This document shows, in pieces, positions 1-44,205 of a stretch of DNA of 44,205 bases. The translations under genes and the position numbers were made by a program. Every line of letters begins with the position of its first letter. Positions within the stretch are counted from its first letter, which is position 1. The notes below the pieces were generated by a model. That model worked only from the letters and a program-made list of their open reading frames with translations. It was not told the origin of the DNA and made no database searches. The DNA comes from Candidatus Latescibacter sp. (lineage in GTDB: Bacteria > Latescibacterota > Latescibacteria > Latescibacterales > Latescibacteraceae): NCBI GenBank assembly GCA_030692375.1, contig JAUYCD010000017.1:1-44205 (forward strand), given 5' to 3'.

Positions 1-119
1 TATCAAAAATTTTATCGTATTTGTCGATTTAATTATTATATTTGTTATTATTGCATCTATTCAAATTCATTTTTAGTTCTTCCAAAATAGATTGTAAAAA
101 AATATTTTATAAGAGGTGG

Positions 120-195
120 AATGAAACTCCCCGCCGCAAGCAGCGGGGTATCTTCTTATTTATCTAATCCATTCGCCGCAAGCGGCGGGGAATTC
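120..195. repeat. two GC-rich hairpin repeats
   Basis: Two short palindromes lie in an A/T-rich stretch. One is at 129-148, with arms CCCCGC and GCGGGG. The other is at about 175-191, with arms CGCCGC and GCGGCG and a following GAATTC. A weaker relative (CCCCGCAGCAAGTTGCGAGG) is near 38998. They look like dispersed intergenic hairpins. I see no gene in 1-244. Confidence 0.6.
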
Positions 196-244
196 AACCC
201 TGAGAGATTAAAGAAAGGATCTTAATCTATTTTATTCTTTTATA

Positions 245-403
245 CATAATAATATGTATAACAAAATACTTTGTCAATTCTTTTTTTCCAGCAAAAGCCT
301 CGATTTTCCAAAACCAAAAAGGACTCAACCACATTGGTTAAGTCCTTGATTATATTGGTGGAGCAGAACGGGATCGAACCGTCGGCCTCATCCGTGCGAG
401 GGA
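245..403. repeat. direct repeat copy A, with 3' half of tRNA-Ala
   Basis: This ~159 bp segment matches 1306-1462 at the sequence level. It begins in an A/T-rich tract, continues through a terminator hairpin (316-346) and ends at 403 inside a tRNA. The last 48 bases (356-403) are identical to positions 29-76, including CCA, of the intact tRNA-Ala at 1415-1490. The flanking part has diverged by scattered substitutions. The tRNA 5' half is missing, and the stop codon of the neighbouring small gene begins four bases beyond the break. Together with copy B it brackets the toxin-antitoxin cassette. Confidence 0.85.
316..346 (-). terminator. terminator of the broken tRNA-Ala copy
   Basis: Read on the minus strand this is AAGGACTTAACC, a 5-base loop, GGTTGAGTCCTT, then a short T run. 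The 12-bp stem has one G-T wobble. It is the counterpart of the hairpin that follows the intact tRNA at 1415-1490, and its base changes keep the stem paired. Confidence 0.6.
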
Positions 404-406
404 AGT

Positions 407-616
407 TTAGTTCGTCTTTGCTATATCATGCTTTGCTCCTGCAAAAGCAGCTTCTTCTATCTCTACTCGTTTTGAAGCCGGTTTAGTTCTACGAACATGA
501 ATTGACTTTCCCCATGCCGAATCATCGTCAGCTTTTTTCATAACAAGTTGATCAATCTCTCGTTCAGACAGCTTCTTGGTTTTTCTTTTTACACTCATAT
601 ATCCCATCACAATCAT
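407..616 (-). CDS. putative antitoxin-like small protein, possibly internally deleted
   Basis: A 69-residue protein, last of three genes on the minus strand. Its ATG overlaps the stop of the preceding 56-residue gene (ATGA, 613-616), so translation is probably coupled. The N-terminus is basic (KRKTKKLSERE), followed by an ADDDSAW motif and HVRRTKPAS, then an acidic helix (VEIEEAAFAGAK). From memory, relatives next to PIN toxins have a DNA-binding ribbon-helix-helix-like stretch between the KPxS motif and the RxELEEAAF helix. Here those two pieces are nearly adjacent, so an in-frame internal deletion is possible. The stop lies four bases from the truncated tRNA-Ala. An internal start at the next in-frame ATG (MSVKRK, seven codons in) is also plausible. 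Confidence 0.55.
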   Translation of the reverse strand: MIVMGYMSVKRKTKKLSEREIDQLVMKKADDDSAWGKSIHVRRTKPASKRVEIEEAAFAGAKHDIAKTN

Positions 617-783
617 CTTGATTGCTTATTTCTGTGCATCCGCCGGTCTACCAGCTTAGAGTGGGGCGTCTTCTGGCGCTTTCGAAGGTCTTGGACGATC
701 TCATCGAGGCTATAATGATGATTTTCTACGTAGGCATCCCGATTTCGCCAGACCTCTGCGATGATCTCATCTTTGTACATCAT
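613..783 (-). CDS. small protein between PIN toxin and antitoxin-like gene
   Basis: A 56-residue protein beginning MMYKDEIIAEVWRNRD and ending NKQSR. It starts one base after the PIN gene stop and ends in a 4-base ATGA overlap with the next gene, which makes a compact three-gene unit. Its pattern (an acidic IIAEVWRNRD helix, a central YSLDEIVQDLRKRQ helix and a basic tail) is like the short unnamed proteins often found after this class of PIN toxin. I infer that it is the antitoxin or a co-antitoxin. No DNA-binding motif is obvious. It is short and easily missed in annotation, but the packing on both sides argues strongly that it is translated. Confidence 0.65.
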   Translation of the reverse strand: MMYKDEIIAEVWRNRDAYVENHHYSLDEIVQDLRKRQKTPHSKLVDRRMHRNKQSR

Positions 784-784
784 C

Positions 785-1258
785 CTATTCCTCCGACAGT
801 AGCTCTAAGGGGGTACATATTTCTGGGCAAGTGTATCCGGCTGTCGTACAAATCAACCGGATTATTGGTTTTACTGAAGCGTTGTCTATATGTCGAAAGT
901 TCCAAGTTAGCAAATAGTCCACCTCGTGAACACATGCCACGGCGATGTGAAGAGCATCGGCCTCTGCTCTGGGAGGAACGCCGCCGCCTTCGATCAGCTT
1001 GGCCGCAAACGCCTGCACCTCCTCGTCAACCGGAAGTTCTGCAATGCTCCCCAGCACTGCCAAGCGAATACCTGCAGCTTCGTGGTCACCTGCTGATGCT
1101 TCGGCAACGACCAGTTCGGAAGTTAACAATTCGTACTTCGGACGCTCTTGCGCCCACCACTGAATGGTGACTTGTTGCCATGCCGCCGAGCGTAAATCTC
1201 GACTCGGGTGTGATGTCAAATAGCTGATGATAGAAGTTTCTATATAAACGCTTTTCAT
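785..1258 (-). CDS. PIN-domain toxin, VapC-like ribonuclease
   Basis: A 157-residue PIN-domain protein. The N-terminal strand is VYIETSIISYLT, with Glu7 at the place usually held by the first catalytic Asp. Further acidic residues in PIN-like positions are Glu53 (VVAEASAGD), Asp101 (EADALHIAVA) and Asp114 (VDYLLTWNFRHI). The ADALHIA and LLTWN segments are hallmarks of the family. PIN toxins cleave RNA, often tRNA or rRNA, and are held inactive by a co-expressed antitoxin. It is first in a three-gene minus-strand unit, with one base before the 56-residue gene. The cassette lies between two copies of a tRNA-Ala segment, which suggests acquisition. The target is unknown. Confidence 0.85.
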   Translation of the reverse strand: MKSVYIETSIISYLTSHPSRDLRSAAWQQVTIQWWAQERPKYELLTSELVVAEASAGDHEAAGIRLAVLGSIAELPVDEEVQAFAAKLIEGGGVPPRAEADALHIAVACVHEVDYLLTWNFRHIDNASVKPIIRLICTTAGYTCPEICTPLELLSEE

Positions 1259-1305
1259 AAGTAATAAAACGAAATTCCTTTAGCATTCTATTTAGTCATT
1301 CTTTA

Positions 1306-1462
1306 CATTATAATATGCATAATAAAATACTTTGTCAATCCTTTTCCCTGTAAAGCCTTCGGTTTTCTGAAACCAAAAAGGACTCAACCATGTCGGCCAA
1401 GTCCTTGATTATCTTGGTGGAGCAGAACGGGATCGAACCGTCGGCCTCATCCGTGCGAGGGA
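1306..1462. repeat. direct repeat copy B, overlapping intact tRNA-Ala
   Basis: The counterpart of 245-403. It runs from an A/T-rich tract through the tRNA terminator into the 3' half of the intact tRNA-Ala, and similarity stops at 1462 within the tRNA. With copy A it brackets about 900 bp that contain only the PIN toxin cassette. Confidence 0.85.
1374..1405 (-). terminator. terminator after tRNA-Ala
   Basis: On the minus strand: AAGGACTTGGCC, loop GACAT, GGTTGAGTCCTT, then TTT. The 12-bp stem includes G-T wobbles and lies about ten bases past the CCA end. Confidence 0.7.
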
Positions 1463-1490
1463 TGCGCTCTCCCAGCTGAGCTACTGCCCC
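1415..1490 (-). tRNA. tRNA-Ala(CGC)
   Basis: A 76-nt cloverleaf. The acceptor stem GGGGCAG pairs with CTGCTCC, the D stem is GCTC/GAGC, and the anticodon stem CATCC/GGATG carries loop CTCGCAC, so the anticodon is CGC. The T stem GACGG/CCGTT carries TTCGATC. The acceptor stem has the G3-U70 wobble that is the alanine identity element. The CCA end is encoded. The 3' 48 bases are duplicated at 356-403. Confidence 0.97.
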
Positions 1491-1505
1491 ACTTTTCTTT
1501 CTTAA

Positions 1506-1534
1506 AATATAACCTGCGGTAAGCCCAGTGTAAA
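1506..1534 (-). promoter_or_regulatory. sigma70-type promoter of tRNA-Ala
   Basis: On the minus strand, TTTACA (1529-1534), 17 bases, TATATT (1506-1511). The expected start is about 8 bases before the tRNA 5' end. No equivalent remains at the truncated copy. Confidence 0.65.
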
Positions 1535-1612
1535 GGCAAAAATGCAGACATTGATTCTCCGAATCTATACGTGAAATTAAAGTCGGGAGCTTTTTTAATA
1601 TTCTTTAGTCTC

Positions 1613-3163
1613 CTACTCTTTCCGTTCCGATTCGGGGATATTTATCACCATGACTGAACAATTGCCGAAGCGTCCGACACCCAGGTCGGGTACATCCTCG
1701 GTAAATGCCCCGTTCCAGACCATGAAAAGCTTTTCTCCACGGTCATCGAGTTTGAGCGAATAGGAAACCGCCGGTATATAACCATACTTTTCATAATAGT
1801 AAGATTTAAGAAAAGCAATTACCTTTTTCCCGCCGGTCTTTATGTCATACTGAATCACCGGGGAACCATCACGGTAGGCTTGCGGTGCGTAATAGACATA
1901 CCTTCCTCCGGGACTTCTTTCCATGGAACAGGTATAACGCTGATCGGTCGGCCAGATGAGACCGTGATCTACGATTTTCTCTCTCGCAGGGTCGAAGCTG
2001 AAGAGCACCCCGGAATTGGTCACTCCCCAGAAAAGGCCGTCCGGGCCACGGTCACGGGTCTGGGCGCGCATTGGTTCATACCTTCCCGTCATTGGGTCTT
2101 TTGGCATTGAGCAGGAAAGTTTCGTGAAACGGTTGGCGGCCGGGTCATACCTGATAAGGTGACGTTCCTGGTCGGAAACATGATTGTTGGCAGTATAAAC
2201 CATGCCGGTAGTTTCATCGAGGAGAATGGCGCGGGTAAACCAGGTCAGGCTGTCGGGAAGCATTCCCGCCCAGCGGCTTCGCTGACTGTTGATATCCCAG
2301 GCGAGAAATTCGGAATGGTAACCGACCGCATACAGCATCCCCCGTCGTGTATCCACCCGGTGGTAAGGCCAGGAGGTGCGGGGGATCGGAGCGCCATAAT
2401 CAACAATATCCCCGGTCTCCATGTCGAAACTGAAGATGCGCCCTCCGTCGTATCCGGTGGCGTAATCCGCTTCAGTGGGCTCGGGAAACCGTGACCAGTA
2501 TGTGCAGAACCAGATATGTGGACGGGAAAGATCCCTGCTCTGATAGATGTCAATCCATCCATGAACGATTCCGTCACCGAATTGCTTTTCCCCACGGCCG
2601 ATGGAACGGTTTATTTCCGGCAGACAGCGAACGGTACGGGAGCGGGTATCATATTCTACAAGGTAAATATGGGCATTGAGCTTGCCATGATCACCTACAG
2701 CGGAATAGAATTTTCCGGTGGGTGGATAGTAGTTGGATTGAGTGTAATTTCCCCACCATCCGGTTACATCACGATCCGCCAGTTCATCGAAAAAACGGGG
2801 TTCTGCGGGAACAACCGCAAATTCTATTCTTGGAGTAGTCTTTGCCACAATAAATTCTTTTCCTGCAAACCGGCGAAGTCCTGCAGGGATTTCAAGCATT
2901 TTCGGATCACTGTCAATAACCGTTCGAGAGGAGTAGAGGAGCTTCTCCCTGTCCATATGCTCCGCCATTTCTTTCCGTTTCTTTTCGCTCTCGCAGGGTA
3001 TAACGGAATCGGCGGGGATAGATACACGCTGATGGATGACTCCATAATATCCGATTTTGTGGGGTTGTCCAGCCGGCCCCGGAGTTTTTCCGCTGCAACA
3101 GAGAAAGTTTAGCGCCGGGAAAACCAAAATCACCGCTATGAACCGCACAAGTATAATGATCAT
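1613..3163 (-). CDS. exported beta-propeller-like protein
   Basis: A 516-residue protein with a hydrophobic N-terminal segment (IIILVRFIAVILVFPALNFLCC), either a signal peptide or an imperfect lipoprotein signal; the residue before the first Cys is Leu, so lipidation is doubtful. From about residue 130 onward there are repeated blade-like units ending in motifs such as GRIFSFDMETGDIVDYG, GMLYAVGYHSEFLAWD, GMVYTANN, GLFWGVTNSGVLFSFD and RYVYYAPQ. This is typical of a six- or seven-bladed propeller of the PQQ/kelch-like kind. No catalytic residues can be assigned. A GAGAAGG ribosome site lies 7 bases before the ATG. It is probably a periplasmic or surface protein in sugar or polymer handling; the specific function is unknown. 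Confidence 0.75.
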   Translation of the reverse strand: MIIILVRFIAVILVFPALNFLCCSGKTPGPAGQPHKIGYYGVIHQRVSIPADSVIPCESEKKRKEMAEHMDREKLLYSSRTVIDSDPKMLEIPAGLRRFAGKEFIVAKTTPRIEFAVVPAEPRFFDELADRDVTGWWGNYTQSNYYPPTGKFYSAVGDHGKLNAHIYLVEYDTRSRTVRCLPEINRSIGRGEKQFGDGIVHGWIDIYQSRDLSRPHIWFCTYWSRFPEPTEADYATGYDGGRIFSFDMETGDIVDYGAPIPRTSWPYHRVDTRRGMLYAVGYHSEFLAWDINSQRSRWAGMLPDSLTWFTRAILLDETTGMVYTANNHVSDQERHLIRYDPAANRFTKLSCSMPKDPMTGRYEPMRAQTRDRGPDGLFWGVTNSGVLFSFDPAREKIVDHGLIWPTDQRYTCSMERSPGGRYVYYAPQAYRDGSPVIQYDIKTGGKKVIAFLKSYYYEKYGYIPAVSYSLKLDDRGEKLFMVWNGAFTEDVPDLGVGRFGNCSVMVINIPESERKE

Positions 3164-3216
3164 GCCCTTACCTTCTCGCAGGTAACAATCCCAGCGTCGT
3201 AATGAATCTCTGTCTC

Positions 3217-3245
3217 TTGACTTTCTCCTGGCAGAAATGTATTAT
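3217..3245 (+). promoter_or_regulatory. candidate sigma70 promoter
   Basis: TTGACT (3217-3222), 17 bases, TATTAT (3240-3245). It would start transcription about 12 bases before the ATG at 3265, just ahead of the AGGGGGG ribosome site. It lies in the divergent gap between the propeller gene and a small plus-strand ORF. Confidence 0.45.
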
Positions 3246-3264
3246 TACCCCAGGGGGGTAATAG

Positions 3265-4404
<1,140 letters not shown>

Positions 4405-4413
4405 TTACTTTCT

Positions 4414-5646
4414 TTATTTTTCATTCAAGAAAGCCAGCGCGGCGGCGGCCAGCACGCTCACCCCGGTCTCGATGCACCGCTCATCCACATCGAATGAATC
4501 GTTGTGCAGAGGGAACCGTATCCCTTTTTCATCGTTTGCTACACCCAGTTTCAGATAATACGCAGGCATCCGATCGGAGAAGTGAGAGAAATCCTCCGCG
4601 GTCATGGGGCACTTCGCCTGGTATATCACGTTTTCCCTGCCGAGCAGGTCGGCAGCCGCCGCGGTGACCAGGTCATCCAGATGCGCATCATTGATGACCG
4701 GAGGATAGAGATCGTCCAGAAAGACCTCGTTTTTGAGATCGAGAATCCGTGAAACACCTTCCACCGTATCCTTGATACAGTCCATCATATACGCCAGGAT
4801 TTCTTTGGAAAGGGCGCGGACGCTTCCCTGCATGGTGACGCGCCCCGGGACGGTGCCCAGTTTGCTTCCGCCTTCGATAAAGGCGACATTGAGCGCAATA
4901 GGTTCCGATGGATCAGTACGCCGTGGAATAATATGGTAAAGAGAAGAAACAACTTCCGAGGCGCCCAGGATGGCGTCTCTCCCCCTCTGCGGCGTGGCGG
5001 CGTGGGCCTGACGGCCTATGATGACGATCTGGAACGCCTCCGCTCCGGCCATGGCCGATCCCGTCGCCACTCCCACCTGTCCGGCATTCAGGTCCGGCCA
5101 GCAGTGGAGCGACATGATAGCGTCCATGGGAGGATTCTCGAGCACTCCGTCTGCGATCATGGACAGCGCCCCGCATTTCTCGCCGCAGGGATTTTCCTCC
5201 GATGGCTGGAATATAAATTTTACCGCGCCGCCGAAACGGTCTTTCATTTTTGCCAGCACCCGCGCAATACCTATGACCACGGTGGTGTGGACATCGTGAC
5301 CGCAGGCATGCATGCTGCCGTCATTCTTCGAGCGGTAGGGCGCAGTGCTATTTTCCAGGATGGGAAGAGCATCCATATCGCAGCGAATCCCGATAACCTT
5401 CCCCGCTCCGAGTCCCCCTTTTAAAAGTCCCACCACTCCGGTCTTGCCGACTCCTGTGCGATGTTCAATTCCGGTTTTTTCCAATATATTCGCAACCACC
5501 TGCGCGGTGCGAATCTCCTGATAACGCTGTTCGGGATGCGCATGGATATCACGCCGGATGGCGATGAGGTCTTCCCGCATATCTTCAGCCTGCTTCCTAA
5601 CATACCGAAAGTCCTCAAGCAGGCGGTCATTGAAATGAATGTTCAT
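4414..5646 (-). CDS. M20-family amidohydrolase
   Basis: A 410-residue metal-dependent hydrolase of the M20D group (hippurate, IAA-amino-acid or N-acyl amino acid hydrolases). Visible landmarks are IRCDMDALPI at about 87-96, HACGHDVHT with Cys115 and His117, Glu150-Glu151 (PSEENP), His181 (SLHCWPDL), a dimerisation-type insert with GRQAHAATPQ, and a C-terminal His in PLHNDSF. All expected ligands are present, so it should be active on an N-acyl or peptide-like amide in the cytoplasm. A GGGGA ribosome site precedes the ATG. The neighbours are an aminotransferase upstream and an epimerase 12 bases downstream, which suggests a small catabolic operon. The substrate cannot be read from sequence. 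Confidence 0.92.
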   Translation of the reverse strand: MNIHFNDRLLEDFRYVRKQAEDMREDLIAIRRDIHAHPEQRYQEIRTAQVVANILEKTGIEHRTGVGKTGVVGLLKGGLGAGKVIGIRCDMDALPILENSTAPYRSKNDGSMHACGHDVHTTVVIGIARVLAKMKDRFGGAVKFIFQPSEENPCGEKCGALSMIADGVLENPPMDAIMSLHCWPDLNAGQVGVATGSAMAGAEAFQIVIIGRQAHAATPQRGRDAILGASEVVSSLYHIIPRRTDPSEPIALNVAFIEGGSKLGTVPGRVTMQGSVRALSKEILAYMMDCIKDTVEGVSRILDLKNEVFLDDLYPPVINDAHLDDLVTAAAADLLGRENVIYQAKCPMTAEDFSHFSDRMPAYYLKLGVANDEKGIRFPLHNDSFDVDERCIETGVSVLAAAALAFLNEK

Positions 5647-5707
5647 GGCTCATTCCCCGTGTATTTGTGTTATTGTTCCGGTGATTACATATACGAACCA
5701 ATTGGTA

Positions 5708-5793
5708 TAGATGCCGAAACGGTTTCATCGTTCCCGCGAAGCGGCAACAAGTTCGGCATGACACGTGTCATCCTGAACTCGTTTCAGGATCTA
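5708..5793. repeat. TAGAT-family palindromic repeat, copy 1
   Basis: An 86 bp unit with ends TAGATGCCGAAAC and GTTTCAGGATCTA. Internal palindromes include TTCCCGCGAAGCGG. It supplies the last codons and the stop of the aminotransferase gene that ends at 5784. Confidence 0.85.
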
Positions 5794-7082
5794 ACGGCGC
5801 ATATATCCCTCACAGCCTGAAGAAACATGCGCACCTCCTCCAGGGTGTTGTAATGCACGAGGCTGGCACGGAGCGGCATGTCATACCCGAAGAAATCCTC
5901 CGACATCGACCAGTATTTCATGGAGCGCATAGCCATCTTATAATCTTCCACCAGACGTTTTTCCACATCCCTGCCCGCCATACCCTCGACGCTGAAAGCA
6001 AAGGTGGGGTCGCGCTCATCCAGGCGGTTCGGATCGCTCAGGCCGTGGAACTTCACCCGGGGGATTTCCACTAGACCCGGAAGGCCGTCAATGCCGGTCA
6101 GCATGGCCCGGGAAATCTCCTTTTCATAGAGATCGATGGCATCCATGGCGATCTTCAGAGACCGCGCACGGCCCCGGTAGGAAGTATAGCGTTCTTTATA
6201 ACGGTCTTTTACGCGATCGCCCAGCCATGCCAGGTATCCGATGGTGGCGTCCACCGCCGCGTATTTGGCCTGATCGGGCGAGCCCCAGTGCCATTTGGCA
6301 TGAAGAGTGCCGTGATCCTTCCCGGCACTGTAGGGGCGCATGGATTCAAGGTGCTCTTTTTTCCCGTACATGAAACTTATATACTTGGGAGTGAAGAACT
6401 TATAGGCGGATATCACCATGAAATCACAGCCTATTTCCTGCACATCCAAAGGGCCGTGCGCCGCATGGTGAACTGCATCAATCACGTAGTAGGCCCCTGC
6501 CCTGCGGGCGATTTTGCCGATCTCGACCAGCGGGCTCTTGGAACCCAGGAGATTGGAAGCCGCAGAAACCGTGATCACTTTTGTATTCACATCGACCAGA
6601 CTCTCCAGGTGATCCACATCGAGCGTCCCGTCCGGACGAAGATGGGCAAAGCGGAGTTCGCCCGCCGCTCCCCGGCGGACCAGCTCACGCCAGGGATCCA
6701 CATTGGAGAGATGTTCATAGTAAGTTGTCACGATATTATGACGTTTATCGAGCTGATTCCCGAGAGCATAGCTGAGTTGGAAAAAAAGCGCGGTGGCGCT
6801 CTGCGCGGAAAGAATATTTTCGGCGGACTCCGCGTTCAAGAGGTCGGCGACTGCCTGAAGCCCATTTTGCATGAATTTCCCCGCTTCACGGCACTCACGG
6901 AAACTGTCGCCGGGATTGGCGCTGTGTTCAAGGGAAGCGATATACTGAGCCTCGGCAGAACGTTTCAATACCAGGGTGCCGGTGCCGTTATCAAGAAAAA
7001 CCCGCCGGCTGCCCCAGGTATCGGTTCTGGCCCGGGGAAATTCATTCTCAATGTCTTTCAACAGATTATTGTCAAAAATCAT
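5784..7082 (-). CDS. class V aminotransferase / cysteine-desulfurase-like PLP enzyme
   Basis: A ~432-residue PLP enzyme of the SufS/class V fold. The start is taken at 7082 (MIFDNNLL) because AAGGAG lies about 10 bases upstream; an ATG at 7103 is on the far side of that site. Numbered from 7082, Asp202 lies in VIDAVHHAAHG and the Schiff-base Lys228 in ISAYKFF. The DNGTGTLV and GSPDQAKYAAVDATIGYL segments fit the family. No desulfurase active-site Cys loop is obvious, so an aminotransferase or lyase role is as likely. The last two residues and the stop (Arg-Ser-stop) come from the repeat at 5708-5793. The M20 gene follows after a gap filled by that repeat. Confidence 0.87.
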   Translation of the reverse strand: MIFDNNLLKDIENEFPRARTDTWGSRRVFLDNGTGTLVLKRSAEAQYIASLEHSANPGDSFRECREAGKFMQNGLQAVADLLNAESAENILSAQSATALFFQLSYALGNQLDKRHNIVTTYYEHLSNVDPWRELVRRGAAGELRFAHLRPDGTLDVDHLESLVDVNTKVITVSAASNLLGSKSPLVEIGKIARRAGAYYVIDAVHHAAHGPLDVQEIGCDFMVISAYKFFTPKYISFMYGKKEHLESMRPYSAGKDHGTLHAKWHWGSPDQAKYAAVDATIGYLAWLGDRVKDRYKERYTSYRGRARSLKIAMDAIDLYEKEISRAMLTGIDGLPGLVEIPRVKFHGLSDPNRLDERDPTFAFSVEGMAGRDVEKRLVEDYKMAMRSMKYWSMSEDFFGYDMPLRASLVHYNTLEEVRMFLQAVRDICAVRS

Positions 7083-7193
7083 GGAACACAATCTCCTTAT
7101 CAAATCATGTTGTTCTTGTCAAAAGATAGATGCAAAAGACCTATTTATGCAGTTCAAAAGCAAGTAATCCATTGAGCATGACATAATAGCATA

Positions 7194-7278
7194 TAGATGC
7201 CGAAACAAGTTCGGCATGACATAGTCACCCTGAACTTGTTGCCGCTACGCGGGAACGATAAAACCGTTTCAGGGTCTA
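7194..7278. repeat. TAGAT-family palindromic repeat, copy 2
   Basis: Begins TAGATGCCGAAAC and ends GTTTCAGGGTCTA, with an internal GCCGCTACGCGGGAACG hairpin. It lies between the acetamidase and aminotransferase genes. The remaining bases of 7083-7340 show no gene. Confidence 0.85.
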
Positions 7279-7340
7279 TGAAATAAATGAAACGACTTGT
7301 TATAAGATGCTCTCTAATCTAAGGCGCAGCACGCTCTCTG

Positions 7341-8303
7341 TCAAGCAAGGTATTTCTTCGGGATCTCCAGACCTGCCGTGTAAGAAAAGGTAGGCAGATC
7401 CACCATCTGGTAGACATTGATCCGCGTATCCGGGCAGGCAGTGAGGAGAATGTATGCCTCACGCTCCTCGAAACCATAATCATGAATTACCCATTCCATC
7501 AGGTTGGTAAACGCATCACGCACCGCATACTCAAGGGGTTTTCCGGTTGCTACACCGACCAGGGCGTCCGGCTTTTCTATCCGCACATGGGGTATCCTCT
7601 TTCCCTTTATCACCTCGCAGGAGAGGGTAATTTCTGCGCGGGTTTCGTTTGCCGTGCCGGAAAGCTCGCCATCTCCCTGGCAGGCATGCACATCCCCTGC
7701 AAAGAGGAGCCCTCCTTCCGTATAGCTGTTAAAATATATCTTCGATCCTTCGCAAAAATCACGGATATCGAGATTTCCGCCCCAGGGACCCTGAATATAG
7801 ACCGAAGAAAAAACTTCCCGCTCCGGCGCGAGGCAGAGGGTCCCGATGAATGGCGCCAGATGCCACCGTATCCGCTCATTGAACACACAATTTCCATCCG
7901 AGAGCGTTCCCGAAGGTCCCGGAACGTGTTTGAAAATGTGGGTATAGAATTCGGTGGTCTTACGGTATTTGAGAGAATCGCCGAGGAGCCCGTCGCCGGG
8001 CTGAAGAATGGTATATCCCTGGGCGTCCGGAACGATTTTCTCCACCGCGACCACGACCACATCTCCTTTTTCGGCGCCCTCGATAAAAACCGGTCCGGCG
8101 ACCGGGTTCAAAAGCGGCGGATTGAACCGGTGAGTGGGGCGGTTCTGAGGATAAGGCTGGAAGGTTTCCTCGCGGATGTATCCGGAGGCGGCATCTTCCG
8201 TTTCAAGGATAAACCGCTCGCCGGGCTTGACCGTGATGACCGGGGCAAGACGGTGATCTATTTCGTAAACCAGGTTTGCCGGTGAGCGTTCTATGCGTTT
8301 CAT
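7341..8303 (-). CDS. acetamidase/formamidase family protein
   Basis: A 320-residue protein of the FmdA/AmdA family, which hydrolyses short amides to the acid and ammonia. Typical segments are NPVAGPVFIEGAEKGD (about 67-82), GPWGGNLDIRD, LFAGDVHACQGDGE and the C-terminal CPDTRINVYQMVD, and the length matches the family. A GAGGAG ribosome site lies 6 bases before the ATG. It precedes the aminotransferase and M20 genes on the same strand, with repeats in the gaps. The three enzymes could together degrade a nitrogenous amide, but that is inference. It is probably cytoplasmic, since no signal peptide is seen. Confidence 0.9.
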   Translation of the reverse strand: MKRIERSPANLVYEIDHRLAPVITVKPGERFILETEDAASGYIREETFQPYPQNRPTHRFNPPLLNPVAGPVFIEGAEKGDVVVVAVEKIVPDAQGYTILQPGDGLLGDSLKYRKTTEFYTHIFKHVPGPSGTLSDGNCVFNERIRWHLAPFIGTLCLAPEREVFSSVYIQGPWGGNLDIRDFCEGSKIYFNSYTEGGLLFAGDVHACQGDGELSGTANETRAEITLSCEVIKGKRIPHVRIEKPDALVGVATGKPLEYAVRDAFTNLMEWVIHDYGFEEREAYILLTACPDTRINVYQMVDLPTFSYTAGLEIPKKYLA

Positions 8304-8346
8304 GAAAGTCTCCTCTATTTCACCTCGATGTTGCTATGTTTTTCAA

Positions 8347-8432
8347 TAGATGCCGAAACAAGTTCGGCATGACACGTGTCATCCTCAACTCGTTGCCGTT
8401 TCTCGGGAACGATAAAACCGTTTCAGGATCTA
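8347..8432. repeat. TAGAT-family palindromic repeat, copy 3
   Basis: An 86 bp unit with TAGATGCCGAAAC at the left and GTTTCAGGATCTA at the right. It lies upstream of the acetamidase gene. Confidence 0.85.
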
Positions 8433-8473
8433 AACACTCAAAACATGCGCAATTATTTTTTGTCGTCATGTAT

Positions 8474-8522
8474 TGAACAAGTTCGGCATGACTCGTCACC
8501 CTGAACTCGTTTCAGGGTCTAA
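8474..8522. repeat. TAGAT-family repeat, partial copy 4
   Basis: A shortened copy with AACAAGTTCGGCATGAC and CTGAACTCGTTTCAGGGTCTAA. Its left TAGAT end is degenerate. With copy 3 it fills the gap between the acetamidase and LamG genes; no gene is seen in 8304-8590. Confidence 0.75.
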
Positions 8523-8590
8523 TCGATAAAAAAACCAGTTTTTACAAAAGATTTCAAGACAAGTATAATCTTCAACTCTGTAATCTCTTC

Positions 8591-11500
8591 TCACGGTATT
8601 TTCACCGCATTATTCCGCATCGTTATCTCCTTTACCCCAGTATCGATCTGCACCGTACAACCGCGGGGGTTCACCACGGCGGGGAGTTTGAGCAGGACAT
8701 CCGCTGTTTTGGGCAGCAGGTCGTGTGGCGCTTTGAGCGCCGGAATACTGCCCCTGGCCAGTATTTTCCCGCCGCTGTCCCGGAGCAGGAGAGTCCCGGA
8801 GGGAGCGTCCACGGAGCCGAGGCTGTGCACGGTCACCGCTATGGTGTTTCCCTGCACGCGGATGTCATCCTTCCCGATGGCCAGGTCGGGACGGCTCCAA
8901 TAGGGTTTGCTCTTATTCAGGAGCTTGAGCGTAATGATCGTGGTCTTTTTCGGGGCGAACGTGAACCCGATCTCCCCGGTGCGCTCGAATTCGACTGTAC
9001 GCTTTCCAATGACCGACTCCGGTGTGTCGTCGCCGTTTGAGTCGATGCCCTCGGACACCTCCCATATGCCGGGGTCCACATCCCAGCCGATGAGGGATGC
9101 CTGCACCGGCGCACTCTCCAGATTATACACGATGATGGTCATGCCGTCCGGTCTGGCGTCGGGAATGAGGATGGCCGCGCTCTCGCCGGTGGCGGGCGCA
9201 GTGAACCGCCAGCTCACCGTATGGCCTGGGTAGAGGGTATTGCGGACGAGAGCCACTCCTCCCAGGCGCGCTCGCTGGAGTTCAGTGTTGGCCAGGGTCA
9301 CCCGGTCCACCCACCAGTGGTGTTCGGTCATCATGGGCATCCGCTGGGCACCGCTCTGTATCTGGGAGGCATACATATTTTCGAGAAACCGTTTGTCGCC
9401 GGTCACCTGCCAGGCGATGTGGCGGTACAGATCGTTTCCGGCGGCGGGAGTTACCTGCGAGGCGATGGTCTTGCCCCAGGTATCCCGCTTCCCGATAATA
9501 TCCATAAGGTTTGCGTTCAGGCTCCCCAAGGCGCCGGGGCCGCTGTCGAGAACAGGCTGTAGGTATTTCGGGTCGCCGGTCCACCGCCAGAGCGCCCAGA
9601 AATAACTGATTGCCGGGCCGATTCCCGAAGGCCGTTCCGCGTCGGTCCTGTAATTGATGGTGGCCGAAAGCGAATAATTGCCGTTGGCGTCCTTCCTTCG
9701 GTGTGCCAAAAGACCGTCGAACAGCTCGGAAACCAGCTTCTTAGTCTTTGGGTTTCCGTTAAACTCCACCAGGGACAGGGCAGGATGAAAGATCAGATAG
9801 GAGTATGGATACGACCATGACCACACTCCCTCTTCAGACATCTTTGTGGCGCTGAAGAAGCTCGATCGTATATGGCGGTGCCCGGCGGGATTGACGCCTG
9901 TTATCCCTTCCAGGGCGCGGCAGGTTTCCATGATGCGCTCAACCTGCTTCGGGTCGCCGTAATCGAGGAGCATGATCTGCGGAAGGATATCGATCCCCTC
10001 CTCGTAGGTGTGGAGCTCATCGGTCTGTATGGTATTCAGCCCGTTAGTGAACATCCCATTGTTGTAGAAGGCGTCCATTTCGCGGCGGAGTGAGTCGGCG
10101 ACCTTTTCCGGCTCTACTCCCATGAGGGCGAGAGCCGGCCACTGGTTGGTCAGATCGCCGTCATCGGAAAGCCCGCCGCCGAATTCTCCGTCCTCAAGCT
10201 GACGGTTGTCGATCCACCAGGTGATGAACTTGCGGTAGAGTTTGAGGTCTTCGACCTGGCGGAACGCCCAGAGGGGAACATCAGAAGGCGCCTGGGGCTG
10301 TTCGAACGCAGGAAATCCCTGTTCGCCGTTCCGCATTGCCCAGTAAATCCTGCCCTGCGCGTGTTCCGGGTTTACCCGCAGGAGGTCGGAAATGTCGAGG
10401 ATATAACGCTCGAACATGTGCAGCTTTTTCGTATTCGGGCCGCATTCCACGATGTTGCCGTAGTTGTCCACCACCTGGGTGAACCTGTCGGCCTCGTGCT
10501 CAATTCGGGCCGCCGCGCGATCCTTGAATATGAGGCGGACGCGGGCGCCCTCCAGAGACTGCATCCCGAAATCGCCTCCGGCCCCGGCGATGGTGAGATA
10601 CATCGGGCGGTCATCGGGAAGGATACGGTCGCGGGTGTCCAGCCAGAGCGTCCTCGCCTCTCCCGGTTTCATCGAAAAGGAAAAATCCAGCAGGTTACGG
10701 TTGGGCCAGAGCGGGTCCTTGATCTGGATGTTGAGGGGGAAGAATTCACCGTGGGTGGGTTTTACTTTGAGCGCCGGGAGATCGATGGCGATGCCGTCCA
10801 ATCCGCCGTCCATGTTCTGCCAGGTATAGGAATACTGAGCGTTTGACCAGAACGGCCGGTTGACTCGGAAATCGCAGGGAATGAGCACATGCACCAGGGG
10901 AAGCGGGTGCTCGATCGTTGTAGTCCGGGGGTTGCCGGGAGCGCCTCCCGGGAGCGCCTCCATGACCGCGCGCTCGTCCGGAAGGAATCGTCCCCGGATG
11001 TACTCCAGGAGCGGAACGAGGCTCGGGTTATCCGGCTCTAACTTCGCAGTCAGCGAGTACGAGAGGACTGCGGTCCCCCTGGGTTCCCGGCCCGGCGCGA
11101 CCCGGAAAGCCGAAAACTCCCCGATGGGCATTTCCTGCACCTCGTTGTCGAACCGTACGGCTCCTCCCCGTACAGGCGCGGGCAGGAGATGGAACGTGCG
11201 CTCCTGGCTGGCGGGACGGGTGAAAAGCATCGATTCCGCTCTGTCTTTCAGCAGGGAACCTTTCCCGAACGCGCCGCCGGAGATTTCCAGATAGTTCCAT
11301 TCCTCATCCGGCATCGTAAAAGTCACCGATTTCCCCGAAGTGGAGTAGCAGTTCCAGTCCGGCTCGATGAAGTAATCCAGGCGACCGGTAAGCTGCGAGC
11401 GGTTATAGACATTCGGCCAGGTGGTTTCGCGGATGCCGTCAACGCCTTTCCAGACCCACTGCTTTTGATCATAGACATCACGGATTTCGACCTTCCGCAC

Positions 11501-12373
11501 ACCGGTTGCAGGCGCAGCGAGAGGGGGCGGTATGTCGCCGGGACGGTTCCAGCCGTAGCGAAGCAGCCACTCATCGCGGAAGGCAGAGTCATCCAGGGCA
11601 CGGATCACCGGCGCTATCTCTCCCGCCGGTTCCCCCCCGGCAAGGCGGGCGATCTGCCCTGCTTCCAGCATACTGTCGTAGATACGCACCTCGTCGAGGT
11701 CGCCGCCCCGGGAGTGGTTGTAGTTGGCCCAGATGTGCTGGGGATTGATGAATCGGTTGGCCGGGCCGAACATGTCCAGGCCCGCATAAAACACCGCTGT
11801 AGTGTCCTTCTTCCCCACGAGCGCGCCGTCCACATAGAAACGTATGCCCCTCGTTTCATCCCAGGCGACCGCAATATGCGACCACTTGTCCGGCGCAGGC
11901 AGGACGGGAGCTTTCCAGGATACCCGGGCGCGTCCCAGATTGATGTCGGTCACAAAGGCATCAAAGCCCTGGCCGTTGTAATCGATACGCATCCAGGCCA
12001 TGTCTATGCTCGAGTGATCGCAGTATGAGACCTGGAAGATGTGGAACGGGGTATGCCCGATAGGCTCGCGTGATCGCCAGAAGAAAGAGAGAGTTCCTCG
12101 CTCGACATAGATGTTACCCGGAGCGAAATAGGCAAGGACCATAGAAAAGTCAGGAATCCTGATTGCCTTCCCGCGGAAGCCGTCGGGCACGCGGGTGATT
12201 GCGTCGAGGAAAGAGGGATTCGGATCGCCTCCGGAGTAATCGGCTGAGAATCCTTTGTCCCCGGATAGATAAAAGAGCAGCCCCGGCTCAGCGGCGTTTT
12301 CCGCTGCGGAGCAAAACCAAGGAAAAACCGAGAGGATCATGAAGATAAGAAATACATACCGGAAGAGCTTCAC
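8591..12373 (-). CDS. giant exported LamG-domain protein
   Basis: A 1260-residue secreted protein with a GTG start. A signal peptide ends near residue 24 (FLIFMILSVFPWFCSAAE). Residues about 30-245 form a LamG/concanavalin-like jelly roll (GTLSFFWRSRE, KWSHIAVAWDETRGIRFYVDG, DLDEVRIYDSML), a fold that often binds carbohydrate. A long middle section of beta-rich domains follows. Residues about 715-1010 look helical and like an alpha/alpha-barrel (TWWIDNRQLEDGEFGGG, WPALALMG, SYFWALWRWTGDPKYL), as in six-hairpin glycosidases or lyases. The C-terminus is again beta-rich. I infer a polysaccharide-active or polysaccharide-binding enzyme outside the cytoplasm. No catalytic pair can be assigned. Confidence 0.8.
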   Translation of the reverse strand: MKLFRYVFLIFMILSVFPWFCSAAENAAEPGLLFYLSGDKGFSADYSGGDPNPSFLDAITRVPDGFRGKAIRIPDFSMVLAYFAPGNIYVERGTLSFFWRSREPIGHTPFHIFQVSYCDHSSIDMAWMRIDYNGQGFDAFVTDINLGRARVSWKAPVLPAPDKWSHIAVAWDETRGIRFYVDGALVGKKDTTAVFYAGLDMFGPANRFINPQHIWANYNHSRGGDLDEVRIYDSMLEAGQIARLAGGEPAGEIAPVIRALDDSAFRDEWLLRYGWNRPGDIPPPLAAPATGVRKVEIRDVYDQKQWVWKGVDGIRETTWPNVYNRSQLTGRLDYFIEPDWNCYSTSGKSVTFTMPDEEWNYLEISGGAFGKGSLLKDRAESMLFTRPASQERTFHLLPAPVRGGAVRFDNEVQEMPIGEFSAFRVAPGREPRGTAVLSYSLTAKLEPDNPSLVPLLEYIRGRFLPDERAVMEALPGGAPGNPRTTTIEHPLPLVHVLIPCDFRVNRPFWSNAQYSYTWQNMDGGLDGIAIDLPALKVKPTHGEFFPLNIQIKDPLWPNRNLLDFSFSMKPGEARTLWLDTRDRILPDDRPMYLTIAGAGGDFGMQSLEGARVRLIFKDRAAARIEHEADRFTQVVDNYGNIVECGPNTKKLHMFERYILDISDLLRVNPEHAQGRIYWAMRNGEQGFPAFEQPQAPSDVPLWAFRQVEDLKLYRKFITWWIDNRQLEDGEFGGGLSDDGDLTNQWPALALMGVEPEKVADSLRREMDAFYNNGMFTNGLNTIQTDELHTYEEGIDILPQIMLLDYGDPKQVERIMETCRALEGITGVNPAGHRHIRSSFFSATKMSEEGVWSWSYPYSYLIFHPALSLVEFNGNPKTKKLVSELFDGLLAHRRKDANGNYSLSATINYRTDAERPSGIGPAISYFWALWRWTGDPKYLQPVLDSGPGALGSLNANLMDIIGKRDTWGKTIASQVTPAAGNDLYRHIAWQVTGDKRFLENMYASQIQSGAQRMPMMTEHHWWVDRVTLANTELQRARLGGVALVRNTLYPGHTVSWRFTAPATGESAAILIPDARPDGMTIIVYNLESAPVQASLIGWDVDPGIWEVSEGIDSNGDDTPESVIGKRTVEFERTGEIGFTFAPKKTTIITLKLLNKSKPYWSRPDLAIGKDDIRVQGNTIAVTVHSLGSVDAPSGTLLLRDSGGKILARGSIPALKAPHDLLPKTADVLLKLPAVVNPRGCTVQIDTGVKEITMRNNAVKIP

Positions 12374-12432
12374 ATCATAACTCTTAATTTGGAGGTATAC
12401 TGTCTGAAAATTTCTGTAGGCTGTATATACTA

Positions 12433-12568
12433 CAGCCCCCTAAATCCCCCAAAGGGGGACTTAACAGGCTGAAATACAACTGAATTATCCGGTTTTACTA
12501 TTTTAAAAAAAATACCATGTTTCATCTTTATTCGGAGAAAGTCCCCCTCCGGGGGATTTAGGGGGCTG
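12433..12568. repeat. MITE-like element with 30-bp inverted ends
   Basis: CAGCCCCCTAAATCCCCC at the left (12433-12462) is matched in inverse at the right (12538-12568, ending GATTTAGGGGGCTG). Each end is itself a small hairpin. About 75 bp of A/T-rich, non-coding sequence lies between. It sits between the LamG and thioesterase genes. Confidence 0.75.
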
Positions 12569-12596
12569 CCTTCCTATAGATATATTCCCGTTTTTT

Positions 12597-13064
12597 TCAA
12601 TCATCATACACCCGCCAGAAAGGCCTCTCAGGATCCCATCGATCGGTGATCTCTGCGGGAGGTTTCACCACCACCGCTGTGCACTCCGCAGTCACTGTTC
12701 CGTCCGGGAGCCGAATTTCACCCGCTACCTGCGCTCTAAGTGCTGTCTGACGTATGACCCACCCGGTCACTTCGAGCGGCGTTTCTGTGGGAGTCGGTCT
12801 ACGGTAGGTCACCTGCAGGTTCAAAGTTACCATCAGATTATTGAAATCGCCGTCGAGCATGATCGCGCGACCGGCTGTTTCGTCGAGCACCGCCGCCAGA
12901 ACGCCGCCGTGCACAATTCCCGGATAACCGTTGAAATGCTCAGGTATGGTAACCGTACTTCTGACCTTGTTGTTCTCAACATCGTTGTACCAGGTCATTT
13001 TCAGGCTGATTTCGTTCTGTCTTCCACAGCAGAAGCAGGTTCGTGATGAAGGCTGTCTGGTCAT
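12597..13064 (-). CDS. PaaI-type hotdog thioesterase
   Basis: A 155-residue hotdog-fold protein with HGGVLAAVLDETAG, the conserved helix start of PaaI-like acyl-CoA thioesterases, and the beta strand LNLQVTYRRPTP. The N-terminus carries CFCCGRQN, a cysteine cluster found in some members ahead of the fold, perhaps for metal or structure. Such enzymes hydrolyse acyl-CoA or aryl-CoA thioesters in the cytoplasm. AGGGG precedes the ATG. It is the first clear gene of the minus-strand run left of the foreign region, and its promoter would lie within 13065-13160. Confidence 0.88.
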   Translation of the reverse strand: MTRQPSSRTCFCCGRQNEISLKMTWYNDVENNKVRSTVTIPEHFNGYPGIVHGGVLAAVLDETAGRAIMLDGDFNNLMVTLNLQVTYRRPTPTETPLEVTGWVIRQTALRAQVAGEIRLPDGTVTAECTAVVVKPPAEITDRWDPERPFWRVYDD

Positions 13065-13162
13065 GGAATGCCCCTATAAAAAGTATGTACAGTCCTGGAA
13101 GATGATTAATAAAATTTCTCGCAAAGCCGAAAATAAAGATACTACAATTTATAATAGATAAT

Positions 13163-13189
13163 AAAAAAAACCCCTCTTTTTCAGGGGGG
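13163..13189 (-). terminator. rho-independent terminator
   Basis: On the minus strand: CCCCT, a 7-base loop, AGGGG, then eight T. It ends any transcription coming from the foreign region at 13.2-16.2 kb before the thioesterase promoter. Confidence 0.75.
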
Positions 13190-13411
13190 AGTTCACAATT
13201 TCGGCGCCTGTTCTCTTAAAAATGCATCACTATGATGACCCCTTAAGTTGCTTCGTGAACTTTTTCTTTGCCAGATACGCATAAGATGCGGAGATTTGGT
13301 TTCTTGTCCGTATAAGACACCATGCACCGCGTTATCAGACGGCCATAATTCTTGATATATCAACGTGTTGCATTGAGGTTGCCCTCTTATCACGGCGTGT
13401 TATGCGGATCG
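13190..13411. other. gene-free stretch left of attC-like site
   Basis: No convincing gene. An ORF at 13193-13393 (minus) has no family features and no start signal. At 13399-13418 there is a palindrome, GTTATGC and GCATAAC with a 6-base spacer, which touches the attC-like hairpin. The stretch may be the remains of a further cassette. Confidence 0.4.
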
Positions 13412-13543
13412 GCATAACAACTAAGCTCACCTGCAACGGGGAGAATTACCACTAAACTTTGTAAGCAAAATAAAACCTTGATAAACCACAAAACCTTCAT
13501 ACACGGCCCAGCCCCCGCTGTCAGGTGCAACGACGGGTTAGGT
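13412..13543 (-). other. attC-like recombination site
   Basis: On the minus strand the site opens with ACCTAAC (13537-13543, fits RYYYAAC) and closes with GTTATGC (13412-13418, near GTTRRRY). Nine bases inside each lie CACCTG (13522-13527) and its exact complement CAGGTG (13428-13433). The stem continues inward as CAGCGGGG/CCCCGTTG with one bulged A. A ~70-base loop closes the hairpin, and total length is 132 nt. Paired outer and inner boxes at equal spacing and an extrahelical base on one arm are the features of integron attC sites. It lies just downstream of a foreign gene. No integrase gene is in the window. Confidence 0.55.
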
Positions 13544-13651
13544 AATAGCTCTTACCCCACAGTCTTTTTTTCTTCTGGCTTACCAACCTATCTCATTTCA
13601 GAATATCAATTCACAATTCAAGATGCGACCCTACTCTCTATTTCCTCATTT

Positions 13652-14541
13652 TTATGTGGATCGGATTTCTTTACCGTATGGCAACAAATTTTTCTCAACT
13701 GTATGCATTGTCATAACATCTTCTTCTTTAAAGTGGAATACAGGAGAGAGCCAAACAATATTATCTCTGATGAGATCAAAATATTTCTCATTTCGACTAA
13801 AGAGAGGCAGAAAATACACATTTGAATTTGAAAGTTTAGTACTTATATATAGCACTGCTTGTCTAAGTGTTGTTCCCGAAGCAACAATATCATCAACAAG
13901 TAATATCTCTATCTTTTCTTTCGCCGTTGGACTACAGGATTCAATCCCTTTCACTATTGATTCATTTATAGGATTATCAAAATACTTGTTTTCTCGATTT
14001 AATCGATCAGCCCATAATGATAATATCGGTATTCCTCTAAACAGCTCTCGTCCCAGGAGGTCAGCATACATCAGCCCTCCATTAGATATACCTAGAATTA
14101 CATCTGGTACAAATCTGCCATCTTGAACATTATCCCGCAGTTTACTTACAATATGTTGTAATCGCTCCCAGTATTCACTCCAAGCCATAGCCTTTGATGA
14201 GGTTACCTCCTCCTCCCTTTCTTTTATTATACCAGGAATTTCTACAAGCATCTGAGGGAATACATCAAACACAAGACTGTCAGTGGGACGGGGACGTTGA
14301 GAAATAACCAAGTTTATAGTATCAACAATATCATCTATAGCTTTTTCTGGACCATTGAAAAACGGAGAGTACTCAACGCATCTATAGTTAGTAATATCAA
14401 AAGGAATAACTGTCCCTGCCTGTTTTAAAAGAATAGTAGTTGACCTTCTTAAACCATATCGTATACCAAGTTCAAGAAACACATTTGGATTTTGTCCAGT
14501 TATATCAACAATACTTGTATCTGCTAATGCAATGTGCCTAA
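13652..14541 (-). pseudogene. 5'-truncated TIR/deoxyribosyltransferase-like + phosphoribosyltransferase gene
   Basis: The longest ORF with a usable start (GTG, 14482) gives 276 residues, but the frame stays open to the IS end. The extra codons read IALADTSIVDITGQNPNVF, which continues into LELGIRYGL. That is the conserved core of TIR-like or nucleoside 2-deoxyribosyltransferase-like nucleotide hydrolases (AD..I.D.TG.NPNV..ELG). The gene has therefore lost its N-terminus, probably about 60 residues, to the insertion sequence. The C-terminal half is a type I phosphoribosyltransferase with a PRPP loop at about 194-205 of the GTG product (LLVDDIVASGTT) and GISNGGLMYADLL. The gene is clearly more A/T-rich than its neighbours. 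A nucleotide-metabolising, possibly phage-defence, role is inference. Confidence 0.75.
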
Positions 14542-16197
14542 CCCGGATTATTCATAAATTTTTTTTTGCTGCCTGAGAATTGTGAAAATGGCCATGTATT
14601 AAACTTTCAAAATGGTGTTTCGGTCACCTTGAAGTGTGATTTACAAGAAACACAAGAACGCGGATGATTGATACATTAAGGTATACCTTTTTTTAGGTAA
14701 AGTGATCCCTTGAATGAAACGAGAACTGTAATTTACATGCCTGACACATTTTCGGTTACATCTGCATTACGATTTTGTTGCACATGGTGACGAATACATT
14801 TTTCAGGGGGAAGGAAGACGGGAAGATGAAATGAAGCTTGGTTTTCATTTCCCGGACTTCGACCCCGATTTTGAGTAAGCGCAACCGTATGGTATCAAAC
14901 TGGGCATTGGCGAATTCGGTGCCGGAAAGGGCTTTTTCTCTGAGCGTGTGGAGAATGACATAGGCTGCGCTATGGAGCATGAGACGGAAGCTGTTAGCCA
15001 GGAAACTGTGGCAGGATGTCCGGCCGCTTTTAAGGGCGAGCTTATGATCCTTGATAAAATTCTCCATCTGGCCGCGGCCACAGTACACCGTTTCATAGAT
15101 GAATGATGGCAGTGAGCTTTCCAGGCTGGTGACGATAAAGCGGATGTTGTCGCCCTGGGCGGAGACCTCAGCCATGACAATTACCCGGAGATCCCGATGC
15201 CATGTACTGGCTTGATAGCGCATCTGCCTGAAGGTGCGGGCTTTTGTACCTGATGCCTTGTACTCACGGCGAGCTGCCTCAAGCGCGACTTGTGCACGCT
15301 TTTTGAGAATTGAGGTACATGTCAATCCGAGAACATACAGAACAGCATGGGAGTCGCACCAAGCGTATAGTTCGGGTGTGGCAAAGTGAGAATCGCCGCG
15401 GATGAGGATGCCAACCTTTGGCCATGCCGCTCGAATGCGTTTTACAACCCGCTTGATGATTGCACAGGTCTCCTTGCCGCTGGGCCGTCTGCCGGGTCGA
15501 AGAATACTGGTAATCAGGTTGCCGCTTTGCCCCTCAAAGATGAAAAGAGGCTGATAGCAGTACTCATCGTAGTAACCGTTGAACAAACTCAGTTGCTGCG
15601 CCCCGTGTGTGGGATCATCCGTATCATCAATGTCGAGAATGATCGCTTTCGGTTCTGTATCGTACGAGGCGATAAACAGATCCACCAGTACATTGGCAAT
15701 ACGATAGATATCTCTTGGTGTCATGGCGTTCTCAAACCGTGATATGGTCGGCTGGCTTGCCAGATCACCCTCGGACGGTAAACGATTGCACGCAGCCTTG
15801 AAACCGGGATCGGTTCTCAGGTCATCAGCATCATTGGCATCTTCATAGCCGCAGACTATCTGCAGAATACGCTGTTTAAGGAGCGTTTTATTATCATGAA
15901 GCACATAACTCTGATGGCGGAAATCCGTAATGACTTCCGCAAGCCGGTCGATAATACCAATACTGTCTGTTATCTCTCTCAATGCAAGAACTCCTCCATC
16001 GGAGCTAACATCACCGCCGGTAAAATCCGCTGTCACTTTTTTGCCGGAAATCATTTTGAATCTAAGCGAAAGTTGGGTATCTTCTCTCATGGCAGGCTCA
16101 ACTCATTTGTATTGTGTTTGTTCGTCGTTATTTGTCTAACTACAATATAATACAATATATTAGTTGATGCACTGCCTTTTTTTATGAATAATCCGGG
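14542..16197. mobile_element. IS1380-family insertion sequence
   Basis: A 1656 bp element with perfect 17-bp terminal inverted repeats, CCCGGATTATTCATAAA at 14542-14558 and its complement at 16181-16197. It contains one transposase gene. The flanking tetranucleotides are CTAA on the left and CTAT on the right, not a clean target duplication. The missing 5' half of the neighbouring gene is not found on the far side, so the element probably took part in a deletion. Confidence 0.9.
14756..16090 (-). CDS. IS1380-family transposase
   Basis: A 444-residue DDE transposase, intact. The catalytic regions visible are LDIDDTDDPTHG at about 149-160, IRGDSHFATPELY at about 225, and the C-terminal GRGQMENFIKDHK carrying the Glu. 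The N-terminal TADFTGGDVSSDGGVLALREI is the family signature. It moves the element by cut-and-paste chemistry on the 17-bp inverted repeats. Length and frame are complete, so the element may still be active. Confidence 0.95.
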   Translation of the reverse strand: MREDTQLSLRFKMISGKKVTADFTGGDVSSDGGVLALREITDSIGIIDRLAEVITDFRHQSYVLHDNKTLLKQRILQIVCGYEDANDADDLRTDPGFKAACNRLPSEGDLASQPTISRFENAMTPRDIYRIANVLVDLFIASYDTEPKAIILDIDDTDDPTHGAQQLSLFNGYYDEYCYQPLFIFEGQSGNLITSILRPGRRPSGKETCAIIKRVVKRIRAAWPKVGILIRGDSHFATPELYAWCDSHAVLYVLGLTCTSILKKRAQVALEAARREYKASGTKARTFRQMRYQASTWHRDLRVIVMAEVSAQGDNIRFIVTSLESSLPSFIYETVYCGRGQMENFIKDHKLALKSGRTSCHSFLANSFRLMLHSAAYVILHTLREKALSGTEFANAQFDTIRLRLLKIGVEVREMKTKLHFIFPSSFPLKNVFVTMCNKIVMQM

Positions 16198-16234
16198 CTA
16201 TAAGTCATCAGTATATTTTTTGCGAGATATTTGT

Positions 16235-17209
16235 TTATAAGTTTTTCATAATGAACAGGAGATGCCTCTCCGCCAGTTTCAGGTCGGCGAGACCCACGGA
16301 CGCCAAAATGTACTTCCCCTTCCGGGCGAACATCACCGTGCCGTAAAAAGATTCCTTCCCGGTGAACGCCTCGTCTCCGAGTGTCGGATTCCCCTTGTCG
16401 ATCCCGCCGGAATTACGGATATACTCCATGCAGGAGCGAAAATTTTCCTTCGCCTGTTCCGGCCCGGAGGATTCGATCAGGTAAAGCCGGAAACGTTTAT
16501 CTCCCTGCTCATACTCGACAGTGAAGGCTTTCCTTAAAAAATCCTGCCCCAGGACATCTTTCGCAATATATTTCTCGGAACGAGCCAATTTCCCCTCAAC
16601 CGGGAAAAAGGAGAAAAATCGCGGAAATACATTCCCGCCGGGTATCCGCTTCTCGACAGCCCGGGCCATCTGTTCCAAAGTAGATGATGAACAAGCCGAT
16701 TCGGCAGAGGGCATGATTTTTACATAAAAGCGGTCTTTCCAGAAAAAGAGAGCATTGGAGGTGACATACCCTTCCACGCCGATGTTCAGGAAGCGCGCTT
16801 CCGTGTCATGTTCGTTGGCGTAGATGCCGAAAGCGCCCAGACTGTCGGTCATGTCGTAGATATCCACTACAATGGAGAGGCTGTCGGGAATATGTTTAAC
16901 GGTGAATGTCGCCATATCCCAGAAGCCGTAATCAAGGTAAGGCGGCGCTCCGCCGTCTATGTAGTTCCAGAGATTCTGGGGGCCGTAGTAGACGGGGGCG
17001 CGGGTAATAGAAAAGCCGGGAATATCTTTCTCCGATGGGATTAAAGGTGTAACACTATGGCTTGTATCACCGGAAACGGATGGGGAAAATAACGCTAAAA
17101 AGAGAAGGATGAAGGATGAAGGTACAAAGTCCAAAGCCCAAAGTCCAAAGCCCAAAGTAAAAGCTCTTCTCCGGGATTCTGGATTCTGACTTCTGAATTC
17201 TTTTTTCAT
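16235..17209 (-). CDS. DUF6599-like exported protein with a repeat-derived leader
   Basis: A 324-residue protein, start taken at 17209 (MKKEFRSQ) after GAGGAAAG. The body has the DUF6599-like pattern NLWNYIDGGAPPYLDYGF, then IVVDIYDMTDSLGAFGIYANE, and a second similar half (LEQMARAVEKRI onward); its biochemical role is unknown. The N-terminal hydrophobic segment (WALDFVPSSFILLFLALFS) is a credible signal peptide, so it is probably periplasmic. Part of that leader is encoded by simple and dispersed repeats: a 14-nt tandem unit at 17125-17157 and an AGTCAGAATCCAGAATC element at 17171-17200 that recurs near 19313. The aldo/keto reductase gene ends 8 bases upstream. Confidence 0.75.
   Translation of the reverse strand: MKKEFRSQNPESRRRAFTLGFGLWALDFVPSSFILLFLALFSPSVSGDTSHSVTPLIPSEKDIPGFSITRAPVYYGPQNLWNYIDGGAPPYLDYGFWDMATFTVKHIPDSLSIVVDIYDMTDSLGAFGIYANEHDTEARFLNIGVEGYVTSNALFFWKDRFYVKIMPSAESACSSSTLEQMARAVEKRIPGGNVFPRFFSFFPVEGKLARSEKYIAKDVLGQDFLRKAFTVEYEQGDKRFRLYLIESSGPEQAKENFRSCMEYIRNSGGIDKGNPTLGDEAFTGKESFYGTVMFARKGKYILASVGLADLKLAERHLLFIMKNL
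17125..17206. repeat. 14-nt tandem repeat and dispersed GAATTC repeat
   Basis: The 14-nt unit CAAAGTCCAAAGCC occurs about 2.4 times at 17125-17157. Next to it, 17171-17200 carries GGATTCTGGATTCTGAC and TTCTGAATTC, which recur almost exactly near 19313-19346. Both lie inside the start of the DUF6599-like gene. Confidence 0.8.
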
Positions 17210-17216
17210 TCTTTCC

Positions 17217-18113
17217 TCATCCCATCGCCGAGGTATCTTCTGTAACCTCGCGGAAGTTTCCCATGCCGGCCACAACCGAGCTGACATTCTTATTCCTGAG
17301 AATCCATTTCAGAGCCGACCGGTAGGTTTCTTTCGGTTCACCCTCTTCTTTTCTCGGCCCGCCGGAACAGGTCTTCATGACCAGGATGCCCATACCGGCA
17401 GCCACTGCATCGGCTATTTCTTTCTCCTTGGCTTCCTGGTTCCACTCGCTGTAGATACCATAAATGGAATGGGTGAAATGTCCGGCATGGTTGTAAGGGA
17501 TCATGGCCACATCGTAGAATTTCGTTTTGACCCCGGCCCTCAGGATCTGATCGGCGCTTCCGGCATGGGATGAGAATCCGCAAAACCGTATCTTGCCGCT
17601 CTTTTTAGCCTTGGAGAACACTTCCATGAGGATCGTGTCATTCACAAATTCCTCCGATGTGGCGCCACGGACGAGCATAATATCGATAAAATCGGTTCGG
17701 AGCGCTTTCAGGCTGTCATCGATGGATTTCACCATGGCCTCCCGGTCGCCCATGAGCTTCTGATCTATTTTGGACTGGATCACCATGTTTTTCCGAATAT
17801 CCTTTATCACCGACCCGATTATTTCCTCGTTCTTTCCTTCCGAGTACATCCGCCCGGTATCGAAAAAATTCAATCCCATGTCGAGGCATTTTTTTATCAC
17901 CGAAGGCTCATTCGTCCGGGCCGCGCCGATGCCGACAGCCGATATTTTCAGGCCGGTCTTTCCGAGTGTGCGGAATTCCACATTCGTTTTGGGCGCCTGG
18001 GTTTCCCCTGAGTCGGGCGCTGCCAAACCAGTAAGACCGATGCCGATGATTCCTTCCGTGGTGCGGGTGAAAAATTCCTTACGGTTCATCTTTTTCTCTT
18101 CTTTATTTTCCAT
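17217..18113 (-). CDS. aldo/keto reductase, C-terminus short
   Basis: A 298-residue protein with a Tat-like leader (MNRKEFFTRTTEG, one Arg replaced by Lys). The (beta/alpha)8 reductase core follows: TLGKTGLKISAVGIG, the NFFDTGRMYSEGKNEE segment holding catalytic Asp and Tyr, then IQSKID, and FCGFSSHAG. It would reduce carbonyls with NADPH. Relatives of this exported type usually continue 40-80 residues past the EDTSAMG point, often with a Cys-rich tail. Here a stop falls just there, against the repeat-rich start of the next gene, so the tail may be lost. GGAG lies 7 bases before the ATG. Confidence 0.85.
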   Translation of the reverse strand: MENKEEKKMNRKEFFTRTTEGIIGIGLTGLAAPDSGETQAPKTNVEFRTLGKTGLKISAVGIGAARTNEPSVIKKCLDMGLNFFDTGRMYSEGKNEEIIGSVIKDIRKNMVIQSKIDQKLMGDREAMVKSIDDSLKALRTDFIDIMLVRGATSEEFVNDTILMEVFSKAKKSGKIRFCGFSSHAGSADQILRAGVKTKFYDVAMIPYNHAGHFTHSIYGIYSEWNQEAKEKEIADAVAAGMGILVMKTCSGGPRKEEGEPKETYRSALKWILRNKNVSSVVAGMGNFREVTEDTSAMG

Positions 18114-18144
18114 ACAATATCTCCGGAATCAAAGACAAAATTTA

Positions 18145-18175
18145 GACATGATTAACAAGATTAACAGGATAAACT
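18145..18175. repeat. degenerate 9-nt periodic repeat
   Basis: ATGATTAAC, AAGATTAAC and AGGATAAAC follow each other between the aldo/keto reductase and the next gene. No array structure with spacers is present. Confidence 0.6.
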
Positions 18176-18243
18176 CTTTGATTTAGAACTTATCAGTATT
18201 TAAGGATTTTCACATTGCCATGGCGATGCTCACGACTGCGTCG

Positions 18244-19062
18244 TCAGTCGCCCCGAAACATCAGGTATCGGATCGGCGTATAGAGACCGGACGGTATGCG
18301 CGCCCATCCGGTGATCCCCTGCGGTGTAAGAACGAGATAGTCATCGCCGTCGTTGACCAGCACGGTGATTGACGTTCCGGCATCGAGTTCGGCAACAGCC
18401 CCGGTACCGCCGCGATCATGCGTCAGCGTGATCTTTTTGGTCGTCACCGTTTCCATCCCGACATACTGCATCGGCTGGGGAATTTCAACAAGTCCCCTGT
18501 CCCTGATGGTGTATTTCCGCCGGATATCGAACATCGAATTGACATGCCCAGACGTGTATATGCAACCATCGCCGGGAATGTAGATGTCGGTGCACCAAGA
18601 GGTCCGCCCGCGGAAACCGAGGCTGTCTCCGGCAACATCGAATATGAGGAAATACGGATCGGCGCTCAATCCCGGGGAAAAAACGATGGTATACCGTTTA
18701 GTGGTATCTGGAGTCAATGACGTAATCAGTACACGCTCACTATGCCCCATAGCCTCGATAGCTCCGGGATGTTCTGCTGCCGAAAAATACTTTCCATCTT
18801 CGCGATAAACACCATCCAGCACTATAGATTGCACTTTGGCAAGGGAGGGATTGTAATGAACGTGAACCCCTTCGGGATGATAGCTGCCCTTCACTGCAAC
18901 GGTTTCCAGCGCTTCGAATGCCGGCGGCACGCGGTGCGTGTCGGCAACAATACGCTTGCCCAACTCGTCCATGTTCCTTCCGACATCATCTTGCGCCCAC
19001 GCTTGAAAAGGAAGGAGCATAACGACAACCGCGAGAATCATGTTATTGCTATTCCGTTTCAT
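18244..19062 (-). CDS. exported protein with C-terminal SH3-like domain
   Basis: A 272-residue protein with a clean signal peptide cut after QAWAQ (about residue 24). Residues about 205-262 (ITLTHDRGGTGAVAELDAG onward to GWARIPSG) resemble a bacterial SH3 fold: a strand, a turn, a strand, and a GWARI end. The middle part (SYHPEGVHVHYNP, TKRYTIVFSPG, DIYIPGDGCIYTSGHVNS) is beta-rich and not recognised. GGAGG lies 9 bases before the ATG. SH3-like domains in exported proteins often bind cell-wall peptides, but that cannot be shown here. It is encoded alone between two other exported or metabolic genes. Confidence 0.65.
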   Translation of the reverse strand: MKRNSNNMILAVVVMLLPFQAWAQDDVGRNMDELGKRIVADTHRVPPAFEALETVAVKGSYHPEGVHVHYNPSLAKVQSIVLDGVYREDGKYFSAAEHPGAIEAMGHSERVLITSLTPDTTKRYTIVFSPGLSADPYFLIFDVAGDSLGFRGRTSWCTDIYIPGDGCIYTSGHVNSMFDIRRKYTIRDRGLVEIPQPMQYVGMETVTTKKITLTHDRGGTGAVAELDAGTSITVLVNDGDDYLVLTPQGITGWARIPSGLYTPIRYLMFRGD

Positions 19063-19364
19063 GGCGTTCAGTCCTCCTTTGATCCGACATTCCCCATATC
19101 ATAATCATGGGCATTCGAAATTCTTCTCAAACTTATTGATAAACGAATATTACTTTCAATAAATTCATTAGCAAGTATATTTTTTTATCTTGATCGATGA
19201 ATTATGCCACGTACATGCTTGTTTAACCATGCACCGATAAGTCAAAGGTTTCAATAAAAATTATTGAAGCAAGTATCTTTTCTTTGCGAACTTTGCGAGA
19301 AATATTCCTTTCATTCCGGATTCTGGATTCTGACTCCTGAATTCAGTCTTTTCAAATCCCTTAT
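19063..19364. other. gene-free stretch with a dispersed repeat
   Basis: A/T-rich from 19120 to 19260. At 19313-19346 it carries the GGATTCTGGATTCTGAC/GAATTC repeat also seen in 17171-17206. No convincing gene is seen. Confidence 0.6.
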
Positions 19365-20735
19365 TCATAAAGGAAAAGGAGTTAGCTTGCCGTTGTTTTT
19401 GATCATTCTCTCCAGGCTCAACAGATTCAGCATAAGGCACCGCGGCTGGTGGAAATTGCACTTGCGGAAGGGGCTGATGCCTTCCCTGACGAGATTCTCG
19501 CCGTACCGGTCGACAGCCTGGCGCCATACTCCGATGCCGGTGCTGGCGATTGTCCGAAGGGTGAATTCACGGGTCCGCTCGTACCATTCCTTGGCCCAGA
19601 TGTCACCAGTATATTCCAAAACGGTCAGGCAGGCAATCAGAATTTCGCACTCCGCCCACATGGTTTTAACATCGTAGCTCGGTCCTAAACGATGCCCGGG
19701 GATATCGAGTACATAAAAATTTTCATCCCCGCACCCGCCGTATACATAATCCCAGGCCATTTCCAGGAACCGGCGGACCCGGCTCTTGCAGATATAAAAA
19801 ATGGTTCCGTTACGCACCAGGAGGGAGCTGTGCATGATCATCCATAAAGTCTCGATGCAGTGCCCCACATACATGTATCCCTCGTAGCCGGGTATCCGGG
19901 TATAATCATGCAGAAGCCATTCATTGGTGACTCCGAAATCCGGATTCCAGAACTTGTTCAGAACCAGACCCATGTGCTGTGTGAGAATTTTTTCCAGTTG
20001 GGCGTCCGGGTGGTGGCTGAGAAGGTTGGCGAGCATGTCGATGATTACCATGGAATGCCCCTGGTCGCGCGCTCCCCGTTTGGGAAACACATCGGAGCTG
20101 ATGGCGTTTCCCCATACCACAGCGCCGGCATATCCGGGGTCATCGTAAGCCTTGACAGATGCATGGAGAGATTCCAGCGCAAGCTCCAGGTCTTCCGGAT
20201 TACCGGCGGCTTTGTATAATTCCGCCAGACCGTGGGCGGCAAACATCCATCCGTAGATGTTTTCGCTCACCCCTTCCTTTATCCGGCCGTCACGGTACAC
20301 CCGCTCGTACCATTTCCCCTGCCCCGCCCGCATATACTTTACCAGGAAATTCCTGGTCTTGCGTGCAATTTCCAAAAAACGCTCATCATGCCCGAAATTG
20401 TTATACAGGAAGGAGTACACCCAGACCGCCCGTCCCTGGTACCAGATATATTTCTCATCATCGCACACTGTCCCGTCATCGTTGAGCAGGCACATGAATC
20501 CGCCCAGTTCGCGGTCATAGGCGCCCTTGTCCCAGAAAGGCAGGAACTGTTTAAACAGGCGGTCACGGTAATCATCACGGAGTTCCTCGAGGGTCAACCC
20601 CGCGATAAATTCGGGAAGCGATTTGAAAGCGGCGGGTTTCAATTCCCCTTTCGGGACCACGGGGACAGCGCCCGCACCCAGGGCGCCGCCGAGACCCGCA
20701 GCCAGCGAGGTTCCGATAAAATGTCGTCGTTTCAT
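19365..20735 (-). CDS. AGE-family epimerase/isomerase with Tat signal
   Basis: A 456-residue protein of the N-acylglucosamine 2-epimerase family, an alpha/alpha-barrel that isomerises sugars such as GlcNAc/ManNAc or mannose/fructose. The leader MKRRHFIGTSLAAGLGG is a twin-arginine type signal. Family features are KYIWYQGRAVWVYSFLYNNFG at about 95, the WMFAAHGLAELY helix, a GHCIETLWMIMHSS helix, and KTMWAECEILIACL with the conserved His/Glu region. It acts outside the cytoplasm, which is unusual for the classic enzymes but common in lineages rich in secreted sugar enzymes. GGGG lies 7 bases before the start. It probably works on sugars released outside the cell. Confidence 0.88.
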   Translation of the reverse strand: MKRRHFIGTSLAAGLGGALGAGAVPVVPKGELKPAAFKSLPEFIAGLTLEELRDDYRDRLFKQFLPFWDKGAYDRELGGFMCLLNDDGTVCDDEKYIWYQGRAVWVYSFLYNNFGHDERFLEIARKTRNFLVKYMRAGQGKWYERVYRDGRIKEGVSENIYGWMFAAHGLAELYKAAGNPEDLELALESLHASVKAYDDPGYAGAVVWGNAISSDVFPKRGARDQGHSMVIIDMLANLLSHHPDAQLEKILTQHMGLVLNKFWNPDFGVTNEWLLHDYTRIPGYEGYMYVGHCIETLWMIMHSSLLVRNGTIFYICKSRVRRFLEMAWDYVYGGCGDENFYVLDIPGHRLGPSYDVKTMWAECEILIACLTVLEYTGDIWAKEWYERTREFTLRTIASTGIGVWRQAVDRYGENLVREGISPFRKCNFHQPRCLMLNLLSLERMIKNNGKLTPFPL

Positions 20736-21151
20736 ATTTACCCCATCTTCCTATCGGTTATGAGCGGTTAATGTCTTGTAAAAAAAGTCGTTGTAAAAGA
20801 AAAATCCCCCCTCCACCTTCGCGGCGACCCCCTTGATAAGGGGTAAAAAGATTTCCCGCTCACAAAGTTCCCCCCTTAACAAGGGGGGATGCCGATAGGC
20901 AGGGGGGATTATAATATGCCGAAAGAGTTCTCTGTCTTTGGGAAATAAAAGTAGGGCATCGGCATCTGTATATAATCAAATCTACCATCAATTAAAATAC
21001 AGTTTCCGGTAAAAGCAATGTGTTTCATGATGTCGACGCCGCATTTCCGGTCATTTTTTCAGCCGGTTAAACCTTTTTCAAGCCTGAATTGTCGAATAGT
21101 TAGAATTTTTCAAGGGATAAACGATAAACAACTTCACCAAAAAGGGGAAAA
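20736..21151. other. intergenic region before the transport cluster
   Basis: The left part holds the palindrome at 20803-20910. The right part, up to 21151, should carry the promoter of the cluster. I see no strong -35/-10 pair there. AAGGGGAA just before the ATG at 21152 is a good ribosome site, and nearly the same sequence precedes the gene at 39327. No gene is seen. Confidence 0.5.
20803..20910. repeat. MITE-like palindrome with AATCCCCCC ends
   Basis: AATCCCCCC at the left is matched by GGGGGGATT at the right over 108 bp, with inner hairpins CCCCCTTGATAAGGGG and CCCCCCTTAACAAGGGGGG. It is non-coding. Confidence 0.75.
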
Positions 21152-21859
21152 ATGAAAAAGTTAACCCTTGTATTCAGTTTCATGCTGTCAGTGACGCTCT
21201 GCACTCTGTTCCATTCGAACGCCTACAGCCAGCCTCCGGCCGGAGGACAGGGCCAGAGAGCCCCTATATCCATCGACCAGCAGATAGATCAGCTCGACAA
21301 AGCGGTCTCCCTCACCCCGGACCAGAAGAAAAAAATACGGGCCATTTATGAGGAAAACGAGAAAAATCGGACTCAGCCGCCCGCACAGTCCTCGGGCGAC
21401 AGGCCGAATGCACGGCGCGACCGGTTGAACCAGTCACAGCAGATGGGGGGCCGGGGGCAGGCGCTGAACCAGGAGATAGAAAAAGTCCTCACCCCTGCCC
21501 AGGTGAAAAAACTCGCCGCATTCAGAAACCAGTCCGGCATTGACAGACGGATTGAGCAGTTGAGCAGCCTGAAACTGACCGATGATCAGAAGAAAAAGCT
21601 ACGCACCGTCTTCGAAAATCAAAATGCAAGAATGCAGAAAACGCGAGAGCAGAGGCAGAGCCAGGGTCAGGATCAGAGCCAGGATCAACAGGCCATGATG
21701 GAAACATTCCGCAAGATGCAGGAAGAGAACAACAATGAAATAAAGAAGGTTCTGACCGCAGCGCAGGCCAAGCAATATGATGACATGCAGCAGCAGATGA
21801 TGAACAGGAGAGGCCAGGGCGGAGGACAGGGAAGAGGTGGCAGGGGTCAGCAAAACTAA
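21152..21859 (+). CDS. Spy/LTXXQ-like periplasmic protein
   Basis: A 235-residue protein with a signal peptide ending near SNAYSQ (about residue 27). It has two helical repeats of the LTxxQ kind, SLTPDQKKKIRAIYEEN (about 53-69) and KLTDDQKKKLRTVFENQ (about 142-158), each followed by a VLTPAQ or VLTAAQ box. The rest is rich in Gln, Gly and Arg, with a GQGGGQGRGGRGQQ tail. Spy/CpxP-type proteins are periplasmic chaperones or stress sensors. It opens the plus-strand transport cluster, 37 bases before the ABC ATPase, and may sense or protect the envelope during export. The Gly-rich tail resembles the Gly-rich insertions of the large permease two genes on. Confidence 0.75.
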   Translation: MKKLTLVFSFMLSVTLCTLFHSNAYSQPPAGGQGQRAPISIDQQIDQLDKAVSLTPDQKKKIRAIYEENEKNRTQPPAQSSGDRPNARRDRLNQSQQMGGRGQALNQEIEKVLTPAQVKKLAAFRNQSGIDRRIEQLSSLKLTDDQKKKLRTVFENQNARMQKTREQRQSQGQDQSQDQQAMMETFRKMQEENNNEIKKVLTAAQAKQYDDMQQQMMNRRGQGGGQGRGGRGQQN

Positions 21860-21896
21860 ATGGGCAGGCCGGACACGCCTTCATAGGGAACGTGGC

Positions 21897-22817
21897 ATGA
21901 ATATAAGCATCAAGAACCTGAGTAAAGTGTACAAACAGGGAACCAAAGCGCTGAAAGATGTGAATCTGGAGATCGGAAACGGAATGTTCGGTCTTCTGGG
22001 GCCGAACGGCGCAGGAAAAACCACACTGATGCGTATCCTGGTCACCTTGATGGAGCCTACAGACGGGATGGTAACCTTCAACGGTCTTGACCTTAAAAAA
22101 GATCGCGGAACAATTCGCTCCATGCTCGGATATCTTCCGCAGGAGTTTCGCATGTTTTCACGTTTGAAGGCTTGGGAGTTTCTCGACTACTCGGCGCAGC
22201 TCGCCGGAATTTCCCGTAACGGCAACCGTCGTGAGGTGGTAAGCAAAATGCTCGAATCGGTGGGACTTTATGAGGCGAGAGACCGTCAGGCCAACAAGCT
22301 CTCCGGCGGAATGAAACGGCGTCTCGGCATTGCGCAGGCGCTGATCGGCAATCCGAAGGTGCTGGTGGTGGATGAGCCCACAATCGGGCTGGACCCCGAA
22401 GAGCGTATACGGTTCCGCAACCTGCTTGCCGACATGAGCCGTGAGGAAAAAATCATTATTCTTTCCACCCATATCGTTGGGGATATTTCCAGCACCTGCG
22501 AGCATATGGCCATGCTCGACGAGGGGGAATTGGTTTACCACGGCGCTCCCGAGAAACTCCTGGAGGAGGCGAGGGGGCATGTCTGGCTGATCGATGCTGT
22601 AGATGCCGATGTTGAAAAAATCAAGAAGAAGTACTCGGTCATTGCGTCGGTTCCATCCAGGCACGGTCTTGAAGTCCAGGTGGTAGGTGATCATCTGGAA
22701 GGTTTTACCGGCAGAGAAATCGAACCGAATCTTGAACACGCCTATGTGTATTTTTTGGAAAAGAGAGCCTCTGAGGCTGCTGAATATGCTCTTTTGGAAG
22801 AGGATTGGACCTCATGA
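21897..22817 (+). CDS. ABC transporter ATP-binding protein
   Basis: A 306-residue ATPase, start at MNISIKNLSK (21897); a longer frame from 21837 overlaps the previous gene. Walker A is GPNGAGKTT at about 36-44, the Q-loop YLPQEF at about 84-89, the signature LSGGMKRR, Walker B VLVVDEPTIGLDP, and the H-loop STHIVGD. This is the CcmA/NatA-type ATPase used by ABC-2 exporters. The C-terminal ~80 residues form a small extra domain. Its stop overlaps the permease start (ATGA, 22814-22817), so the two should be made together. It is a close paralogue of the ATPase domain fused to the second RND pump at 32552-37312. Confidence 0.93.
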   Translation: MNISIKNLSKVYKQGTKALKDVNLEIGNGMFGLLGPNGAGKTTLMRILVTLMEPTDGMVTFNGLDLKKDRGTIRSMLGYLPQEFRMFSRLKAWEFLDYSAQLAGISRNGNRREVVSKMLESVGLYEARDRQANKLSGGMKRRLGIAQALIGNPKVLVVDEPTIGLDPEERIRFRNLLADMSREEKIIILSTHIVGDISSTCEHMAMLDEGELVYHGAPEKLLEEARGHVWLIDAVDADVEKIKKKYSVIASVPSRHGLEVQVVGDHLEGFTGREIEPNLEHAYVYFLEKRASEAAEYALLEEDWTS

Positions 22818-25800
22818 TATCGATAAAAAAAATCTTAACGGTGGCCGTATTTGAGGCCAAAACGCTCTTCCGGAGCTGGTTCTTCAGGATATTCTCCGTG
22901 CTTGCCCTGTTCATCCTCGTTATCATGGATATAGCTCTTTTCGCCCTTCCCCAAAGCTCCTGGATGAACCGTGGGCTGGAAGCTTCCATACCCTATATGA
23001 ACCTGGTGCTTTTGAATGTGGTGCAGGCCATCATTGCAGTATTCATGGCATCGGAATTCCTCAAATACGATTACAAGCTGGATACCACAGAAGCCATATA
23101 TGCCCGCTCGATGACCAACGCCGATTATGTTCTCGGTAAAACGTTCGGCGTGCTTATGGTATTCATAGTTTTGAATATTCTCGTCCTCCTGATTTCATTT
23201 ATTTTCAATTTTTTCTTTACTGAAATTCCGGTGCTGCCGGCTGTTTATCTCTATTATCCGCTGTTGATAAGCCTTCCGACCCTTATTTTCATTTTCGGGC
23301 TTTCGTTTGTGTTCATGGTTACCATACGCAACCAGGCGGTAACCTTCATCATCATCCTGGGATATATAGCCAGCACCCTCTTTTTCCTGAGCGGCAGATT
23401 CCATCATATATTCGATTACATGTCCAATACTGTTCCGCTCATGTATTCGGGTATAGTCGGTTTCGGAGACATTTCCACCATCCTTATCCACCGTGGAATT
23501 TATCTCAGTCTTGGGATAGGATTCATCTTCGCCTCCGTGGTTCTCATGAAAAGGCTTTCCCAATCAAGAGCCATGACGCAAGTGTCTTTGGTCTCCTCCA
23601 TCCTGTTCATCTGCTGTGGATTCTACCTCGGATACATTTATATCCAGCGGCTTTCGGATGGAGTTAAGCTGCGGGAGAATATGCGGGCGCTTAACAGCCG
23701 GATAATTAAAAACCCCTCCATATCCATGTCCGCCTGTGCGCTCTCTCTTGCCCACCTGGGAAAAGAGATCGAAGCAAATGCGGCTCTCACTTTCATTAAT
23801 AAAACCGAGGGACCGATCTCAGAATACCAGTTCAGCCTCAATCCGGACTTAAAAGTCCTGAGCGTAAACCGTGGGGGACAAGACCTGCAGTATGATCGGA
23901 CCTTACACATTATAACCATAAAGCCCGCTTCCCCTCTGGCACCGGGCGCTCTCGATTCGCTGACCATATCCTATCGCGGGAAAATCAACGAGGATGCGGC
24001 CTATTCTGAGATCGATGAAAATACCCGTGAGGCAGGCTATCGATTCTGGGTTTATAATATTGACAAACGATATGGATTTTTCACTCCGAGCTATGTTCTC
24101 CTCACTGCGGAGAATCTCTGGTATCCGGTGGCCGGTGTTCCGTATGGATCCGGCTATCCTATACTGAAAGGCAAGGACTTTGTAAAATTTACGCTCCGTG
24201 TAAAAACGGTTCCCGGTCTGACTGTTATCTCCCAGGGCAAAGAATCCAAACCCGCTCCGGGAGTGTTCGAGTTCAAACCAGAGGCTGCCCTTTCCCAGAT
24301 TTCCCTGGTAATAGGGAACTACGAAAAACGCTCCGTTACCGCGCAGGGAATAGAGTACAATCTCTATATTGCGCCCGGACATGATTATTTTTCGCAGTAT
24401 TTCAAGGCGCTCAAGACCAAGCTGCCGGAGCTGATCGACGCCAATATGACCGATTTCGAGCGGAAACTGGATATCAGCTATCCTTTTGCCCGTCTCTCCC
24501 TTGTTGAGGTACCCATCCAGTTCTATGCCTACCCCCGCATCTGGAGCACTGCTCAGGAAACAGTGCAGCCGGAGCAGGTGTTTATCCCCGAAAAAGGGGT
24601 TACCCTCCGCGCCGCCGATTTTAAGCGCTCATCCTATTTTATGAAACAAGGCGGTGGTAGAGGTGGCGGTGGCGGTGGCGGCATGGGTGGCGGTGGAGGC
24701 GGCGGCGGTAGAGGCGGCGGCAGCGGACAGACCATGACCGACGAGGAAAACCAGAGCAACCTGTTCAACAGGTTTATCCAGACGACTTTTGCAGGGAGCG
24801 GTCCGGATAACCGGATGATGCGGCAGGTAATCTCCCAGTTCACTTCCGGGAGGAACCTAGATCTACAGCGTATGGCGTTTTCCGCCGGGATGGGTCTGGT
24901 CAATGCCCCGGATTACGGCCTGTTTCCCGAGTTTTACTCTTATGCGAACCATTTTCATTCCGAAGAGTGGCCGATACTGAACATGGCCATTGAAAACTAC
25001 TTTAAAGCACGCACTTCTCAAAGTTCTTCCGGCTTCCGATCATTCATGGGAGGAGCAAGCACAGATGATAATGCGAACACTGCCCTGCAGAAACAGAACC
25101 TGAAGGAGATTCTCGCCGACCCCACGAAGAAGGATATCGTGCAGGATGTTCTGAGCAGCAAGAGCAGCTACCTCTTTTCACTCCTTGAAAGCCGGGCGGG
25201 AAAAGAAGGATTCAATGCTTTCCTCTCTGATTTTCTCTACAAGAACCAGTTTCGTGACGCCGAAACCGAAGAATTGCTTAAGGCCCTGGATGAGAAATTC
25301 AAATTTGAGCTGAAACCCTACCTGGATGCCTGGTACAACCAAAAAGGACTGCCTGCTTTTATCGTCGGAGAGATGAAATGCTATGAGGTAATTGAAAGCA
25401 GCATGACCCGTTACCAGGTTATCTTCTCCGTATCCAATCCGGAGCCGGCGGAGGGGCTCATGTCGGTCTCTTTCATGGTGGGCGGCCAGCGCGGCGACCG
25501 TCAGCAGATGATGGGAATCGGAGGGGGCGCCAGCAGCAACCCTACATCCTTTATCGATTTGAAGGGGAAAGAAACCAAGGAAATCGGAATTCTCCTTGAT
25601 TCCGCTCCACGGATGGCGACGATAAAAACGTTTATCTCCCAGAATCTTCCCTCTTCGTTCAGTCGGAATTTCGGCAAACCGGAAAAAAATCCGAATATTA
25701 TTCCTTACGAGGGAGCAAAGATTCTCGATAAACCGCTGAGTTTTGCCGAGACGGGAGAAATAATCGTTGATGATGAAGATCCCGGTTTTCAGACAGTTTC

Positions 25801-26341
25801 CCTGGAAAAAGAATCGTTTCTCAAACGGCTGCTCGTGCGGAATAAAGATGACGAAAAGGGATATGCACCCATGCGGTTCTTCAGACCGCCGCTGAACTGG
25901 CGGCACACCGTACAGGGAGAATATTACGGCTTATATAAACACACTGCTTACTATATAAAATCCGGAGACGGCAAAAAGAAGGCAATCTGGAAAACTCAGA
26001 TACCGGAAACCGGAAACTACAGCGTTTACATGTACAACTCTCCGTCCCGAGGCGGAATGATGCAGAGAGGAGGAGGACGGGTGGTGGTGGTGGGAGGTGG
26101 CGGCGGCGGAAGGCAGCAACAGCAGCAGAAACCTTCGGATACTACAGAGTATCATTATTTCGTTCATCATGACGACGGAGTTGATGAAATTGAGTTTGAA
26201 GGCTCCCAATCCCCCGAGGGCTGGAACCTGCTCGGCACATTCCATATTACAGCCGGTCAGACCGAAGTGGAACTGACCAATAAATCAAAAGGTCCGGTTG
26301 TGGTTGCAGATGCAGTGAAATGGGTGAAACAGGGTGGGTAA
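22814..26341 (+). CDS. ABC-2 permease fused to M1-like (no HExxH) and golvesin-like domains
   Basis: A 1175-residue protein, start at the ATGA overlap (MISIKKIL). The N-terminal ~280 residues have about seven membrane segments of an ABC-2 permease. Residues about 300-870 are an extracytoplasmic region like the M1-aminopeptidase domains fused to such permeases (LSLVEVPIQFYAYPRIW, TAQETVQPEQVFIPEKG), but no HExxH zinc site exists, so it is probably not a peptidase. A poly-Gly segment is at 613-637, with a second in VVVVGGGGGG near the end. The last ~150 residues (from FFRPPLNWRH through YHYFVHHDDG to VVVADAVKWV) match the golvesin C-terminal/xanthan-lyase-associated domain, a beta-sandwich of exported proteins. 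It probably forms the membrane part of an exporter with the preceding ATPase. Confidence 0.85.
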   Translation: MISIKKILTVAVFEAKTLFRSWFFRIFSVLALFILVIMDIALFALPQSSWMNRGLEASIPYMNLVLLNVVQAIIAVFMASEFLKYDYKLDTTEAIYARSMTNADYVLGKTFGVLMVFIVLNILVLLISFIFNFFFTEIPVLPAVYLYYPLLISLPTLIFIFGLSFVFMVTIRNQAVTFIIILGYIASTLFFLSGRFHHIFDYMSNTVPLMYSGIVGFGDISTILIHRGIYLSLGIGFIFASVVLMKRLSQSRAMTQVSLVSSILFICCGFYLGYIYIQRLSDGVKLRENMRALNSRIIKNPSISMSACALSLAHLGKEIEANAALTFINKTEGPISEYQFSLNPDLKVLSVNRGGQDLQYDRTLHIITIKPASPLAPGALDSLTISYRGKINEDAAYSEIDENTREAGYRFWVYNIDKRYGFFTPSYVLLTAENLWYPVAGVPYGSGYPILKGKDFVKFTLRVKTVPGLTVISQGKESKPAPGVFEFKPEAALSQISLVIGNYEKRSVTAQGIEYNLYIAPGHDYFSQYFKALKTKLPELIDANMTDFERKLDISYPFARLSLVEVPIQFYAYPRIWSTAQETVQPEQVFIPEKGVTLRAADFKRSSYFMKQGGGRGGGGGGGMGGGGGGGGRGGGSGQTMTDEENQSNLFNRFIQTTFAGSGPDNRMMRQVISQFTSGRNLDLQRMAFSAGMGLVNAPDYGLFPEFYSYANHFHSEEWPILNMAIENYFKARTSQSSSGFRSFMGGASTDDNANTALQKQNLKEILADPTKKDIVQDVLSSKSSYLFSLLESRAGKEGFNAFLSDFLYKNQFRDAETEELLKALDEKFKFELKPYLDAWYNQKGLPAFIVGEMKCYEVIESSMTRYQVIFSVSNPEPAEGLMSVSFMVGGQRGDRQQMMGIGGGASSNPTSFIDLKGKETKEIGILLDSAPRMATIKTFISQNLPSSFSRNFGKPEKNPNIIPYEGAKILDKPLSFAETGEIIVDDEDPGFQTVSLEKESFLKRLLVRNKDDEKGYAPMRFFRPPLNWRHTVQGEYYGLYKHTAYYIKSGDGKKKAIWKTQIPETGNYSVYMYNSPSRGGMMQRGGGRVVVVGGGGGGRQQQQQKPSDTTEYHYFVHHDDGVDEIEFEGSQSPEGWNLLGTFHITAGQTEVELTNKSKGPVVVADAVKWVKQGG
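24651..24724 (+). repeat. GGC/GGT-rich low-complexity tract
   Basis: An imperfect run of GGC and GGT codons encodes about 20 Gly interrupted by Arg, Met and Ser within the permease gene. A shorter one is at 26065-26110, followed by a run of Gln codons. Such tracts are prone to slippage and length change. Confidence 0.8.
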
Positions 26342-26389
26342 TACAGAATTTCGATCACCGATATTAACCATAAATCAAACCAGGAACAT

Positions 26390-27886
26390 ATGATGGAACG
26401 GAAGACCATGTACAAAATTTTATCCGTGAAAGCAGCGATGGGGCTGGTATTTCTTTTATGCTGGCCGGGATTTGCGACCGCGCAGCAGGTATTGACGCTT
26501 GAAAAAGCCACTGATATTGCCATGTCCAAAAGCCCCACGATTCAACATTCCAAGATGAGTCTGGAGAGAAGCGAAGAATCGTTGAACATCCAGAAACTGG
26601 CTTTGAAATCCCAATTCAGCTTGAGGATCAACCCTTACGGCCAGACCAACGACCGCTCGTTCGATTCGAGAGATGCGGCCTATTACACGAACTGGAATAA
26701 ATCGTCTTCCGGCTCCTTCAACATTACCCAGCCTCTGAAATGGACAGACGGCACCTTCACGATAAACGACCAGTTGGGCTATCAAAAGGCATACAGCGAC
26801 AGAAGTAATTTAACAACAAGTTATTACAATAATTCCGTCTCTTTCAGCCTCTCACAGCCGCTTTTTACCTATAACCGCACCCTTTTGAGCCTTAAGCAAC
26901 TGGAGCTGAATCTGGAAAACACAAAGCTCGGTTTTGCCTTACAGATGCTTTCACTGGAACAGAATATTGCCACAAACTTCTATAATCTCTACGAAAGTAA
27001 AGCGAGCCTGGATATCGCTGTCGATGAGCTCAAGAACCAGCAAATGAGCTACGAGATCATCAAGGGCAAGGTGGATGCCGGTCTTTCGGCCAATGAGGAG
27101 CTCTACCAGGCGGAATTGAATATGTTATCGAGTACAGCTTCCCTGGAAAACCGTAAGGTATCTCTTTTAAACTCCTATGAAACATTCAAAAGACTCATCG
27201 GGCTTTCCCTCACCGATTCTATTACAGTTGAAGCAAATATTACATTTCAACAGGTGGATGTGAACCTTCAGAAAGCAATCGACAACGCCCTGAAAAACCG
27301 TATGGAACTCCGTCAGCGCGCTATCAGCCTCTCGAACCTCCAGGATGATCTGATACGCACCGCCGCTCAGAACGAGTTCAAGGGGAGCATGAACCTTTCC
27401 CTTGGCGTCAAAGGGATCGATAGTGATTTAACTGATATATATAAAACACCTACGAATACTGTGGTAGCCGGCATTTCGTTCGATATACCCATCTGGGACT
27501 GGGGACAACAAAAGTCGAGGATGAATGTGTCAAAGATCGCCATCAAGGATGCACAACTGTCCGCCGAGGAAGAAAAGACCAATATGGTCATCGCCATCAC
27601 GCAGGCATACCGCAACATGGGCAACCTGGTCAGCCAGATCGAGATTGCCCGTCAGAACCTCCAGTTAGCCCAGCGCACGTATGACATCAACCTGGAGCGT
27701 TACAAATACGGAGATCTTACCAGCATGGACCTGAATCTTTACCAGAGCCAGCTCTCCCAGAAAAGGACAAGCTTAACTGCTTCTCAAATTGATTACAAGC
27801 AGGCCCTGCTCAACCTGAAGATTATCACCCTCTGGGATTTCGAAAAGAACCAGCCAGTGGTGCCCATGCAGACGCTCGAAAAGTAA
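26390..27886 (+). CDS. TolC-family outer membrane channel
   Basis: A 498-residue protein with a signal peptide ending near PGFATAQQ (about residue 31). Two OEP-type halves follow, each rich in long coiled-coil helices: LTLEKATDIAMSKSPTIQ and SLEQNIATNFYNLYESKASL in the first, NALKNRMELRQRAISLSNLQ and QIEIARQNLQLAQRTYDINL in the second. The GDLTSMDLNLYQSQL segment is a typical TolC element. It forms a trimeric tunnel through the outer membrane. It lies 48 bases after the permease and is followed by adaptor and RND genes, so it should be the exit duct for the whole cluster. Confidence 0.93.
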   Translation: MMERKTMYKILSVKAAMGLVFLLCWPGFATAQQVLTLEKATDIAMSKSPTIQHSKMSLERSEESLNIQKLALKSQFSLRINPYGQTNDRSFDSRDAAYYTNWNKSSSGSFNITQPLKWTDGTFTINDQLGYQKAYSDRSNLTTSYYNNSVSFSLSQPLFTYNRTLLSLKQLELNLENTKLGFALQMLSLEQNIATNFYNLYESKASLDIAVDELKNQQMSYEIIKGKVDAGLSANEELYQAELNMLSSTASLENRKVSLLNSYETFKRLIGLSLTDSITVEANITFQQVDVNLQKAIDNALKNRMELRQRAISLSNLQDDLIRTAAQNEFKGSMNLSLGVKGIDSDLTDIYKTPTNTVVAGISFDIPIWDWGQQKSRMNVSKIAIKDAQLSAEEEKTNMVIAITQAYRNMGNLVSQIEIARQNLQLAQRTYDINLERYKYGDLTSMDLNLYQSQLSQKRTSLTASQIDYKQALLNLKIITLWDFEKNQPVVPMQTLEK

Positions 27887-27899
27887 GGAAAGTTAAAAA

Positions 27900-27953
27900 T
27901 AGATGCCGAAACAAGTTCGGCATGACGTCATCCTGAACTTGTTGCCGTATCTA
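27900..27953. repeat. TAGAT-family palindromic repeat, copy 5
   Basis: A short copy, TAGATGCCGAAAC at the left and CCGTATCTA at the right, inside the transport cluster between the TolC and adaptor genes. Confidence 0.8.
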
Positions 27954-28006
27954 TTCAATAAGATGAACCGGAAAAAAGTGTTACAATGCTTACAGTTTTG
28001 TCAATA

Positions 28007-28114
28007 ACCTCACCCGGCCTTCGGCCACCCTCTCCTAATTAGGAGAGGATAATGACAAGTCGCGTAATGAGTTACCTCCTCTCCTGACTAGGAGAGGGGG
28101 ACAAGGGGTGAGGT
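28007..28114. repeat. MITE-like palindrome with ACCTCACCC ends
   Basis: ACCTCACCC at 28007 is matched by GGGGTGAGGT ending at 28114. Inner hairpins are CTCTCCTAATTAGGAGAG and CTCTCCTGACTAGGAGAG. An ATG inside it (28108) would give a false longer start for the adaptor gene. Confidence 0.8.
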
Positions 28115-28221
28115 TTAAAACACCAGAAAATAATGTAAAAATTACTTTTTGCCGGATCTTTTCAATAAAAATACGCAAAGAAATAAATCATACATCATTC
28201 ATATTTCAGAAGGAGCGCAGA

Positions 28222-29271
28222 GTGAGAGCGGAATTAATTCTGGTGATCATCGTTGCCTTTCCCCTGGCATGCAGCCAACCGCAAAGCCAGGCAGATCTTG
28301 ACATCACCGCTCCGGTGAGTGTGGAAGAGATCAAGTACAAACCAATTGAGGAATTCATCACCACCACAGGGACTGTCAATGCCACAAAATTGTACGATTT
28401 GAAGACGGAGCAGGCGGGGTATTTCCGTCTGGCGATCAATCCCGGCACCTCAAGACCTTATATTATCGGTGATCAGGTAAAAAAGGATTCAGTACTCGTT
28501 TACCTCGATAATCCCGAAGTGGAAAACAGTATCAAAATCGATTCGCAGAAGATTGGCCTTGATCTGGCCCTGCGGGAGTATGAAAAGCAGCAGTCCCTCT
28601 TTGAAAAGGGGGGAGTGACCCAGCGTGAGCTCATAACTGCCCAGCGCTCAGCTATGGATGCCAAGTACGGCTATGAAAACTCCCTCATTCAGCTCTCCAG
28701 AATGAAGGTCCATTTTCCGTTCGACGGAGTAATAGTTGACCTGACCTATTACACTCCTGGCATCAAGGTTTCATCGGGCGCAGCGATTGCCTCCATCATG
28801 AATTACAGCAAGCTTAACATGGATATCAGCCTTTCCGCCAAGGAACTGGGCATAATAAAGAAAAACCAGCCGGGGCGGATAACCAATTATACCATTCCCG
28901 ATAAAATTCTAACCGGGAGAATCACCCAGGTTTCTCCGGCTCTCGATCCCACCACCCGGACATTCAAGGCGTCATTGGATATTGACAATCCCAGCCTGAT
29001 CCTGAAACCCGGCATGTTTGTCAAAGTGGACATCATTGTGGCTCACAAGGACAGCGCCATTGTGCTCAACAAGGATATAATCATGACCAGGCGGCAGAAC
29101 AAGAGTGTGTTCGTGGTTGACAGGGGCCTTGCTGTGGAGCGCCCCATTACCATCGGCCTGCAGAATCCTACTAAGGTGGAGGTGGTAAGCGGGCTGAAGG
29201 TGGATGACCGCCTGGTGGTCAAGGGTTTTGAAACCCTGAGAGACCGCGCAAAGGTAAAGATAGTGAAATAG
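28222..29271 (+). CDS. RND efflux periplasmic adaptor lipoprotein
   Basis: A 349-residue membrane-fusion protein with a GTG start at 28222. It is chosen because AGAAGGAG lies 6 bases upstream and because the product then begins with a perfect lipoprotein signal, VIIVAFPLAC, Cys17. An in-frame ATG at 28108 lies inside a repeat and is rejected. Family parts are the lipoyl/hairpin region (QKIGLDLALREYEKQQSLFEKGGVTQRELITAQ), the beta-barrel entry MKVHFPFDGVIVDLTYYTPG, and the C-terminal RITQVSPALDPTTRTFKA. It links an RND pump to the TolC channel from the inner-membrane side. It follows the TolC gene after a gap occupied by two repeats. Confidence 0.93.
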   Translation: MRAELILVIIVAFPLACSQPQSQADLDITAPVSVEEIKYKPIEEFITTTGTVNATKLYDLKTEQAGYFRLAINPGTSRPYIIGDQVKKDSVLVYLDNPEVENSIKIDSQKIGLDLALREYEKQQSLFEKGGVTQRELITAQRSAMDAKYGYENSLIQLSRMKVHFPFDGVIVDLTYYTPGIKVSSGAAIASIMNYSKLNMDISLSAKELGIIKKNQPGRITNYTIPDKILTGRITQVSPALDPTTRTFKASLDIDNPSLILKPGMFVKVDIIVAHKDSAIVLNKDIIMTRRQNKSVFVVDRGLAVERPITIGLQNPTKVEVVSGLKVDDRLVVKGFETLRDRAKVKIVK

Positions 29272-29290
29272 ATTGCGTTTCTTTTCAACA

Positions 29291-29414
29291 TAGATGCCAA
29301 AACGGTTTCATCGTTCCCGCGAAGCGGCAACAAGTTCGGCATGACACATGTCAACATAGATGCCGAAACAAGTTCGGCATGACACATGTCATCCTGAGCT
29401 CGTTTCAGTATCTA
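29291..29414. repeat. TAGAT-family palindromic repeat, tandem copy 6
   Basis: Two units in tandem (29291-29352 and 29357-29414), each starting TAGATGCC. They lie between the adaptor and the first RND pump. Confidence 0.85.
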
Positions 29415-29453
29415 AACACTCATCTCATCATTACCTAGAAGAAGATGTAAACC

Positions 29454-32400
29454 ATGAAAAAATTAGCCCAGTTTGCAGTTGATTATCCGATTACCATTAC
29501 CATGGCTATCCTGGCACTCTCCCTGCTTGGGTACATCTCGTTCAGTAAGCTGGGCATGGACATTTTCCCGGACCTGAACAACCCCAGGATTTTTGTGGAA
29601 TTGAAATCGGGCGAGCGCCCCCCTGAAGAGATGGAACGTCAGTTTGTCCAGTCGATTGAATCGCAGGCCATTCGGCAGAAAGGTGTTGTCCAGGTATCCT
29701 CGGTATCACGGGTAGGTTCGGCTCAGGTTACCGTGGAATACTCCTGGAATTCCAACATGGATGAGTCGTTCCTGGACCTCCAGAAGACCCTGAAAAATTT
29801 ATCCGCGAACCAGCAGATCGATGAACTGAATATTACCCAGCATGACCCGAACGCTTCGCCTATCATTCTTCTCGGTTTTTATCACCCCGAGATCACTGAT
29901 ATGGACGAGCTGCGGAGGGTGGCGGAAAATTTTATTCAGAACGAGCTGGTTCGTCAGCAGGGTATTGCAGAAGTCAAACTTTTGGGGAAAGAGGAAAAGG
30001 AGGTAATTATTGAAACGGATGATTACCTCATGAAAGCATACGGACTTACTCCCAGCACCATAGCATCGAGAATTACGAACAATAATCGAAACGTGTCCGG
30101 CGGTTCCATAACCGAATCGGGGAGAAAGTATGTCATCAAGGGTGTGAGCGAGCTCGATTCGATCGATGACATCGGTCGTATCATTGTCGCTGAAAAGCAG
30201 CAGACTGCGGATACATCCGCTCAGGGATCGTCTGGCGCAGGTTCGGCGACTGTATCTGTTCCGGTCTTCCTGAAGGATGTTGCCACCATCAAGTTCCAGA
30301 ACAAGAAGCCTGACAACATCGTCCGGGTGAACGGTGTCCGCTGCATGGGCATCGCCGTCTACAAGGAAACGAAGTATAACACTATCAAAGCTGTTACCGA
30401 ATTTCAACACGCCCTTGTGGACTTGCGGAAAGCCCTGCCCGGTTATCAACTGACAATAATCCAGAACCAGGGTGATTTTGTTACCCAGGCGGTCAACGAG
30501 GTGCAGTCGGCGGCACTGGTAGGCATTCTGCTCTCGGTGCTGGTGCTTTTTATTTTCCTCAGGAGATTCGGCACCACCGCCATCATCAGTTTGGCCATCC
30601 CCATTTCCATAATCGCCACGTTCAATCTGATGTATTTCGATAACCTGACCATGAACATCATGACCCTCGGCGGTCTGGCGCTCGGGGCGGGCATGCTGGT
30701 GGACAACGCCATAATCGTGATGGAGAATATCTTCCGCAACATGGAAAACGGGATGCCGATCAAGGAGGCGGCGGTTGTCGGCACAGCCCAGGTGGGCGGC
30801 GCCATCAATGCCTCCACCATCACCACCGTTGTGGTTTTCCTCCCCATCGTGTATCTCCATGGGTCCGCGGGCGAACTGTTCAAGGACCAGGCGTTGACTG
30901 TATCGTTTTCACTTCTCTGTTCGCTGGCAGTGGCTATATTTGTGGTTCCCATGCTCGCCGCCCAATTTCTCAAAAGTGTGCCGCCAGGGACTAAACTGAC
31001 CTCCATCCGGTTCCTGAGATACCGTAATTTCCTCTCGCATCTTTTAGACCATCGGTGGCTGGTGATCGGGGTAACCTCAGCAATAGTTGCCGCTTCGTTC
31101 AGCCTCATCCCGGTCATCGGGAGTGAATTCATGCCCAAGCCTGAAGCGCGTGATTTTTCCATAGACATCAAGCTCCCCGAAGGAACCGAGATCAACCGTA
31201 CCGCCGACGCGGTCGAGACAATCGAAAGCGTCGTCCGCCAGACTCTCGGAGACAATATCGTGTCCATGTTCAGCGTAGCAGGCCCTTCGGAGGAAATCGG
31301 CACAAGCTCCACTTCGGTTTTTCAGGATGAAAATACCGCCACTCTCAAGTTCAGTATCAAAAAAGAGTCGAAATTGCGCACTGAATATGTGGTGTCGCAA
31401 CTGACCACGGAATTAAAAAAGCTGCCCGATGTGGAAGTAAAAGTGGCGCATGAGCAGACCGCTCTCGATGTGACTCTGGGGACGGAGTCTGCGCCAATGG
31501 CAATTGAAATACAGGGGGATGACCTCGATATCATTCAGAACCTTACCGAACAGGCGAAAGAGAAAGTCTCGGCAATCCCTGACCTCTTTAATATTACGAC
31601 CAGCTTCGACGAAGGCCGGCCGGAGATCGACTTGAAGATAGACCGGGTACGGGCCGGGGTGTTGAATGTTGGTATAGACAACCTCACCGCACGGCTAAAA
31701 GAGCGTCTCGCCGGAACCACGGCGGGCCAGTGGGAAAACGGAGGCGAGCTGCGTGATATCACGATCGAACTCCCCAAGGTCGGGATAAACGATCTTGAGG
31801 GCATCGTGATCAAGAACGGAAACCAGGATGTGTCGGTAAATGAGGTTGCCCGAGTCATAATCGGCCAGGCGCCAAAGGAAATCAACCGTAAGAACCAGGT
31901 GCGAATAGGGATGGTGACCGCACATTTGAAAAATGTCCGGCCTCTCAATCAGGTAGTGGCGGATATCCGCACCAAAATGAGCGGGATCAGCTTTCCTCAG
32001 GATTATAAATATGCAGTAACCGGCGAGGAACAGATGCGGCGTGATGCATTCCAGAACCTGAAATTTGCTTTCCTCTTGTCCCTGGTACTCATGTACATGG
32101 TGCTGGCCGCGCAGTTTGAATCATTGATTCACCCATTCACCATTCTTTTCTCCATTCCTACAGCGGTGGTCGGAACGATACTTGCCTTTTTCCTTTTGGG
32201 GAAATCCTTTAACATCATGGCTTACATAGGACTGATCATGCTGGTGGGTATTGCGGTGAATGATTCCATTATTTTGGTGGATTGCATCAACCAGGTTCGA
32301 AAAGAAGGCGCTTCTCTCCGTGAGGCAATCCTGGAAGCCGGCATGCGCCGTATCCGGCCTATCATCATGACCAGTCTCACCGCAATCCTCGGCATGCTGC

Positions 32401-32555
32401 CACTCTGCATCGACATCGGCGAGGGCGCCGCTCTGCGCTCGCCTTTGGCGATTGCCGTGGTAGGCGGGCTGTTCACCTCCACGATACTTACTCTTATTGT
32501 GATACCTTGTGTATACTATGTGCTTGACAGTTTAACGGTGAGAAATAAAACATGA
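29454..32555 (+). CDS. RND efflux pump, first
   Basis: A 1033-residue RND permease of the HAE1/MdtC-like class with twelve membrane segments and two large periplasmic loops. The N-terminus is FAVDYPITITMAILALSLLG, TM4 carries GMLVDNAIIVMEN (Asp417, then Asn418), TM10 has VGIAVNDSIILVD (Asn936-Asp937), and RIRPIIMTSLTAILGMLP follows. The AcrB Lys940 position is therefore not Lys; this is usual for the VNN/VND subclass. It exports small molecules using the proton gradient together with the adaptor and TolC-like channel upstream. Its stop overlaps the start of the second, fused RND gene (ATGA, 32552-32555), so the two are probably made as a pair, perhaps as a hetero-oligomer like MdtB/MdtC. Confidence 0.94.
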   Translation: MKKLAQFAVDYPITITMAILALSLLGYISFSKLGMDIFPDLNNPRIFVELKSGERPPEEMERQFVQSIESQAIRQKGVVQVSSVSRVGSAQVTVEYSWNSNMDESFLDLQKTLKNLSANQQIDELNITQHDPNASPIILLGFYHPEITDMDELRRVAENFIQNELVRQQGIAEVKLLGKEEKEVIIETDDYLMKAYGLTPSTIASRITNNNRNVSGGSITESGRKYVIKGVSELDSIDDIGRIIVAEKQQTADTSAQGSSGAGSATVSVPVFLKDVATIKFQNKKPDNIVRVNGVRCMGIAVYKETKYNTIKAVTEFQHALVDLRKALPGYQLTIIQNQGDFVTQAVNEVQSAALVGILLSVLVLFIFLRRFGTTAIISLAIPISIIATFNLMYFDNLTMNIMTLGGLALGAGMLVDNAIIVMENIFRNMENGMPIKEAAVVGTAQVGGAINASTITTVVVFLPIVYLHGSAGELFKDQALTVSFSLLCSLAVAIFVVPMLAAQFLKSVPPGTKLTSIRFLRYRNFLSHLLDHRWLVIGVTSAIVAASFSLIPVIGSEFMPKPEARDFSIDIKLPEGTEINRTADAVETIESVVRQTLGDNIVSMFSVAGPSEEIGTSSTSVFQDENTATLKFSIKKESKLRTEYVVSQLTTELKKLPDVEVKVAHEQTALDVTLGTESAPMAIEIQGDDLDIIQNLTEQAKEKVSAIPDLFNITTSFDEGRPEIDLKIDRVRAGVLNVGIDNLTARLKERLAGTTAGQWENGGELRDITIELPKVGINDLEGIVIKNGNQDVSVNEVARVIIGQAPKEINRKNQVRIGMVTAHLKNVRPLNQVVADIRTKMSGISFPQDYKYAVTGEEQMRRDAFQNLKFAFLLSLVLMYMVLAAQFESLIHPFTILFSIPTAVVGTILAFFLLGKSFNIMAYIGLIMLVGIAVNDSIILVDCINQVRKEGASLREAILEAGMRRIRPIIMTSLTAILGMLPLCIDIGEGAALRSPLAIAVVGGLFTSTILTLIVIPCVYYVLDSLTVRNKT

Positions 32556-35500
32556 ACGTAATTCAATGGATCATAAACCGCAAGGTTTTTGTCAGTATGT
32601 TTTTCATCGGAATAACCATGCTGGGTTATTTTTCCTACCGCCAGCTGCCGTTGGAGATCATACCTGCTTCAGAACTCCCCTACCTGATCATCTCTGTATC
32701 GGGCAGGACCGAAATGGATCCCGACTATATCGAGAAACAGGCGGTGATTCCTAAGGAAGGCGCTGCGAGCACTCTGTCAGGCATCAACTATATTGAAACC
32801 ACAATCAGTCTGAACAGCGCGCGGATAACTGTATCGTATAACGCCGATGTAAAAATCAAGTATGCGTATTTGAAGCTGGAGGAATCGGTAGCGGCTCTGA
32901 AAACAGCCCTTGCAGGTGAATTCACTATCAATGTACAAAAGGTAGATACGCAAAGCATGTCCAATACTTTCATGGGTCTTCAGGTCCGCGGAGGAGGCGG
33001 CAAGGAACGGCTCCGCGCCGTCATCGACCAGAAGATTCAGAAGGAGCTGGAAGCGATCAACGGCATTGCCCTGGTAAATATCTCCGGCGGAAGCCTGAAA
33101 TCGGTTCAGATCACCCTCAATGAGCAGGCCTGCAAAGCCTACAATGTGACATCCGGGAGAATCCGTCAGGCCATCACGCAGAACAGCCAGAGTAAAACCT
33201 ACCTGGGCTATGCCTATACCCATGATAAAAAATACGTGGTTAACCTGGTTACCGACTATACGGATGTTAGCGATCTGGAAAACATCGTGGTGAACACGAA
33301 CGGCCCCATCCTTCTGAAAGATGTGGCGGATGTTACCTTCGGGGCACAGGAAGAGACTTCCATCAGCCGGGTCAACGGCAAGGATTCAATCACCATCCAG
33401 CTCGTCCGTGATTCCCAGGCGAACCTGATCGATCTGTCTCACACTACCCGCGGGATTATCAACCGTCTCAACACCCAGCTTGCTCCGCAGGATGTGCAGA
33501 TCGTCGTTCAGACCGACTCCGCCGATGAAATGGAAAAGAATCTCAATCTCATCATCGAGCTGGCTCTTGTTGGCGGAATGATGGCCATTGTCATCCTCTG
33601 GTTGTTTCTCCGGAACTTTAAGCTGGTGGCTATCATCGCCCTGGCTATTCCCATATCCATTTTCACCGCCTTCAATTTCTTCTATGCCTTCGGGATAACC
33701 ATCAACAGCCTGACCCTGGTAGGAATCGCACTGGCAGTGGGAATGCTTCTCGACAACGGGGTGGTCGTGCTGGAGAATATCATGCGTCTCCTTGCCGCGC
33801 ACCGTGACCGAACCACCGCGGTGCTTCAGGGAACAACGGAGGTATGGCGCGCTATTGTTGCGTCGACGTTCACCACCATCGTGGTATTCATGCCCTTTAT
33901 TTTTTCTTCCGATGCAGCGATCAGACTGATTGGAAAGCAAACGGGAGTGTCGATTGTTTCAACGCTTCTCGTTTCACTCCTCGTGGCGATTTTCCTAATC
34001 CCGGCGATCACTCATTTTACCCTCCAGCGGGAGAAGGATACCCAAAAGCTGATTTTCAACAAGGTCTCCCATAAGAACCGTCTCGTCCAGATATATAAAC
34101 TCCTCCTGAAATCCGCCATGCGTTTTCCGGCGAGAACCATTTTCGGGGCGGTTACCGTTTTTCTCCTGAGCGTGCTCATCTGCTTCACCCTGAGCCTGAA
34201 TGTATCCCGTGAGGTTGAGCTGAAGCAGTTCACCCTGTACCTCACCGCACCGAAAGGCTCAACCCTCGTTATGACCGACCAGTTGACCCAGAATCTGGAA
34301 ACAAGGCTTGTGGATATCGAAGAGATACAGGACCGCATCGCCAATGTGGTCGAGGAAGAATCGACGATCTCGGTCATATTGAAAGACAATTACTCGAAAA
34401 TCAAAAAACGTTCCATAGTCGATATCAAGGCTGATATCCAGAACCGGATCAATCAGTTCCCCGCATCGGAGGTAAGTCTCTCCGAGCCTCAGGCAAGCAG
34501 CCGTTACGGCGGGGGAAGTTCTAGGTCCTCCGGACCCTCACTGGAAAAGTATCTTGGAATAGGCACCCCATCTGAAAGAATCCTGGTCAAAGGGAATGAT
34601 TTTTACATGATGCGGGCGGTCGCCGAGGATATCAGGTACCAGCTCGATAACCTGGATTCGGTGCAGTCGGTGTCGTTCAATGTGGATGACAACCGTCCGG
34701 AAGTCCACCTCCATTTTGACCGGGGGCTCATGAGCAAAGAGAACATCACTCCCTCGAATATCGCCAGCGAAGTGGCATCCATGAACAGGCAGGTCAGCTC
34801 GTCGATGAAATTCAAGCAGGGAGTGGAAGAATACAACATCGATATCAAGAACGAACCGGAAGACCCTTCGGATCCGACCAAAAAGCCTGCTGATAAAAAC
34901 GCCGACGACCTTCGGGCGCTCCTTATCCCAACTCAGTCCGGAGCTTTATATACTCTGGATCAGTTGAGCCGGATTGTGTTCGGGCAGGGACGAGCCGGAA
35001 TCAAGCGGCTGAACCAGGAAAAACAGATACAAATCACATATCGTTTCAACTCCGATGTGAATGAATCCAAACCCTATCTGGAAACTTCCCGGGGCGATGT
35101 GGATGAAGTCATCGCCAGCCTTACCCTTCCTCCGGGAGTGGCAGTGGAAGCAGTCCACACCGAGACGGATTTCAGCGAATTTTACTTCCTCATCGGAGCG
35201 GCGTTCTTTCTTATCTATATGCTCTTGGCTTCGGTGTTCGAATCGTTCACCGCTCCGGTGGTCATGATGTTCACCATACCGCTGGCGGCAATAGGCGCAC
35301 TCTGGGCGCTTATCCTCACCAACAACTCGATTCTCAACGCCAACTCCCTGATCGGATTTCTCATTCTCCTGGGGGTGGTGGTCAATAACGGCATTCTGCT
35401 GATCGATTACACCCGTATTCTCCGAAGGCGCGGGTTCACCCGCTCACGGGCGATCATGATGGCGGGTCAGGCGCGGGTGCGTCCGATTCTCATCACTGCG

Positions 35501-37312
35501 ATCGTCACCATCATCGGGATGCTCCCCCTGGCTATGGGCAAGGGCGGATATGTAGACCGTATCGGGGCGCCGTTCGCCATCACGGTTATCGGGGGACTCA
35601 GCCTGAGCACCCTCTTCACCCTGGTGTTCATCCCGACCGTCTATTCCGGTATGGAAAAGGCCCTGGAATGGCTGAAGAGCCTTCACTGGATGCTGAAAGC
35701 CCTGCAGCTTGTGGTTCTCGCTGTTGTTGCCCTCTTCATTTACACCAATGTGGACAGTCTTCTCTGGAAGTTCGCTTACTGGTTTGCCGCAGTTCTTTTG
35801 ATTCCTTCTACGCTTTATTTCATAACATCCAGCCTTAGGCAGGCCAAAACCGAGTATATCGGCCGCGATGAGTCATTGCACATCAAGCTCCAACGGATGG
35901 TCAAGATATACGATGACGACAGCCGGTTTGTGCGGGAATGGAAAAAAGGCGGCCGTATAGAGGCTGCGACCGGCGCAGCAAAGGAGTACCATACCTGGAG
36001 AGATTTCAATCATTTCCTCTGGGAAGTGCCGCTCCTGGGATTTGTAATTTACTTTGTCTATTTTTATATACAGTCTCATCTCTGGATTTTCCTTCTTTCC
36101 AACATTATATACTTCTACACGCTTTTCCTTTGGGGGATAGTCGGGAAGTACCTGGAAAACCGTGCAAAAGATACGGGAAAAGAATTATTCATGAAAATCC
36201 GTTCCGCAGGTCATGATAGCCTGCTCTGGGGACTTCCGGCGGTTTATCTTTGGGTATTCGATCAATTTGGTTTCAAGATCGCGGTGATCTGTTTGATCGC
36301 TTTTGTCTGGTATTTTGCACTCGTGATCCACACAACGGCGGAGTGGCTCCATAGGAGCGGGATCAACATCATGCGGCTCAAGGGAAGATTTGCGGGACTC
36401 AGACTTTTGTTCTACCGTTTCGTCCGCTTCGTACCCGTTATCGGAGAGAAAAAGAACCCGTTTAACGCCCTGGACGGAGTATCCATAGATATTGAAAATG
36501 GTATGTTCGGACTTCTGGGGCCTAACGGCGCCGGAAAAACAACGCTCATGCGGATTGTCTGCGGAATCTTTAATCAAACTATGGGAACCGCCTGGATCAA
36601 CGGTATAGACTTCCGTGAAAAACGGGAGGAGCTTCAGGGCCTCATCGGCTATCTCCCGCAGGAGTTCGGTACGTATGAAAATATGACCGCCTACGAATTT
36701 CTCGATTACCTGGCCATACTGAAGCGCATCTATGACCGTGACACCCGGAAGGAGCATGTTGAATACGCCCTCAAGTCAGTGCACCTTTTCGACAAGAAGG
36801 ACCAGAAGATCGGCTCATATTCGGGAGGAATGAAACAGCGCATGGGCATTGCATTGACCCTCCTGCATCTGCCGCGCATTCTCGTGGTCGATGAACCGAC
36901 AGCGGGCCTGGACCCCCGTGAGCGGATACGGTTCCGGAATCTCCTTGTGGAACTGAGCCGTGACCGGATTGTATTATTTTCCACACACATCATCGAAGAT
37001 ATTTCCAGCTCCTGCAACATGGTGGCGGTGCTCAACCGCGGAAAACTCGCCTATCTCGGCAACCCGTTCCAGATGACCGATGCGGTACGGGGGAAAGTAT
37101 GGCAGTTCCTGGTAGAGCCGGAGGCTTTCCTCGGACTCCGTGAACACCTGCGGATTGTTCACCACATGCGGTTCGAGGATAAGATAAGGGTGCGGTGCCT
37201 CGGCGAAACTCCACCCTGTCCGGGCGCTGAGGAAGTACAACCCACCATGGAAGATGCCTATCTGTGGCTTTTGGGTAAGAAGCATATTGATGCCGAAGCA
37301 AGTCCGGCATGA
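32552..37312 (+). CDS. RND efflux pump fused to six TM helices and an ABC ATPase
   Basis: One uninterrupted frame of 1586 codons. Residues 1 to about 1035 are a full RND permease (GMLLDNGVVVLEN with Asp401-Asn402 in TM4, VVVNNGILLID with Asn945-Asn946 in TM10, RVRPILITAIVTIIGMLP). Residues about 1045-1275 add six further membrane segments (LVVLAVVALFIY, WFAAVLLIPSTLYFI, LLGFVIYFVYFYI, FLLSNIIYFYTLFLW, LPAVYLWVFDQF, VICLIAFVWYFALVI). Residues about 1290-1586 are a complete ABC ATPase: Walker A GPNGAGKTT at 1323, Q-loop YLPQEF, signature YSGGMKQR at 1423, Walker B VVDEPTAGLDP with Asp1447-Glu1448, H-loop His1479. The next gene is an ABC-2 permease. The last codons and stop come from a dispersed repeat. 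I know of no characterised protein with this architecture. Confidence 0.92.
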   Translation: MNVIQWIINRKVFVSMFFIGITMLGYFSYRQLPLEIIPASELPYLIISVSGRTEMDPDYIEKQAVIPKEGAASTLSGINYIETTISLNSARITVSYNADVKIKYAYLKLEESVAALKTALAGEFTINVQKVDTQSMSNTFMGLQVRGGGGKERLRAVIDQKIQKELEAINGIALVNISGGSLKSVQITLNEQACKAYNVTSGRIRQAITQNSQSKTYLGYAYTHDKKYVVNLVTDYTDVSDLENIVVNTNGPILLKDVADVTFGAQEETSISRVNGKDSITIQLVRDSQANLIDLSHTTRGIINRLNTQLAPQDVQIVVQTDSADEMEKNLNLIIELALVGGMMAIVILWLFLRNFKLVAIIALAIPISIFTAFNFFYAFGITINSLTLVGIALAVGMLLDNGVVVLENIMRLLAAHRDRTTAVLQGTTEVWRAIVASTFTTIVVFMPFIFSSDAAIRLIGKQTGVSIVSTLLVSLLVAIFLIPAITHFTLQREKDTQKLIFNKVSHKNRLVQIYKLLLKSAMRFPARTIFGAVTVFLLSVLICFTLSLNVSREVELKQFTLYLTAPKGSTLVMTDQLTQNLETRLVDIEEIQDRIANVVEEESTISVILKDNYSKIKKRSIVDIKADIQNRINQFPASEVSLSEPQASSRYGGGSSRSSGPSLEKYLGIGTPSERILVKGNDFYMMRAVAEDIRYQLDNLDSVQSVSFNVDDNRPEVHLHFDRGLMSKENITPSNIASEVASMNRQVSSSMKFKQGVEEYNIDIKNEPEDPSDPTKKPADKNADDLRALLIPTQSGALYTLDQLSRIVFGQGRAGIKRLNQEKQIQITYRFNSDVNESKPYLETSRGDVDEVIASLTLPPGVAVEAVHTETDFSEFYFLIGAAFFLIYMLLASVFESFTAPVVMMFTIPLAAIGALWALILTNNSILNANSLIGFLILLGVVVNNGILLIDYTRILRRRGFTRSRAIMMAGQARVRPILITAIVTIIGMLPLAMGKGGYVDRIGAPFAITVIGGLSLSTLFTLVFIPTVYSGMEKALEWLKSLHWMLKALQLVVLAVVALFIYTNVDSLLWKFAYWFAAVLLIPSTLYFITSSLRQAKTEYIGRDESLHIKLQRMVKIYDDDSRFVREWKKGGRIEAATGAAKEYHTWRDFNHFLWEVPLLGFVIYFVYFYIQSHLWIFLLSNIIYFYTLFLWGIVGKYLENRAKDTGKELFMKIRSAGHDSLLWGLPAVYLWVFDQFGFKIAVICLIAFVWYFALVIHTTAEWLHRSGINIMRLKGRFAGLRLLFYRFVRFVPVIGEKKNPFNALDGVSIDIENGMFGLLGPNGAGKTTLMRIVCGIFNQTMGTAWINGIDFREKREELQGLIGYLPQEFGTYENMTAYEFLDYLAILKRIYDRDTRKEHVEYALKSVHLFDKKDQKIGSYSGGMKQRMGIALTLLHLPRILVVDEPTAGLDPRERIRFRNLLVELSRDRIVLFSTHIIEDISSSCNMVAVLNRGKLAYLGNPFQMTDAVRGKVWQFLVEPEAFLGLREHLRIVHHMRFEDKIRVRCLGETPPCPGAEEVQPTMEDAYLWLLGKKHIDAEASPA

Positions 37313-37317
37313 CGTCA
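37286..37317. repeat. TAGAT-family repeat, degenerate copy 7
   Basis: ATTGATGCCGAAGCAAGTCC then GGCATGACGTCA. It is a mutated half-unit. It encodes the last residues (IDAEASPA) and the stop of the RND-ABC fusion. Confidence 0.7.
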
Positions 37318-37383
37318 GTAAATTTCATTGTTTAATCGCCGGAGCAATAAAATAACACAACTATCTCATAAGTCTTCTAAGGT

Positions 37384-38118
37384 ATGGTGAAATCTATGAA
37401 TTATCGAAAACTCATCTTGAATAGCTGGAGTATTCTTTTTGGCATGGTCCGCTATAACATGAAGATCATTTTCGCGAATAAATTCATTTTCTTCCTTATT
37501 GCGGCTCTCGGAGTTTTCATCTTCGTGACTGTTATGAACGTCCTTAATACGGACAGGAACATCACGGAAGGAACTGTATTCTGGCTGCTTTTGGTGCCCG
37601 GTCTCCTGCTTGTTTTTTATCCGACCGCATTCGGCATACAGAATGATGTGGACACCCGGATGATCGAGATTCTCTTCGGTATTCCCAATTACCGTTACAA
37701 GGTGTGGATGGTAAGGCTGCTCATGATTTTTGCGATGGTGTTCACCATTCTCGTTCTTTTGAGTTTCGTAAGCTCTCTGGCACTGGCAAGCATCCCTGTG
37801 TTCGGGATGGCTGTACAGGTGATGTTCCCCATCCTGTTTTTCGGAAGCCTGGCGTTCATGTTCTCCACAGTGATAGGCAACGGCAGCGGCACAGCGGTGG
37901 TCATGATCATCCTGGGACTGGGCGTCTGGATTGCCCAAAGCGCTATCGGCAGGAGCCAGTGGAATGTTTTCCTCAATCCTTTTGTTGTACCGCAGAATGT
38001 CAACGAAATCGTCTGGAACGAGATCACTGCCAATAACCGTGTATACCTGGTTATCGGAACAGCCATGTGTATCTTGATGGGGTTATTGAACCTGCAGAAA
38101 CGGGAAAAATTTGTGTAA
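37384..38118 (+). CDS. ABC-2 type permease, second
   Basis: A 244-residue membrane protein; the start could also be the ATG at 37396 (MNYRKLIL). Six membrane segments are visible: FIFFLIAALGVFIFVTVMNV, VFWLLLVPGLLLVFYPTAFG, LLMIFAMVFTILVLLSFVSS, FPILFFGSLAFMFSTVIG, TAVVMIILGLGVWIAQS and YLVIGTAMCILMGLLNL. The amphipathic loop MIEILFGIPNYRYKVWMVRLL is typical of ABC-2 exporters. It follows the RND-ABC fusion by 71 bases and has no ATPase of its own, so the ATPase fused to the RND pump is its most likely engine. It is the last gene of the cluster. Confidence 0.85.
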   Translation: MVKSMNYRKLILNSWSILFGMVRYNMKIIFANKFIFFLIAALGVFIFVTVMNVLNTDRNITEGTVFWLLLVPGLLLVFYPTAFGIQNDVDTRMIEILFGIPNYRYKVWMVRLLMIFAMVFTILVLLSFVSSLALASIPVFGMAVQVMFPILFFGSLAFMFSTVIGNGSGTAVVMIILGLGVWIAQSAIGRSQWNVFLNPFVVPQNVNEIVWNEITANNRVYLVIGTAMCILMGLLNLQKREKFV

Positions 38119-38121
38119 AAT

Positions 38122-38170
38122 CAGCCCCCTATCCCTCGGTCCCTTTCCCCCTGAAGGGGGGAAGGGAAGC
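38122..38170. repeat. inverted repeat pair P, left
   Basis: Begins CAGCCCCCTATCCCTC and ends GGGGGGAAGGGAAG. The inverse copy is at 40812-40860. It contains its own hairpin, CCCCCTGAAGGGGGG, and may act as the transcription stop of the transport cluster. Confidence 0.75.
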
Positions 38171-38222
38171 CATAGCTCAATAGTCATTACTGCTTCGCAG
38201 GCTCGATGAAGCCGTGTCCTGC

Positions 38223-38320
38223 CAATTATCAAGCGAATCACGGTTCAGACTTTTTTTATTCTTTATTCTTTCATCATCTTTTATCATCAGCATCATACGC
38301 ATCAGTGGTTCAGACAATCT
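38223..38320. repeat. TCTGAACC-family repeat, inverse copy
   Basis: The complement of the sequence pattern at 43936-44052: GTCTGAACC, then TGAT-rich periodic sequence, AAAGATGATGAAA, and again GTCTGAACC. It is non-coding. Confidence 0.65.
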
Positions 38321-38368
38321 TTTAACTTTGTCACTCTGTCACTTTCTTTTCCCTTTGTGACTGGCTTT

Positions 38369-38878
38369 TTACCACCGTTCATACCTCACCAGTTCTGCGA
38401 GCGCCTTTCGTTTTTTCTCACGCGGCGAATCGGCGGCATACCCCAGCGGAGTAAAAGCCACCGGCTCCACATCGGCGGGAAGCCCCAGCACCTCTCGCGC
38501 CGCCTTCGTGTCGAAAGCCGCGATCCAGCATGTACCCAGCCCTAAATCCGCCGCCGCCAGGATCAGGTGATCCATAACGATTGCGACATCCACCTCGCTG
38601 TAGTTTTTGCCGTCCATCCGTACCCAGCCCTGGGAGGGAACCATACAGGCGCAAATCACCAGGGGCGCTTTGCCAAACCATTCAGCACGGTAGATTCGCC
38701 GCAGCTCCTCTTCCCTGCCCCTTGTATGGATTACCAGGAGCTGGATCGGCTGACGGTTGGCGGCGGTGGGCGCCAGCCGCGCCGCATTAAGGACCAGCTG
38801 CAATTTTTCATCTTCTACCGGATCCGGTTTATAGGCTCTGACGCTGTATCTCTTTTCGATCACATCCTTGAATTCCAT
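38369..38878 (-). CDS. nitroreductase-family FMN oxidoreductase
   Basis: A 169-residue protein, start at 38878 (MEFKDVIEKRYSVRAYK), because AAGGAAG lies about 7 bases upstream; a longer frame to 39094 runs through a repeat. The RYSVRAYKPDPV start is the FMN phosphate-binding element of the family. APTAANRQPIQLLVI, AIVMDHLILAAADLGLGTCWIAAFD and the end AFTPLGYAAD complete the fold. These enzymes reduce nitro groups, quinones or flavins with NAD(P)H. No substrate can be assigned. It stands alone, bracketed by repeats. Confidence 0.92.
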   Translation of the reverse strand: MEFKDVIEKRYSVRAYKPDPVEDEKLQLVLNAARLAPTAANRQPIQLLVIHTRGREEELRRIYRAEWFGKAPLVICACMVPSQGWVRMDGKNYSEVDVAIVMDHLILAAADLGLGTCWIAAFDTKAAREVLGLPADVEPVAFTPLGYAADSPREKKRKALAELVRYERW

Positions 38879-39326
38879 GATGGTCTTCCTTTCCCATCCG
38901 CTATCTGAAGCAGAGTGAAATTTAAAAAAAAACGGAAAAATTATCTTCCTAATGGTGCAAAATATACAATGAAAGCCGTGAAAAGTAAATGAATTACCCC
39001 GCAGCAAGTTGCGAGGAATTCTTTTAATTAATTGCGCATGTATAGCCAAATATAGATCCTGAAACGATTTCAGGATGACGAGCGCCAAGGTCATGCCGAA
39101 CTTGTTGCCGCTTCTCGGGAACGATGAAACCGTTTCGGCATCTATCTTGTTAATGCGCTAAAAAATATGTCACTATGTCTTGGAGAAGAGATTTTTTTAA
39201 AGTTTGTTTTGCATTTCCAGGAAAATATCTCTATTCTAACATTGTACAGATTGAGTTACATTGTCATTCTTTTTGCTGGAAACGTGAGAAAACCAGCGAA
39301 AATTTAAATCATAAAAAGGGGAAAGA
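38879..39326. other. repeat-rich intergenic region
   Basis: Between the nitroreductase and ceramidase-like genes. It contains a weak GC hairpin near 38998 and TAGAT copy 8 at 39053-39144. The last 180 bases are A/T-rich and should hold the promoter of the next gene. A ribosome site AAAAGGGGAAAG precedes the ATG at 39327. No gene is seen. Confidence 0.55.
39053..39144. repeat. TAGAT-family palindromic repeat, copy 8
   Basis: Here the ends are exchanged relative to copy 1: TAGATCCTGAAAC at the left and GTTTCGGCATCTA at the right. The unit therefore occurs in both orientations. It is 92 bp long. Confidence 0.85.
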
Positions 39327-40745
39327 ATGAAAAAAGTTGTTTCTTACTATCCGCTGTCATTGAAACCATCAGTTGCAATAATTTGTTTAAAATTCATCCT
39401 CTTTTTGCTAGCGATTCCGTCACAAGAAGCTCCGGCGGCCCAATGGAAAGGCGGGGTCGCCGCAGTAGTAATTACTCCCGAACAGCCCATGCTCCTCGAG
39501 GGATATGTCCCAGCGCAGATTGCCAGTGAGAAAATCCATGATATTTTTGCCAAGGCTCTCGCGCTCCAGGACTCGACAGGCAGCCGGGTGGTGATTGTCA
39601 CCGCCGATCTTATCGGTTACGATTACGGGTTCACCGCCGAAATAGCGAAAGAGGTTTCACGCAGGTTCGGTCTTCCCCGTGAAGCCCTGCTTTTCAACGC
39701 CTCGCATACCCACTCCGGGCCGGCTATTTATCCTGCGGAATGGCAGCTTCTCTATGGCAGTACACAGGAAGAAACGGCAAAGGTGACTGCATATATTCTA
39801 TGGGCCAGGGAGCGGTTCATCAAAGTTATCAGCGAAGCCCTCACGGGCATGAAACCGGTCACACTGAGCTTCTCAACCGCACAACCCACTCCTTTTGCCA
39901 TGAGCAGGCGGTATCCAACGGAAAAAGGCATCTCGTACCGTTCCACTCCCGCAACCCAGTATCCCGGGGGTTCTCGTGACGACACCGTGCCGGTCTTGAA
40001 AGTGGCGGGGCAGGACGGGAAAGTAAAAGCTGTGCTCTTCGGATATGCCTGCCATCCCATTACCCTGAATGGTGAAAAGTTCTGCGGCGATTATCCGGGA
40101 TTCGCCCAGCAATATATCCAGGAGGCCTATCCGGGGGCGATAGCCCTGTTCATGCAGGGCTGCGGCGCGGAACTGGTTCCCAACGCCCGTTTTCAGCTTG
40201 AATACGCGATGGGCCATGGCAGAACTCTGACGGATGCGGTGAAAAAAGCTCTTGAAGGCCCGCAAACGCCTGTCACAGGCCCGCTGAGATACGCTTACAC
40301 CGAAGCCCCACTGGATTTTCAGCCCCCTCCCGAGCGAAAGGTTCTGGAAGAACAGGCGAAATCCGACAACGCCGCCCAGCGGCGCAAAGCTGCTTTTTTT
40401 CTCGACAAACTGAACAGGAACGAGAAAATTAAAACTTCCATTCCCTGCCCTCTTCAGGCGGTTCGATTCGGCCCGGAGTTACTCATGATCGGGATCTCCG
40501 GGGAAACAGTAGTTGATTATGCGGTTACCCTGAAATCGGAAAACCTCACCCAGTTCACCTGGGTCGCCGGATACTGCAACTACGTCTATGCTTACCTTCC
40601 CACCTGGCGCATCGTAAAAGAGGGAGGATATGAGGGCGGCGGCGCCATACTCTATACACCCTTTCCGGGACCCTTTCTGGAGAATGTGGAAGAGCGGGTG
40701 CTGACCGGCGCACGCAAGATAGTTAAGGAAGTATCCGGAAGGTAA
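39327..40745 (+). CDS. ceramidase-like secreted hydrolase (neutral ceramidase N-domain)
   Basis: A 472-residue protein with an N-terminal signal segment (FILFLLAIPSQEAPAA) and the N-terminal fold of neutral/alkaline ceramidases. The zinc-type motifs are HDIFAKAL (His71), NASHTHSGP with His127 and His129, and GYACHPITLNG (about His250). The position of the nucleophile motif of true ceramidases (GDVSPN) reads MQGCGAELVPN, so the catalytic Ser is missing and the C-terminal immunoglobulin-like domain is absent. It is more likely an esterase or amidase of another kind in this metal-dependent fold. It is exported and stands alone between repeats. Confidence 0.8.
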   Translation: MKKVVSYYPLSLKPSVAIICLKFILFLLAIPSQEAPAAQWKGGVAAVVITPEQPMLLEGYVPAQIASEKIHDIFAKALALQDSTGSRVVIVTADLIGYDYGFTAEIAKEVSRRFGLPREALLFNASHTHSGPAIYPAEWQLLYGSTQEETAKVTAYILWARERFIKVISEALTGMKPVTLSFSTAQPTPFAMSRRYPTEKGISYRSTPATQYPGGSRDDTVPVLKVAGQDGKVKAVLFGYACHPITLNGEKFCGDYPGFAQQYIQEAYPGAIALFMQGCGAELVPNARFQLEYAMGHGRTLTDAVKKALEGPQTPVTGPLRYAYTEAPLDFQPPPERKVLEEQAKSDNAAQRRKAAFFLDKLNRNEKIKTSIPCPLQAVRFGPELLMIGISGETVVDYAVTLKSENLTQFTWVAGYCNYVYAYLPTWRIVKEGGYEGGGAILYTPFPGPFLENVEERVLTGARKIVKEVSGR

Positions 40746-40811
40746 CGGGCGAAAGCAAAGATAATCAATGTAAAATAATACGAGGTGGCATGAAGAGACT
40801 GTGGGGCAATG

Positions 40812-40860
40812 ACTTCCCTTTCCCCATTCAGGGGGAAAGGGATAGAGGGATAGGGGGCTG
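40812..40860. repeat. inverted repeat pair P, right
   Basis: The inverse of 38122-38170, ending in GATAGGGGGCTG with the hairpin TTTCCCCATTCAGGGGGAAA. The pair brackets a 2.6 kb block with the nitroreductase and ceramidase-like genes. Confidence 0.75.
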
Positions 40861-40912
40861 TAACAACTTGCCTTCTTTTTTACATATAAAACGACTTTTG
40901 CAATTTGCTCCA

Positions 40913-40941
40913 TTGAAAAAACTATTTATTTTTCATATATT
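40913..40941 (+). promoter_or_regulatory. sigma70-type promoter of the bacterioferritin-like gene
   Basis: TTGAAA (40913-40918), 17 bases, TATATT (40936-40941), in an A/T-rich stretch, giving a leader of about 45 bases before the ATG at 40993. Confidence 0.6.
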
Positions 40942-40992
40942 ATACCGACTGTTATCCGAAAGACAAACATGAAATCAAAAGGAAGGTGCAGC

Positions 40993-41490
40993 ATGGCTCA
41001 AAATACCCAGACACAGCGGAAGGAAAAGGTAATCGAAGTCCTGAACAAGGCGCGCGCAAGGGAGTTAATGGCGATTTCCCAGTACATGAACCAGCACTTC
41101 AATCTGGAGGACATGGATTACGGAGAACTGGCATCGAGTGTAAAACATATTGCAATCGATGAGATGCGTCACGCGGAAACATTTGCAGAACGAATAAAGG
41201 AATTGGACGGAGAACCGACGACTGAGCCTGCTAACAAGGCTGAAAAAGGTCAGAAAGTGCAGTCAATCTTTTCATTTGATGCCAAACTCGAGGACGATAC
41301 GATCGGCGTTTATAACCAATTCGTGTCGGTGTGCAGAGAAAATGGCGACAGCACCAGCATGAAAATTTTTGAAAATATCATTGATGAAGAACAGGCGCAT
41401 TTCAACTACTTTGACAAAGTCAATGAACACATCGAGAAGCTCGGCGATGTATATCTTGCTCAAATTGCCGGAACATCTTCAGAGAAATAG
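40993..41490 (+). CDS. bacterioferritin-like diiron protein
   Basis: A 165-residue four-helix ferritin-fold protein, start at MAQNTQTQ (40993) after GGAAGG; an ATG at 40969 is also in frame but has a poorer site. The diiron ligands are all present: Glu24, Glu57 and His60 (DEMRHAE), Glu100, Glu133 and His136 (EEQAHFNYF). Met58 sits where bacterioferritin has its haem-binding Met. It oxidises and stores iron, or protects from peroxide, in the cytoplasm. It has its own promoter and stands alone. Confidence 0.92.
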   Translation: MAQNTQTQRKEKVIEVLNKARARELMAISQYMNQHFNLEDMDYGELASSVKHIAIDEMRHAETFAERIKELDGEPTTEPANKAEKGQKVQSIFSFDAKLEDDTIGVYNQFVSVCRENGDSTSMKIFENIIDEEQAHFNYFDKVNEHIEKLGDVYLAQIAGTSSEK

Positions 41491-41555
41491 AATTTTGCAG
41501 TGAAAACAGGTTTCTGACGCTGCACAGACAAAGTTCGACGAGGAAAAAGACAAAG

Positions 41556-41585
41556 AAGGGCTTACGGTCGGAACCGTAAGCCCTT
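41556..41585. terminator. strong bidirectional terminator hairpin
   Basis: AAGGGCTTACGGT, loop CGGA, and its exact complement: a 13-bp perfect stem. Read on the minus strand it is followed by CTTTGTCTTTTT, so it ends the methyltransferase transcript. It also lies downstream of the bacterioferritin-like gene. Confidence 0.85.
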
Positions 41586-41617
41586 GCTGTTCTTGATCTC
41601 ATCCCGGCTGCAGACTG

Positions 41618-42295
41618 TTACTTATTCATATCGTTTTTCTTCAAAGGAGCGATCCATAAGTAGACGGTATGCTGGGAATACTCGCCGGAATTGACCGTTA
41701 CTGTTTTAACCGGCGTAACTATTCCCTGCATATCGAAATCGTGTGAAACAATCCGTGTGCCGGGTTTGACCTTCTCAAGCTGGGGGATCAGTTTAACGTT
41801 AAGACTGGAAAGCAGATAGAGCGTTATTACATTGGCCTTGCCAAGGTCAATGGTGAAAATATCCTTCTGATAAATGTTGACCAGATTCTGGACATTGTTC
41901 TTTTTTACATTCTCCAATGACTCGATTACCCGCTGCGGGTCGATATCATACCCCACCCCCATGCACCCAAACTTCTTGGCTGCTGTTACCACTATCCTTC
42001 CGTCACCGCAACCCAGATCATATACCAAATCATCCTTTTTAACGTCCGCAAGTTCAAGCATTTTATCCACCACCTCTTGCGGAGTAGGCACAAAAAGGAT
42101 ATCGGGGGTGCGAATTTCTTTGAGTTCCTGATTGGCGCTGTCGACAACAGGAGGGTTAACTGCCGGTCGAACGCTTTGATGTCCGCAGCCAACGACTAAC
42201 GCTGCCAAACATACAAGCACCAGCATACCATTCATCATACATACATGCATCAAAGAACTTTTGGAACGAACAATGGTGTGAACAGTCATAAACAA
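41618..42295 (-). CDS. lipoprotein-type SAM methyltransferase
   Basis: A 225-residue protein. The N-terminus is a lipoprotein signal, LVLVCLAALVVGC with Cys37, so the mature protein should be membrane-anchored outside the cytoplasm. The remainder is a class I methyltransferase: FVPTPQEVVDKMLELADV, motif I VYDLGCGDGRI at 91-101, GVGYDIDPQRV, and ITLYLLSSLNVKLIPQL. SAM is not normally available outside the cytoplasm, so either the protein stays inside, the start is downstream, or it has another role. It is related to many bacterial methyltransferases of unknown substrate. It ends just before a strong terminator. Confidence 0.85.
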   Translation of the reverse strand: MFMTVHTIVRSKSSLMHVCMMNGMLVLVCLAALVVGCGHQSVRPAVNPPVVDSANQELKEIRTPDILFVPTPQEVVDKMLELADVKKDDLVYDLGCGDGRIVVTAAKKFGCMGVGYDIDPQRVIESLENVKKNNVQNLVNIYQKDIFTIDLGKANVITLYLLSSLNVKLIPQLEKVKPGTRIVSHDFDMQGIVTPVKTVTVNSGEYSQHTVYLWIAPLKKNDMNK

Positions 42296-42452
42296 TCTCC
42301 TTTATTCTGTGAAAGGCCACAAGAACTTTCAGTCAAAATGTGTGATACGGGAATCTAAACGACTGCCTCCCGCGTGTCAAGCAGAATAAAAGTAAAAAGA
42401 CAGCTCAACTTTCAAACTTTTTCCTGACCTTTTTCGCCAGAACGGCTTTGAT

Positions 42453-42480
42453 AAAAAAAAGACCTTGAAATATCAAGGCC
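42453..42480 (-). terminator. terminator after tRNA-Val
   Basis: On the minus strand GGCCTTGA, a 4-base loop, TCAAGGTC, then eight T (42453-42460). Confidence 0.85.
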
Positions 42481-42487
42481 TCGTAAC

Positions 42488-42564
42488 TGGTGGGCGATAT
42501 TAGACTTGAACTAACGACCTCCTGCATGTCAAGCAGGCGCTCTAACCAACTGAGCTAATCGCCC
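42488..42564 (-). tRNA. tRNA-Val(GAC)
   Basis: A 77-nt cloverleaf with encoded CCA. The acceptor stem GGGCGAT pairs with ATCGCCC, the anticodon stem CCTGC/GCAGG carries loop TTGACAT, so the anticodon is GAC, reading GUC/GUU valine codons. The D and T stems are regular. Confidence 0.96.
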
Positions 42565-42571
42565 GTATAGA

Positions 42572-42601
42572 AATATAGAAAATTATGTAGTTACGTGTCA
42601 A
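42572..42601 (-). promoter_or_regulatory. sigma70-type promoter of tRNA-Val
   Basis: TTGACA (42596-42601), 18 bases, TATATT (42572-42577). The -35 box contains the TGA stop codon of hflX. Confidence 0.75.
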
Positions 42602-43887
42602 GACTTTTCGAGCTTAGCTGATAGAATATCGTACAGGTGAAGTTTTCTGGCAAGAGAAACGGGGAGGGTGAAAGTAAGACGGATGATTTCACCATGCCCC
42701 TCGGTTTTCCGTATAACCGCATGGCGATAGATTTCACGGAGGAGTGCGTTTTCGTCCGATCCAAAATCCATGGTTAGAGTGATTTGACCTGCCATAGCGG
42801 CTTTTTTCAAAGCTTCACAGAGAATATCCAGCCCGGTACCTTGTGCGGAAGAAACTGCAATGGAGTCCGGATACCTTGAACGGAGAGACAGCAGGAATTG
42901 GAGATTATCAACCAGGTCGATCTTGTTGAATATGGTTATAATCGGGACGGTCGTAACACCGAGCTCCCCGAGAACCTGGTTCACCACGTTCGACTGCTCC
43001 TCCCAATCCGGATTGGTACTGTCGATAACATGGAGGAGCACATCGGCGTCTCGTACTTCATCGAGAGTGGATTTGAATGAAGCTACCAGATCATGCGGCA
43101 GATCGCGAATGAATCCCACTGTGTCCGACAGGAGAATGTCCGGAGCGTCTTTGAACCGGATGAGCCGGGTCACTGAATCGAGGGTTTTGAACAGCTTGTC
43201 CTCCACCGGGACATCCGCTCCGCTGAGTGAATTGAGGAGAGTCGATTTCCCGGCATTGGTATATCCCACCAGAGCGGCTTTGAACCGCTCACTCCGTTTC
43301 TGCCGTGAGATGGAGCGCTGACGGTCGATTTTTTCCAGCACCCCACTCAGATGGGCTATACGTGATCTTACCCGGCGGCGGTCGACCTCAAGCTGGGTTT
43401 CGCCGGGACCTCTTACACCGATTCCTCCCACCTGACGGGAAAGATGGGTCCACCGGCGGGTCAGCCGCGGGAGGAGATATTTCAACTGGGCAAGTTCAAC
43501 CTGGGTTTTCGCCTCACGGGTTTTGGCGCGGAGCGCAAAAATATCAAGGATCAGCCCGGTCCTGTCGATAACCTTGACATCGAGAAACTCCTCCAGATTC
43601 GAAACCTGGGCCGGTGCGAGGTCGTTATCGAATATGACTGTGGAGGCGCCGAGACGCTCTACTTCTTCTTTCAGTTCCTGGACCTTGCCTTTGCCGATAT
43701 AGTACGTGACATCGACAAGTGAGCGCGCCTGGAACACCGTACCCACAACTTCAGCGCCGGCAGTATCCGCCAGAAGCCGGAGTTCCTCGATCGGGTCAGA
43801 ACAGGGAGAGCAGTCAGTCTTCCCAAACTTTTCTCCCGCGCCGACCAGGATCACCCGTTCTTTGGTTTTTTTCGTCAGATCAAGCAT
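42598..43887 (-). CDS. hflX: GTPase HflX
   Basis: A 429-residue GTPase that binds the ribosome and rescues or splits stalled or heat-damaged ribosomes. The N-terminal nucleotide-binding-like domain (residues 10-120), the coiled arms and GVRGPGETQLEVDRRR (157-172) are typical. The G domain has G1 GYTNAGKST (208-216), the TLDSVTR switch region (235-241), G3 DTVGFI (255-260), G4 NKID (321-324) and G5 SSAQGT near 343. Length is standard. The stop codon overlaps the promoter of the tRNA-Val gene downstream, so the two are separate units on the same strand. Confidence 0.97.
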   Translation of the reverse strand: MLDLTKKTKERVILVGAGEKFGKTDCSPCSDPIEELRLLADTAGAEVVGTVFQARSLVDVTYYIGKGKVQELKEEVERLGASTVIFDNDLAPAQVSNLEEFLDVKVIDRTGLILDIFALRAKTREAKTQVELAQLKYLLPRLTRRWTHLSRQVGGIGVRGPGETQLEVDRRRVRSRIAHLSGVLEKIDRQRSISRQKRSERFKAALVGYTNAGKSTLLNSLSGADVPVEDKLFKTLDSVTRLIRFKDAPDILLSDTVGFIRDLPHDLVASFKSTLDEVRDADVLLHVIDSTNPDWEEQSNVVNQVLGELGVTTVPIITIFNKIDLVDNLQFLLSLRSRYPDSIAVSSAQGTGLDILCEALKKAAMAGQITLTMDFGSDENALLREIYRHAVIRKTEGHGEIIRLTFTLPVSLARKLHLYDILSAKLEKS

Positions 43888-43903
43888 AATGTTTCCTTTA
43901 TAA

Positions 43904-43924
43904 AGACAGAAGACAGAAGACAGA
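43904..43924. repeat. 7-nt tandem repeat
   Basis: AGACAGA three times in a row, just upstream of hflX. Confidence 0.8.
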
Positions 43925-43935
43925 ATAAAAAGAAA

Positions 43936-44052
43936 GTCTGAACCACTGATTCGTGTGATTCAAGTGATAAAAGATGATGAAAAGAAGTAAAAATAACCCA
44001 AAGACTGTCTGAACCATGATTCACATGATTCCATGATTAGCTTGATTGATTC
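43936..44052. repeat. TCTGAACC-family repeat
   Basis: GTCTGAACCACTGATTCGTG, a TGATAAAAGATGATG segment, then GTCTGAACCATGATTCACAT and TGATT at 8-9 base intervals. An inverse relative is at 38223-38320. It is non-coding, and no gene is seen in 43888-44205. Confidence 0.7.
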
Positions 44053-44118
44053 AACTTGGTTATACTTGGATCATAGTTATTGCTCCTATGATTAAATATA
44101 CGAACACTTTATTGTAAA

Positions 44119-44176
44119 TAGATGCCGAAACGGTTTCATCGTTCCCGCGAAGCGGCAACAAGTTCGGCATGTCATC
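44119..44176. repeat. TAGAT-family palindromic repeat, copy 9
   Basis: TAGATGCCGAAAC then GGTTTCATCGTTCCCGCGAA, as in copy 1, but cut short after GGCATGTCAT. Confidence 0.8.
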
Positions 44177-44205
44177 GTCCAATTTAAAGGAATTTAGTTT
44201 TGTGG

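Follow-up and report, generated by a model that had tools for sequence, protein, structure and literature searches.

A gene joining a DrHyd/TIR-like domain to a phosphoribosyltransferase domain, split by an IS1380-family insertion sequence, and its intact relative

The TIR-DrHyd-SLOG class of domains has been described, and DrHyd itself has been described as a conflict effector (PMC9503650). Phosphoribosyltransferases (PRTases) are probable effectors in retrons and in DprA-PRTase systems (PMC9122126), and NDT-like proteins and PRTases have each been named as retron effectors (PMC12548924, PMC9122126). Each of the two domains considered here is already known from bacterial conflict systems; no description of DrHyd and PRTase in a single protein was found in the literature searched. 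The gene in question lies partly within the window, by which we mean the whole 44,205-nt stretch of DNA that was analysed, and partly on a second contig of the same genome, C122.

The split gene and its two halves

The window carries the C-terminal half of the gene, an open frame of 295 codons that runs on the minus strand from 14539 to 13652 and ends with a stop codon at 13652-13654 (Table 1). A sequence-only reading of this DNA had stated, giving no strand, that the frame stays open upstream of a GTG codon as far as the end of an insertion sequence (IS). This is confirmed for the minus strand: the frame stays open beyond the GTG at 14482 until it reaches the IS, and the nearest upstream stop, at about 14552, is within the IS. 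The element is assigned to the IS1380 family (NCBIfam NF033539, E 8e-121), and its terminal inverted repeats are 20 nt long and 95% complementary. The genome contains at least 10 right ends and 5 full-strength left ends of this IS, mostly at contig ends.

Table 1. Positions of the features of the split gene and its surroundings in the window
Feature	Position	Strand	Basis
C-terminal half of the DrHyd-PRTase gene	13652..14539	-	Open frame; end-to-end alignment with residues 72-380 of L092, 32% identity
C-terminal portion of the DrHyd/TIR-like domain, bearing D-x-T-G-x-N-P-N-V-F-x-E-L-G	14285..14539 (approximate boundary)	-	PADLOC TIR effector; cousin alignment
Type I phosphoribosyltransferase domain	13655..14194 (Pfam match about 13853-14161)	-	PF00156; purine PRTase profile matches in PDB
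PRPP-binding signature ILLVDDIVASGTT	13868..13906	-	Match to PROSITE pattern PS00103
attC-like site immediately following the gene (R'' ACCTAAC ... R' GTTATGC)	13412..13543	-	Stem score
IS1380-family insertion sequence splitting the gene	14542..16197	-	Transposase 14756-16090, minus strand
CTAA, left IS flank	14538..14541	.	Identical CTAA after the IS right end on C122
CTAT, right flank of the window IS copy	16198..16201	.	Differs from CTAA

The N-terminal half was located when a profile of the window half and its intact relative L092, described below, was run against the gene's own genome. The match is at 101-295 on the minus strand of C122 (E 1.1e-11). This contig starts with the final 98 bases of the IS, which the gene directly adjoins, and the N-terminal half comprises 69 stop-free codons (G000:C122:101-307, minus strand), with a start at 307 (TTG) or 298 (ATG), and ends where the window half starts. 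The GTG at 14482 had been taken as the start; the true start is on this other contig. The earlier term "truncated" is better replaced by "split": 69 codons of the N-terminus lie open on C122, so that the IS has divided the gene and the gene has not been lost. Loss of the N-terminus was rejected for the same reason. The interruption falls after about codon 69, and therefore neither half should work alone. More generally, an apparent truncated orphan on one contig can be paired with its other half elsewhere in the same genome.

The tetranucleotide CTAA is found at the flanks of both gene halves, as would be left by a target duplication of 4 bp. This is supportive and not unique: the same tetranucleotide flanks 4 of the 10 right ends and 4 of the 5 left ends of this IS. 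Because CTAA is so frequent there, the flank match alone is no proof, and the protein evidence is the stronger. The other flank of the window copy is CTAT; as this differs from CTAA, the window appears to join the flanks of two different insertions, through assembly or recombination. Identical right ends of the IS occur in the window and on contigs C10, C45, C83, C102, C122, C174, C204, C220, and C241; they break nearly all of the contigs that carry them, and a whole copy is spanned by the window's contig only. The sole spanned copy having mismatched flanks, the window may have been joined in assembly or may result from recombination between IS copies. Synteny was uninformative on the join, because the thioesterase gene at 12597-13064 had no match in the three genomes of the same family that were compared.

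An intact relative and the two domains

When the GTDB genome collection was scanned with a seven-row alignment, an intact relative was obtained, L092, a 380-residue protein encoded on a Planctomycetota MAG contig. It spans the whole window half: all 295 residues are aligned (32% identity over 315 columns, E 2e-46), and chance is therefore excluded. Its N-terminus matches the C122 half with 46% identity over 70 columns (E 4e-18). Since one intact protein matches both halves, the DrHyd-PRTase fusion is a genuine, if rare, two-domain family. The sequence-only reading had called for full-length homologues, and had named those lacking the upstream domain, or located only in housekeeping purine/pyrimidine loci, as evidence against itself. 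L092 keeps the upstream domain and lies outside any purine or pyrimidine locus; thus neither was found.

The family is small. L092 is the one intact fusion among the matches listed in the GTDB scan, and in the whole genomes searched the fusion members were the split gene and L092 only, the remainder being N-domain matches and one free PRTase. Exact peptides taken from the last 212 residues found no relative in an 85k-species genome collection, and scans of viral contigs gave no full fusion. In plasmids and phages, tblastn gave N-domain-led matches only, none covering more than 80% of the query. Searches were run with each gene half separately.

The window half begins with a TIR/deoxyribosyltransferase-like core, present as ALADTSIVDITGQNPNVFLELG, which is followed by a type I PRTase, so that both domains named earlier from the letters are there. 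The half matches the PADLOC TIR-effector model (E 1.5e-9), as do all seven proteins tested. Among solved structures, a profile built from 46 N-domains has Rcl/DNPH1 as its sole PDB match at E <0.1 (best 9.5e-5). An AlphaFold2 model of L092 (pLDDT 73, pTM 0.48) predicts an N-domain of alternating strands and helices, for which Foldseek returns DNPH1, Rcl, MilB, and BcmB with target-normalised TM scores of 0.5-0.67; TIR-STING and plant TIR structures are also among the matches. The top Foldseek matches, to periplasmic metal-binding proteins, were disregarded as whole-chain alignments with an rmsd near 19. Within the TIR-DrHyd-SLOG class, the profile and predicted-fold matches assign the N-domain to the DrHyd branch, nearest to the Rcl/DNPH1 N-glycosidases. 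A Rossmannoid domain with a Glu after D-x-T-x-x-N-P-N, as in that class, is present, and homology supports the prediction of a glycosidic-bond-cleaving type of domain. PF10137, the model for TIR NADase effectors of CBASS and Pycsar, matches neither the window protein at E up to 1 nor L092 at E up to 0.5, and it gives sub-threshold matches only in the cousins that share the N-domain.

The D and E of the motif are invariant in the 46 aligned N-domains, the E partly through the selection of sequences. The cousins were gathered with the NPN..EL motif, and conservation of NPN and of the Glu is therefore partly built in, whereas that of D83 and F118 among the cousins is no product of the motif-based search. 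At two further positions the fusion departs from its cousins: L092 has V58 where 42 of the 46 have D, and Y99 where 43 of the 46 have H. By alignment, V and Y also occupy these positions in the split gene. Since both members share these residues, their substrate or activity may differ from that of the cousins.

Among 77 cousins, the partner is TPR-S in 33, a MAP3K TRAF-binding domain in 25, and a macro domain in 9; the one with a PRTase is L092 itself. Partners of the TPR-S, TRAF-binding, or macro kind are a known conflict-effector layout. Further cousins come from phages of Staphylococcus and Streptococcus. On a Salinibacter plasmid, a gene at L172 4785-8597 has this N-domain too (E 2.7e-12 with the PADLOC TIR-effector model) and adjoins an integrase gene and an Abi-alpha family gene matching PDC-S47. 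The nine fusions of a DrHyd/TIR-like domain to a macro domain include L094 (836-2050), L095 (4643-5809), and L096-L098.

The C-terminal domain of the window copy has both marks of a type I PRTase. The PF00156 match is above the cut-off (E 4.3e-8, 33.1 bits against 26.3), and the motif ILLVDDIVASGTT, which matches the PS00103 pattern for the PRPP-binding signature, is intact. Its counterpart in L092, LLVIDDNVASGTT, is one position off that pattern. The PRTase parts of the two members are 33% identical, and the retention of the motif in both at that distance argues that ligand binding, which is predicted, has been selected for. By profile, the closest solved chains are purine PRTases.

Mobile setting and neighbours

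The suggestion that the gene is A/T-rich and in a mobile setting is borne out. The window half has a GC content of 36% against 50% for the window, and this low GC, together with the IS, attC-like sites, and an antitoxin-family neighbour, argues for the mobility of the gene. The attC-like site just downstream of the gene has a stem score of 11, the highest of the 44-kb window, where the null expectation is 0.025 per 44 kb; folded over its whole length it does not surpass shuffled sequences (z 0.43). On C122, the top candidate is a strong attC-like hairpin at 369-426, immediately upstream of the gene (z -4.12). A third, weaker attC-like site (C122 840-961) lies between a gene for a DnaJ-type zinc-ribbon protein and the antitoxin-family gene (PF09720, E 5.6e-17). 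A search of the genome for an integron integrase was negative: the best TIGR02249 match has 84 bits against a cut-off of 265, and matches below the cut-off also occur in 14 of 14 control genomes. The attC-like sites and the antitoxin-family gene suggest that the gene probably originated as an integron cassette.

Two observations concern other parts of the sequence. An inverted pair of AGCCCCCTAAATCCCC is found in the window at 12434-12567 (two copies against 0.06 expected); it also occurs in L233 near 4569-4720 and 6775-6876, and similar stretches were seen by eye on C122. It is perhaps a small mobile repeat. On the plus strand of the window, 32552-37312 encodes a 1586-residue protein in which an AcrB-type RND permease (4-1032) is fused to an ABC ATPase (1307-1451), an unusual fusion.

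L092 has as neighbours a radical-SAM/SPASM/PqqD gene, an integrase gene, and a DUF4258 gene, none of them a defence gene. The first of these matches the PADLOC pVip model (E 6e-17); assignment as a viperin was rejected, because the protein is of the SPASM/PqqD kind and the match is confined to its radical-SAM core. Inspection of the neighbourhoods for defence islands, as had been advised, revealed no recognisable island: PADLOC gave nothing convincing adjoining either the split gene or L092. The two family members found are too few to link the family statistically to defence islands.

Possible roles and comparison with known systems

We tentatively favour the reading that the gene encodes a horizontally acquired single-gene effector, probably anti-phage, in which the PRTase would regulate cleavage by DrHyd. 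The whole effector, encoded by a single gene that appears to have arrived as an integron-type cassette, would have about 370 residues. In this reading DrHyd would hydrolyse an N-glycosidic bond in a nucleotide, perhaps a nucleoside monophosphate or NAD+, by means of the conserved Glu of NPNVFxELG. The ligand of the PRTase would be PRPP or a nucleotide, and this domain would more likely serve as a sensor setting when DrHyd is on than as a second toxic activity; a sensor role is also the one proposed for TPR-S and macro domains in the cousins. A defence role is plausible by analogy, from the company that the N-domain keeps elsewhere rather than from the neighbourhood of this family. The more specific proposal of a new immune effector in one protein, whose PRTase senses PRPP or a nucleotide and activates DrHyd when a phage disturbs the nucleotide pools, seems unlikely at present. 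If the PRTase is a sensor, a single protein could read infection from the levels of PRPP or nucleotides.

It is rather unlikely that the protein is instead a bifunctional salvage or base-exchange enzyme, the product of an accessory metabolic cassette gene, with the N-domain freeing a base and the PRTase attaching the same or another base to PRPP. The earlier two-domain reading is supported, and the idea that came with it, that the protein could cleave and rebuild nucleotides, is possible. The closeness of the N-domain to the nucleotide N-glycosidases Rcl/DNPH1 and MilB/BcmB would suit such an enzyme, as would the intact PRPP motif and the purine-PRTase-like profile matches. However, no recognisable purine or pyrimidine genes adjoin either member, and in the cousins the N-domain is paired with domains of the sensor type, namely TPR-S, TRAF-binding, and macro domains, rather than with metabolic ones.

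We consider it quite unlikely that both domains are effectors, the N-domain destroying nucleotides or NAD+ and the PRTase consuming PRPP or modifying another target. The window PRTase has weak PADLOC matches to ShosT (E 5.6e-6) and to the retron PRTase_III-A (E 2.7e-5), in keeping with the probable effector role of PRTases cited above, but these are partial, and the L092 PRTase matches no ShosT or retron PRTase model at E 0.001. Moreover, the neighbouring genes that were scanned or read, those of the window, of C122, and beside L092, include no retron reverse transcriptase, nor was a DprA-like partner of the ShosTA type found among neighbouring genes. That the gene is a decaying remnant without present or recent function, leaving the relative alone of interest, is improbable: an IS1380 element does lie within the gene in the assembled population and a single relative is among the matches listed, but both halves are without stops or frameshifts and keep the motifs common to L092 at 32-46% identity, so that the insertion looks recent and the gene under selection beforehand.

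The fusion compares with known systems as follows. The protein shares with the DrHyd conflict proteins the motif set, the PADLOC TIR-effector match, the N-terminal position of the domain, and a variable C-terminal partner; it differs in having a PRTase as that partner and in the change of two nearly invariant positions in both PRTase-fused members. Among solved structures, the 2'-deoxynucleoside 5'-phosphate N-hydrolase Rcl/DNPH1 comes closest to the N-domain in both profile and predicted fold, but it is a single-domain protein of about 16% identity, and the sequence match spans only part of the domain. The purine PRTases GpT-1/GpT-2 (4trb, 4z1o) and 7kl6, which are the solved enzymes closest by profile to the C-domain, are free-standing, and a loop that reads ARGG in 4trb is SNGG or TNGG in the fusion. 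The fusion PRTase presumably has an A at the position of the general-base Asp of the 6-oxopurine enzymes. Retron effectors likewise include NDT-like and PRTase domains (PMC12548924), whereas the fusion gene has no reverse transcriptase near it and holds both domains in one protein. Finally, the DrHyd-macro fusions L094-L098 have the same N-domain family and a C-domain of ligand-binding type; in them, and in macro-domain Thoeris, a macro domain stands in place of the PRTase.

Follow-up and report, generated by a model that had tools for sequence, protein, structure and literature searches.

RND permeases and ABC transporters are treated as separate classes of pump with separate energy sources. 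What, then, is a gene that appears to encode both in a single chain, and what would its product be part of? Such a gene lies at 32552–37312 (+ strand) of the window analysed here, a stretch of 44,205 nt from Candidatus Latescibacter sp. (contig JAUYCD010000017.1). A first-pass annotation of this DNA had described one frame of 1586 codons combining a full RND permease, six extra membrane helices and a complete ABC ATPase.

An RND permease and an ABC ATPase in one frame

The frame is open from end to end, translating into 1586 aa without a stop, and is a single frame in relatives too. Pfam assigned residues 4–1032 to ACR_tran (E = 5e-158), a full-length two-repeat RND permease domain, and residues 1307–1451 to ABC_tran (E = 2e-27), in agreement with the two domains originally proposed. 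The RND part comprises residues 1–1035 (32552–35656, + strand), whereas residues 1303–1586 (36458–37309, + strand) hold the remainder of an ABC ATPase domain, identified by Pfam, by a profile of the stand-alone ABC ATPase of the same locus (ABCn) and by Foldseek matches to ABC ATPases. The motif positions given in the first-pass annotation were likewise right. On the + strand, we located the Walker A motif GPNGAGKT (residues 1323–1330; 36518–36541), the ABC signature YSGGMK (residues 1423–1428; 36818–36835), the Walker B motif ILVVDEP with its catalytic Glu (residues 1443–1449, D1447-E1448; 36878–36898) and, by motif reading, the H-loop His1479 (36986–36988); a Q-loop is also present. All ATPase motifs were intact in 20 out of 20 fused sequences inspected singly.

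Of 60 relatives, 26 were retrieved by the linker alone (residues 1035–1302); apart from those cut off at contig ends, almost all of these had frames of 1,573–1,790 aa. With a linker profile, the fusion was detected in 31 of 64 Latescibacterota genomes (14 of the 19 high-quality ones), in 41 of 82 KSB1-group genomes and in 6 of 396 Bacteroidota genomes sampled; a joint linker alignment of both deep groups was too divergent for the contig scan, which used a one-group alignment. The recurring fusion is a single frame of about 1,560–1,630 aa in all three groups. Its junctions are conserved, and it is a genuine RND–ABC fusion. The genome that includes the window's 44 kb contig comprises 3.9 Mb in 273 contigs, which might raise the suspicion of an assembly or annotation artefact. 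However, the same fusion is present on single-contig chromosomes (OY282377.1 and OX638329.1; loci L050 and L057) and in genomes of named, non-MAG strains (loci L073, L078, L080, L083 and L086), all from other phyla, with named fusion loci including those of Imperialibacter, Fulvivirga lutimaris, Marivirga aurantiaca, Chryseotalea sanaruensis and Xanthovirga. Together with the many relatives, these loci exclude a frameshift or a contig join, leaving an artefact a vanishingly small probability. Consistent with this, the frame has no stop or frameshift near residues 1035–1290, the region to which the first-pass annotation had drawn attention as a potential break point.

An ATPase domain interrupted by membrane helices

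The six extra membrane helices held in number, as AlphaFold2 predicted six long helices in the linker, but they do not form one block, being arranged as two plus four around a beta strand at residues 1111–1120. In the AlphaFold2 model of residues 1036–1586 (22 sequences; mean pLDDT 73.9, moderate), two helices (1046–1066 and 1070–1099) are followed by this strand, by four helices (1143–1269) and by a second strand (1304–1314). From this order of elements, the chain reads as RND permease, two helices, first ATPase strand, four helices and remaining ATPase. On the + strand of the window, helices 13–14 (residues 1046–1099, also seen by hydropathy) correspond to 35687–35848, the ATPase domain's separated first strand and A-loop (residues 1111–1120) to 35882–35911, and helices 15–18 (residues 1143–1269, also backed by alignments) to 35978–36358. 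The ATPase domain is thus not contiguous: its first strand and A-loop tyrosine sit between the second and the third extra helix, and ∼200 aa with four helices separate the A-loop from Walker A.

Alignment of homologues revealed the motif I-x-[IL]-x-N-L-T-K-[IV]-Y-G at about residues 1111–1121, with K1118 and Y1120 invariant among the aligned sequences. This motif is the usual start of a stand-alone ABC ATPase, and the ABCn of the window reads NISIKNLSKVYKQG there. The ABCn profile matched many fused proteins as two collinear pieces, profile positions 2–16 near residue 1105 and positions 15/18 to 294 from ∼1290, the first piece being individually weak (E about 1–3). We scored 54 homologous fused proteins taken from the loci read, and in every one of them the strand-1 spot was the best window against ABCn positions 2–16 (9–23 bits, compared with 6–10 for the runner-up). 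The distance from this spot to Walker A was about 200–250 residues in the fused proteins (319 in one), rather than about 35. The loops that follow helices 14, 16 and 18, for which a cytoplasmic location is predicted, read as Lys/Arg-rich, and the 2 + 4 helix count would return the ATPase domain to the cytoplasm. We also considered that the six linker helices might be an ABC permease of their own, and rejected this: a PDB sequence search returned only chance-level SemiSWEET matches, and good Foldseek matches of the 1036–1586 model were restricted to the ATPase part (ABC ATPases). The insertion of four membrane helices next to the A-loop is, to our knowledge, a construction not seen before in an ABC motor.

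The first-pass annotation had also raised the prospect of homologues that are always split at this place. Instead, the fused frame is the rule, and unsplit frames far outnumber the two natural splits that we observed, both in the KSB1 group (loci L087 and L088). Each is caused by a small insert, which in one case interrupts the frame after helix 14, ahead of the ATPase strand, and in the other separates helix 16 from helix 17. A second frame restarts after the insert; the RND and ABC halves can therefore at least be encoded apart. The inserts themselves (L087:4008–4224 and L088:7049–7211) are small, repeat-like and partly palindromic, and lie in two different linker loops.

The seven-gene cassette

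The first-pass annotation had overlooked both the split of the ATPase domain and the neighbours of the fusion gene, which encode another ABC ATPase and another RND permease, two ABC-2 permeases, an adaptor and TolC. All these genes lie on the + strand, beginning with the stand-alone ATPase ABCn (21897–22817; likely start ATG at 21897), which is 42% identical to the fused ATPase. It is followed by an ABC-2 permease with a periplasmic M1-peptidase-like domain and a C-terminal Golvesin_C domain (22805–26341), a TolC-type outer membrane factor (26390–27886; Pfam OEP), a periplasmic adaptor (28108–29271; RND_mfp, TIGR01730 above cut-off) and the second RND permease, RND1 (29454–32555), which overlaps the fusion gene by 4 bases. 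Adaptor and TolC genes are thus adjacent to the RND genes. The last gene, downstream of the fusion, encodes an ABC-2 type permease (ABC2p; 37384–38118), identified by AlphaFold2/Foldseek and, in relatives, by Pfam ABC2_membrane_2. In total, ATPases, ABC permeases and RND permeases are each represented twice in the cassette.

The cassette is conserved in several bacterial phyla, and the order ABCn, ABC-2/M1 permease, TolC, adaptor, RND1, fusion, ABC2p on one strand was found in nearly all loci that were long enough. Among the 56 loci at which the fusion is complete or almost complete, ABC2p adjoins the fusion in 53 and RND1 lies directly upstream of it in 52, with an overlap of most often 4 or 8 bases. 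One Latescibacterota group has no TolC gene at this position, and at locus L097 the genes form two divergent units, one of the fusion and ABC2p and one of the remaining five. Across the 82 KSB1-group genomes, fusion and ABC-2/M1 permease were both present in 39, both absent in 37 and discordant in six (two and four; counted by hand from two tables), for which Fisher's test gave P = 4e-16, an indicative value because the genomes are related. The flanks outside the cassette were not conserved among the loci compared and gave no functional hint, and a search for plasmid carriage of the cassette found none. Just upstream, at 21152–21859, is a gene for a Spy/CpxP-like (LTXXQ) periplasmic protein, a relative of which occupies the same place in the KSB1-group locus L095 but was not seen at most other loci. 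In one genome, RND1 consists of two overlapping frames (594 and 451 aa; L052:3757–6893, on the same contig as L035), either a natural split or a sequencing error.

In phylogenetic trees, the fused ATPases formed one clade apart from ABCn (SH-aLRT 99), in a tree whose root is unsure owing to a single unrelated outgroup row on a very long branch, and the fused RND parts formed one clade apart from RND1 (SH-aLRT 100). This single grouping of each fused part would fit a fusion that originated only once and a cassette passed on as a unit. The partner permeases were assigned to the ABC-2 type by profile and fold with moderate scores, the ABC2p model matching PmtCD, NosY and ABCG in Foldseek. None of 27 M1-like domains carries the HExxH zinc motif, pointing to a structural or binding role. 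The ABC-2/M1 gene product also has long glycine-rich loops.

The nearest described parts are the MdtB2C trimer, MacAB-TolC and the ABC-2/M1 fusions. MdtABC-TolC of E. coli, which contains the mixed RND trimer MdtB2C (PMC4338810, PMC12802153), likewise combines two RND genes with one adaptor, and MdtB was the best PDB sequence match of the RND parts of both the fusion and RND1. As a precedent, MdtB2C shows that one trimer can combine different RND subunits that play different roles (PMC4338810). However, MdtABC has no ATPase, and MdtB keeps Asp407, Asp408 and the Lys of the proton relay, part of which is missing from the fusion and RND1. The ABC-driven tripartite pump MacAB-TolC (PMC5985334, PMC8277102) also brings an ABC ATPase together with an adaptor and TolC, but the MacB ATPase is fused to its own MacB-type permease and involves no RND protein, whereas here the ATPase is on the RND chain and the permeases are of the ABC-2 type. 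Fusions of ABC-2 permeases with M1 peptidases are known from TCDB family 3.A.1.145, for example Q1D520 of Myxococcus xanthus (PMC3924187). Likened by architecture rather than by direct alignment, they share with the cassette's permease an N-terminal ABC-2 part, a C-terminal M1-like part and a length of about 1200 aa; the latter differs in its place within an RND cassette, its lack of HExxH and its Golvesin_C domain. Finally, NosY and PmtCD were the best solved-structure matches of ABC2p, and NosF ranked high among those of the fused ATPase, although exporters of the NosDFY type and PmtCD have a stand-alone ATPase with an unbroken fold and no RND partner.

Possible modes of coupling

The fusion, its conservation, the intact ATPase motifs, the cassette and the split ATPase domain are evident at the level of sequence. 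The doubled set of ATPases, ABC-2 permeases and RND permeases next to an adaptor and TolC suggests one heterodimeric ABC-2 exporter on one mixed RND trimer, and the cassette suggests an envelope-spanning exporter able to draw on two energy sources. We give roughly even odds to the cassette encoding one hybrid trans-envelope exporter, in which a mixed RND pump resembling MdtB2C would carry a tethered ABC-2 exporter that feeds it substrate. RND1 and the RND part of the fusion would form the mixed trimer, docked to adaptor and TolC, while the fused ATPase domain would pair with ABCn and the two ABC-2 permeases with each other, giving a heterodimeric exporter held covalently to the RND trimer by helices 13–18. 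ATP hydrolysis would then move the substrate, amphiphilic or similar to a lipid, from the inner membrane or the cytoplasm to the periplasmic entrance of the RND trimer, which would export it via adaptor and TolC. We infer the single complex, its subunit pairing, the hand-over and the kind of substrate, as well as continued proton-gradient drive of the RND part. The hybrid exporter is favoured by the conservation of the fused frame in three groups, the intact ATPase motifs, the kept gene order with its mostly overlapping frames, the co-occurrence of fusion and M1 permease, the layout of locus L097 and the 2 + 4 helices. A tether between an ABC exporter and an RND pump, one of two roles proposed in the first-pass annotation, is well supported by the gene content of the cassette. 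The gene pairs ABCn/M1 permease and fusion/ABC2p would suit two separate homodimeric ABC exporters equally well.

We also weighed other arrangements. In AcrB, the proton relay comprises D407 and D408 in TM4 and K940 in TM10, the latter next to N941. The fusion does not carry this relay, having D-N in TM4 and N-N in TM10; among the fused proteins, 'DN' is present in 54 of 54 and 'NN' in 52 of 54. RND1 has D-N and N-D at these positions, and most RND1 copies share the changes D408→N and K940→N. With D408 and K940 missing from both RND subunits, proton drive by the AcrB relay is doubtful. This would fit an RND pump that is driven or gated by ATP, where closure of the fused, membrane-interrupted and helix-anchored ATPase acts directly on an RND transmembrane domain that has lost the usual proton relay; the four helices beside the A-loop could provide a stiff membrane anchor. 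However, the TM4 Asp equivalent to D407 is kept, and ABC2p and the M1 permease are ordinary ABC-2 partners for the ATPase. Moreover, among RND and ABC genes sampled elsewhere in the genome, the RND permease L002, which lies outside the cassette, also has D-N and N-N, so that at least one further permease shares the variant. The variant is therefore not bound to the fusion and by itself does not point to ATP drive, which weakens relay loss as a mark of it, and we consider an ATP-driven or ATP-gated RND pump unlikely.

It is also improbable, in our view, that the chain is a passive tether, in which an independent proton-driven RND pump and an ABC-2 exporter are joined only for location or stoichiometry. 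Every part is complete by itself and natural splits occur, as such a tether would allow, but an ATPase domain whose split by an intramembrane insert is conserved exceeds what a flexible tether needs, and fusions are far commoner than splits. The large periplasmic M1-like domain, without HExxH in 27 of 27 cases, could instead hint at mechanotransmission as in MacB or FtsEX, the ABC part pulling on this domain to regulate or load the pump while no substrate passes through the ABC-2 permeases. We regard this as very unlikely, given permeases that are by profile and fold of the ABC-2 rather than the MacB type.

No description of the RND–ABC fusion or of the seven-gene cassette was found in the open-access literature searched, in line with the earlier remark that no characterised example was known, although such a search cannot prove absence. 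Protein databases presumably hold the fusion sequences under generic RND names. A conserved RND–ABC chain, which nearly always comes with an adaptor and ABC permeases of its own and, in most cases, with TolC, unites two classes of pump. It offers a system, available in named and probably cultured species, for asking whether ABC export at the inner membrane and RND export across the envelope can be coupled physically and energetically. If true, an ATP-driven or ATP-gated RND pump would add a novel mode of energising RND transport, present in three bacterial groups or more. Elsewhere in the window, a frame of 444 aa (14756–16090, − strand) resembles an insertion-sequence transposase, probably IS1380-like.
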